Shown piece after piece: positions 1-40,419 of a DNA stretch of 40,419 nucleotides. The DNA comes from Pseudolabrys sp. (GTDB lineage Bacteria; Pseudomonadota; Alphaproteobacteria; Rhizobiales; Xanthobacteraceae). The notes under the pieces are model-generated. The model was not told where the DNA came from, did no database searches, and was given only the letters and a program-made list of their open reading frames with translations. How positions within the stretch are numbered: the first letter of the stretch is position 1; each line of letters opens with the position of its first letter. Location: positions 1 through 40,419 of the forward strand of contig JAHBZF010000020.1 of NCBI GenBank assembly GCA_019635575.1. Reading direction: 5' to 3'. Made by a program: the position numbers and the translations under genes.

Positions 1-1
1 C

Positions 2-1186
2 AAAGTTCCCGGACATTACATTCGCAAGCAGACGTTGAAGAATCAGGAACGGTACATCACCCCCCCGCTCAAGGAGCACGAGGATAAAGTGCTCCGAGCG
101 GAGGAGCGTTCGATCGCTCTTGAGAAGGAACTGTTCAACGCTCTCCGCGACCGTGTCGCCCGCGAATGCACAAGGCTTCAGGCGACAGCGGAAGTCCTCG
201 CGGAAATCGATGTGTATGTCGCGCTCGCCCTGCTGGCAGTCTCGCGACGCTATTGCCGTCCGGTCCTCTGCGACGAGCCGGTGCTTGATATCCGCGAAGG
301 ACGTCACCCTGTTCTGGACAAACTTCAGCCGACGGGGCAGTTCGTTCCGAACGACATTCGCCTGGGGTGCGGCGGCGATCCTGCTGCGGGTGCCGAAAGC
401 GGAGGCAGCGGGCGGCTGCAGATTATTACCGGGCCGAACATGGCGGGGAAGAGTACGTACATTCGGCAAGCGGCGCTGCTGGTGGTGATGGCCCAGCTCG
501 GCTCGTTCGTCCCGGCAACATCCGCGCGGATTGGCCTGGCCGATCGGATTTTCGCACGAGTCGGGGCGAGTGACGAACTCGGCAAGGGGCAGAGCACGTT
601 CATGGTCGAAATGACCGAGACGGCACGAATTCTCAATGCCGCCACGCCCAAAAGTCTGGTGATTCTCGATGAAATCGGACGGGGAACCAGCACCTATGAC
701 GGCGTCTCGCTCGCCTGGGCGGTGACGGAATATCTGCACGACGCCCTCGGCAGCCGCACGATGTTCGCCACGCATTATCACGAACTGACCGCGCTCGCGG
801 CACGACTGCCGCGCCTGCAGAACGCGACGGTGAAGGTGAAGGAGTGGCAGGGCGAGGTCGTGTTCCTGCACGAAGTCGGCCCCGGCGCCGCCGACCGTTC
901 CTACGGGATCCAGGTCGCCAAACTCGCGGGCCTGCCGCCGGCGGTGATCGCCCGCGCGCAGGACGTGCTGTCGACACTGGAAGCGGAAGACCGCGCCACG
1001 CCGAAAGGCTTCGACGATCTGCCGCTGTTCGCCGCGACGCCGCGCGCGCAGCCGATGCCGGAAGCCGACCCCGCAGCCACCGCGGTCAAGACCGCGCTGG
1101 AAGCCTTGTCGCCTGACGATCTCTCGCCGCGCGAGGCGCTGGAGGCACTCTATCGTCTCAAGGGTACGCTGGCGCGCCGCGACTAG
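2..1186 (+). CDS. mutS: DNA mismatch repair protein MutS, C-terminal part (5' end outside window; possibly chimeric)
   Basis: MutS recognises mismatches and uses ATP to recruit MutL. The window holds only the end of the core/clamp region and the whole ATPase domain. The frame is open from base 2, so the start lies upstream. Visible motifs are the Walker A motif GPNMAGKST (about base 433), the STFMVEM motif, Walker [12 protein letters not shown], and ATHYHELT at 767-790. The C-terminal tail with DLPLFAA and [16 protein letters not shown] is the usual alphaproteobacterial ending. Upstream of ATHYHELT the protein reads unlike alphaproteobacterial MutS ([45 protein letters not shown]) and like planctomycete MutS as I remember that family. 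Codon use changes too: gga, ggg and cga codons are frequent before about 770 and scarcer afterwards. The identity as mutS is secure; its integrity is not. Confidence 0.9.
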
Positions 1187-1196
1187 AATCGCGATG

Positions 1197-1994
1197 TCAG
1201 GCGCGCCGCTGCCGCAAGCGTTGCACGCCGATCACCAGGAAGCTCCAGCCGAGCGACACGCAGAAGCCGAGCAACAGCGCGACCACCGGACCGAACGGCA
1301 CCACCGTCACCGCCAGTGTCCACAGCGCGCCACCAAACCCGACAAAGCCGAGAATGGTGTTGGCGAACACGGTCGCGACCGCCGGGCCGCCAACCCGCGA
1401 ATGCAGGATCACCGCGACGCTGCTCAACACGATCGGAAACACCGCCAACGGGCCGGTCCAGCGCGGACCGATGGTGAAACTGAGACCGACCACCACAGCG
1501 ACAAGCAACGCGACCGAGCCGGCGCGTAACGCCATGTCGTACCAATAGGTGCGCACGCGCGGCATCGGAACGACGGGCAACCGCCGCGCCAGATAGAAGC
1601 AAACCAGAATGGCGACGGCATTGAGCAGGAACACGCTGCCGGGCGTCCACGCCACTGCCTGCAACACGGTGATCAGCCCGAACCAGACCGCAAGCGCGAT
1701 GCCGAGGCTGACGAGCAGCCCGCAGCGGCGCGCGAGCACCGCATAGACCAGCGAGAATACGGCAAGTGCCGCCGTGGTTGCCGCGCTCATCAGTGCGCTG
1801 GTCGCGAGAAACGACGTATCGTGGTCGAGCGCCAGGAACACATAGGTCGGCCCCGTCGAAACCGGCAGCGTCGCCACCATGGCGCCGATCAACGGCCCCA
1901 TCCGCTCGGCGGCGATGGTCGCGCCCAGCACGAAGCCGGCGGTGACCGCCATCTTCAGGATCAGCGCGAGCCAGAACAGTTGATCGGGGGACAT
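1197..1994 (-). CDS. Multi-pass membrane protein of unknown function
   Basis: This is a 265-residue, very hydrophobic protein with about eight or nine predicted membrane segments and short charged loops. It begins with a membrane segment directly after MSPDQ. A conserved-looking stretch in the second segment reads GAMVATLPVSTGPTYVF. I do not recognise a characterised family; small alphaproteobacterial inner-membrane proteins of this form are usually left as hypothetical. Its stop lies 10 bases from the end of the convergent mutS. Upstream, on the same strand, is the OsmC-type gene, separated by 43 bases that contain a 9-bp inverted repeat. Co-transcription with that gene is possible. No function can be inferred from the sequence. 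Confidence 0.75.
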   Translation of the reverse strand: MSPDQLFWLALILKMAVTAGFVLGATIAAERMGPLIGAMVATLPVSTGPTYVFLALDHDTSFLATSALMSAATTAALAVFSLVYAVLARRCGLLVSLGIALAVWFGLITVLQAVAWTPGSVFLLNAVAILVCFYLARRLPVVPMPRVRTYWYDMALRAGSVALLVAVVVGLSFTIGPRWTGPLAVFPIVLSSVAVILHSRVGGPAVATVFANTILGFVGFGGALWTLAVTVVPFGPVVALLLGFCVSLGWSFLVIGVQRLRQRRA

Positions 1995-2004
1995 GGGGTC
2001 GTCT

Positions 2005-2032
2005 TCTCTCCCTCCCCGCAGGCAGGGAGAGA
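2005..2032. repeat. Small inverted repeat between two minus-strand genes
   Basis: A perfect 9-bp stem (TCTCTCCCT / AGGGAGAGA) closes a 10-base loop between the OsmC-type gene and the membrane-protein gene. No T-tract follows on either strand, so it is a poor intrinsic terminator. It resembles short palindromic intergenic repeats common in Hyphomicrobiales. Confidence 0.5.
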
Positions 2033-2037
2033 TGAAA

Positions 2038-2547
2038 TCAGGCGCGCTTCATCGACACATCGACCGGCGGACCGCTCTTGATCGTCTGGTAGACGACGCA
2101 ATAGCGCTCGGTCAGTTTGAGCAGTTGATCGAGCTTGTCCTGCGGCGCATCGGTGTCGAGTTCGAACCGCAGGCGGATCTGCGCGAAGCCGACCGGCGCA
2201 TCCTTGGCGACGCCGAGCGTACCGCGGAAATCGAGATCGCCCTCGGCGAACACATGGCCGGCGCGCAGCGGAATCTCCAGCGCGGTCGCCACCGCCTTCA
2301 CCGTCACGCCGGCGCAGGCCACCAGCGCCTCCAGCAGCATGTCGCCGGAGCACAGTTCGAGGCCGGAGCCACCCGTCGCCGGATGCAGGCCCGCGACCGC
2401 GAGGGCGCGGCCGGTCTCGACCTTGCAGGCGATGTTGGTGTCATCGAGCGCGCCCTTGGCCTTGAGCGTGATGAACGCGGCCTTGGCGTCGGTCTTGTAC
2501 TTGTCCTTGATCGGCGCCTGCATCGCGCGCAGCCCGGCAGCGTCCAT
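2038..2547 (-). CDS. OsmC/Ohr family protein
   Basis: A 169-residue OsmC-fold protein. Members reduce organic hydroperoxides through a pair of reactive cysteines, or are uncharacterised OsmC-like proteins. The first fold cysteine is probably in ELCSGD or in VACAGVTVKAVA, which is the central-helix position. A further cysteine lies in LTERYCVVYQTI near the C terminus, where the family has a conserved segment. The family length (about 140-180 residues) fits. Two ATGs are possible. The one at 2547 (MDAAGLRAMQ) sits 7 bases after a GAGGAG ribosome-binding site, whereas the ATG at 2553 abuts it, so the shorter form is chosen. It follows the alcohol dehydrogenase gene on the same strand by 47 bases and may share its transcript. 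Substrate unknown. Confidence 0.85.
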   Translation of the reverse strand: MDAAGLRAMQAPIKDKYKTDAKAAFITLKAKGALDDTNIACKVETGRALAVAGLHPATGGSGLELCSGDMLLEALVACAGVTVKAVATALEIPLRAGHVFAEGDLDFRGTLGVAKDAPVGFAQIRLRFELDTDAPQDKLDQLLKLTERYCVVYQTIKSGPPVDVSMKRA

Positions 2548-2594
2548 CGTCATCTCCTCACATCATCGATTGTGGCCGTGATGGCCGGAATACC

Positions 2595-3650
2595 TCATGG
2601 CGTCAACACCACGCGGCCGACAACCTTCCCGGCCTTGAGCGCCATCAGAGCATCATTGGCCTCGTCCAGCGGCCGGGTCTTGACCGGGAACGAGAGCGCC
2701 CCGGCGCGGCCAACGAGATCGAGCAATTCCCGTAACTCCGGGTGGCTGCCCACATAAGAGCCCTGGATGGTCATCGCCCGCATCGGGAAATACGGCGTCG
2801 GGATCGTCAGTTCGCCGCCGAAGAAACCAACCACGACGATCTTGCCGGCTTTCGGGACCAGTGCATCGATCGCGAGCTTCACCGTGTCGCCGGCGCCGAC
2901 GAAATCCACCACCGCCGCTGCGCCACCATTGGTCGCGGCGATGATCTGTTGCGCGGCATCGGGCGCCCTGGCGTCGATGGCCGCGAGCGCGCCGGCGTCG
3001 AGCGCCGCCTGACGCTTGTTCGGATCGATATCGACCACCACCGCGCCCTTGCCGCCCATGGCCTTGACCAGCAATAGACCCATCAGGCCGACGCCGCCCG
3101 CACCCATGATGACGATGGGATTGTCGGCCATCACCGAGGCGACTTTCTTCAGCGCGCCATAAGCTGTGAGGCCAGAGCACGCGAGCGGCGCAGCCTGCTC
3201 CGGCGTCAGCGCACCGATGCCGAACAGATGTCGCGGATGCGGCACCACCAGATAGTCGGCATAGCCGCCATTGGAGAACACGCCGAGATTGCGCGGCGTG
3301 CGGCAGAGATTGTCCTCGCCGCGCTGACAGGCGGCGCAGGTGCCGCATCCGATCCACGGATTGACCAACACCGTATCACCGATCGTAACGCCCTTCGCAT
3401 CCGGGCCAGCGGCGACGATCTCGCCGACATTCTCGTGGCCCAGCGTCAGCGGCAGCTTGATGCCGCGGTCGAGCAGTTGCAGGCGCTTGCCGCCGCCGAG
3501 TTCGTAATAGCCATCCCAGATATGCAGGTCGCTGTGGCAGACGCCGGACGCCTTGACCTTGAGCAGCACCTGCGTGCCGACCGGCTGCGGCGTCGGCTCC
3601 TCCACCAGCGTGAGCGGCGCGCCGCACTGGCAAACCTTGTAACTACGCAT
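2595..3650 (-). CDS. Zinc-dependent alcohol dehydrogenase (MDR family)
   Basis: A 351-residue medium-chain dehydrogenase/reductase, presumably cytoplasmic. The N-terminal domain carries the catalytic zinc ligands in GVCHSDLH and GHENVGEI, and the structural-zinc cysteines in GCGTCAACQRGEDNLC. The Rossmann domain has GAGGVGLMGLLL, with the second strand ending in VVDID; the aspartate points to NAD rather than NADP. Length and domain order are typical of bacterial class alcohol dehydrogenases. The ATG at 3650 is preceded by a GAGG ribosome-binding site. The substrate cannot be told from sequence; primary alcohols or aldehydes are the usual guess. Its gene starts 67 bases from the end of the ABC ATPase gene on the same strand, so it may be downstream in the same transcript, but no functional link is evident. 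Confidence 0.9.
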   Translation of the reverse strand: MRSYKVCQCGAPLTLVEEPTPQPVGTQVLLKVKASGVCHSDLHIWDGYYELGGGKRLQLLDRGIKLPLTLGHENVGEIVAAGPDAKGVTIGDTVLVNPWIGCGTCAACQRGEDNLCRTPRNLGVFSNGGYADYLVVPHPRHLFGIGALTPEQAAPLACSGLTAYGALKKVASVMADNPIVIMGAGGVGLMGLLLVKAMGGKGAVVVDIDPNKRQAALDAGALAAIDARAPDAAQQIIAATNGGAAAVVDFVGAGDTVKLAIDALVPKAGKIVVVGFFGGELTIPTPYFPMRAMTIQGSYVGSHPELRELLDLVGRAGALSFPVKTRPLDEANDALMALKAGKVVGRVVLTP

Positions 3651-3717
3651 GACGACCTCGGCGTGCTGCGCCGGTCCGGAACGCCGGCTCGCCTACTTTA
3701 GCGAGCGTCGCGACTGG

Positions 3718-4524
3718 CTACCACCACATCGCCGCGCCAGGATCGGCCTTGGTCTCGGCATAGTCCTGCGACTTTCGATCGAGCGAGCGGTCGAGCGCCG
3801 CCAGCACCCGCCGCTTGGCGAAGTCGAACGCCGCCGACTGGCGGTCGCGCGGCCGCGGCAGATCGCAGTCGATCGCCTCGAAAATCCGGCCCGGACGCGG
3901 CCGCATCACCAGCACGCGATCGGCAAGCACCACCGCCTCATCGACATCGTGGGTGACGAGCAGCAACGTCGGCCGCGAATCCGCCCACAGGTCGAGCAGA
4001 TGGTCTTGCAGATCGGCGCGGGTGAAAGCATCGAGCGCCGAGAACGGCTCGTCGAGCAGCAGCACTTCCGGGCGCGGCACCAGCGCCCGCGCCAAAGCCA
4101 CGCGCTGCGCCTGCCCGCCGGAAAGTTCGCGCGGCCAGACGCCGGCCTTGTCGGCAAGTCCGACGCGTGCCAGCGCAGCGCGCACGCGCGCTTCACGCTC
4201 CGCGAACGACAGATCCTCGAGCCCGAAGCCGACATTGTCGGCGACGGTGAGCCATGGCAGCAGGCGCGGCTCCTGGAACACGATGCCGATCTTCTCATGC
4301 GGCGCATGGATGGTGACACCGCCGAGCGTCACGTCGCCGCTCGACGCCACATCGAGGCCAGACACCGCGCGCAGCAAGGTCGACTTGCCGCAGCCGGAGC
4401 CGCCGACGATGGCGAGAATCTCGCCGGGCTTCACGGTGATGCTGACCTGGTCGAGCGCGCGCACGCCGTTCGGATAGACCTTGGAGACGTGGTCGAGCAC
4501 CAGCATGTCGCGCTGCTCGCTCAT
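3718..4524 (-). CDS. ABC importer ATP-binding protein, nitrate/sulfonate/taurine type (SsuB-like)
   Basis: A 268-residue cytoplasmic ATPase that would power uptake by the permease encoded just upstream. Motifs in order: Walker A GGSGCGKST (residues 41-49), Q-loop IVFQEPRLLPW, signature LSGGQ (134-138), Walker B LLLDEP (155-160) and switch histidine in LLVTHDVDEA. The FQEPRLLPW Q-loop and HDVDEAVVLADRV are characteristic of the SsuB/TauB/NrtD branch. The start codon overlaps the permease stop (ATGA, 4521-4524). The open frame runs further upstream inside the permease gene, but that extension is a shadow of the permease in another frame. The SAM-II riboswitch at the operon head supports an organosulfur substrate, though sequence alone does not fix it. 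Confidence 0.92.
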   Translation of the reverse strand: MSEQRDMLVLDHVSKVYPNGVRALDQVSITVKPGEILAIVGGSGCGKSTLLRAVSGLDVASSGDVTLGGVTIHAPHEKIGIVFQEPRLLPWLTVADNVGFGLEDLSFAEREARVRAALARVGLADKAGVWPRELSGGQAQRVALARALVPRPEVLLLDEPFSALDAFTRADLQDHLLDLWADSRPTLLLVTHDVDEAVVLADRVLVMRPRPGRIFEAIDCDLPRPRDRQSAAFDFAKRRVLAALDRSLDRKSQDYAETKADPGAAMWW

Positions 4525-5378
4525 GCGGTTTCTCCGCGCGCGCCGAACCGGTCTTCCCAGCGCAGGAATGGTGTCGCGGCGGCGACGATCAGACCATCGG
4601 CGATCTTGCCGAGAATGGCGAAGGTGATGATGGCGGCAACGATCTGCGCCGGTTTGCCGAGCTGCTGGCCGTCGATCAGCAGATAGCCGAGACCTTCCGA
4701 CGCGCCGAGGAATTCCGCGGCGACCACGAACATCCAGCCGAGGCCGAGACCGGAGCGCAGCGCGACGATGTAGGACGGCAGCACCGCCGGCAACAGGATG
4801 CGCCGCACCAGCGCGAAGCCCGACAGCCGGAACGCGCGGCCAACCTCGACGATCTTGCGATCCACCGACATGATCGCACCCATCACGCCGAGATAGACCG
4901 GAAAGAACACGCCGACCGCGATCAGCGTCACTTTCGATGCCTCGAAAATGCCGAGCCAGAGAATGAACAGCGGCACCCAGGCGATCGACGGGATCGCGCG
5001 CAGCGCCTGCAGCGTCGGATCGAGCAATCGCCGCGTCAGCGCGGAATAGCCGGCAAGCGCGCCGAGCAGCGTCCCGGCGACAACGCCGATCCCGAAACCA
5101 ACCGCGACACGGAGCACGGTGGCCACGCTGTGGCGCCACAACTCGCCGCTCTGCGCGAGGTCGTACAATGTCTGGAGAATGACCGACGGCGGCGGCATCA
5201 GCCGGCCGTTGGAGAAACCGGCGCGCACCGCCAGCTCCCAACCGACCGCCAGCACCAGCGGCACCAGCAGACCGAGCAGCGGCCGCGACCAGCGGCCGAA
5301 ACGCCGCGGGCGCGCGACCTGCGGCCGCGCGGTCGTCTCGCTGTCGGAAGCCACCCCGGTCATCAGCGCAAATGACAT
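4521..5378 (-). CDS. ABC importer permease, sulfonate type (SsuC-like)
   Basis: A 285-residue inner-membrane permease of the binding-protein-dependent family. It has a first membrane helix LLGLLVPLVLAVGWELAVRAG, four to five more helices, and an EAA-like coupling loop around EVGRAFRLSGFALVRRILLPAVLPSYIVALRSGLG that docks on the ATPase. GWMFVVAAEFLGASEGLGYLL matches SsuC/TauC proteins, which often read ...AEMIGA..GLGFLI in this position. The N-terminal cytoplasmic tail is longer than usual; an alternative ATG lies at 5363, and neither start has a clear ribosome-binding site. The gene overlaps the ATPase gene by four bases and follows the binding-protein gene by 90 bases, which contain a strong hairpin. 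Confidence 0.9.
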   Translation of the reverse strand: MSFALMTGVASDSETTARPQVARPRRFGRWSRPLLGLLVPLVLAVGWELAVRAGFSNGRLMPPPSVILQTLYDLAQSGELWRHSVATVLRVAVGFGIGVVAGTLLGALAGYSALTRRLLDPTLQALRAIPSIAWVPLFILWLGIFEASKVTLIAVGVFFPVYLGVMGAIMSVDRKIVEVGRAFRLSGFALVRRILLPAVLPSYIVALRSGLGLGWMFVVAAEFLGASEGLGYLLIDGQQLGKPAQIVAAIITFAILGKIADGLIVAAATPFLRWEDRFGARGETA

Positions 5379-5417
5379 GACACGCGACCGAAACGCAATC
5401 GTGAAACGACTATCGAA

Positions 5418-5457
5418 AAGAAGGCCGGCGGCAACCGCTCGCAGGCGGCCGCCGGCC
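5418..5457 (-). terminator. Intra-operon hairpin after the binding-protein gene (attenuator or partial terminator)
   Basis: A perfect 10-bp GC-rich stem (GGCCGGCGGC / GCCGCCGGCC, 5423-5457) is followed on the minus strand by TTCTTTT. It lies between the binding-protein stop and the permease start. Such hairpins often stabilise the binding-protein message or reduce downstream transcription, giving more binding protein than permease. The T-run is imperfect, so complete termination is unlikely. Confidence 0.55.
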
Positions 5458-5468
5458 CAGGGGGGAGA

Positions 5469-6446
5469 TCAGTTGGTGACAGCAACGAAGCTGTCGTCGA
5501 CCAGATCGTCGAGCGCCTTCTTGACGTCCACCGAGGCCGGGATCACGCCGGCCTTCTGCAGCGCGATGCCGGCCTGCAGGATCGAGTCGCGTTGCTCGGC
5601 ACCGATCTTGTTGAAGGTCAGCTTGGTGCGTTCCTTGAGCTGCTTGTCGACCACCGCGTCCGGCAGCTTGGTGACGGCGATGAACACCTTCTTCTCTTCG
5701 TCGTAATTCGCCAGCGTGAATTTGCGCGCCTGCTCATAGACCGCGAGCACACGGCGGACGATCTCCGGATGGTTCTTGGCGAACTCCTCACGAACATTGA
5801 GGATGCCCCAGGTGTTGGCCGCGGCATTGCGATAGAACAGCCGCGCGCCGTCCTCGACTTCCGCCGCCGCCATCATCGGATCGAGACCGGCCCAGGCGTC
5901 CACGTCGCCGCGAATGAGCGCGGTCTTGCCGTCCGGATGCTGCAGCAGCACTGGCGTGATGTCCTTCTCGGTCAGCCCGGCATCGGCGAGCGCGCGCACC
6001 AGGAAGATGTGCGGATCGGTGCCGCGCGTGACCGCGACCGACTTGCCCTTGAGGTCGGAGACCTTGTTGATGTTCGACTTCGCGCCGGTGACGAGCGCGG
6101 TCCATTCGGGACGCGAATAGACATAGATCGACTTGATCGGGTTGCCGTTGATGCGCGCGACCAGCGCGGCCGAGCCGGCGGTCGAGCCGAAATCGATCGA
6201 ACCGGCGTTGAGGAATTCCAGCGCCTTGTTGGAGCCGAGCGTCTGCACCCAGCGCACGGTGATGCCGTCCTTGGCGAATTCCTTTTCCAGCAGGCCCTGC
6301 TGCTTGAGCACCATCGACACCGGATTGTAGGTCGCCCAGTCGATGCTGATGGTCTTCACCGGATCGGCGGCGAACAGCGGCGCCGACGGCAGCAGGCCGG
6401 CGAGCAGAACCGAGGCGAAGATGGAGCGACGGGAAAACACGGTCAT
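5469..6446 (-). CDS. ABC importer substrate-binding protein, aliphatic-sulfonate type (SsuA-like)
   Basis: A 325-residue periplasmic binding protein. The signal peptide RRSIFASVLLAGLLPSAPLF ends near AAD. The mature protein begins TISIDWATYNPVSMVLKQQG and continues with LEFLNAGSIDFGSTAGSAALVARING, the layout of SsuA/TauA/NrtA proteins, in which the GSTAG region contributes to the ligand site. The ATG at 6446 is chosen because GGAGG lies 7 bases upstream and a signal peptide follows at once. A longer frame to 6599 would run through the riboswitch leader and has no signal peptide. First gene of the operon with the permease and ATPase. The riboswitch upstream suggests repression when S-adenosylmethionine is plentiful. 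Taurine or another organosulfur or nitrogen compound cannot be excluded as ligand. Confidence 0.9.
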   Translation of the reverse strand: MTVFSRRSIFASVLLAGLLPSAPLFAADPVKTISIDWATYNPVSMVLKQQGLLEKEFAKDGITVRWVQTLGSNKALEFLNAGSIDFGSTAGSAALVARINGNPIKSIYVYSRPEWTALVTGAKSNINKVSDLKGKSVAVTRGTDPHIFLVRALADAGLTEKDITPVLLQHPDGKTALIRGDVDAWAGLDPMMAAAEVEDGARLFYRNAAANTWGILNVREEFAKNHPEIVRRVLAVYEQARKFTLANYDEEKKVFIAVTKLPDAVVDKQLKERTKLTFNKIGAEQRDSILQAGIALQKAGVIPASVDVKKALDDLVDDSFVAVTN

Positions 6447-6510
6447 GAAAGACCTCCATGCGTTGCGCTCACGCCACCAGTCCCGACCGGCGGCGCAGCA
6501 AGAGGATGGA

Positions 6511-6549
6511 GGCGGGAAAACGATCCCGCCCTCAGCTCGGCGAGGGCGG
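6511..6549 (-). promoter_or_regulatory. Two overlapping, mutually exclusive hairpins in the ABC-operon leader (putative expression platform)
   Basis: On the minus strand, just after the riboswitch, CCGCCCTC pairs with GAGGGCGG (6526-6549, 8 bp, 8-base loop) and is followed by GATCGTTTT, resembling a weak terminator. Five bases of its 3' arm also belong to a second hairpin, GGCGGG / CCCGCC (6511-6530, 6 bp). The two cannot form together. Alternative pairing of this kind is what a transcriptional expression platform needs. That it is coupled to the aptamer is inference. Confidence 0.5.
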
Positions 6550-6551
6550 AT

Positions 6552-6610
6552 GCCCCGCTTTAGCTGCATTTGTTGAGCGCCCGCAAGCTGATTGCTCAAA
6601 TCGGCGCTAT
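6552..6610 (-). ncRNA. SAM-II riboswitch aptamer
   Basis: SAM-II riboswitches bind S-adenosylmethionine and switch off sulfur and methionine genes, mostly in Alphaproteobacteria. Read on the minus strand, AGCGCC and GGCGCT form stem P1. The loop contains GATTTGA and AGCTTGC, and the 3' tail reads AAATGCAGCTAAAGCGGGG. AGCTTGC can pair with GCAGCT with one bulged T, which is the expected H-type pseudoknot. Order, spacing and the GATTT, TTGC and AAATG.AGCTAAA blocks match the metX SAM-II aptamer as I remember it. It begins about five bases after a good sigma-70 -10 box and precedes an SsuA-like ABC gene by about 105 bases, rather than the better-known metA/metX/metZ. Confidence 0.85.
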
Positions 6611-6614
6611 GATT

Positions 6615-6645
6615 ATTCTATAAAAGCGCAGAATTTTTCCGTCAA
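6615..6645 (-). promoter_or_regulatory. Sigma-70-type promoter of the riboswitch/ABC operon
   Basis: On the minus strand TTGACG (6640-6645) is followed after 17 bases by TATAGA (6617-6622), or after 19 bases by TAGAAT (6615-6620). The surroundings are AT-rich in an otherwise very GC-rich window. Transcription would begin at or just before the 5' end of the aptamer, supporting both calls. Confidence 0.65.
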
Positions 6646-6767
6646 CAGCAGTAATTTTTCATTTTATCCGTTTATGAAGATATTTCTTTTAACTCCCATG
6701 AATTCGACAGAGGGTTGTTTCTCGCGGAGGCCGTGACAGCCGCCCCGCGCTCCGATATCCGATAGGC

Positions 6768-9590
6768 ATGTCCGCCACGACTGTTCCGCTCGCCGATCCG
6801 CCGCCCCGCGCCGAGGCGCGCGCCGGCGCCACGCTGGTCGATCCCGCCCGGTTGGCCGCTGCGTTGGACGCGCTCGCGGCCAGCCATAACGGCACGCCGA
6901 TCGAGTTGCGCGCGGCGGTGGCGCAGCATCTGAAAGCCGTGATTGCCGCCGGCCACGCGGAAGCCGAACGGCTGCTGCTGGAAGACCGTCACGGCCGCCG
7001 CTGCGCCGAACGCATCTGCGGCATGGAAGACGACATCATCCGCGCGGTCTACGACTTCACGCAGAAATATCTCTACCCGTCGGAGAATCCTTCCGAGAGC
7101 GAGCGCATGGCGGTGATCGCCACCGGCGGATACGGCCGCGGGCTGCAGGCGCCGGACTCCGATCTCGATCTCTTGTTCCTGCTGCCCTACAAACAGACCG
7201 CATGGGGTGAATCCGTCGCCGAGACGATCCTCTACATTCTCTGGGACACCGGACTGAAGGTCGGTCACGCCACGCGTTCGATCGACGAATGTATCCGCCA
7301 GTCCAAGGCGGACATGACGATCCGCACCGCGATCCTCGAGGCGCGTTATCTGCTCGGCGATCGCAAGCTGTTCGACGAACTGATCGCGCGCTTCGACCGG
7401 CAGGTGGTGCAAGGCACCGCCGCCGAATTCGTCGCCGCCAAGCTTGCCGAGCGCGAGGAGCGGCATCGCCGCGCCGGCCAGTCGCGCTATCTGGTCGAGC
7501 CTAACGTCAAGGACGGCAAGGGCGGCCTGCGCGACCTGCACACGCTGTTCTGGATCGCCAAATATGTCTACCGCGTGCGCGAGCCGCACGAACTGATCGA
7601 ACACGGCGTCTTCGACAAGACCGAATACCGGCTGTTCCTGCGCTGCGAAGATTTCCTCTGGTCGGTGCGCTGCCACATGCACTTCGTTACCGGCCGCGCC
7701 GAAGAACGCCTGTCGTTTGAAATCCAGCGCGCGATCGCGGTACGGCTCGGCTACACCGAACATCCGGGCATGCAGGATGTCGAACGCTTCATGAAGCATT
7801 ACTTCCTGGTGGCGAAGGACGTCGGCGACCTCACCGCCATCCTGTGCTCGGAGCTTGAAGACCAGGAAGCGAAGCCGCTGCCGGCGCTGAGCCGGATGAT
7901 GGCGCGCTTCCGCCCCTCCGCGGTGCGCAAGCTGAAGGAGACGCAGGACTTCATCGTCGATAACAACCGCATCACGGTGGCGAGCGACGACGTTTTCACC
8001 AAAGACCCGGTCAACCTGATCCGCATCTTCCGCCTCGCGCAGCGGCATAACCTCGCCTTCCATCCCGACGCGATGCGGATCATCACCCGCTCGCTCAAGC
8101 TGATCGACGCGGACCTGCGCAACGACCCGCAAGCCAATGCGCTGTTCATCGAGATTCTGACCTCCGACACCGACCCGGAAACAGTGCTGCGGCGCATGAA
8201 CGAGGCCGGCGTGCTCGGCAAGTTCGTGCAGCAGTTCGGCAAGATCGTCGCGATGATGCAGTTCAACATGTATCATCACTACACCGTCGACGAGCATCTG
8301 ATCCGCTGCATCGGCGTGCTGCAGGACATCGAACGCGGCGACAACGACGAGTTGCGGCTGGCGCACGAGCTGATGCTCTCGATCCGGCCGCAGCATCGCA
8401 CTGTGCTGTACATCACTGTGTTCCTGCACGACATCGCCAAGGGCCAGCCAGAGGATCATTCCATCGCCGGCGCGAAGATCGCCCGGCGGCTCGGCCCGCG
8501 CTTCGGCCTGTCGAGCGCCGACACCGAATTGTGCGCGTGGCTGATCGAACAGCATCTCGTCATGTCGACGGTGGCGCAGTCGCGCGACCTGTCGGACCGG
8601 CGCACCATCGAGAACTTCGCTGCCGTCGTGCAATCAGCGGAACGGCTGAAGCTCCTGACGATCCTCACCACCGCCGACATCCGCGCGGTCGGCCCCGGCG
8701 TCTGGAACAGCTGGAAGGCGCAACTGCTGCGCACGCTCTACTACGAAACCGAACCGGTGCTGACCGGCGGCTTCTCCGAGGTCAATCGCGCGCAGCGTGT
8801 CGCCACCGCGCAGGCGGAATTCCGCACCGCGCTCAAGGACTGGCCGGCTGCTGCGCTCGACGCGCATGTGGCGCGACTCTACCCGGCCTATTGGCTGAAG
8901 GTCGATCTGCCGCGCAAGATCGAACAGGCGCATTTTCTGCGTGAGGCCGAAGCCAAGGGCAAGACGCTGGCGACCTCAATCCGTGTCGATGCCGAGCGCG
9001 GCATCACCGAGCTCACCGTGCTCGCGCCCGATCATCCCTGGCTGCTGTCGATCATCGCCGGCGCGTGTGCACTGGCCGGCGCCAACATCGTCGATGCGCA
9101 GATCTATACGACCACCGATGGCCTCGCCCTCGACACCATCGCGGTGTCGCGCGAATTCGATCGCGACGAGGACGAGATGCGCCGCGCGCAGCGGATCGCC
9201 GACTCCATCGAGCAGGCGCTGCGCGGCGACTTGCGGCTGCCCGATAACGTCGCCAAACGCGCCGGCAAGCGCTCGCGCACATTCGCGCTGACGCCGGTGG
9301 TGGACATCAACAATCAGTGGTCGCACCGCTACACCATGGTCGAGGTGGTCGGTCTCGACAGGCCGGGCCTGCTCTACGAACTCACCGCGGCGCTGTCGAA
9401 GCTCAACCTCAACATCGTCTCGGCCCACGTCGCGACGTTCGGTGAGCGCGTGGTCGACGTTTTTTATGTCACCGACCTGATGGGCGCGCAGATCACCTCG
9501 CCGATGCGGCAAGCCGCCATTAAGCGCGCGCTGCTCGCTCTGTTCGCCAAGGAAAGCGAACCGCGAGCAAAGGCGGCGGCGGCCGGATAA
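6768..9590 (+). CDS. glnD: Bifunctional uridylyltransferase/uridylyl-removing enzyme GlnD
   Basis: GlnD senses glutamine and uridylylates or deuridylylates the PII proteins (GlnB/GlnK), controlling nitrogen assimilation in the cytoplasm. The 940-residue length is typical of rhizobial GlnD. Domains in order: nucleotidyltransferase with GGYGRG and DSDLDLL (residues 120-136, metal-binding aspartates present), a helical linker, an HD hydrolase domain (HHYTVDEH near 503; FLHDIAKG near 552), and two C-terminal ACT domains (ELTVLAPDHPWLLSIIAGAC and VEVVGLDRPGLLYELTAAL) that bind glutamine. The ATG at 6768 gives a short variable N-terminal tail, and the ribosome-binding site is weak. In related genomes glnD often lies near mutS; here about 5.6 kb of other genes separate them. 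Confidence 0.97.
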   Translation: MSATTVPLADPPPRAEARAGATLVDPARLAAALDALAASHNGTPIELRAAVAQHLKAVIAAGHAEAERLLLEDRHGRRCAERICGMEDDIIRAVYDFTQKYLYPSENPSESERMAVIATGGYGRGLQAPDSDLDLLFLLPYKQTAWGESVAETILYILWDTGLKVGHATRSIDECIRQSKADMTIRTAILEARYLLGDRKLFDELIARFDRQVVQGTAAEFVAAKLAEREERHRRAGQSRYLVEPNVKDGKGGLRDLHTLFWIAKYVYRVREPHELIEHGVFDKTEYRLFLRCEDFLWSVRCHMHFVTGRAEERLSFEIQRAIAVRLGYTEHPGMQDVERFMKHYFLVAKDVGDLTAILCSELEDQEAKPLPALSRMMARFRPSAVRKLKETQDFIVDNNRITVASDDVFTKDPVNLIRIFRLAQRHNLAFHPDAMRIITRSLKLIDADLRNDPQANALFIEILTSDTDPETVLRRMNEAGVLGKFVQQFGKIVAMMQFNMYHHYTVDEHLIRCIGVLQDIERGDNDELRLAHELMLSIRPQHRTVLYITVFLHDIAKGQPEDHSIAGAKIARRLGPRFGLSSADTELCAWLIEQHLVMSTVAQSRDLSDRRTIENFAAVVQSAERLKLLTILTTADIRAVGPGVWNSWKAQLLRTLYYETEPVLTGGFSEVNRAQRVATAQAEFRTALKDWPAAALDAHVARLYPAYWLKVDLPRKIEQAHFLREAEAKGKTLATSIRVDAERGITELTVLAPDHPWLLSIIAGACALAGANIVDAQIYTTTDGLALDTIAVSREFDRDEDEMRRAQRIADSIEQALRGDLRLPDNVAKRAGKRSRTFALTPVVDINNQWSHRYTMVEVVGLDRPGLLYELTAALSKLNLNIVSAHVATFGERVVDVFYVTDLMGAQITSPMRQAAIKRALLALFAKESEPRAKAAAAG

Positions 9591-9743
9591 CCGGCCTGTC
9601 CGCCGGCGATTCTCGTCTGAAAATCTTCAATAAAATCAATGCTTAACACCCCTTTAAACCCCCGCCTCTAGCCTCCGCGCGGGGATGCCGTGAGCCGGGT
9701 GCCGGCGGCGCGGTCGTTGCGTATGGATTGAGGCGTGCGGACC

Positions 9744-11789
9744 ATGGGGACTGGGGGACGAAAGGGCGGCGCGCGACGCGAGCCCAATTTCGATTCCGGT
9801 CCGACGACCGCTCCGGCGGTGCAGGTCGAGCCCCGCCCGCGACCCGCCGGCGATACGCCACGCCGCAAATCCAAGCGCAAGAAGGCAACCAAGAAAGCGC
9901 GGCGCGCGTGGTTCAGTCTCACGCGCATTCGTCCCGGCCGCTTCGCTTACTGGATGCTGGTGCTGGCGCTGTGGGGTGTCATCGCCGGTATCGGTGGCGT
10001 GTTCTGGCTCGGTGCGCATCTGCCGCCGATCCAATCGCTGGAAATTCCGAAGCGCCCGCCGTCGATCAAGATCGTCGATGTCAATCAGCAGGTGCTGGTG
10101 GTGCGCGGCGATATGGGCGGCGTGCCGCTCACCCTGAAAGAACTGCCGCCCTATGTGCCGCAAGCCTTCATCGCCATTGAGGACCGGCGCTTCTATTCGC
10201 ACCTCGGCGTCGACCCGCTCGGCATCGCACGCGCCGCGGTCGCCAACCTCCTGCATCGCGGCGTCGCGCAAGGCGGCTCGACGCTGACGCAGCAACTCGC
10301 CAAGAACCTGTTCCTGACGCAGGAACGCACCATGCAGCGCAAGGCGCAGGAGGTTGCGCTCGCGCTGTGGCTGGAATGGAAATACAGCAAGCGGCAGATC
10401 CTCGAACTTTATCTCAACCGCGTGTATTTCGGCGCCGGCGCCTGGGGGATCGAACAAGCGGCGCAACGCTATTTCGGCAAATCCGCGCGCGAGATTTCGC
10501 TTGCCGAAGCGGCGATGCTCGCCGGTCTTGTCAAATCGCCGTCGCGGCTCGCGCCGACACACAACTATTCCGCCGCGCTCAAGCGCGAGCAAGTCGTGCT
10601 CGCGGCGATGCAGGACGCCGGATTCGAAAGCGCAGCCTCGATCAAGATCGCGCAAGGTCAGCGGCCGCGGGTCGTCACCACCGCCAGCACAGGCGCGGTG
10701 AACTATGTCGCCGACTGGATTCTCGATGCGCTCGGCGATCTGATCGGCACCGTGGAAGACGACATCGTCGTGCAGACCACCATCGACCCGGTGCTGCAAG
10801 CCGCCGCCGAGAAATCGCTGACCGAGGAGCTGGCGCAGAAGGGCGACAAATACAACGTTGCGCAGGGCGCGCTGGTGTCGATGACGCCGGAAGGCGCGGT
10901 GCGCGCGCTGGTCGGCGGCCGCAACTATGCCGAAAGCCAGTTCAACCGCGCCGTGGCCGCCAAGCGGCAGCCGGGCTCGGCGTTCAAACCGTTCGTCTAT
11001 CTCACCGCGCTGGAACGCGGATTGACGCCGGACAGCGTCCGCGAGGACCGGCCGGTGAAGATCAAGGGCTGGCAGCCCGAGAACTACACGCGCGAATATT
11101 TCGGTCAGGTGACGCTGACCAAGGCGCTGGCAATGTCGCTCAACACCGTGTCGGTGCGGCTGACGCAGGAGTTCGGTCCGACCGCGGTGGTGCGCACCGC
11201 GCACCGGCTCGGCATCGCGTCCAAGCTCGAACCGAATGCGTCGATCGCGCTGGGCACGTCGGAAGTGTCGGTGATCGAGCTGACCGCTGCCTATGCGCCG
11301 TTCGCCAATGGCGGCATGGCGGTGACGCCCTATGTGGTGCAGCGCATCAGCGACATCAAAGGCAAGACGCTCTATGCGCATGACGGACAGAGCCTCGGCC
11401 GGATCATCGAGCCGCGCTATGTCGGCATGATGAACACGATGCTCCAGGAAACGCTCAAGACCGGCACGGGCCACAACGCCGTGATCCCCGGCTGGCCGGC
11501 GGGTGGCAAGACCGGCACCAGTCAGGATTTCCGTGACGCCTGGTTCATCGGCTACACCTCGAAGCTCGTCACCGGCGTCTGGCTCGGCAACGACGACGGT
11601 ACGCCGATGAAGAAAGTCACCGGCGGCGGGCTGCCGGTCGAGGTGTGGACGCGTTATATGCGGCCGGTGCATCAGGGCGTGCCAGTGGCGGCGCTGCCCG
11701 GCAAGCCTGCCCCATCACCCGCGACATCGCCGGCGGTGTCCGACAGCCTCGATACCTGGTTGATCGACCGGCTGTTCAGCAGCCGTTGA
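9744..11789 (+). CDS. Class A penicillin-binding protein (PBP1A family)
   Basis: A 681-residue bifunctional peptidoglycan synthase anchored in the inner membrane. A very basic cytoplasmic tail (KSKRKKATKKARR) precedes one membrane helix (about residues 68-91). The GT51 glycosyltransferase domain has EDRRFYSHLGVD (catalytic Glu146), GGSTLTQQLAKN and KRQILELYLNRVYFG. The transpeptidase domain has SAFK (Ser412, Lys415), SLN (465-467) and KTGT (from Lys589). The protein is shorter than E. coli PBP1a (about 850), lacking the OB-like insert, as in many rhizobial second-copy PBP1A proteins. ATG 9744 is preferred over GTG 9735; GAGG lies about 10 bases ahead of it. It follows glnD by 153 bases in which I see no clear terminator, and is convergent with the exporter gene downstream. 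Confidence 0.93.
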   Translation: MGTGGRKGGARREPNFDSGPTTAPAVQVEPRPRPAGDTPRRKSKRKKATKKARRAWFSLTRIRPGRFAYWMLVLALWGVIAGIGGVFWLGAHLPPIQSLEIPKRPPSIKIVDVNQQVLVVRGDMGGVPLTLKELPPYVPQAFIAIEDRRFYSHLGVDPLGIARAAVANLLHRGVAQGGSTLTQQLAKNLFLTQERTMQRKAQEVALALWLEWKYSKRQILELYLNRVYFGAGAWGIEQAAQRYFGKSAREISLAEAAMLAGLVKSPSRLAPTHNYSAALKREQVVLAAMQDAGFESAASIKIAQGQRPRVVTTASTGAVNYVADWILDALGDLIGTVEDDIVVQTTIDPVLQAAAEKSLTEELAQKGDKYNVAQGALVSMTPEGAVRALVGGRNYAESQFNRAVAAKRQPGSAFKPFVYLTALERGLTPDSVREDRPVKIKGWQPENYTREYFGQVTLTKALAMSLNTVSVRLTQEFGPTAVVRTAHRLGIASKLEPNASIALGTSEVSVIELTAAYAPFANGGMAVTPYVVQRISDIKGKTLYAHDGQSLGRIIEPRYVGMMNTMLQETLKTGTGHNAVIPGWPAGGKTGTSQDFRDAWFIGYTSKLVTGVWLGNDDGTPMKKVTGGGLPVEVWTRYMRPVHQGVPVAALPGKPAPSPATSPAVSDSLDTWLIDRLFSSR

Positions 11790-11804
11790 TCGTCAATCGC
11801 CGGT

Positions 11805-13025
11805 TCAGTGACGCAGCGTGGCGCGCACGCGGCGCGTCATGAACCAACATAGCAGCGTGGCGCAGCCGGCGAGTGCCATCGGCACTGCGAGCGGCCAGGC
11901 GCTGGTGCCGAGCTGATGTCCAACCAGCGCGCCGCAAATCGACGCGGCCGACTGCTGGATGAAACCAACCAACGACGAGGCCGCGCCGGCACGTTCCGGA
12001 AACGGGCTAATCGATGCCGCCGTCGCCTGCGGCAATACCAGGCCAAGGCCACAGATATAGAGCGCCGCCGACGCCACGAGCGCGAACGGATGATCGAGCC
12101 GCAACGCGAGCACGACGATCATCATCATCCCGCCCAGCGCGAGCAAGGTGCTGCCCGCGCCGATGATCGCATTGATGCCGTAGCGCATCACCAGTTTCGC
12201 GGCGAGCGACGTGCCGAGCAGAAAGCAGGCTGACGCCACGGTGAACGCCACCGCGAAGCCGAACGGCGTGAAATGATAGATGTCCTGCAACACGAACGTG
12301 GCGCCGGAAATCCACGCGAACAGTCCGGCATAAGGCAGCGTCACCAGCAGCAGATGCGCGACGAACGACGGCTCGCGCAGCACGATCCGGTACGACCGCA
12401 GGATCGATGCCGGCGTGACCATCTCGGTGGCGCGCAGCTTCAGCGTTTCCGGAAGATACCACCAGACCAGCGCCACCGCCTCGAGACCGACGACCGCCAT
12501 GACGACGAAATTGGAACGCCAGCCGAACCAGGTTTGCAGCACGCCGCCGAGGATCGGGCCGATCAGCGGCGCGAGTCCCATGACCATGGCGATCACCGCC
12601 ATCTCGCGTCCGGCACGCGCGCCGCTGTACAGGTCGCGAACGATGGCGCGCGACAGCACGATGGCGCCGCAACCGCCGATCGCCTGCAACAACCGCGAGG
12701 CGATTAAAAGTTCGATCGACGTTGCCGCGATACAGGAGATCGTCGCGATGCAATAGATTGCCACCGCGGTCAGCAGCACCGGCTTGCGGCCGTAGCGATC
12801 CGACACCGGGCCGTAGATTACCTGACCGACAGCGAAGCCGATCAGATAGAACGAGATCGTTAATTGCACCTGCGCCGGCGTGGCATGCAGACTGACACCG
12901 ATATCCGGCATCGACGCGAGGTAGAGATCGGTCGAGAACGGTCCGAGCCCGCTCAACAGGCCGAGGATCAGCGTCATCGCCAGCGGGCTGATGCTGCTCA
13001 CGGGGTCAGTGTTCCGGGGCGTCAT
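11805..13025 (-). CDS. Bcr/CflA-type MFS drug exporter
   Basis: A 406-residue, twelve-helix major facilitator of the DHA1 group, probably exporting small toxic compounds with proton antiport. Helix 1 carries LSGLGPFSTDLYLASMPDI, the D(Y/L)LP-type motif of Bcr/CflA proteins. Motif A between helices 2 and 3 reads GQVIYGPVSDRYGRKPVLL. Motif C in helix 5 is the segment around MGLAPLIGPILGGVLQ. The start at 13025 (MTPRNTDPV) is chosen over an upstream one at 13079; it overlaps the end of the metallopeptidase gene by about 20 bases, and both are on the same strand. Substrate not predictable. Confidence 0.88.
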   Translation of the reverse strand: MTPRNTDPVSSISPLAMTLILGLLSGLGPFSTDLYLASMPDIGVSLHATPAQVQLTISFYLIGFAVGQVIYGPVSDRYGRKPVLLTAVAIYCIATISCIAATSIELLIASRLLQAIGGCGAIVLSRAIVRDLYSGARAGREMAVIAMVMGLAPLIGPILGGVLQTWFGWRSNFVVMAVVGLEAVALVWWYLPETLKLRATEMVTPASILRSYRIVLREPSFVAHLLLVTLPYAGLFAWISGATFVLQDIYHFTPFGFAVAFTVASACFLLGTSLAAKLVMRYGINAIIGAGSTLLALGGMMMIVVLALRLDHPFALVASAALYICGLGLVLPQATAASISPFPERAGAASSLVGFIQQSAASICGALVGHQLGTSAWPLAVPMALAGCATLLCWFMTRRVRATLRH

Positions 13026-13767
13026 AGCGATGCAGCGTCGCGCCCTGCGTATCGAGCCAGGTCTTGGCGCGGTCCGCATCCGGGCAGACGCGCCGCACCG
13101 CCGCCCAGAACCGCGGCGAATGATTGAGTTCGACCAGATGCGCGACTTCGTGCGCGGCGAGATAATCGAGCACGAACGACGGCGCCATGATCAGCCGCCA
13201 CGAATAGCACAGGCGGCCGGTGCTGGAGCACGAGCCCCAGCGGCTCGACTGATCGCGCAGCGAAATGCGGCTGACGGTGACGTTCAACAGCGTCGCGTAG
13301 CGGCGGCTGGCGACATCGAGATCGCGCGTCGCTTCCTTCTTCAGGAAATCACGCACGCGGCGGCCGAGATGCGGCGCCTGCCCCGGCACATGCAGCTCGG
13401 GCTCGCCATTCGCGCCGGGCGCGACGAAGGCGACGCCGCGCCGGTCCGGCCGATGCACGATGCGGTGCTCGATGCCGCGCAACGGCACGCGCACGTCCGG
13501 GGCGAACACGATCTCATCCGGCAGACGATCGAGCCGCGTCGCGATCCAGGCGGCGTGCTGCTGCGCAAAGGCGCGCGCATCGGCGATGCTGCCCCGCTGC
13601 GGCATGGTCAGGACGACCTCGCGCGTCGCCGTCTGGATGCGCAACGTATAGCGGCGTGCCTGCCGGTTGCGCCGCAGCCGCACCGGATAGATCGCATTGT
13701 CCAGCGTCACGTCGATATTCTGCGGGTCGCGCGACGGCCGGCGGAACAGGAAAGCGAGATTCGGCAT
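13006..13767 (-). CDS. YgjP-like M48-type metallopeptidase (DUF45)
   Basis: A 253-residue zinc-dependent peptidase-like protein of the SprT/YgjP group. The zinc-binding helix AAHEVAHLVELNHSPRFWA supplies HExxH and the third ligand His in NHS. The preceding DQSSRWGSCSSTGRLCYSWRL block is the DUF45 signature. The N-terminal half is a beta-rich domain. Cellular substrate unknown. The ATG at 13767 (MPNLAFLFRR) is chosen; the longer open frame would start with TTG at 13821. It is upstream of and overlaps the exporter gene, suggesting co-transcription, and follows phaZ by about 80 bases. Confidence 0.88.
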   Translation of the reverse strand: MPNLAFLFRRPSRDPQNIDVTLDNAIYPVRLRRNRQARRYTLRIQTATREVVLTMPQRGSIADARAFAQQHAAWIATRLDRLPDEIVFAPDVRVPLRGIEHRIVHRPDRRGVAFVAPGANGEPELHVPGQAPHLGRRVRDFLKKEATRDLDVASRRYATLLNVTVSRISLRDQSSRWGSCSSTGRLCYSWRLIMAPSFVLDYLAAHEVAHLVELNHSPRFWAAVRRVCPDADRAKTWLDTQGATLHRYDAPEH

Positions 13768-13848
13768 CGAATCATCCGGCGGATGGCGCGTCACCCTGCC
13801 ACCGCCCGGAAACCTGCTCAAGTCAGGGCTGGTCCGGGCGTCCCGCGA

Positions 13849-15177
13849 TCAGGCGGCGGAAGCGGATTTGCGCGATTTCATCCGGCCGTTCGACAGCATG
13901 AAATCCGACATGCGCGGCGCGATCTCGGCGCGGAAGCGCGAGCCATTGAACACGCCGTAGTGTCCGACGTCGGACTGCATGTAATGGACCTTCTTGTCCG
14001 CCGGAATGTTCACGCACAGATCGTGCGCCGCCTGGGTCTGGCCGAGGCCGGAGATATCGTCGTTCTCGCCCTCGATGGTCATCAGCGCGACGCGCGTGAT
14101 CGCCGACGGATCGATGGCGCGGCCGCGATGCGTCATCTCGCCTTTCGGCAAGGCATGCTTGATGAACACGGTGTCGACGGTCTGCAGATAGAACTCCGCG
14201 GTGAGGTCCATCACGGCAAGATACTCGTCGTAGAACTCGCGGTGCTTCTGCGCGGAGTCGCCGTCGCCCTTCACCAGATGCTGGAACAGATTGTAGTGCG
14301 CATCGAGATGCCGATCGAGATTCATGCTGACGAAGCCGTGCAACTGCAGGAAGCCCGGATAGACGTCACGCATGAAGCCCGGATGCGGGAACGGCACCTT
14401 GGTGATGACGTGCGTGCGGAACCAGTCGAGGCCGCGCTCCTGCGCCAGCTTGTTCACGCCGGTCGGGTTGCGCCGCGTGTCGATCGGGCCACCCATCAGC
14501 ATCATCGAATTGGGAACGTTCGGATCCTTGTCCGCTTCCATCAGCGATACGGCGGCCAGCACCGGCACCGACGGCTGGCAGACGCCGACCACATGCACAT
14601 CGCCGCCCAGCGCGTGCAGCATCGCGATCACGTAATCGATGTAAGTATCGAGATCGAACGCGCCCGCCGAAACCGGCACCATGCGCGCATCGGTCCAGTC
14701 GGTGATGTAGACCTCGTGATTGGGCAGGAACGCTTCCACCGTGCCGCGCAGCAGCGTGGCGAAGTGGCCCGACATCGGCGCGACCAGCAGCACCTTCGGC
14801 TGCGGCCGGCGCGGCGCGCGCGGCATCAGACGCTGGAAATGCAGCAGCCGGCAGAACGGCCGCTCCCACACCGGCACGACGGCGACCGGAACGCGCTCGC
14901 CTTCCACCAAGGTCGAGGCGATGTCCCACACCGGCTTCTTGTAGCGGCGGGTCGAGCGTTCGAACAATTCCGCTCCCGCCGCCATGCTCTTGCCGTAGAG
15001 CGTGTGCGCGAGCGGATTGGCCGGGTTCTTGAAGAACAGCTTGGTGGCGTCGGCGGCCACCCGCGACGGATTGAGCGCGGCGTGGCCAAGCTCATAGAGC
15101 CAGTACATCGGCGTCGATGGGATGAAGCTATCGGTCGCGGGAAGCGCGGCCGCGCCCCCGAATTCGCCTATCGCCAT
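13849..15177 (-). CDS. phaZ: Intracellular polyhydroxyalkanoate (PHB) depolymerase
   Basis: PhaZ releases 3-hydroxybutyrate from native PHB granules in the cytoplasm. The protein is about 442 residues with an alpha/beta hydrolase fold and the short-N-terminus pattern MYWLYELGHAALNPSRVAAD seen in rhizobial and Ralstonia PhaZ1 enzymes. The nucleophile is a cysteine in HVVGVCQPSVPVLAAV, the usual replacement for serine in this class. The catalytic histidine is likely in DVGHYGVFNGSRFR, and the acid in the IEGENDDISG region. An alternative GTG start at 15216 would add 13 residues. It suggests a PHB-storing host, in keeping with the ethylmalonyl-CoA-pathway genes elsewhere in the window. Expressed alone or with the downstream metallopeptidase gene. 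Confidence 0.93.
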   Translation of the reverse strand: MAIGEFGGAAALPATDSFIPSTPMYWLYELGHAALNPSRVAADATKLFFKNPANPLAHTLYGKSMAAGAELFERSTRRYKKPVWDIASTLVEGERVPVAVVPVWERPFCRLLHFQRLMPRAPRRPQPKVLLVAPMSGHFATLLRGTVEAFLPNHEVYITDWTDARMVPVSAGAFDLDTYIDYVIAMLHALGGDVHVVGVCQPSVPVLAAVSLMEADKDPNVPNSMMLMGGPIDTRRNPTGVNKLAQERGLDWFRTHVITKVPFPHPGFMRDVYPGFLQLHGFVSMNLDRHLDAHYNLFQHLVKGDGDSAQKHREFYDEYLAVMDLTAEFYLQTVDTVFIKHALPKGEMTHRGRAIDPSAITRVALMTIEGENDDISGLGQTQAAHDLCVNIPADKKVHYMQSDVGHYGVFNGSRFRAEIAPRMSDFMLSNGRMKSRKSASAA

Positions 15178-15319
15178 CTCGCTTGTCCCCGGCCCACTCT
15201 GGCGTGATTGCTGCACTGCGAAAGCATGACTGTTTTTTGAAACAGCGTCAATCTAACGCATCAGACCTTTTCACCACCTTTACGTGGGAAATTATCCTAA
15301 AGTATCAAGGCCTTGGGCG

Positions 15320-16129
15320 TTACTCGCCGGTTTGCAGCAGGGTTCCATGGCGCCGGGCGCTGCCCAGGAGGAGGCCAAATGCAACGCAACCGGCGGAAAA
15401 CAGCACCGCATTGAGCGCCAGCGCCTGCAGCATCAGGTCGGCCCGGAACGTGTGGTGGATCAGCAACTCGCGCATGCCCTCGAACACATAGGTCGGCGGC
15501 AGCGCCCACGCGATCCATTGCAGCCACACCGGCAGGACCGACACCGGATAATAGACACAGCACAGCGGCAGCAGCAGGAACATGAAGGTCCAGGCCAGCG
15601 TCTCGGCGCCGAGCCCGTTGCGCAGCAGCAGCCCCGCCACCAGGATGCCGATCGCCCAGCTCGTCAGCATGAGGTTGGCGAAGAACGCGCCGAGCGCGAG
15701 ACCAAGCCCCCACAGATTGAAGCCGAAGAACCAAATCGCCAGCAGCGTCACCGGGATCATACCGATCGCGAGACGAATGAGACTCATGATGATCAGCGAC
15801 AGGATGAATTCAGCCGGGCGCAGCGGCGACATCATGATGTTGCCGAGATTGCGCGCGTACATCTCCTCGAGGAACGAGATCGAGAACCCGAGCTGGCCGC
15901 GGAACAGGATGTCCCACAGCAGCACCGAGCCGATGAACACGCCGCCGGCCTGCACAAAGAAGCCGGCGTTCTGCTGGATGTAGGTCTGCAGGAAGCCCCA
16001 CATCAGCATCTGCACCATCGGCCAGTAGATCAGGTCGAGAATGCGCGGCCACGACGAGCGCAGCAGATACCAGTAGCGCCGCACCATGGCGGCGACGCGA
16101 TGCGGCGAAAACTCCATCGAGACTTCCAT
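15320..16129 (-). CDS. ABC-2 type exporter permease
   Basis: A 269-residue inner-membrane protein with six predicted helices, matching the ABC-2 permease fold (NodJ/CcmB-like). Its start codon overlaps the stop of the ATPase gene (ATGA, around 16129), a classic translationally coupled pair. Recognisable parts are the amphipathic N-terminal segment RRYWYLLRSSWPRILDLIYWP, FRGQLGFSISFLEEMYARNLGNIMMSPLRPAEFILS, and LLPLCCVYYPVSVLPVWLQWIAWALPPTYVFEGMRE near the C terminus. The last resembles NodJ-type exporters of polysaccharide or lipo-oligosaccharide. The exported substrate is unknown. Confidence 0.88.
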   Translation of the reverse strand: MEVSMEFSPHRVAAMVRRYWYLLRSSWPRILDLIYWPMVQMLMWGFLQTYIQQNAGFFVQAGGVFIGSVLLWDILFRGQLGFSISFLEEMYARNLGNIMMSPLRPAEFILSLIIMSLIRLAIGMIPVTLLAIWFFGFNLWGLGLALGAFFANLMLTSWAIGILVAGLLLRNGLGAETLAWTFMFLLLPLCCVYYPVSVLPVWLQWIAWALPPTYVFEGMRELLIHHTFRADLMLQALALNAVLFSAGCVAFGLLLGSARRHGTLLQTGE

Positions 16130-16890
16130 CACGGCACCCTCTGCTGCGCATCGCCACGACCGCGCGCGATATCGAGGAACACGTCCTCCAGCGTTTCGCG
16201 GCCATAGCGCGCCAGCAACTGTTGCGGCGTGTCGTCGTCGACGATCTCGCCCTTCTTCATCATGATGACCCGCTCGCACAGCCGCTCGACCTCGGCCATG
16301 TTGTGCGAGGCGAGCAGCACCGTGGCGTTGTGCGTGCGGCAATAGCGTTCGAGATGGCCGCGCACCCAGTCGGCCGTATCCGGATCGAGCGAAGCCGTCG
16401 GCTCGTCGAGCAGCAGCACCTCGGGATTGTTGAGCAGCGACTTCGCCACCGACACCCGCGTCTTTTGCCCCGCCGAAAGCTTGCCCGACGGCCGGTCGAG
16501 GATTTCGCGCAGATCGAGGTCGCTGGCGAGTTGGTCGATGCGGCCGGCGATATCCGGCACCGCGTAAAGATCGCCGAACACGCGCAGGTTCTGCCGGACG
16601 GTCAGCCGCATCGGCATGTCCACATAAGGCGACTGGAAATTCATCCGATGCAGGACACGATAACGCTGCCGCGGCATGTCCGCGCCGAGCACGCGCACGG
16701 TGCCCGAGGTTGGCGTCAGCAGCCCCATGATCGTGGCGATGGTGGTGCTCTTGCCCGCGCCGTTTCCGCCGAGCAGCCCGGTCATCGTCCCCGGCATCAG
16801 GCTGAACGAAATGCCCTTGACCGCCGTGGTGGTGGCATAGGTCTTCACCAGGCGATCGACAGCAATGGCAGATTTGACGGCTGCGTCCAT
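16129..16890 (-). CDS. ABC-2 type exporter ATP-binding protein
   Basis: A 253-residue ATPase that pairs with the permease encoded immediately downstream. Motifs: Walker A GGNGAGKST (residues 41-49), Q-loop MNFQSPYVDMPMRLTV, a slightly altered signature LSAGQKTRVSVAKSL (A in place of the first G of LSGGQ), Walker B VLLLDEPTASLDPD and switch histidine in LLASHNMAEVERL. It resembles NodI/CcmA-type exporter ATPases. ATG 16890 (MDAAVKSAIA) is chosen; the open frame to 17025 would add 45 low-complexity residues and reach into the regB promoter region. It is divergent from regB with about 155 bases between starts. Confidence 0.9.
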   Translation of the reverse strand: MDAAVKSAIAVDRLVKTYATTTAVKGISFSLMPGTMTGLLGGNGAGKSTTIATIMGLLTPTSGTVRVLGADMPRQRYRVLHRMNFQSPYVDMPMRLTVRQNLRVFGDLYAVPDIAGRIDQLASDLDLREILDRPSGKLSAGQKTRVSVAKSLLNNPEVLLLDEPTASLDPDTADWVRGHLERYCRTHNATVLLASHNMAEVERLCERVIMMKKGEIVDDDTPQQLLARYGRETLEDVFLDIARGRGDAQQRVP

Positions 16891-17045
16891 GACCAAACCG
16901 GCGGATGGGCAAACAAACGGGATCGGGCTTGGCGAAAGATGTGGCGAGATGCCGCTGACTTGTCCAGCGTCGAATGGGCGTTTCTGGCATGCGCCGCGCC
17001 TCGTGACCGTTTCCGACCCCGCCAATCGCGCCTAGAATAAGCACC

Positions 17046-18356
17046 ATGCCCTTGCTCGATCTCGCCGCCTCGCATCCGCGCCGCAATGTCCGCCTCGATA
17101 CGCTGGTCCGCCTGCGCTGGCTCGCGATCGCCGGCCAGACCTCGGCGGTGCTCGGCGTCTATTTCGGTCTCGAATTCACCCTGCCGCTGTGGTCGTGCCT
17201 CACCGTCATCGCCCTGTCGGCGCTGCTCAACATCGCGCTGCGCGTGCGCTTCCACGCGACGCAGCGGCTCGAACCGGAGCGCGCGGCCTGGCTGCTCGCC
17301 TTCGATATCGCCGAACTCGCGGTGCTGCTGTTCCTCACCGGTGGATTGCAGAACCCGTTCGCGTTCCTGTTCCTCGGCCCGGTGCTGTTCTCGGCGACCG
17401 CGCTGCCGCCGCGCTACACCTTGATGCTCGGCGGCTTTGCGGTGCTGTGCGCCACCGTGCTGGTGTTCGCGCATTTCCCGCTGCCGTGGGACAGCAGCGA
17501 TCCGCTGGAGCTGCCGCCGATCTACATGGTCGGCGTCTGGCTCTCGATCCTCCTGTCGATGGGCTTCATCGGCGTGCATGCGTGGCAGATCACCGAAGAA
17601 GCACGACAGCTCACCGATGCGCTCGCCGCAACCGAACTGGTGCTGGCGCATGAACAACACCTTTCCCAACTCGACGGCCTCGCCGCCGCCGCCGCGCACG
17701 AACTCGGCACGCCGCTCGCGACCATCACCGTGATCGCCAAGGAACTTGAGCGCGCGATCTCCAGCAACTCGCCGCATCGCGACGACATCCGCCTGCTGCG
17801 CGAACAGGCGCTGCGCTGCCGCGAAATCCTGGCGAAGATCACCGAACTCTCCACCAGCAACGAGCCGATCGACCGTTTGCCGCTGTCGGCGCTGATCGAT
17901 GAAGTGGTCAATCCGCATCGCGATTTCGGCGTGGCGATCGACGTGCCGAAGCCGGACCCGGACGAGCCGCTGGCATCGCGCAATCCGGCGATCCTTTACG
18001 GCCTCGGCAACATCGTCGAGAACGCCGTCGATTTCGCGCGCGAGCGCGTCACCGTGAAAACCGAATGGACCGAGGACGAGGTGGCGATCACCGTCAGCGA
18101 CGACGGGCCGGGCTTCGCCCCGGAAATTCTGGCGCGGATCGGTGAGCCCTATGTCACCAGCAAGCGCGGCCGCCGGATCGGCGACAAATCGGAAACCGCC
18201 GGCCTCGGCCTCGGCTTCTTCATCGCCAAGACCCTGTTGGAGCGCTCCGGCGCCATCGTCGCGTTCCAGAACCGGCCGCTGCCGCAGCGCGGCGCGATCA
18301 TTCATATCCGCTGGAACCGCGACGATTTCGCGCGCCCCCTCGGTCTTGCTGCTTGA
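17046..18356 (+). CDS. regB: Redox sensor histidine kinase RegB/PrrB/ActS
   Basis: RegB senses the redox state of the quinone pool and phosphorylates RegA, globally controlling respiration, carbon fixation and nitrogen metabolism in Alphaproteobacteria. The 436-residue protein has six predicted membrane helices in the first ~180 residues. They include the quinone-binding loop GGLQNPFAFLFLG (family consensus GGxxNPF). The H-box AAAAHELGTPLATI carries phospho-acceptor His218. A cysteine in LREQALRCREIL (Cys258) sits where the redox-active Cys265 of Rhodobacter RegB is found. The ATP-binding domain has NIVENAVDFA, DDGPGF and GLGLGFFIAKTLLERSGA. It is followed by regA on the same strand. Confidence 0.95.
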   Translation: MPLLDLAASHPRRNVRLDTLVRLRWLAIAGQTSAVLGVYFGLEFTLPLWSCLTVIALSALLNIALRVRFHATQRLEPERAAWLLAFDIAELAVLLFLTGGLQNPFAFLFLGPVLFSATALPPRYTLMLGGFAVLCATVLVFAHFPLPWDSSDPLELPPIYMVGVWLSILLSMGFIGVHAWQITEEARQLTDALAATELVLAHEQHLSQLDGLAAAAAHELGTPLATITVIAKELERAISSNSPHRDDIRLLREQALRCREILAKITELSTSNEPIDRLPLSALIDEVVNPHRDFGVAIDVPKPDPDEPLASRNPAILYGLGNIVENAVDFARERVTVKTEWTEDEVAITVSDDGPGFAPEILARIGEPYVTSKRGRRIGDKSETAGLGLGFFIAKTLLERSGAIVAFQNRPLPQRGAIIHIRWNRDDFARPLGLAA

Positions 18357-18444
18357 TTTTTCGCGTGTTTCCGGCCCCGCCGGGCGCAGGCGCCGTAATT
18401 GTGCCACGGTGCCTTTCCACGCTAGATTGTTGTCAATTCGAGCT

Positions 18445-18467
18445 TTTCGATCACCCTTTCGATCACC
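18445..18467 (+). repeat. Tandem 12-base repeat just before regA
   Basis: TTTCGATCACC occurs twice with a 12-base period, ending directly before the GGAGG ribosome-binding site of regA. Upstream is TTGTCA (18430-18435). It may be a small duplication or part of a regulator site. The 125-base regB-regA gap leaves room for a separate regA promoter. Confidence 0.4.
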
Positions 18468-18481
18468 TGGAGGAATGAAAC

Positions 18482-19060
18482 GTGTCACTGACTGTCGCTG
18501 AAAGCGCCGCCGCCACCCCGCGCGAGCAGGTTCCGGCGGAACGCTCGCTGCTGATTGTCGAGGATGACAAGTCATTCCTGCAGCGGCTCGCCAAGGCGCT
18601 GGAGTCGCGCGGCTTCACCGTGACCACCGCCGAATCCGTCGCCGAAGGTTTGCTGCAGCTCGAACAGTCGCCGCCGGCCTTCGCCGTGGTCGACATGCGC
18701 CTGCAGGACGGCAATGGTCTCGAAGTGATCTCGGCGCTCAAGCGCCGCCGTCCTGATGCACGCGGCATCGTTCTCACCGGCTACGGCAACATCGCCACCG
18801 CGGTGAACGCGATCAAGCTCGGCGCCGTCGACTATCTCGCCAAGCCGGTCGATGCCGACGACGTGCTCGCGGCACTGCTGGCGCTCGATCACAAGTCGGT
18901 CGAACTGCCGGAAAACCCGATGTCGGCGGATCGCGTGCGTTGGGAACACATCCAGCGCGTCTACGAGATGTGCGGACGCAACGTGTCAGAGACGGCGCGG
19001 CGTCTCAGCATGCACCGGCGCACCTTGCAGCGCATCCTCGCCAAGCGCGCGCCGCGGTAG
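18482..19060 (+). CDS. regA: Redox response regulator RegA/PrrA/ActR
   Basis: RegA is the DNA-binding partner of RegB. The 192-residue protein has a receiver domain with LLIVEDD, phospho-acceptor Asp71 in VVDMRLQDGNGLEVI, LTGYGNIATAV and conserved Lys in DYLAKPVDADDV. After a linker comes a Fis-type helix-turn-helix, RNVSETARRLSMHRRTLQRILAKRAPR, almost invariant among RegA proteins. The start is GTG, chosen because GGAGG lies at a good distance and no in-frame ATG precedes the receiver domain; the nearby ATG at about 18475 is out of frame. The N-terminal 20 residues are variable. It forms a two-gene unit with regB. Confidence 0.95.
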   Translation: MSLTVAESAAATPREQVPAERSLLIVEDDKSFLQRLAKALESRGFTVTTAESVAEGLLQLEQSPPAFAVVDMRLQDGNGLEVISALKRRRPDARGIVLTGYGNIATAVNAIKLGAVDYLAKPVDADDVLAALLALDHKSVELPENPMSADRVRWEHIQRVYEMCGRNVSETARRLSMHRRTLQRILAKRAPR

Positions 19061-19081
19061 ATTTCATACCGGCTCCCAATG

Positions 19082-19112
19082 CGTCATGGTCGGCACAAGG
19101 CCGGCCATGACG
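19082..19112. repeat. Palindromic intergenic repeat after regA
   Basis: CGTCATGGtCGGC and GCCGGcCATGACG form a 13-bp stem with one G-T type mismatch around ACAAG. It lies between the convergent regA and mmcB ends. The form resembles the CGTCATGGCCGG-type palindromes scattered in Bradyrhizobium-group genomes. It could also act as a transcript end, but no T-run follows. Confidence 0.55.
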
Positions 19113-19129
19113 AAGAACTATCGGTAAAT

Positions 19130-19612
19130 CTAAAACCCCTCGCCATACGGTCCGGTCGGGTCGATCAGCGACTGCAACCGCAAGGTTGCCGCGCGCGCGA
19201 TCGTCAGCAGCATCGCCTTGCGCACGGATGCGCTCAGCCGATGCTCCGGCGCCTCGCATTTGATCTCGGCGCCGAACGCGTCGGCGACGATCAATCCGGT
19301 ATCCGGCGGAAAGATCTCGCACGGCACGGCTTGCGTGGTCGCGAAGAACAGCCGGTCGCAGTGCTGGCGATAGTCCATCCATTTGTGATCGGCGCGGAAA
19401 TCCGCGACCGACGACTTGATCTCGACGATCCAGATCGCGCCCTTGCGATCCACCGCCGCGAGATCGGCGCGGCGGCCCGATGCCAGCGGCAGTTCGCTCA
19501 CGCAGGAAAAGCCATGCGCGGCAAGGAGCCGCGCGGTGCCGCGCGCCACCGCCAGCGCCGTTTCCGACTGGCGGCCGTCGACCGGGGCCTCGATGCGCTG
19601 CGACAGGCTCAT
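19130..19612 (-). CDS. mmcB: MmcB family DNA repair protein
   Basis: A 160-residue protein of the MmcB family, described in Caulobacter as a damage-inducible DNA repair factor. It has a PD-(D/E)XK nuclease-like core: [22 protein letters not shown] supplies the acidic residue and the ExK motif, and [22 protein letters not shown] follows. The start codon overlaps the mtnA stop (19609-19612), so translation is probably coupled to mtnA. I see no LexA box just upstream, and any SOS control would have to act through the mtnA promoter. Family assignment good; nuclease activity inferred from the fold. Confidence 0.87.
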
Positions 19613-20715
19613 CGCCGGCGCTCCGCCACGCGTTCGGGAAATGCCGCCGCCAGCCCTTCGCGGGTCGCGGGCAAAATCCCGCGCTCGGTGATGAGCCCCG
19701 TCACGAGCCGCGCCGGCGTCACGTCGAACGCATAATTCGCGACCGGCGAACCGTCCGGCACGATCCGCACCGCCTCGATGCGGCCATCACTGGTGCGGCC
19801 GGACATGACCGCCACCTCGTCGGCAGCGCGCTGCTCGATCGGAATCTCGGCAATGCCATCGTCCACGGTGAAGTCGATGGTCGGCGACGGCAACGCCACA
19901 TAGAACGGCACATCGTTGTCTTTCGCCGCCAGCGCCTTGAGATAGGTGCCGATCTTGTTGCACACATCGCCACGCGCGGTGACGCGGTCGGTGCCGACGA
20001 TCACCATGTCGACCAGACCGTGCTGCATCAGATGGCCGCCGGTGTTGTCGGGAATCACCGTATGCGAGACACCGTGCCGGCCGAGCTCCCACGCGGTGAG
20101 CGAGGCGCCCTGATTGCGCGGCCGCGTCTCGTCGGCATAGACGTGCAGCGGAATGCCCTTGTCATGCGCCAGATAAAGCGGCGCCGTCGCCGTGCCCCAA
20201 TCCACGGTCGCGAGCCAGCCGGCGTTGCAATGCGTCAGCACATTGACGCGTTCGCCCGGTTTCTTGCGCGCGGCGATCGCCTCGATCAGCCGCAAGCCAT
20301 GTTCGCCAATGGCGCGGTTGATGGCGACGTCCTCGTCGCAAATCTCGGCCGCACGTTTTTCGGCAACGGCCAGACGCTCGCCGCGCGGCTGGTTGCGCAC
20401 CGCCGCCATCATCTCGTCGAGCGCCCATTTCAGGTTGATCGCCGTCGGCCGCGTCGCCAGCAGCACGCGATAAGCCGTTTCGAGCGCTTCGTCGGAGGCA
20501 TCCGCGCGCAAGGCGAGCACCATCCCGTAAGCCGCGACTGCGCCGATCAGTGGCGCGCCACGTACCAGCATCGAACTGATGGCCTGCGCGGCCTCGTCGC
20601 GCGAGGTGAGCCGCACCGTGCGGAATTCATGCGGCAGCACGGTCTGGTCGATGACGCCGACCGCGCCATCGGCCTCGACCCAGATGCTGCGCATCGGCTT
20701 GCCGTTGACCTTCAT
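19609..20715 (-). CDS. mtnA: S-methyl-5-thioribose-1-phosphate isomerase
   Basis: MtnA converts methylthioribose-1-phosphate to methylthioribulose-1-phosphate in the methionine salvage pathway, recycling the methylthio group from S-adenosylmethionine. The 368-residue length fits. Motifs: [47 protein letters not shown] (catalytic cysteine), [18 protein letters not shown] and [20 protein letters not shown] (catalytic aspartate region). ATG 20715 ([12 protein letters not shown]) is chosen; the 40-residue upstream extension has no family resemblance. No mtnP or mtnK lies beside it. It overlaps mmcB downstream and diverges from the alpha/beta hydrolase gene, with about 120 bases between starts. 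Confidence 0.95.
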
Positions 20716-20834
20716 CAGATGAGCCTTAACGCCGATTCCCGGCGTCGCAAAGCCCCGGTGTTGCCCCGCGCTTTGCCTCTCCCGATGCGGAAACGACCAT
20801 GCTAGGAGGGTTCCATCTGCGAGGGACCACGACA

Positions 20835-21677
20835 ATGACGATCGACTACGAGAAGGAATACAACAATCGCGCCCGCGTGCCTGAGCACCAGCAGATTTTC
20901 GACGGCTGGGCGCGTGATGCCGCCGCCTATCGCGCAGCGCGGCCGAAGGCCGAACTTGGCATCTCCTATGGCCCCTCGCCGCGGCAGATCCTCGATATCT
21001 TCCCCGCCGACGACGCCGATGCGCCGCTCGCCTTGTTCATCCACGGCGGCTGGTGGATGTCGCTGCATCCGTCGAGCTTCAGCCACATGGCCGCCGGTCC
21101 CAATGCGCGCGGCGTGACGGTCGCCGTCGCCGGCTACGACCTCTGCCCGGACGTGACCATCGCGCAGATCACCGATCAGATCCGCAACGCCTGCCTCCTG
21201 CTCTGGCGCAAATACCGCAAGCGCTTCGCGGTCTACGGCCATTCCGCCGGCGGACACCTGACAGCGTGCATGACGGCCACCACCTGGAGCACGCTCGATG
21301 CCGATGCGCCGGCCGATCTGGTGCCGGCGGGTTATTCGATCTCCGGCGTGTTCGACGTCGAGCCGCTGCGGCACACCAGCATGAACGCCAATCTTCGCCT
21401 GACCGAGACATCGGCGCGTCTGATCTCGCCGATCCACTGGCCGGTGCCGCCGGGCCGCACCCTCGATGCCGTGGCCGGCGCACTGGAATCATCGGAATTC
21501 CTGCGCCAGAGCCAGGAGATCGCAAAGACATGGGGCGGTGTCGCGCACACCCATTATGCGGCGATCGCCGGCACCAATCACTTCACGGTGCTGGCGCCGT
21601 TCACCGATCCCAACAGTGGCATGACCGCTCGCGTCAGCGAGCTCGCGCGTCATCCGCAAGGCGTATCGCGGCGCTAA
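20835..21677 (+). CDS. Alpha/beta hydrolase (esterase, arylformamidase-like)
   Basis: A 280-residue cytoplasmic hydrolase. The oxyanion-hole motif is [16 protein letters not shown], the nucleophile elbow [10 protein letters not shown], and a late histidine in [12 protein letters not shown] completes a Ser-Asp/Glu-His triad. The HGGWW motif and overall spacing recall esterases of the arylformamidase/kynurenine formamidase group, but no kynurenine genes are nearby, so the substrate is open. The ATG at 20835 ([12 protein letters not shown]) has GAGGGA about nine bases upstream; a longer form from 20799 is possible. Its neighbour downstream, the TSUP permease, is convergent with only four bases between stops. 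Confidence 0.85.
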
Positions 21678-21681
21678 GGGG

Positions 21682-22452
21682 TTACAGCCAGAAGCGGTAG
21701 ACGAATTCCGCCGTCAGCACCGCGCCGAACACGATCACCATGATACGGATGATCCGGCGCGGCAGGATGCGCGCGACCCATGAACCGATCAGCCCGCCGC
21801 CCATCGCGCCGACCATCAACGCGAGTGTCGAGGGCCACGGCACCGCACCCTGCGCGACATAGATCAGGGTCGCGACCGCGCTGTTCAGGCTGGTGATCAG
21901 GTTCTTCGCGACATTGGCTGTACGATAATCGCCGCGAGTCGCGACCGACAGCACGCCGAGCATCAGGATGCCGACGCCGGAGCCGAAATAGCCGCCATAG
22001 AACGACACCGGCAGCACGAATTTCACGCTGGTGACATCCATCGACAGGGCACGGCCGTCTCGCTCCGCGCGGGCGCGAATCCATTCGGCGATCTGCCCGG
22101 AATAAGCGAACATCAGCGTGGCGAAGCCGAGCAGCAGCGGCACGATCAGCGCGAACACGCGCTCCGGTGTCGCCATCAGGAGACCGGCGCCGACCGCCGC
22201 GCCGAGCACGGACGCAACGACCAGCCGGACAAAACCCCGGTCGAGCGGCGGCAACACCTTGCGATCCGCCAGCGCGGCCGCGAAATTCGAGGGGACCAAA
22301 GCGACATTGGTGGTCACGGCCGCCGTGATCGGCGGCATGCCGAGCGCGATCAACACCGGGTAAGTGACCAGCGACGCTCCGCCTACCACCGCCGCAATGA
22401 CCCCGGCGGCAACACCGGTCAACGCCAGCAAGCTGATGTGGAGGAGATCCAT
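21682..22452 (-). CDS. TSUP (TauE/SafE) family permease
   Basis: A 256-residue membrane protein with about eight helices. TSUP proteins move sulfite, sulfoacetate, sulfonates or other small anions. The two half-repeats begin VAAGVIAAVVGGASLVTYPVL and FYGGYFGSGVGILMLGVLS, both with the glycine-rich pattern of this family. NVAKNLITSLNSAVATLIYV is another typical stretch. ATG 22452 (MDLLHISLLAL) is chosen; the frame extends to 22524 without membrane character. In the context of a sulfonate-type importer and sulfite dehydrogenases, a sulfite or sulfonate role is attractive but unproven. Confidence 0.87.
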   Translation of the reverse strand: MDLLHISLLALTGVAAGVIAAVVGGASLVTYPVLIALGMPPITAAVTTNVALVPSNFAAALADRKVLPPLDRGFVRLVVASVLGAAVGAGLLMATPERVFALIVPLLLGFATLMFAYSGQIAEWIRARAERDGRALSMDVTSVKFVLPVSFYGGYFGSGVGILMLGVLSVATRGDYRTANVAKNLITSLNSAVATLIYVAQGAVPWPSTLALMVGAMGGGLIGSWVARILPRRIIRIMVIVFGAVLTAEFVYRFWL

Positions 22453-22548
22453 CGTGCATGGCCATACGCATTGGCCATCGGCGTGGCAAGCACCCTGACG
22501 AGGTGATCGCGGAATGACAGACACGCCGGCGCAGCATGGCCGCAGACA

Positions 22549-22588
22549 ACAAAACGCCCGGACCGGCCGCGCCGATCCGGGCGTTAAA
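22549..22588 (-). terminator. Rho-independent terminator of gcdH
   Basis: On the minus strand AACGCCCGGA pairs with TCCGGGCGTT (10 bp, about 13-base loop) and is followed by TTGTTG after the TT of the stem. It begins about 16 bases after the gcdH stop codon. Confidence 0.8.
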
Positions 22589-22603
22589 TGAAGCGGCGGT
22601 GGG

Positions 22604-23824
22604 TTAGAAGAACGCCTGAATCCCGGTCTGCGCGCGGCCGAGGATCAGCGCGTGGATGTCGTGCGCGCCCTCGTAGGTGTTCACCGTCTCGAGGTTACAC
22701 ATCACGCGCATCACGTGATACTCGTCGGCGATGCCGTTGCCGCCGTGCATGTCGCGGGCGAGGCGGGCAATATCCAGCGCCTTGCCGCAGTTGTTGCGCT
22801 TCATCAGCGAGATCGACGGCGGCGCGGCGCGATGGTCTTCCAGCATGCGGCCGAGCCGCAGCGCGCCGGCGAGGCCGAGCGCGATCTCTGTCTGCATGTC
22901 GGCAAGCTTCTTCTGCACGAGCTGATTGGCGGCGAGCGGCCGGCCGAACTGCTTGCGGTCGAGCACATACTGCCGCGCCTGATGCCAGCAGAATTCCGCC
23001 GCACCCATGGCGCCCCAGGCAATGCCGTAGCGCGCATTGTTGAGACAGCCGAACGGACCGGCGAGACCCTTGATCTCCGGGAACATGTTTTCTTCCGGCA
23101 CCACGCAGTCTTCCAGCACGATCTGGCCGGTGATGGACGCGCGTAGCGACAGCTTGCCTTCCAGCTTCGGCGTCGAGAAACCCTTGGTGCCGCGATCGAC
23201 GATGAAGCCGCGGATCTTGCCGTCGAGCTTGGCCCACACCACCGCCACATGCGCGGCCGGCGCGTTGGAGATCCAGGTCTTGGAGCCATTGAGCTTGTAG
23301 CCGCCGGCGACCTTCTCGGCGCGGGTGATCATGCCGCCCGGATCCGAACCGTAATCCGGCTCGGTCAAACCGAAGCAGCCGATCATCTCGCCGGTGGCGA
23401 GCTTCGGCAGATATTTCTTGCGCTGCGCTTCCGTGCCGTAGGCGTAGATCGGATACATCACCAGCGACGACTGCACCGACATCGCCGAGCGATACCCTGA
23501 GTCGACGCGCTCGACTTCGCGGGCGATCAAGCCGTAGGAGACATAGCCGAGGCCGGCACCGCCATATTCCTCCGGCACCGTCGGACCGAGCAGGCCGAGC
23601 GCGCCCATCTCCTGAAACATCTCGGGATCGAACCGCTCGTCGCGATACGCGGTCAGCACGCGGGGCATCAGCTTGTCCTGCGCGTAGCCGCGCGCGGTGT
23701 CGCGCACCATCTTCTCTTCTTCGGTCAGGTCATGCTCGAGATCGAGCGGGTCCTCCCAGACAAAGGCAGAATCCTTGAGACTGACCACCTTGTGTTCGGT
23801 GTGCTTTTCGGCCGCCTGCGACAT
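22604..23824 (-). CDS. gcdH: Glutaryl-CoA dehydrogenase
   Basis: GcdH oxidises and decarboxylates glutaryl-CoA to crotonyl-CoA in lysine, tryptophan and benzoate-type degradation, passing electrons to ETF. It is a 406-residue FAD acyl-CoA dehydrogenase. Motifs: [20 protein letters not shown] (FAD/substrate binding), [41 protein letters not shown], and [16 protein letters not shown], with Glu385 as the catalytic base position typical of GcdH. The N-terminal [23 protein letters not shown] is also GcdH-specific. The ribosome-binding site is GAGGAG. A strong -10 box and a terminator mark it as a single-gene transcript; it precedes the TSUP gene on the same strand but is separated by the terminator. 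Confidence 0.95.
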
Positions 23825-23848
23825 GGGATGCTCCTCGCTGTCCTAACC

Positions 23849-23879
23849 CTGGGTGGATTATAGCCCAGTGCAGAACCGG
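23849..23879 (-). promoter_or_regulatory. Putative gcdH promoter with inverted repeat over the -10 box
   Basis: A perfect TATAAT on the minus strand (23857-23862) lies about 33 bases before the gcdH ATG. CTTGCC/TTGCCC (around 23878) at 15-16 bases upstream is a mediocre -35. CTGGG and CCCAG (23849-23853 and 23864-23868) flank the -10 box symmetrically, a possible operator. Confidence 0.5.
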
Positions 23880-23938
23880 GCAAGAGAGAAATTTTAAGCT
23901 TGAAATATCTAGCCTAAAGGAACTGGTGTTTCAGGCTC

Positions 23939-24820
23939 TTAGCCCTGCCGGGCCGCGATACCTTCGGCGATCGCAACAGTGCGTCCGGCCATTTCCGCGT
24001 GCATGCGCTCGACCATCCGGCCGCCGATCTGCACCACGCCCTTGCCCTTGTTCTCGGGCTTCGCGAACTCCGCGATCATGGCGCGCGCCTGCGCCACCTC
24101 GTCCGGCGCCGGCGAGAACACGGTGTTGCACGGCGCGATCTGGTTCGGATGGATCAGCGTCTTGCCATCGAAGCCGAAGTCGCGGCCCTGCTCGCATTCG
24201 CGCACAAAGCCATCCGCATTGGCGATGTCGTTATAGACGCCGTCGAGCACGTCGATGCCGCCGGCATGCGCGGCCATCACCGCCATCGACAGCCACGCCA
24301 GCATCGGCGCGCGGCCCGGCACCTGCCGCGCTCGGGTCTCCTTGGCGAGATCGTTGGTGCCGAGCACGAAGCAGGACAGGCGCGTTTCCGAATCCGCGGC
24401 CGCGCCGCCCAGTTCCTCGATGTTGAAGATCGCGCGCGGCGTCTCGATCATCGCCCAGACGCGGATCCTGAGATCGGCATGGCCGTCGAGCAGCCGCTGC
24501 CCGACCAGTTCGAGCTGCTGCGCGGTTTCGATCTTCGGGATCAACACCGCGTCGGGCTTCGCCTGGATCACCGCCGTCATGTCGTCGGCGAACCACGGGC
24601 TGCTGATGGCATTGGTGCGGATCACCACTTCGCGCGGACCGAAGCCGCCGGCGGCCACCGCATCGACCACCTGCTGGCGCGCTGCGGCCTTGGCATCCGG
24701 CGCCACCGCGTCCTCGAGATCGAGGATCACGCCATCGACCGGCAACGACTTGGCCTTCTCGATCGCGCGGGCATTGGAGCCGGGCATGTAGAGGACGCTG
24801 CGGCGTGGACGAATGGTCAT
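23939..24820 (-). CDS. HpcH/HpaI-CitE family lyase, probably L-malyl-CoA/beta-methylmalyl-CoA lyase
   Basis: A 293-residue TIM-barrel enzyme of the CitE branch. The N terminus RRSVLYMPGSNARAIEKAKSLPVDGVILDLEDAVAPDAK is the CoA-lyase signature; the Glu-Asp pair in DLEDAV and the glutamate in VWAMIETPRAIFNIEEL bind Mg2+. VLGTNDLAKE and GFDGKTLIHPNQI complete the active site. In the ethylmalonyl-CoA pathway Mcl1 cleaves beta-methylmalyl-CoA to glyoxylate and propionyl-CoA, and malyl-CoA to glyoxylate and acetyl-CoA. The presence of mch in the same window supports this, but CitE-like (S)-citramalyl-CoA lyases look similar. The ribosome-binding site is GGGGAG. It lies upstream of gcdH on the same strand with a 114-base gap holding the gcdH promoter. 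Confidence 0.8.
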   Translation of the reverse strand: MTIRPRRSVLYMPGSNARAIEKAKSLPVDGVILDLEDAVAPDAKAAARQQVVDAVAAGGFGPREVVIRTNAISSPWFADDMTAVIQAKPDAVLIPKIETAQQLELVGQRLLDGHADLRIRVWAMIETPRAIFNIEELGGAAADSETRLSCFVLGTNDLAKETRARQVPGRAPMLAWLSMAVMAAHAGGIDVLDGVYNDIANADGFVRECEQGRDFGFDGKTLIHPNQIAPCNTVFSPAPDEVAQARAMIAEFAKPENKGKGVVQIGGRMVERMHAEMAGRTVAIAEGIAARQG

Positions 24821-24878
24821 GAAACTCCCCTGCGGTGGCGCGGCATGCTACCGGCGACGCGCACGACATGCCACTGTC

Positions 24879-25643
24879 ATGACCATGACCGCTAGAGCCA
24901 TGACCGCTGCTGCGTCCAAAGTCTGGCTCGCCGGCATCGACGGCTGCCCCGGCGGCTGGCTCGTCGTTCTGATTGAGCCAGACGGCGACGCTTACGAGAT
25001 CGCCTTCCATCGCGAGATCGCCGATGCCCTGCGCATGCCGCAGCAGCCGGCCGTCATCGCCATCGACATGCCGATCGGCCTGCCCGAGCGCGGCGGCATT
25101 GGCGGCCGTGCCGCGGAGAATGCCATCCGGCCTTTGCTCGGCGCGCGGCAGTCCTCGGTGTTCTCGGTGCCGCCACGCGCGGCGGTGGAAGCAGAGAACT
25201 ATGCCGACGCCTGTGCCCGCGCGCTCGCCGCGTCCGATCCACCGCGCAAGGTGTCAAAACAGCTCTTCAACATCGCGCCGAAAATCCGCGCGCTGGATGC
25301 AGTGTTGCGCAACGACGCGTCGCTGCGTGACCGTTGTCACGAGGTGCATCCGGAACTCGCGTTCTGGCGACTCAACGGCGAGCGTGCGCTGACGCAGCCG
25401 AAGAAAATCAAGAGCCGGCCGCATCCCGCCGGGCTCGCGCAGCGGCGCGCAATCCTTGCCGCCGCCGGACTGCCGGCCGCTGTCCTCGATGCCGCGCCGC
25501 CCAGGACCGCGCAGCCCGATGATCTGCTCGATGCCGCCGCCTGCGCCGCCATTGCCCGGCGGATTCATCAGGGATTGGCGCAACCATTCCCCGATCCCCC
25601 ACCGAAGGATGCCTACGGATTGCCCATGGCGATATGGGCCTGA
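24879..25643 (+). CDS. DUF429 family protein (predicted RNase H-like nuclease)
   Basis: A protein of about 254 residues with the DUF429 pattern. The first strand VWLAGIDGCPGGWLVVLIE gives the first aspartate, VIAIDMPIGLPE the second, and late DLLDAAACAAIARR the third acidic position, as in RNase H-like folds. CHEVHPELAFWRLNG and KIKSRPHPAGLAQRRAIL are other family motifs. Biological role unknown. Three in-frame ATGs compete (24879, 24885, 24900); none has a clear ribosome-binding site, so the start is uncertain by a few residues. Divergent from the lyase gene and followed by the carbonic anhydrase gene 43 bases on. Confidence 0.82.
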   Translation: MTMTARAMTAAASKVWLAGIDGCPGGWLVVLIEPDGDAYEIAFHREIADALRMPQQPAVIAIDMPIGLPERGGIGGRAAENAIRPLLGARQSSVFSVPPRAAVEAENYADACARALAASDPPRKVSKQLFNIAPKIRALDAVLRNDASLRDRCHEVHPELAFWRLNGERALTQPKKIKSRPHPAGLAQRRAILAAAGLPAAVLDAAPPRTAQPDDLLDAAACAAIARRIHQGLAQPFPDPPPKDAYGLPMAIWA

Positions 25644-25686
25644 CTGTGCCAAATGGCGGCCCATCGAAGTGAGCAGCGAGGTTCCC

Positions 25687-26358
25687 ATGCCGTTTCCCAG
25701 CCGCCTGATCGATGGTTATCGCGCCTTCCTCGTCAGCCGCCTCCGCAAGGAACAAGCGCAATATCGCGAGCTTGCCGATCGCGGCCAGTCGCCGGAAGTG
25801 ATGGTGATCGGCTGCTGCGACTCGCGTGTGTCGCCGGAAGTGATTTTCGACGCCGGCCCCGGCGAGCTGTTCGTGGTGCGCAACGTCGCCAATCTGGTGC
25901 CGCCCTATGCACCGGACGGCAAGGCGCACGGCGTGTCCGCCGCGCTCGAATTCGGCGTGGTCGCGCTGCAAGTGAAACACATCGTCGTGCTCGGCCACGC
26001 CCAGTGCGGCGGCGTCAAGGCATTCGCGGAAGACAGCGCGCCGCTGACGCCGACCGACTTCATCGGCCAATGGATGACGCTGATGGCGCCGGCCGCCGAC
26101 ATCGCCGGCCCGCGCGGCGACCTGTCGCTCGGCGACTACATCACACAGTTGGAGCAAGCCAATGTGGTCAACAGCCTCAACAACCTGATGACGTTCCCGC
26201 GCCTGCGCGAGCGCGTCGAGCGCGGCGAGACCTCTCTGCACGGCGCTTATTTCGGCGTCGCCGCCGGGAAATTGTGGGTACGCGACGACGCGAGCGGCAC
26301 GTTCATGCAGGCGGCGGCCGACGACTACACGCGCATGTTCGCGACGCCGCGGTTTTAG
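25687..26358 (+). CDS. Beta-class carbonic anhydrase
   Basis: This enzyme interconverts CO2 and bicarbonate in the cytoplasm. It has 223 residues. Zinc ligands are Cys43 (VIGCCDSRVSPE; the Asp45-Arg47 dyad follows), His104 and Cys107 (VVLGHAQCGGVKAF). FVVRNVANLVPP and SAALEFGVVALQVKHIVVLGH are typical of the family. ATG 25687 has GAGG ahead of it; the open frame continues upstream to 25456, but that part lies over the DUF429 gene in another frame. Bicarbonate supply would serve carboxylases such as crotonyl-CoA carboxylase/reductase, which would fit the C2-assimilation genes (inference). It ends at a shared terminator with asd. Confidence 0.93.
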   Translation: MPFPSRLIDGYRAFLVSRLRKEQAQYRELADRGQSPEVMVIGCCDSRVSPEVIFDAGPGELFVVRNVANLVPPYAPDGKAHGVSAALEFGVVALQVKHIVVLGHAQCGGVKAFAEDSAPLTPTDFIGQWMTLMAPAADIAGPRGDLSLGDYITQLEQANVVNSLNNLMTFPRLRERVERGETSLHGAYFGVAAGKLWVRDDASGTFMQAAADDYTRMFATPRF

Positions 26359-26435
26359 ATGCTCTTCTTTCTTCCGCTTGCGGGAAAGGGAAAGAAACAG
26401 CGATACCGTCGCACTCGCGAGAACGCGCGACATAA

Positions 26436-26464
26436 AAAATGCCCGGCACATGGCCGGGCATTTT
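26436..26464. terminator. Bidirectional terminator between carbonic anhydrase and asd
   Basis: A-run, then GCCCGGC / GCCGGGC extended by T-A and A-T pairs to about 12 bp, with a 5-base loop and a T-run after it. A and T runs flank both sides, so it can end transcripts from either convergent gene. Confidence 0.88.
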
Positions 26465-26490
26465 GTTATCGCAGACAGGCGATCGCCTGA

Positions 26491-27525
26491 TCACGCCGCT
26501 TTGCGCTTCGCCTCGATCAGCTTGCGGTTGACCAGCACCTCGGCGATCTGGATCGCGTTGAGCGCCGCGCCCTTGCGCAGGTTGTCGGAGACGACCCACA
26601 TCTCGAGGCCGTTCTCGACCGTGCCATCCTCGCGGATGCGCGAGATATAGGTCGCGTCCTCGCCGGCCGCCTCATACGGCGTGACGTAGCCGCCGTCCTC
26701 GCGCTTGTCGATGACGAGGCAACCCGGCGCCGAGCGCAGGATGTCGCGCGCCTCGTCGGCCGAGATCGGCTTCTCGAACTCGATATTGACCGCTTCCGAG
26801 TGGCAGACGAACACCGGCACGCGCACGCAGGTCGCGGTCAGCTTGATCTTCGGATCGAGAATCTTCTTGGTCTCGGCGTCCATCTTCCACTCTTCCTTCG
26901 TGTAGCCGTCCTCCATGAACACGTCGATGTGAGGAATGAGGTTGAAGGCGATGCGCTTCGGAAACTTCTTGTTCTCCATCTCGTCGAGGGTGAACACCGA
27001 CTTGGTCTGCGAGAACAGTTCGTCCATCGCATCCTTGCCGGCGCCCGACACCGACTGATAGGTCGCGACCACGACACGCTTGATCTTCGCCTTGTCGTGC
27101 AGCGGCTTCAGCGCGACGACGAGCTGCGCCGTCGAGCAGTTCGGATTGGCGATGATGCCCTTCTTCGTGAAGCCCGCCGCTGCGTCGGCGTTCACTTCCG
27201 GCACGATCAGCGGCACGTCCGGGTCCATGCGCCAGGCCGACGAATTGTCGATCACGACCGCACCCTGCGCCGCGATCTTCGGCGACCATTCCTTCGACAC
27301 GGAGCCGCCGGCCGACATCAGGCAGATGTCGACGTCGGAGAAGTCATACGTGTCGAGCGCCTTCACTTTCAGGGTTTTGTCGCCGAACGAGCATTCCGTT
27401 CCCTGGCTTTTGCGCGAGGCCAAAGCGACGACCTCGTCGGCGGGAAATTCCCGCTCCGCCAGAATGGACAACATCTCGCGACCGACATTACCGGTCGCGC
27501 CGACGACGGCGACCTTGTAACCCAT
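26491..27525 (-). CDS. asd: Aspartate-semialdehyde dehydrogenase
   Basis: Asd reduces beta-aspartyl phosphate to aspartate semialdehyde, the branch point to lysine/diaminopimelate, threonine and methionine. It has 344 residues. The NADP-binding GATGNVGREML is at residues 9-19, the phosphate-binding region is SSAWRMD, the nucleophile is Cys130 in ANPNCSTAQLV, and the base lies in the CHSEAVNIEF segment. The residue before HSEAV is Cys, where many homologues have Gly. The start at 27525 gives the family N terminus MGYKVAVVGATG. It is monocistronic between a terminator and a divergent gene. Confidence 0.96.
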   Translation of the reverse strand: MGYKVAVVGATGNVGREMLSILAEREFPADEVVALASRKSQGTECSFGDKTLKVKALDTYDFSDVDICLMSAGGSVSKEWSPKIAAQGAVVIDNSSAWRMDPDVPLIVPEVNADAAAGFTKKGIIANPNCSTAQLVVALKPLHDKAKIKRVVVATYQSVSGAGKDAMDELFSQTKSVFTLDEMENKKFPKRIAFNLIPHIDVFMEDGYTKEEWKMDAETKKILDPKIKLTATCVRVPVFVCHSEAVNIEFEKPISADEARDILRSAPGCLVIDKREDGGYVTPYEAAGEDATYISRIREDGTVENGLEMWVVSDNLRKGAALNAIQIAEVLVNRKLIEAKRKAA

Positions 27526-27648
27526 TGTTAACTCTCCGAAAAAATTTCCCGTTCCGGTAAGACGACCGGCAACAGGACGGCAGCGTATCTAGGAGAAAAT
27601 CTGTGGAAAGACAACGGGAAGCTGGTGTTGGGCCAGCGGGTGCCGGCA

Positions 27649-28530
27649 ATGCGTCGGGCGTTGGGTTCACGGGGTTTTCACGGGGAGCCGAGGGACGGGC
27701 TGAATGCCGTTCCGCGCCGGCAACCACCGATTCAAGATCCGATTCATGACCGGATCACTGACCGGATCGGGGGCCGAAGCGACCTGTCCTCGGCCTTTTT
27801 CCAGGGACTTGCCTATTGCAGCGGGCTGGCCGCCGTCGCCGCCTTTGCCGCCTATATCGCCGATCCACCGCGCGTCATCGCCGCCGCCGAGCCGGTCGTC
27901 CAATCGCAATGGACCGACGTGGAACGGCCGTTTCCGGCCTTTGCCCTGCCGATCCCGGAAGCCGGCGAGGCGCCCGAACGCTATGCCATCCAGCGGCACA
28001 CCGGGGGCGGCGGCCGCAAGGATATCCTGATGCGCGGCGAGCCCACGACCGACGCGCCCTATCTGCAACTGGAAATCTACCGGCCGGGCGCGGAACTGGC
28101 CGACTTCGGCAAGCCCGCCGACGAGATCATGGCGCGTGCCGGAGCACTCGGTGTCGCGCGCGGCGTGACGCCGGGCGATGCGCTGCCGACCAAGTTCGGC
28201 ACCTTCGCCACCGTCACCTTCGCGGTTGGCGGCGAGACGCCGAAAGCCTGCACCGGCTTCGCCCATACGGACAGCGAGCCACGGCTGCAGATCGCCGGGC
28301 TGTTCTGTCAGCCGGGCGACGTGGCGGTCGACCGCTCCGTTCTCGCCTGCGCGCTCGACCGGCTGACGCTGGTCGCCGCCGGCAGCGATCCGAATATCGG
28401 CGCGCTGTTCGCGCGCGCGGAGCGGCACCGCACGTTCTGCGGCCAGCGCAATCCGCTGATGGCGCCGACGCCGAAATATCAGACGCTGTGGAAAGCGATC
28501 GAGCAGAAGCAGCGCGCCGCGGGGCGCTAG
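27649..28530 (+). CDS. Hypothetical membrane-anchored protein
   Basis: About 293 residues. A 60-residue polar N terminus rich in Arg and Asp (IQDPIHDRITDRIGGRSD) precedes one membrane helix, AFFQGLAYCSGLAAVAAFAAYIA. A ~200-residue domain outside the membrane contains four cysteines (KACTGFA, LFCQPGD, LACALDR, RTFCGQR) that could form two disulfides in the periplasm. I do not recognise a characterised family, although the composition and the helix-then-domain layout look like conserved rhizobial proteins of unknown function. ATG 27649 and GTG 27625 are both possible starts. Divergent from asd; ends at a terminator. Confidence 0.7.
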   Translation: MRRALGSRGFHGEPRDGLNAVPRRQPPIQDPIHDRITDRIGGRSDLSSAFFQGLAYCSGLAAVAAFAAYIADPPRVIAAAEPVVQSQWTDVERPFPAFALPIPEAGEAPERYAIQRHTGGGGRKDILMRGEPTTDAPYLQLEIYRPGAELADFGKPADEIMARAGALGVARGVTPGDALPTKFGTFATVTFAVGGETPKACTGFAHTDSEPRLQIAGLFCQPGDVAVDRSVLACALDRLTLVAAGSDPNIGALFARAERHRTFCGQRNPLMAPTPKYQTLWKAIEQKQRAAGR

Positions 28531-28552
28531 ACGCCATCGCCGCAATAGAAAG

Positions 28553-28586
28553 AAAAGGGCGCGCCGACAGCGCGCCCTCTTTGTTT
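28553..28586. terminator. Bidirectional terminator between the hypothetical gene and sorB
   Basis: GGGCGCGC / GCGCGCCC (8 bp, 5-base loop) is preceded by AAAA and followed by TTTGTTT. It serves two convergent transcripts. Confidence 0.82.
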
Positions 28587-28606
28587 GAGCATTCGCGAAG
28601 ACCCGA

Positions 28607-28888
28607 TCAGCTTCCGTAGTTCTTCGCCAGATAGTCCTTGATCGCCTTGGCGTCCGCGTCCTCGATCGGCGCGCCGTAGACCTTGATCATCTTGTTGACC
28701 TCGGCATCCCACAGCGCCGCGTTCGGATACGGCGAATTCATCAGCACGTAATCGAGGCTGTGACAGGCGGCGCAATTCGCCTCGACCTTGTCGAGACCCG
28801 GCGCCTTCTTCAACTCCACCGGTTTCTCGTCAGCGAACGCCGGGACCGCAAACGCCGCAACGAGAGCAGCAATAGCAACTGTGCGCAT
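28607..28888 (-). CDS. sorB: Monoheme cytochrome c, SorB-like subunit of sulfite dehydrogenase
   Basis: A 93-residue periplasmic cytochrome. The signal peptide MRTVAIAALVAAFAVPAFA precedes DEKP. The heme site CAACH sits in ANCAACHSLDYVLMNSPY; CxxCHSLDYI.MNSP is characteristic of SorB from SorAB sulfite:cytochrome c oxidoreductase. The distal methionine is probably in this MNSP or the following MIKVYG segment. GGGAG precedes the ATG. It lies 12 bases downstream of the molybdenum subunit gene, so the two are an operon and very likely a heterodimer, passing electrons from molybdenum through this heme to a cytochrome c pool. Confidence 0.85.
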   Translation of the reverse strand: MRTVAIAALVAAFAVPAFADEKPVELKKAPGLDKVEANCAACHSLDYVLMNSPYPNAALWDAEVNKMIKVYGAPIEDADAKAIKDYLAKNYGS

Positions 28889-28900
28889 GATGTCTCTCCC

Positions 28901-30223
28901 TTATGCGACCGTGAGCGAAACGCTCTGGATGACGTTGTGATGATAGCCCGGCGGATTGTGGATCAGCTTGGCGGTCTGCGTCTGGCCGATCGCGTTGGTG
29001 GCCCGCGCCATCACCGTGATCTTGCCTTTGCCTTTCACCGGCAGGCTGAACGTGCGGAACGCATAACGGCCGAGATCTTCGCCGAGCTTGGCCGGCATCC
29101 AGGACTTGCCGCCGTCGAACGACATCTCCACCGTCTGGATGCCGTAGCCGCCGTCCCACGCGATACCGCCGACCGGCGTGCCGCTTTTCACCTTCGCGCC
29201 GTCGGCGTGACTGGAGATCAGCGAGTTCACCACCATCTCGGTGATCGGCGTGTTCACTGCCGTTTCCTGCGACACGAAACGCGCGACCAGCGGGAATTTG
29301 CCGAGCGGAATGCGATAGGCGCCCGCCATCCAGAAATTCTTGTCGGGCGTCGTCACGGCCTTGATCGAGTTGATGTGCTTCATCCAGTAGGTGCCGGTCC
29401 AGCCCGGCACGATGATGCGCGCCGGCGCACCATTGAGATGCGGCAGCGGCGCGCCGTTCATCTCGTAGGCGATCAGCGTCGTGTCCTCCATCGCCTTCCA
29501 CACCGGAATGCTCTTGATGAAGTCCGGCGTCTTGTCGAACGGCGGTCCGTCGGCGCCACCGAGCACAACCTCGATCGCTTCCTTCTTGATGCCGGCTTTC
29601 GCCAGCACGTCCTTGAGCCGCGCGCCCTTCCAGCGCGCGCAGCCCATGGCGCCGTAGCCCCATTCGACGCCCGGCACATGCGGATCGAACAGACCGCGCC
29701 GGTTGCCGGAGCACTGATTGACCGCAACCACCTCGACCGCGGGCATCGCTTTCAGATCATCGAGGCCGATTTGCAGCGTGCCATCGGCACCCTCGCCGCC
29801 GACGTCGATCTTCCACGTCTTCGGATCGATCTCGGGAATGTCGGAGAGGTGATAGCGCACGAAGAACGCATCGGTCGGCGTGATCGCCGTGCGGAAATAT
29901 TCGATCGGCGTTTCATAATTGGGGGGCCGATAGCTGAGCTTGATCAGCGGTTTTTTGCCCGGCAGCGCATCGAGGATCGCATTTTGTCGCACGCCCTGCG
30001 GCAATGCGGGCGGCAGATTGAGCGGCGCCGCCTCGGCGGTGTCGCCCAGCAAGGGCAAGGCCCCGCCGGTCGCCAGCCCCAGCGCCGCGAGACCCGCGCC
30101 ACCGAGAAATCCGCGCCGGCTCGCGGTCAGACTTTCTTCTCTAAAATCCCCCTGTGATTGCGATGTATCCTGAACAGCGTCGTGCGCACGCTCCGAATCT
30201 CTCCCGAGCTTGAATCCAGCCAT
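28901..30223 (-). CDS. sorA: Sulfite dehydrogenase molybdenum subunit (SorA-like)
   Basis: SorA oxidises sulfite to sulfate in the periplasm. It is a 440-residue sulfite-oxidase-fold protein. A Tat signal (SRRGFLGGAGLAALGLATGG) follows a ~35-residue leader. The molybdenum-ligating cysteine is in VVAVNQCSGNRRGLF; active-site pieces follow in MGCARWKGARLKDVL, AYEMNGAPLPHLNGAPARI and PGWTGTYWMKHI. The C-terminal dimerisation domain (Mo-co_dimer) starts about NSLISSHADG and includes VEMSFDGGKSWMPAKL. Pairing with a monoheme cytochrome c 12 bases downstream matches the SorAB arrangement. The ribosome-binding site is GGGAG. It follows the second enzyme/cytochrome pair on the same strand after 167 bases. 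Confidence 0.88.
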   Translation of the reverse strand: MAGFKLGRDSERAHDAVQDTSQSQGDFREESLTASRRGFLGGAGLAALGLATGGALPLLGDTAEAAPLNLPPALPQGVRQNAILDALPGKKPLIKLSYRPPNYETPIEYFRTAITPTDAFFVRYHLSDIPEIDPKTWKIDVGGEGADGTLQIGLDDLKAMPAVEVVAVNQCSGNRRGLFDPHVPGVEWGYGAMGCARWKGARLKDVLAKAGIKKEAIEVVLGGADGPPFDKTPDFIKSIPVWKAMEDTTLIAYEMNGAPLPHLNGAPARIIVPGWTGTYWMKHINSIKAVTTPDKNFWMAGAYRIPLGKFPLVARFVSQETAVNTPITEMVVNSLISSHADGAKVKSGTPVGGIAWDGGYGIQTVEMSFDGGKSWMPAKLGEDLGRYAFRTFSLPVKGKGKITVMARATNAIGQTQTAKLIHNPPGYHHNVIQSVSLTVA

Positions 30224-30390
30224 GACTTGCTCCCTTTAGCTCCGCTCCCGGAGCCCCGACCCGACCCACCGCGTCCCGGTGTGCCGTTTTGTCGCAGGAA
30301 GCCTAGACCTCAGAAAATTATTTCACAATTGGCCTCTTGCCGCCTTCTACCGAGAAGGAACGGTATGTGGATGCCCTGCGCGGCAGGAGC

Positions 30391-30774
30391 TTATTGCGCG
30401 AACGGATTGCGGAAGCCGCCCCGGCTCGGCGTCGCGCGCTGCGGAAACGCGGCCTCCAGATAATCGAGAATCTTGTCGCGGTCGGCGGCCTCGGGAGCCG
30501 GCATGCCGTGCTTCGACACCATCAGGCTGATGGATTCGTCCCACTGGCGGCGGTTCATGCCTTGCTGCGCCACCAGCTTGAAGCCGTGACACGCGGTGCA
30601 GGCATAGAACGTGTCGTCACGGTTGGGGCCTTGCGGGAAATCCTCCGGCGCCTCATCACGCGACTGTGCCGAGGCGGGAAGAGCGGCGAGCATGATCGCG
30701 GCGAGCATCGCCGCCGCGATCGTCACGATCTGCCGCGCCGGACGCGCGGCAGCTTTCCGGTTCATGGCACGCAT
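30391..30774 (-). CDS. Monoheme cytochrome c paired with the second SUOX-family enzyme
   Basis: A 127-residue secreted cytochrome. The signal peptide runs through IVTIAAAMLAAIMLAALPAS and ends near AQS. The heme site is YACTACHGFKLVAQQGM; a methionine ligand could be the one in QQGMNRRQW or in LMVSKHGMP. GMNRRQWDESISLMVSKHGM is a widespread motif in electron-acceptor cytochromes of SUOX enzymes. The ATG lies two bases after the stop of the molybdoenzyme gene, so the two are translationally linked. At one heme it is too small for SoxD (two hemes, about 380 residues), so a SorU-like acceptor is more likely. Confidence 0.8.
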   Translation of the reverse strand: MRAMNRKAAARPARQIVTIAAAMLAAIMLAALPASAQSRDEAPEDFPQGPNRDDTFYACTACHGFKLVAQQGMNRRQWDESISLMVSKHGMPAPEAADRDKILDYLEAAFPQRATPSRGGFRNPFAQ

Positions 30775-30776
30775 GA

Positions 30777-32162
30777 TCAGCCGACCAGCACCGCGACACG
30801 GTGCATGGCATTGCCGCCATAGCCCTGCGGATTCCAGAAGCCGGCGAGATGCGGCTGCATCACACCCTTGGCATCGGTGCCGCGCGTCCAGATTTCGTAA
30901 TAGCCGTCGGCCGGCAGTTTCACGGTCGCGGTCCAACGCTGCCAGTCGTACCGGTTCTTCGGCTTCTCCAGTTTCGCCCGCGTCCAGGTCGCACCGAAGT
31001 CGGTCGAGACGTCGACCTGCTTGACGAGCAGATCGCCGGCCCAGGCCGCGCCGCGCAGCTTGATCTCCTTGGTGCCGGCGGGAAGCTTGGTGCCGTTCGC
31101 CGGGCTGGTGACGATCGAGCGCACCGGCATCGATTCGAGAATGCGGAAGTTCGCCGGATCGCCCTTCGCGCCCGGCACCATCGGCTTGATGGCGACGCGA
31201 TAGGAGAACTCGGTCATGCCCGGACCGTCGTGCTCCTTGTCACGGATCCAGATGCGGTTCAGCCACTTCGCCGACACCGAACCCGGCCAGCCGGGAATGA
31301 ACAGCCGCACCGGACCGCCGTGGATATTCGGCAACGGCTGACCGTTCATGGCGAACACGATCAGATTGTTCTCGTCCATCAGCTTGCCGATCGGCACGCC
31401 GCGCGACACGGTCGGCTTGCTGGCATCGCCGGAGAGATGCAGATCGCTGCCGTAGTGGCCGGAGAATTTCGCCGACGGCTTGAGGCCCGCGGCCTTCAGC
31501 ACATCGCCAAGCCGCACGCCGGTCCATTCCGGACAGCCGGCGCCGCCATTGGTCCACTGGTTGCCGCGCGCCTGCGGCGTGAAGAACGAGCGGCCGTTGC
31601 CGCCGCATTCCAGCACCATGCGGCGCGTCACCGGCTTGAACTTCGCTTTCAACTCGCCGAGCGTCAGCGTCACCTTGTTGTTCACTTCGCCGTCGATGAC
31701 GAACGACCACTTGTCCGGTTCCTTCGCCGCGTCCGGGGTCTGGCCGTTGTTGCGCACGAACAGCTTGTCGGTCGGCGTCGTGTCGTCGTCGAGCAGATGC
31801 TCCGGCGTCTCCGCCACCAGTGGCCGGTCGCCGAGCACCACCAGCTTGTCGTTCTTGCCGGGGAACTGGAGATATTGCGGACCCTTGGGCGCAGCACCGG
31901 GTGCCGCGCCGCCGGCCGGCGCCCCTTGCGCCATCGCCGCCGGGATCATGCCGCCGGGCATGTTCGCCGCGAACGGGATCGCGCCGCCCACGGCCGCTCC
32001 CATCGCCGCCAGACCCGCACCACCGAGAAAACCACGCCGGCTCGGGCCGGTCTCGCGGCCGAACACCACGGCATCGGCGCGTTCCGGATCATTGTCATAC
32101 AATTCGTCGATCAAACGCTCCTGCGGTCCGGACCGGGGTCCAGACAAAGTCGATTCAGACAT
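30777..32162 (-). CDS. Sulfite oxidase-family molybdopterin enzyme (SorT/SoxC-like)
   Basis: A 461-residue periplasmic molybdoenzyme. The Tat signal SRRGFLGGAGLAAMGAAVGG lies after a ~40-residue leader and is followed by an Ala/Gly/Pro-rich linker. The molybdenum cysteine is in RRMVLECGGNGRSFF. GAGCPEWTGVRLGDVLKAAGL, VFAMNGQPLPNIHGGPVRL and PGWPGSVSAKWLNRI build the active site, and the Mo-co_dimer domain ends with GYYEIWTRGTDAKG...NPQGYGGNAMHRV. ECGGNGR is shared by SoxC, SorT and animal sulfite oxidase. SoxC would need SoxD and other sox genes, none of which is here, so a SorT-type sulfite dehydrogenase with the small cytochrome is favoured. GGGAG precedes the ATG. It is probably the head gene of a four-gene run with sorA-sorB. 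Confidence 0.82.
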   Translation of the reverse strand: MSESTLSGPRSGPQERLIDELYDNDPERADAVVFGRETGPSRRGFLGGAGLAAMGAAVGGAIPFAANMPGGMIPAAMAQGAPAGGAAPGAAPKGPQYLQFPGKNDKLVVLGDRPLVAETPEHLLDDDTTPTDKLFVRNNGQTPDAAKEPDKWSFVIDGEVNNKVTLTLGELKAKFKPVTRRMVLECGGNGRSFFTPQARGNQWTNGGAGCPEWTGVRLGDVLKAAGLKPSAKFSGHYGSDLHLSGDASKPTVSRGVPIGKLMDENNLIVFAMNGQPLPNIHGGPVRLFIPGWPGSVSAKWLNRIWIRDKEHDGPGMTEFSYRVAIKPMVPGAKGDPANFRILESMPVRSIVTSPANGTKLPAGTKEIKLRGAAWAGDLLVKQVDVSTDFGATWTRAKLEKPKNRYDWQRWTATVKLPADGYYEIWTRGTDAKGVMQPHLAGFWNPQGYGGNAMHRVAVLVG

Positions 32163-32424
32163 GGTCGCTCCCTTTCAGCTCCGCGTCCGGAGCCTTGTGC
32201 CGATGCCCGCATCCGGGCATCGCGGTCACGCTAGTCCCGCCGAGGGGGTCCGCACAGTTGCGTTATCGTCGCGGGGCACGCGGAACGATGCCCGAACGGG
32301 ACCGTTGCCTCTCTGCCGCAGCCGGCAATCCCGTTCGGCGGCGGCCGAAATGGAGATTCCCCTTTGCGGCGCCTTGCCTTAAGGTGCGGCCAACACTCTG
32401 GGGATTCTGGCGAGGAATAGAACG

Positions 32425-32790
32425 ATGACGATCCGGCGCTTTCCGATGATTCTGGCAGGGCTTGCGGTGACGGCTTTCACGGCCGGGACGCTCCTGTCCG
32501 CGCCCGCCGAGGCGGCGCCGAAACAGCGCTATCTCCGCAACGACGGTACCGTGGTCCGCTGGCAGGACGAGAACGGCCGAATCCGCACCCGCATCATCGT
32601 GCAGAAGCGCTCCTATCTCGACGCCGGCACCAACGTGGTGCGCGGCGAGCGCAAATATACCGATTATGTGATGCCGCCGACTCATTCGGTGGTGCCGGAA
32701 GCGATGCGCCGCACCGCCGCGGACCGTGCCTCGGAAACCATGCCGGGCCCGTTCGACCTGCCAGGCAAGAACAATCCGCGGCAGTGGTGA
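32425..32790 (+). CDS. Small secreted protein of unknown function
   Basis: A 121-residue protein with a clear Sec signal peptide (MILAGLAVTAFTAGTLLSAP, cleavage near AEAA). The mature part begins with a short beta-like stretch QRYLRNDGTVVRWQDENGRIRTRIIVQKRSYLDAG and ends in a Pro/Arg-rich tail. There are no cysteines. A GAGGAA ribosome-binding site precedes the ATG at a good distance, and a strong terminator follows the stop, so it is a real single-gene unit. I do not recognise the family. It diverges from the sulfite oxidase-family gene with 262 bases between starts. Confidence 0.75.
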   Translation: MTIRRFPMILAGLAVTAFTAGTLLSAPAEAAPKQRYLRNDGTVVRWQDENGRIRTRIIVQKRSYLDAGTNVVRGERKYTDYVMPPTHSVVPEAMRRTAADRASETMPGPFDLPGKNNPRQW

Positions 32791-32815
32791 TCGCAACGAT
32801 CAAACCCGTTTAAAG

Positions 32816-32845
32816 AAAAAGGCCGGGTCACCCCGGCCTTTTTTG
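32816..32845. terminator. Terminator after the small secreted protein gene
   Basis: AAAAAGGCCGGG / CCCGGCCTTTTTT gives a 7-bp GC stem extended by A-T pairs, with a TCAC loop and a T-run. It is symmetrical enough to work on both strands. Confidence 0.9.
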
Positions 32846-32864
32846 TTGAGTGATGTCTGGTGAG

Positions 32865-33000
32865 CCTCATCCTGAGGAGCGATCCCCCATGGGATCGCGT
32901 CTCGAAGGATGAAGGCCCGCCTCATGGTTCGAGACGCCGCGCATAGCACGTCGAAGACGCGCGTGAACGCGCTGATGCGCGCGGCTCCTCGCCATGAGGA
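32865..33000. repeat. Composite palindromic intergenic repeat, copy 1
   Basis: Two long imperfect hairpins lie side by side directly after leuB. The left half opens CCTCATCCTGAGGAGC and closes TCTCGAAGGATGAAGG; the right half opens CCTCATGGTTCGAGACG and closes GGCTCCTCGCCATGAGG. The inner right part (AGCACGTCGAAGACGCGCGT) is shared almost unchanged with the copy at 37367-37506. This is the GAGGAGC...TCTCGAA-type repeat common in Bradyrhizobium-like genomes. Confidence 0.85.
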
Positions 33001-34107
33001 CTAAGCCGCCTTCTCGATCTCCTCGATGATCGCGTCGCCCATCTCGCGGGTGCTGACGGCCTTGCCGCCGGACGCGATGTCCGCGGTGCGCAGGCCGCGC
33101 GCCAGCGCCGCCGAAATGGCCTTCTCGATCAGATCGGCCTCCGCGCCGAGATTGAACGAATAGCGCAGCGCCATGCCGAACGACGCGATCATCGCGATCG
33201 GATTGGCCAGCCCCTTGCCGGCGATATCCGGCGCCGAGCCGTGCACCGGCTCATACAGCGCGCGGCGTTTCTTGGTCTTCGGATCGATGTCGCCGAGCGA
33301 GGCCGACGGCAACATGCCGAGCGAGCCGGTGAGCATCGCCGCAACGTCGGAGAGAATGTCGCCGAACAGATTGTCGGTGACGATCACGTCGAACTGCTTG
33401 GGATTGCGCACGAGCTGCATCGCGCCGGAATCGGCGAGCTGATGCTCCAGCGTAACGTCCTTGGCCTCGCGCTGATGCGTCTGGTTGACGACCTCTTTCC
33501 AGAGCACGCCGCTCTTCATGACGTTGTTCTTTTCCATCGACGTCACCTTGTTGCGGCGCTTGCGCGCCAGCTCGAAGGCGACGCGGGAAATGCGCTCGAT
33601 CTCGTAGGTGTCGTAAACCTGGGTATCGACCGCGCGCTTCTGCCCGTTGCCGAGATCGGTGATGGTCTTCGGCTCGCCGAAATAGACGCCGCCGGTCAGT
33701 TCGCGCACCACCATCAGATCGAGATCGTCGACCAGCTCGCGCTTGAGGCTCGAGGCATCGGCCAGCGCCGGATAGCAGATCGCCGGACGCAGATTGGCGT
33801 AGAGCGCGAGGTCCTTGCGCAACCGCAGCAGGCCCGCTTCGGGCCGCACCTCGTAGGGAACGTCGGCCCATTTCGGTCCGCCGACCGCGCCGAGGATCAC
33901 CGCATCCGCGGCCATCGCGCGATCCATGGTCTCGTCGGTGATGGCGACGCCGGAGGCGTCATAGGCCGAACCGCCCACCAGGCCGTCCTCGGTCTCGAAC
34001 CGATGCGGGCCGCGCTTGTTGAACGCCGCGATGACGCGCTTCACCTCCTCCATGACTTCGGGGCCGATGCCGTCGCCGGGGAGAAGAAGCAGTTTGTAGG
34101 TGGCCAT
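33001..34107 (-). CDS. leuB: 3-isopropylmalate dehydrogenase
   Basis: LeuB oxidises and decarboxylates 3-isopropylmalate in leucine biosynthesis in the cytoplasm, using NAD+. It has 368 residues. Motifs: [12 protein letters not shown] at the N terminus, [41 protein letters not shown] (substrate binding), [17 protein letters not shown] (metal-binding aspartates) and [20 protein letters not shown] (NAD-binding). The full family length is present. The stop codon abuts the palindromic repeat on one side; on the other, the start is 206 bases from the third SUOX-fold gene. leuC and leuD are not in the window. Confidence 0.96.
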
Positions 34108-34232
34108 GATCGCCTCTGAACACGCTGTGCCGTTGAAATCCGGGCGGATTGCTAAAACGCCCGGCCCGCAATGGCAAGCAGGCAGCGATGCGACAGCAGC
34201 CCAAAGGCAATAGGCATTGGAGCAATCTCTCT

Positions 34233-34300
34233 CCGTTCATTCCCGCGAAAGCGGGAATCCAGTCTTAAGCGTGGGTCCCCGCTTTCGCGGGGACGAACGG
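34233..34300. repeat. Bipartite palindromic repeat (CCCGCGAAAGCGGG / CCCCGCTTTCGCGGGG)
   Basis: Two hairpins, TTCCCGCGAAAGCGGGAA and CCCCGCTTTCGCGGGG, are bracketed by CCGTTC and GAACGG, which can pair to close the whole element. It lies between leuB and the third SUOX-fold gene. Elements with this core (CGAAAGCGGGAATCCAG...GGGTCCCCGC) are common in alphaproteobacterial intergenic DNA. Confidence 0.8.
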
Positions 34301-34313
34301 AGAAGGGCGAAAG

Positions 34314-35087
34314 CTACGACCCGCTGAACCAGTTGTAGCCCTGGTCTTCCCAATAGCCGCCCATGTCCTTGTTGGTGACATGAAGCGAGACCACATGCTT
34401 CGGGTTCTTGAAGCCGAGCTTGGTCGGGATGCGGATCTTCATCGGATAGCCGTACTTCACCGGCAGGATCTCGTTGCCGTATTTGAAGGTCATCTGCGTC
34501 TGCGGATGCAGCGCGGTCGGCATGTCGATGGTGTTGGAATAGCCCTCGGCACAACGGAACCAGACATATTTGGCCGTCGTATCGGCGCCGATCCGCTTGA
34601 GGAAATCCGATAGCCGCGCGCCGGTCCACGAGCCGATGGCGCTCCAGCCCTCGACACAGATATGCCGCGTGATCTGCCGCTCCTGCGGCAGCTTGTAGAG
34701 GTCTTCGAGCGTCCACGGCGTCTTGTTCTCGACCAGCCCGCCGATCTCCAGCTTGTAGCTCTCGCCGTTGACCACGGGCGCTTCGTCCTCGCCGTAATAA
34801 GCGTTGAACGGGAAGTCCGGCGTGATCGCGCTTTCCGGATAGGTCGGCGCCAGCGTGTTCGGATTGAACAGCGCGGCCTGCACGCCGTCATTGAATTCGG
34901 AAATCTTGCGCAGCACCCGCTCCGCCGTCGGGCCATCGACGATGTCGCAGCCGGTCAGCAGCGTCAGCGCGCCGAGGCTCGCCGCGCCGCGCAGGAACTG
35001 GCGACGCGCCGGATCGGGCATCAGCTTCGCTGCGTCCTTGATGAGAAGCGTTTTGTCGACACCGGGGATGAGACGAATTTTGCGCAT
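34314..35087 (-). CDS. SUOX-fold molybdopterin oxidoreductase (YedY-like), predicted Tat lipoprotein
   Basis: A 257-residue enzyme with only the sulfite-oxidase catalytic domain; no C-terminal dimerisation domain follows. The Tat motif RRQFLRG, a hydrophobic stretch and LLTGC form a Tat signal with a lipobox (Cys about residue 46), so the enzyme is probably lipid-anchored in the periplasm. The molybdenum cysteine is in ITRHICVEGWSAIGSWTGARL, the same CVExWS pattern as YedY/MsrP. Later motifs are YVWFRCAEGYSNTIDMP and KYGYPMKIRIPTKLGFKNPK. It lies 11 bases downstream of a cytochrome b gene, with a GAGGAG ribosome-binding site. The partner is not MsrQ-like, so methionine-sulfoxide reduction should not be assumed; substrate unknown. 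Confidence 0.83.
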   Translation of the reverse strand: MRKIRLIPGVDKTLLIKDAAKLMPDPARRQFLRGAASLGALTLLTGCDIVDGPTAERVLRKISEFNDGVQAALFNPNTLAPTYPESAITPDFPFNAYYGEDEAPVVNGESYKLEIGGLVENKTPWTLEDLYKLPQERQITRHICVEGWSAIGSWTGARLSDFLKRIGADTTAKYVWFRCAEGYSNTIDMPTALHPQTQMTFKYGNEILPVKYGYPMKIRIPTKLGFKNPKHVVSLHVTNKDMGGYWEDQGYNWFSGS

Positions 35088-35098
35088 CTCTGTTCTCC

Positions 35099-35731
35099 TC
35101 AACGACCGGTGATCATGGCGCGCAGACTTTTCGGCACCAGCAAAGCAAGCAGCACATGCACGACCAGAAAGCCGACGATGGTCGCCATGGCGAAGAAGTG
35201 CACGTAGCGCGCGGTGTCGTAGCCGCCGAACAGCGCGGTGAGCCATGACAGTTGCACCGGCTTCCAGATCGAGATGCCGGAGAGCACGACCACGATACCG
35301 GCGAGAATGACGACGATGTACATCAGCTTCTGCACCGCGTTGTAGCGCGTCAGATCATCGTGCGAGAGCCTGAAGGTCAGCGCCTCGCGCACCGTGCCGA
35401 ACACATCGCCGATCCGGATCGGGATCAGCTTGCTGCGGAAGCGGCCGCCGGCGACGCCCAGGGCGAGATAGATCAGCCCGTTGATCGCCAGCACCCACAT
35501 GGCGGCGAAGTGCCAGAGCAGCGCGCCGGCGAGCCAGCCGCCGAGCGTGATGCTGCGCGGGAAGTCGAACTCGAACAGCGGCGACGCATTGTAGATCTGC
35601 CAGCCGGACATGATCATCACGATCATGGCGACGGCATTGATCCAGTGGGTGATCCGCACCCAGCGCGGGTGGATCAGCGGCCGGTCGCGGCGCGTCCCGG
35701 CATCCGTCTCGATGGCGGCACTGACACTCAT
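35099..35731 (-). CDS. Cytochrome b561-like membrane protein (Ni/Fe-hydrogenase type), electron partner of the SUOX-fold enzyme
   Basis: A 210-residue membrane protein with four or five helices. The opening IHPRWVRITHWINAVAMIVMIMSGWQIY is the cytochrome b(N-terminal)/b6 motif, with His in THW as a heme ligand. Further histidines sit in LLWHFAAMWVLAING, YVHFFAMATIVGFLVVHVLLAL and nearby helices, enough for two b hemes. It would carry electrons between the quinone pool and the lipid-anchored molybdoenzyme encoded 11 bases downstream. It resembles HydC/PhsC-type subunits and not the MsrQ (ferric-reductase-like) family. First or second gene of its operon; the MXKDX-repeat gene lies 95 bases upstream on the same strand. 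Confidence 0.85.
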   Translation of the reverse strand: MSVSAAIETDAGTRRDRPLIHPRWVRITHWINAVAMIVMIMSGWQIYNASPLFEFDFPRSITLGGWLAGALLWHFAAMWVLAINGLIYLALGVAGGRFRSKLIPIRIGDVFGTVREALTFRLSHDDLTRYNAVQKLMYIVVILAGIVVVLSGISIWKPVQLSWLTALFGGYDTARYVHFFAMATIVGFLVVHVLLALLVPKSLRAMITGR

Positions 35732-35826
35732 GGTTCGCCTCTCCCTGCTGCGTGCCCGATTATACGCGACGGGCCGGCGCTGCGGATGCCTGCCACCGGC
35801 CCGATCACGCAGTCTTTATTGCCGGA

Positions 35827-36105
35827 TCACTTCTTGCCGTCCATCTTGCCACCCATGCCATCCTTCTTCATGGCATCGGACTTCATCGCGTCGGACTTCA
35901 TGCCGTCCTTCTTCATGGCGCCGCCACCCATGCTGTCCTTTTGCATGCCGTCCTTCTTCATCGCGTCGTTCTTCATGCCGTCGGATTTCTGCATCCTGTC
36001 GCCACTGCTCATGCCTTGCGCCGACGCGGCCGGCACGGCCGCGAAGAGAGCGAGCGCGGCCAGCGGAGCCAGCCAAAGGCGCGGACGAGACTGAATCGGT
36101 GTCAT
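35827..36105 (-). CDS. Secreted MXKDX pentapeptide-repeat protein
   Basis: A 92-residue protein: signal peptide (LWLAPLAALALFAAVPAASA, cleavage before QG), then about nine pentapeptides of the form M-K/Q-K/S/N-D-G/A/S, such as MKKDG, MKSDA and MQKDS, ending MDGKK. The mature part is very rich in Met, Lys and Asp, with no aromatics or cysteines. Small MXKDX-repeat proteins are known in proteobacteria, but I know of no established function; the methionines might bind Cu(I) or act as an oxidation sink (inference). A GGGAGA ribosome-binding site is present. It lies upstream of the cytochrome b/molybdoenzyme pair on the same strand. Confidence 0.8.
   Translation of the reverse strand: MTPIQSRPRLWLAPLAALALFAAVPAASAQGMSSGDRMQKSDGMKNDAMKKDGMQKDSMGGGAMKKDGMKSDAMKSDAMKKDGMGGKMDGKK
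35855..36010 (-). repeat. 15-base tandem repeats coding MXKDX units
   Basis: The coding DNA repeats with a 15-base period; near-identical CTTCTTCATGGCATC/CTTCATCGCGTCGGA-type units are seen on the plus strand. Such repeats could vary in number between strains. Confidence 0.65.
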
Positions 36106-36311
36106 GACAATTTCTCCCTAGGTTGCGATGCGAACGAGCCTGCATCGTGTCTTTGCGGCACCATCCTTACCGGCCGTCGCCAACACGGTCGCCTCAGCTT
36201 TCCGTGTGCCCGACATCGCGCCGCCGTCACGCCCGCGTGAACGCGATTTGCATCTTGCGGCGCACTCGTGCAGGACTCCGCGTCCAACGGCCGGCAGCGG
36301 GAGTGCACAGA

Positions 36312-37361
36312 ATGTCGAAAACCTCGTCGGGACATTTCTTCGAGGACTTCACGCTCGGCCAGACCATCGTCCATGCCACGCCGCGCACCGTCACCACCGG
36401 CGACGTCGCGCTTTATAACGGCCTGTTCGGCGCGCGCTTCGCGGTGCAGTCGTCCGACGCCTTCGCCGAACGGATCGGCTATCCGCGCGCGCCGATCGAC
36501 GACCTGCTGGTGTTCCATGTGGTGTTCGGCAAAACCGTGCCGGACATCTCGCTCAATGCGGTGGCCAATCTCGGCTACGCGGACTGCCGCTTCCTCAAAG
36601 CCGTCTATCCCGGCGACACGCTGAGTGCGACCTCGGAGGTGATCGGCCTGCGGCAGAACTCCAACGGCAAGACCGGCATCGTCTATGTGCGCTCACGCGG
36701 CTTCAATCAGGACGGCGCCGAGGTGCTCACCTATGCGCGCTGGGTGATGGTGCGCAAACGCGACGAGAACGCGCCCGCGCCGGGCGATCAGGTGCCGGAG
36801 TTGCCGAAAGCGGTCGAGGCCGCCACGCTTGGCGGCGCCTGTCCGATCCTCAACGCCGCCGCCTATAACGATGCGCTCGCCGGCAGTCCGCATCGCCATG
36901 GCGATTACGCCGCCGGCGACAAGATCGATCATGTCGACGGTATGACCGTCGAGGAAGCCGAACACATGATCGCGACGCGGCTCTATCAGAACACCGCGCG
37001 CGTGCACTTCAACCAGTATTCGGAATCGCAGGGACGGTTCGGCCGCCGGCTGATCTATGGCGGACACGCGATCTCGCTGGCGCGCGCGCTGTCGTTCAAC
37101 GGGCTCGGCAATGCGTTTCACATCGCCGCGATCAATGGCGGGCGGCACGTCGCGCCGCTGTTCGCCGGCAACACGGTGTTCGCGTGGAGCGAGGTGCTCG
37201 CCACCAAGACGTTGCCGGGCCGCAACGACGTCGGTGCGCTGCGACTGCGCACGATCGCGACCAAGGATCGTCCGTGCGGCGACTTCCCGGCCAAGACCGC
37301 CGACGGCGACGACCCGGCGGTCATCCTCGAACTGGATTACTGGGCGCTGATGCCGCGGTAA
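36312..37361 (+). CDS. mch: Mesaconyl-CoA hydratase (beta-methylmalyl-CoA dehydratase)
   Basis: Mch hydrates mesaconyl-C1-CoA to beta-methylmalyl-CoA in the ethylmalonyl-CoA pathway, the glyoxylate-bypass substitute for acetyl-CoA assimilation. The 349-residue protein has two hot-dog (MaoC-like) halves. Stretches nearly identical to Rhodobacter Mch as I recall it are FFEDFTLGQTIVHATPRTVT, ISLNAVANLGYADCRFLK, IDHVDGMTVEEAEHMIATRL and LIYGGHAISLARALSFNGL. The start at 36312 (MSKTSSGHFFEDF) is chosen; the frame extends 63 codons upstream without resemblance. The partner lyase is probably the CitE-type gene at 23939-24820. Divergent from the MXKDX gene; the second palindromic repeat follows within 6 bases of the stop. 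Confidence 0.93.
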   Translation: MSKTSSGHFFEDFTLGQTIVHATPRTVTTGDVALYNGLFGARFAVQSSDAFAERIGYPRAPIDDLLVFHVVFGKTVPDISLNAVANLGYADCRFLKAVYPGDTLSATSEVIGLRQNSNGKTGIVYVRSRGFNQDGAEVLTYARWVMVRKRDENAPAPGDQVPELPKAVEAATLGGACPILNAAAYNDALAGSPHRHGDYAAGDKIDHVDGMTVEEAEHMIATRLYQNTARVHFNQYSESQGRFGRRLIYGGHAISLARALSFNGLGNAFHIAAINGGRHVAPLFAGNTVFAWSEVLATKTLPGRNDVGALRLRTIATKDRPCGDFPAKTADGDDPAVILELDYWALMPR

Positions 37362-37366
37362 AAAAT

Positions 37367-37506
37367 CCCTCATGGTGAGGAGCATCGCGTCAGCGATGCG
37401 TCTCGAACCATGAGGGCACTACACTGTCCTCATCCTTCGAGACGCGGGCGATAGCGCGTCGAAGACGCGCGTAAACGCGCTGACCGCCCGCTCCTCAGGA
37501 CGAGGT
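37367..37506. repeat. Composite palindromic intergenic repeat, copy 2
   Basis: Same family as the element at 32865-33000, located between mch and sodC, which are convergent. The left half opens CCTCATGGTGAGGAGC and closes GTCTCGAACCATGAGG; the right half opens CCTCATCCTTCGAGACGC and closes GCTCCTCAGGACGAGG. The outer arms are exchanged relative to copy 1, yet each half still pairs with itself. Confidence 0.85.
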
Positions 37507-37514
37507 AAAGCGCG

Positions 37515-38069
37515 TTACTCCGTCACCACGCCGCAGGCGATGCGGTCGCCGGCGTCGCCGGCCGGATCGGTCTTGTTGTCGTCGGCCTTGGCGTGAATGA
37601 CCAGCGCCGAGCCATCCGCATCGAACACCGAGTTCGGCTGGCCCTTGGCCAGCGTGATCATGGCGTTGAACACCTCGACCTTGAGATCGCCGTTCTGCGG
37701 CACATGCAGGTTCGGCATATCGCCGGCATGCGCGCCTTCCGCGGATTCGAGGCCATGCTTGTGGCTCGCCGGATTGAAATGACCGCCGGCGCTGGTGAAC
37801 GGCGCTTCGCACTTGCCGACCGCATGAACGTGGAAGGCGTGCTCGCCCGGCTCGATGCCCTTGACCGAGAGGCGGATCAGCACGCCGTTCTTGGTCTGGG
37901 TCAGATTGGCTTCGCCGACTTCCTTGCCGCTCTTGTCCTTGAGCACCGCCTTGGCGATCGCCGGGCTCTGCGCCAGAGCGGGCGTGGCAACGGGCGCGAC
38001 GGCAGCGACCATCACGGCAGCAGCGGCCGCGACAGCAAGGGGCCAGGCAACCTGGCGATTGATCGTCAT
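37515..38069 (-). CDS. sodC: Periplasmic Cu/Zn superoxide dismutase
   Basis: SodC removes superoxide in the periplasm. The 184-residue precursor has a long signal peptide ending near ATPALAQ. Copper and zinc ligands are seen in HAFHVHAVGKCEAPFTSAGGHFNP, HKHG and HAGDMPNLHV; the disulfide cysteines are in GKCEAPF and RIACGVVTE, and the arginine before that cysteine guides the substrate. Length and motif order are typical of bacterial SodC. The ribosome-binding site is AGGAGA. The gene sits between the palindromic repeat and the LysR gene on the same strand, with 59 bases to the latter. Confidence 0.95.
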   Translation of the reverse strand: MTINRQVAWPLAVAAAAAVMVAAVAPVATPALAQSPAIAKAVLKDKSGKEVGEANLTQTKNGVLIRLSVKGIEPGEHAFHVHAVGKCEAPFTSAGGHFNPASHKHGLESAEGAHAGDMPNLHVPQNGDLKVEVFNAMITLAKGQPNSVFDADGSALVIHAKADDNKTDPAGDAGDRIACGVVTE

Positions 38070-38128
38070 GACATTCTCCTGAATGAAAAGGACCGGTCGC
38101 GGCGCGACGTCCTCCAAAGCAACGGGTA

Positions 38129-39115
38129 TCAGTCTATCAGGTTCCCCGAAGTTCCGCCCGCGCCGCCCGGCTGCGGCGAAGCGGCGCGCGCCTTGGTCAA
38201 CGGCGGTTTGGTCAAGGGACGCAGCGGCTCGTCGCGGTCCTGCAGGTGTTCCACCAGTTCGCGGGCATAGGGCGGCAGACCGTCGAGATTGCGCACGCAG
38301 ATGGTGAGATCGCGCACCGCCCAGGCGTCGGCGATATCCACCACCCGGATCGCCATGGTCTTCACCGCGCGCAACGCGGTCGAGCGCGGCACGATGCCGA
38401 CGCCGACATTGAACTCCACCACCCGGCAGACGGTCTCGAAGCTGCGCAACTGCACCCGCAGCCGCAGCGTGCGCCCCAGCTTCGCCGCCTTGTCGGCGAA
38501 GAACCGCTGCGCCGCGCTCTGCCGCTCCAGCCCGACGAAATCGTGCTCGAGGATTTCCTCGAACGACACCGTATGCCGCCGCGCCAGCGGATGCCGGTCC
38601 GGCACCACCAGCACGAAACGGTCGCGGCGGAACGGAAACCGTTTCAGCCGCCCGGAATCGACCGTGCCGGCGACGATGCCGATATCGGCGACGCCTTCGG
38701 CGATCAGGCCGACGATCTCGTCCGACAGCCGCTCCTCCAGATCGATGCTCACATGCGGATGCGTCGCCAGGAACGACGACAGCACCTCCGGCAGAAATTC
38801 GGTCAGCGCGTTGGTGTTGGACATCAGCCGCACCTGTCCGGCCGCGCCGCCGGCATAGGCGCCGAGGTCCTCCCGCAGCCGGTCGGCCTGGGCGAGAATG
38901 GCGCGGGCATGCTGCAGCAAGGTGCTGCCGGCGTGGGTCGGCGTCACACCCTGACGGCCCCGCACCAAGAGCGGCGCGCCCAGCGCCTCCTCCATGTTGC
39001 GGATGCGGGTCGAGGCCGCCGCGAGCGCCAGATTGGCCCGCTCCGCCCCGTGGGTGATGCTGCCCGCCTCGACCACATGGCGAAACAGCCGCAAATCCGC
39101 GAAATCGAACCGCAT
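38129..39115 (-). CDS. LysR family transcriptional regulator
   Basis: A 328-residue LysR regulator. The N-terminal winged helix-turn-helix reads MRFDFADLRLFRHVVEAGSI...ANLALAAASTRIRNMEEALGAPLLVRGRQGVTPTHAG (residues 1 to about 60). The effector domain follows from about residue 90 (VRLMSNTNALTEFLPEVLSSFLATHPHV) and ends with a ~25-residue Pro/Ala tail that is unusual but may be just variable. The start MRFDF at 39115 matches the family; the frame extends 90 codons upstream without resemblance. It is divergent from sdhCDA, a classic position for a LysR regulator acting on its neighbour, but control of sdh, sodC or itself is only inferred. Confidence 0.9.
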   Translation of the reverse strand: MRFDFADLRLFRHVVEAGSITHGAERANLALAAASTRIRNMEEALGAPLLVRGRQGVTPTHAGSTLLQHARAILAQADRLREDLGAYAGGAAGQVRLMSNTNALTEFLPEVLSSFLATHPHVSIDLEERLSDEIVGLIAEGVADIGIVAGTVDSGRLKRFPFRRDRFVLVVPDRHPLARRHTVSFEEILEHDFVGLERQSAAQRFFADKAAKLGRTLRLRVQLRSFETVCRVVEFNVGVGIVPRSTALRAVKTMAIRVVDIADAWAVRDLTICVRNLDGLPPYARELVEHLQDRDEPLRPLTKPPLTKARAASPQPGGAGGTSGNLID

Positions 39116-39134
39116 GGCGCGCCACCCTTCGTCT

Positions 39135-39161
39135 TTTGCCTTCGCAAGAGGCGAAGGCAAA
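39135..39161. promoter_or_regulatory. Perfect 11-bp inverted repeat ahead of the LysR gene
   Basis: TTTGCCTTCGC and GCGAAGGCAAA flank AAGAG, ending about 20 bases before the LysR start. It could be an operator in the LysR-sdh divergent region or a leader hairpin near the ribosome-binding site. It lacks the T-N11-A core of classic LysR boxes. Confidence 0.5.
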
Positions 39162-39371
39162 CTACATAAAACACTAAGTTCGACAGCCAAACGACCACTT
39201 GGAGCCGGTTTCCTTTCGCTGTACACGAAGTTTGGAATGATCGCAAAAGAGCGGGGCCCGGCTTCGGCCGGAACCGGCGCGATTGCGGTTCCGTTGCCGT
39301 TCAAGACGTTCTTCAAGCGCGGGGTTGCAGGCCGTTCCGGCCGCTTCGCCGCCCTGATGCCGGAGCAACCC

Positions 39372-39794
39372 ATGGCCGAAGCCAAGACGTCCTCACCGGG
39401 GTCCGTCGCGCGACCGCTGTCGCCGCACCTGCAAATCTACCGCCCGATGCTGACGATGATGATGTCGATCGTGCATCGCATCACCGGCGGCGCCCTGTTT
39501 GTCGGCACCGCGATCGTCGCGTGGTGGCTGATCGCCGCCGCGTCCGGCCCGAACGCCTACGCCACCTTCGAGTGGGTGATGGGCTCGATCATCGGGAAGC
39601 TCGTCCTGTTCGGTTACACCTGGGCGCTGATCCACCACATGCTCGGCGGCATCCGCCATCTGATCTGGGACATGGGCGCGGGCTTCGGTCCGCAGGAGCG
39701 CGAATGGCTCGCCGCGGCGACTCTGGTCGGCTCGGTCGGCCTGACGCTGATCCTCTGGGTGGTCGGCTACATGATGCTCGGAGGCGTGCGATGA
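39372..39794 (+). CDS. sdhC: Succinate dehydrogenase cytochrome b556 subunit
   Basis: SdhC anchors complex II and helps bind heme b and ubiquinone. It has 140 residues with three membrane helices. RPLSPHLQIYRPMLTMMMSIVHRITGG is the SdhC signature, with Ser and Arg for quinone binding; the heme histidine is in TWALIHHMLGGIRHLIWD. ATG 39372 (MAEAKTS) has GGAG eight bases upstream; an in-frame ATG at 39357 is possible. The stop overlaps the sdhD start (ATGA). First gene of the sdhCDAB operon. Confidence 0.95.
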   Translation: MAEAKTSSPGSVARPLSPHLQIYRPMLTMMMSIVHRITGGALFVGTAIVAWWLIAAASGPNAYATFEWVMGSIIGKLVLFGYTWALIHHMLGGIRHLIWDMGAGFGPQEREWLAAATLVGSVGLTLILWVVGYMMLGGVR

Positions 39795-40189
39795 GCGGCG
39801 AGAACCGTAACGACATGCGCACGCCGATGGGACGCGTGCGCGGCCTCGGCTCGGCGCGTTCGGGCACGACGCATTTCTGGCATTCGCGCGTCACCTCCGT
39901 TGCCTTGGTCCCACTGACCATCGCCTTCGTGGTGATCGTTGCCATGCTGATCGGCCGCAACCACGCCGCTGTGGTGCAGATCCTCGCCTCGCCGGCGGTG
40001 TCGATCCTGCTGATCCTGTTCCTGGCGGCGAGCCTCTATCACATGTGGCTCGGCATGCAGGAAATCATCATCGACTACGTGCACGCCGACGGACCGAAAT
40101 TCGCCGCGCTGCTCGCCAACACGTTCTTCTGCTGCATCGTCGGCGCGATCTGTTTGTTCGCGCTCATGAAGATTTCTTTCGGAGTGTAA
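39791..40189 (+). CDS. sdhD: Succinate dehydrogenase membrane anchor subunit
   Basis: A 132-residue three-helix partner of SdhC. The N terminus [31 protein letters not shown] is the alphaproteobacterial SdhD signature; the histidine and tyrosine in [19 protein letters not shown] lie near the heme and quinone sites. Its start overlaps the sdhC stop by four bases, and sdhA begins two bases after its stop. Confidence 0.94.
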
Positions 40190-40191
40190 TC

Positions 40192-40419
40192 ATGGCTGGT
40201 AACGGCAACGGCGCGGCCGCGCCCGGCATCGGCGGCAAGGCCTATCCGATCGAGGACCACACTTACGACGTCGTCGTGGTCGGCGCCGGCGGCGCCGGTC
40301 TGCGCGCGGTGGTCGGCTGCTCAGAAGCGGGGCTGCGGACCGCCTGCATCACCAAGGTGTTCCCGACCCGCTCGCACACCGTCGCGGCGCAAGGCGGCAT
40401 CGCCGCCGCGCTCGGCAAT
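40192..40419 (+). CDS. sdhA: Succinate dehydrogenase flavoprotein subunit (5' part, runs off the window)
   Basis: Only the first 76 codons are present. The FAD-binding [21 protein letters not shown] is visible, as is [22 protein letters not shown], which holds the histidine that carries covalent FAD. The N terminus ([24 protein letters not shown]) is longer and more glycine-rich than usual but reaches the expected motifs. GGAG lies seven bases before the ATG. SdhA oxidises succinate to fumarate on the cytoplasmic side of complex II. Confidence 0.95.

What the first reader, a model, noticed from the sequence alone, without database searches (positions are those of the whole stretch)
6511..6645. 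SAM-II riboswitch with alternative hairpins controlling a sulfonate-type ABC importer
Promoter, aptamer and two mutually exclusive hairpins follow each other in one ~135-base leader, with the aptamer pseudoknot (AGCTTGC with GCAGCT) and conserved blocks intact. SAM-II is best known before methionine biosynthesis genes; here it would shut off import of an organosulfur compound when S-adenosylmethionine is abundant. The ~105 bases between aptamer and start codon and the overlapping stems suggest a separate expression platform, rather than the direct occlusion of the ribosome-binding site usually proposed for SAM-II.
Basis: partly seen in the sequence, partly recalled or inferred. Interest (0 to 1): 0.72.

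Follow-up and report, generated by a model that had tools for sequence, protein, structure and literature searches.

The report
SAM-II-type switch guarding sulfonate importer
An RNA switch of a known family that senses S-adenosylmethionine, in a short form that the standard model often misses, sits in front of a sulfur-compound importer operon, and the same pairing recurs in dozens of related genomes.

Summary
Window 6556-6608 (minus strand) carries a SAM-II-type pseudoknot aptamer before ssuA-ssuC-ssuB. The cause is a short P2a: canonical copies have a longer, GGCC-type helix. A model of 35 non-ssu relatives gives 72.2 bits; those relatives were collected with a pattern taken partly from the window, but shuffles that keep the pattern bases score far lower.

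In 296 family genomes, 45 of 52 strong hits lie before an orthologue of this SsuA. The leaders share a TTGAC box, hairpins H1 and H2 competing for one arm, and an anti-Shine-Dalgarno stretch. Terminators follow 79 of 111 non-ssu relatives but 8 of 44 ssu leaders. I infer that H1 is the old terminator hairpin, rewired to translation control.

It is a new variant and target of a known riboswitch kind. It probably also explains the 'metXZ' element of Leyn et al. 2014 and suggests that Rfam RF02424 models the opposite strand. SAM binding and cargo are untested.

The parts
6617..6645 (-). promoter-like TTGACG - 17 nt - TATAGA just upstream of the aptamer
   Evidence: Read; TTGAC at 32-36 nt before P1 in 42 of 44 ssu leaders; not found by the 9-of-12 consensus scan
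6556..6608 (-). SAM-II-type pseudoknot aptamer, short-P2a form: P1 6603-6608/6576-6581, P2 strands 6582-6590 and 6556-6566, core UU and UAAA
   Evidence: RF00521 32.8 bits, below GA 36; R2 72.2 bits, E 1.9e-19 (pattern caveat and control); covariation of the outer P2a pair in relatives
6533..6537 (-). AGCTG, candidate anti-aptamer strand in the loop of H1
   Evidence: AGCTG or GGCTG within 60 nt after the aptamer in 36 of 41 leaders; duplex with the P2 5' strand only weakly above shuffles, mean z -1.1 over 41
6525..6550 (-). H1 hairpin, terminator-like in the window (tail ATCGTTTT)
   Evidence: the scan found 1, shuffles 0.6 on average
6511..6530 (-). H2 hairpin GGCGGG...CCCGCC, shares its 5' arm with H1
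   Evidence: H1 and H2 both foldable through the shared arm in 33 of 41 leaders
6506..6512 (-). anti-Shine-Dalgarno CCTCCAT, overlaps the end of H2 by two bases
   Evidence: pairs with 6453-6459; helix kept in 89.3% of cells over 41 leaders; mean z -2.5 over the 39 leaders with the motif
6453..6459 (-). Shine-Dalgarno region ATGGAGG of ssuA
5469..6446 (-). ssuA-type substrate-binding protein (325 aa)
   Evidence: TIGR01728 244.4 bits, cut-off 163.5; PDB match 2x26 E 1.3e-29
4521..5378 (-). ssuC-type permease
   Evidence: PF00528; best NCBIfam match SsuC PRK11365 187 bits, below its cut-off 347
3718..4524 (-). ssuB-type ATPase
   Evidence: PF00005; best NCBIfam match SsuB PRK11247 232.6 bits, below its cut-off 395
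2595..3650 (-). zinc alcohol dehydrogenase-like gene, probably same operon (inferred from spacing and order)
   Evidence: PF08240/PF00107; same order in L077 and L240
2038..2553 (-). OsmC-like gene, probably same operon (inferred from spacing and order)
   Evidence: PF02566; downstream of the ssu genes also in L077, L071, L108

Best explanation
A SAM-II-kind riboswitch (short-P2a form) that lowers expression of the ssuACB-type importer operon when S-adenosylmethionine is plentiful. Transcription starts at about the first base of P1. SAM closes the H-type pseudoknot; the anti-aptamer strand in the H1 region then cannot invade P2, H1 forms and takes the arm needed by H2, the stretch CCCGCCUCCAU is freed, and CCUCCAU pairs with the AUGGAGG ribosome-binding site (OFF). 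Without SAM the anti-aptamer strand invades P2, H1 is lost, H2 forms and ties up the start of the anti-SD (ON). Shown by sequence and comparison: aptamer, operon, conservation, H1/H2 exclusivity, anti-SD complementarity. Inferred: SAM as ligand, direction of control, start of transcription, the order of folding, and a contribution of termination at H1 in the minority of leaders (window included) that keep a U-rich tail.
For: R2 hit 72.2 bits from a training set without window or ssu-linked copies, not explained by the pattern bases alone. Same genome has two canonical SAM-II copies, 81.1 and 77.4 bits, before metX and metZ. 45 of 52 strong family hits precede the SsuA orthologue (44; G518 by coordinates); same in three Microvirga records and one Bosea record. 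10 of 17 ssu leaders pass the RF00521 cut-off. H1 and H2 share an arm in 33 of 41 leaders. Anti-SD/SD helix paired in 89.3% of cells, two of seven pairs with changes on both sides; in L222 the spacer is lost and anti-SD and SD form one tight hairpin. The window's downstream part alone folds as H1 plus the SD stem. No T-run above 3 in the 8 nt after H2. Another genome of the family carries the element before dimethylsulfone monooxygenase SfnG.
Against: Window copy is below the Rfam gathering score. Equilibrium folding leaves the window SD mostly paired with a free or a blocked aptamer (0.12 and 0.19 unpaired), so the switch, if real, depends on folding order. Anti-aptamer pairing is weakly supported (mean z -1.1, 5 of 41 below -2). 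The outer P2a pair is standard in only 22 of 39 ssu leaders with the exact core. Covariation over the named structure is modest: 95.1% of cells paired against 94.0% in shuffles, 3 pairs with changes on both sides against 1.1 (16 of 500 shuffles reach it). H2 overlaps the anti-SD by only two bases. 107 of 152 family genomes with the SsuA orthologue have no strong aptamer hit before it.
Confidence: 0.7

Rival explanations
1. Transcription attenuation: H1 is an intrinsic terminator that forms when SAM is bound, as proposed for the metX/metZ relatives; H2 and the anti-SD are secondary.
For: H1 with tail ATCGTTTT is flagged terminator-like in the window. My own scan finds a terminator-like hairpin in 8 of 44 ssu leaders, 6 of them at H1, 0.6 expected from shuffles; non-ssu relatives have one in 79 of 111, 12.6 expected.
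Against: 31 of 39 leaders with a recognisable arm have fewer than 5 T in 8 after H1; the anti-SD is kept more widely than the U-tract. The scan expects 0.6 such sites by chance in this stretch.
Confidence: 0.2
2. A degenerate SAM-II copy that no longer works.
For: Sub-threshold Rfam score; many orthologous operons lack the element.
Against: Core blocks intact; 72.2 bits with R2; leader features conserved in the 41 aligned leaders.
Confidence: 0.05
3. A SAM-II-like aptamer with altered ligand (SAH or another sulfur metabolite).
For: Not excluded by sequence alone; P2a differs from canonical copies.
Against: Bases that I map to the SAM contacts of SAM-V (U9, U20, U47, A48, A50; PMC6061858 passages) are present; relatives precede metZ and metK (NCBIfam above cut-off) and metA-like genes.
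Confidence: 0.05

Closest known systems
SAM-II riboswitch (Rfam RF00521 SAM_alpha)
   Same: H-type pseudoknot, GAUUUG loop, UU and UAAA core, cis position before sulfur-metabolism genes; 10 of 17 ssu orthologues scanned pass the Rfam cut-off
   Different: Short P2a instead of the GGCC-type helix of the 25 canonical rows checked; 75-nt match in the window, mostly 78-81 in canonical hits; importer as target; platform with H1, H2 and anti-SD
metXZ RNA element of betaproteobacteria (Leyn et al. 2014, PMC4239095, passages read)
   Same: Pseudoknot plus an alternative stem, followed by a terminator with poly-U, before metX or metZ in betaproteobacteria; they name Nitrosospira and Methylophilales before metZ, as in my L048 (metZ by NCBIfam), L107 and L040 (by eye)
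   Different: Described there as a new element beside SAM_alpha, no ligand given in the passages seen; here read as the short SAM-II form. Their alignment is in a supplement that I could not open
SAM-V riboswitch
   Same: Same ligand core and short P2a (PMC6061858 passages)
   Different: SAM-V has a P3 helix, and its P2a holds the probable SD in most cases; here the SD is about 100 nt downstream
Rfam RF02424 Bp2_287 (Burkholderia sRNA)
   Same: Covers this element in the Paraburkholderia record L073, 141.3 bits
   Different: Modelled on the opposite strand
Tandem SAM riboswitches before ssuABC homologues in Bacillota (PMC12452182, passages)
   Same: SAM control of an ssu-type transporter
   Different: Listed there under the class name 'SAM' (I take this as SAM-I), in operons that the authors read as hydroxymethylpyrimidine uptake

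Membership tests
SAM-II (RF00521) | Covariance score at or above Rfam gathering score 36 | tested here: not met
   32.8 bits for the window copy; met in 10 of 17 ssu-linked orthologues scanned. I therefore file it as a short variant of the SAM-II kind, not as a plain RF00521 member
SAM-II (RF00521) | P1 plus P2 H-type pseudoknot | tested here: met
   P1 and P2 strands in place; in 117 distinct elements the outer P2a pair is standard in 94, shuffle mean 53.4, 0 of 2000; weaker in ssu leaders, 22 of 39
SAM-II (RF00521) | Conserved ligand-contact bases (GAUUUG loop, UU, UAAA) | tested here: met
   Present in the window; contacts taken from the SAM-V structure paper (PMC6061858, passages), mapping mine
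SAM-II (RF00521) | Binds SAM and discriminates SAH | not testable with these tools
   Needs in-line probing or calorimetry
SAM-V | P3 helix and SD inside P2a | tested here: not met
   SD at 6453-6459, about 100 nt from the aptamer; P3 was not looked for separately, none is seen in the linker
metXZ element | Same six conserved regions | tested here: inconclusive
   Topology, hosts and targets agree; the published alignment could not be opened
SsuA family importer (TIGR01728) | Score above curated cut-off | tested here: met
   244.4 bits against 163.5
Alkanesulfonate system SsuEADCB | SsuD monooxygenase encoded in the genome | tested here: not met
   No SsuD over cut-off in the held genome, best 39 bits against 518; genome 83.6% complete, so absence is not shown; SfnG likewise 68.4 against 383

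The most novel reading that the evidence does not exclude
A widespread short-P2a branch of SAM-II, often missed by the current Rfam model (15 of 38 short-form loci scanned pass RF00521, one record counted twice), explains the orphan metXZ element. It controls not only methionine synthesis but organosulfur scavenging (ssuACB importer, dimethylsulfone monooxygenase SfnG), sulfate assimilation (cysH, cysG) and metK. In one alphaproteobacterial family its terminator hairpin has been converted into the toggle of an anti-SD translational switch.
Probability: 0.6. Interest if true: 0.62.

Novelty: new variant of a known kind. Interest (0 to 1): 0.5.

Why it matters
It would give SAM-II a transport target outside methionine biosynthesis, link sulfur scavenging in these bacteria to the SAM pool, offer a ligand for an RNA element described in 2014, and provide a natural series (terminator relatives, mixed leaders, anti-SD leaders) in which the change from transcriptional to translational control can be studied with one aptamer.

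Tried and rejected
Direct occlusion of the SD by P2a, as in SAM-V and metX SAM-II: rejected, the SD is about 100 nt away. H2 as terminator: rejected, no T-run above 3 in the 8 nt after H2 in the 38 of 41 leaders where a tail was read (for L203 the script read the wrong place). Anti-aptamer pairing with the 3' P2 strand (CAGCU/AGCUG): downgraded, since in L206, L215, L217 and L222 the aptamer side changed without a matching change; pairing with the 5' strand preferred but weak. RNAalifold on the gapped 41-leader alignment found 11 pairs, all inside the aptamer and nothing downstream. Other weak Rfam hits (cold-seep-1, CC1840 and so on): far below cut-off, ignored. RF02424 in the order: two weak hits in one genome, by eye at a tRNA and in coding sequence, unrelated. 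SAM-dependent SD accessibility by equilibrium folding gave no clear difference for the window; among the ten leaders only L152 and L080 shifted visibly (0.40 to 0.10 and 0.48 to 0.13).

Limits of my sets. Model R1 was built with brackets one column out of register, so its four pairs are not P1; it served as a sequence profile, and the window is in its training set, so its 76.5 bits are not independent. R2 corrects both points, but its members came from the pattern, whose fixed bases I chose from the window, L035, L036 and the RF02424 consensus; one search is the control for that. A4 rows are mainly beta/gamma by record label; some labels are less exact. From 44 ssu leaders, 3 (L224, L225, L226) were left out of alignment A3 (mis-called start or insertion); two rows without the exact core were left out of the 39. 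Searches over more than 40 genomes use stricter filters that lose weak matches. Shuffles are mononucleotide or column shuffles and ignore relatedness.

Full report
OBSERVATION. On the minus strand, 6645 to 6444 reads: TTGACG, 17 nt, TATAGA, a pseudoknot aptamer (6608-6556), hairpin H1 (6550-6525), hairpin H2 (6530-6511), ATGGAGG (6459-6453) and the ATG of ssuA at 6446. With Rfam 15 nothing in the 40,419-base window reaches a gathering score. With lax settings on 601 bases RF00521 SAM_alpha gives 32.8 bits, E 1.3e-5, against a cut-off of 36.

WHY IT SCORES LOW. The own genome holds two canonical SAM-II copies (81.1 and 77.4 bits), before metX (559 bits with PRK00175, cut-off 331; TIGR01392 483.5, just below its 500) and metZ (706 bits with PRK07504, cut-off 675). 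In an order sample, 90 of 121 genomes have an RF00521 match. Of 31 loci looked at by regular expression, 25 were recognised as canonical; all 25 have a GTGG/CCAC P1 and GGCC, GGTC or GACC on the 3' side of P2a. The window copy lacks that P2a. Of 18 such loci, 5 pass RF00521, 1 matches RF02424 on the other strand, and 12 match no Rfam family at the gathering score.

SCORE FROM RELATIVES. R2, built with P1 in register from 35 short-form elements, none from the window or an ssu locus, finds the window at 72.2 bits, E 1.9e-19, its only window hit. Over 15 sources it makes 14 matches in 13: the window, all eight ssu-type loci given (L108 twice), L241, L236, L035 and L036; the two canonical loci L001 and L002 give none at E 0.01. 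Because the 35 were collected with a pattern taken partly from the window, I scored the window element against 200 shuffles that keep the pattern bases: 59.6 bits against a mean of 16.5 and a maximum of 31.5 with a sequence profile of the same rows.

PSEUDOKNOT. Among 117 distinct short-form elements (122 before duplicates were dropped; window, L035 and L036 included), the base before CAGCUUGCG and the base after GCUAAAGCG form a standard pair in 94 (75 Watson-Crick), against 53.4 in shuffles, 0 of 2000. Other registers give 41 to 65; one of them (65, mean 52.5) also exceeds most shuffles (8 of 2000 reach it). In the ssu leaders the same pair is standard in only 22 of 39, so it is not kept strictly there.

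TARGET. ssuA-type protein: TIGR01728 244.4 bits, cut-off 163.5. Permease and ATPase resemble SsuC and SsuB but stay below the equivalog cut-offs. A zinc dehydrogenase and an OsmC-like gene follow closely. The same five genes in order are in the Rhodoplanes MAG L077 (identities 79, 72, 76, 65 and 83%); L152, Microvirga L071 and L080 and Bosea L108 have three or four of them; Microvirga L064 is cut after the start of ssuA. With R1 as a sequence profile, 71 of 296 family genomes match at E 0.01 or better. I count 52 hits of 49 bits or more in 49 genomes; the next score is 33.6. Forty-four, the window included, were seen upstream of the SsuA orthologue, and G518 by coordinates (aptamer 233-301, SsuA 409-1377): 45 of 52. 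The other seven are G322:C70, G347:C50, G324:C90 (two), G528, G551 and G559. The SsuA orthologue itself occurs in 152 of the 296 genomes (E 1e-110 or better), so most copies lack the switch. In an order-wide sample R1 hits only 5 of 297 genomes at 1e-5, and none of 29 other orthologue loci from the order showed the aptamer by regular expression. L199 and L203 have the same contig coordinates as L077 and L152, so they are most likely the same records.

PLATFORM. In 41 aligned leaders, H1 and H2 are both foldable and share an arm in 33. The first bases after H2 pair with the SD region: mean z -2.5 over 39 leaders with the motif, 29 below -2, SD region shuffled. In the alignment 89.3% of cells of this helix pair and two of its seven pairs have changes on both sides. 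For the whole named structure (P1, P2 and anti-SD) 95.1% of cells pair, against 36-52% when slid but 94.0% when 3' letters are shuffled among rows (1 of 500 reach it); the covariation score is 0.071 against 0.056 (2 of 500). Much of the support is thus conservation, with some covariation. L222 has lost the spacer and keeps CCTCCAACTTGGAGG as one hairpin. The window's downstream part alone folds as H1 plus the SD stem, z -2.7. Against: equilibrium folding of the full window leader leaves the SD paired in both states, and the anti-aptamer duplex is weak (mean z -1.1), although AGCTG or GGCTG is kept in 36 of 41 leaders.

FROM TERMINATOR TO ANTI-SD. Among 111 short-form elements outside ssu loci, 79 are followed by a terminator-like hairpin with U-tract (12.6 expected from shuffles); among 44 ssu leaders 8 are, 6 of them at H1 and the window among those (0.6 expected). 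Of 31 non-ssu leaders printed, 28 have a run of four or more T; in 9 of 31 I count an exact motif complementary to the P2 strands (AAGCTG, TTTAGC or TTTGGC) before the terminator tail. H1 in ssu leaders lies at the same place with AGCUG in its loop. I infer that H1 derives from that terminator; no tree was built to test this.

OTHER TARGETS. Of 120 elements, 58 fall in one single-linkage cluster that mixes metX-like and metZ-like proteins, 12 in a metH/homocysteine-methyltransferase-like cluster, 12 in an ABC-ATPase cluster, 6 in the SsuA cluster and 3 in an aspartokinase-like cluster (names by eye). NCBIfam gives metZ (L048), metK (L140, L153), cysH (L043) and cysG (L068) above cut-off, and MetA (L120, 460.8 against 495) and MetN (L144, 303 against 500) as best but below cut-off. 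In G322, which also has the ssu leader, a second short-form element followed by a T7 tail lies 63 nt before SfnG, dimethylsulfone monooxygenase, 620.9 bits, cut-off 382.95.

LITERATURE. Leyn 2014 (PMC4239095, passages) found SAM_alpha only in Rhizobiales and Rhodobacterales and described metXZ in betaproteobacteria as a new element with two conformations and a terminator. [quoted passage not shown] the equation with metXZ is what I did not find stated. Huang and Lilley 2018 (PMC6061858) and PMC12452182 were also seen in passages only. Searches in the held library; metXZ with riboswitch gave Leyn only, 'SAM-II riboswitch' with sulfonate one paper on Pelagibacter (listing only), SAM-II with ssuA PMC12452182 only, sfnG with riboswitch one review (listing only), 'SAM riboswitch' with alkanesulfonate none. 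The library lacks most subscription papers, so absence from print is not shown.

VERDICT. The finding is real and the reading is right in its main lines. It is a new variant and a new target of a known riboswitch kind. The ligand, direction of control and cargo of the importer remain to be tested.

Noticed in passing
L073 638-815: Rfam RF02424 Bp2_287 (named a Burkholderia sRNA) lies on the strand opposite the short-form SAM-II element before a metZ-like gene; the similar Paraburkholderia loci L079, L085, L091 and L109 were not scanned. The family is probably modelled on the wrong strand, though an antisense transcript is not excluded.
   Followed up: partly
L241 8843-10068: Short-form SAM-II element with a terminator-like tail 63 nt before dimethylsulfone monooxygenase SfnG, in a genome that also has the ssu leader.
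   Followed up: partly
L235, L236, L237: Three genomes of one genus of the family carry the aptamer closely before a YfcE-like phosphodiesterase ORF (L236 tested, below NCBIfam cut-off); reason unknown.
   Followed up: partly
L140, L153: Short-form SAM-II element before metK in two records labelled Gammaproteobacteria.
   Followed up: partly
L108 1336-1403 and 4121-4189: Bosea sp. WAO has two aptamers in one gene cluster, one before ssuA and one before a further ABC ATPase gene next to osmC.
   Followed up: no
L035, L036, L041, L044, L045, L053, L068, L072, L096, L110, L112, L124, L131, L150: A second short sub-form with a CGCGG-like P1, in most of those printed followed at once by a CCACG...CGTGG-like hairpin, before cysG (L068, NCBIfam) and, by eye, cysH, ABC and homocysteine methyltransferase-like genes; 39.2 and 35.1 bits with R2 for L035 and L036.
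   Followed up: no
window 1197-1994: 265-aa ORF, hydrophobic by eye, with no Pfam or NCBIfam match, next to the osmC gene.
   Followed up: no
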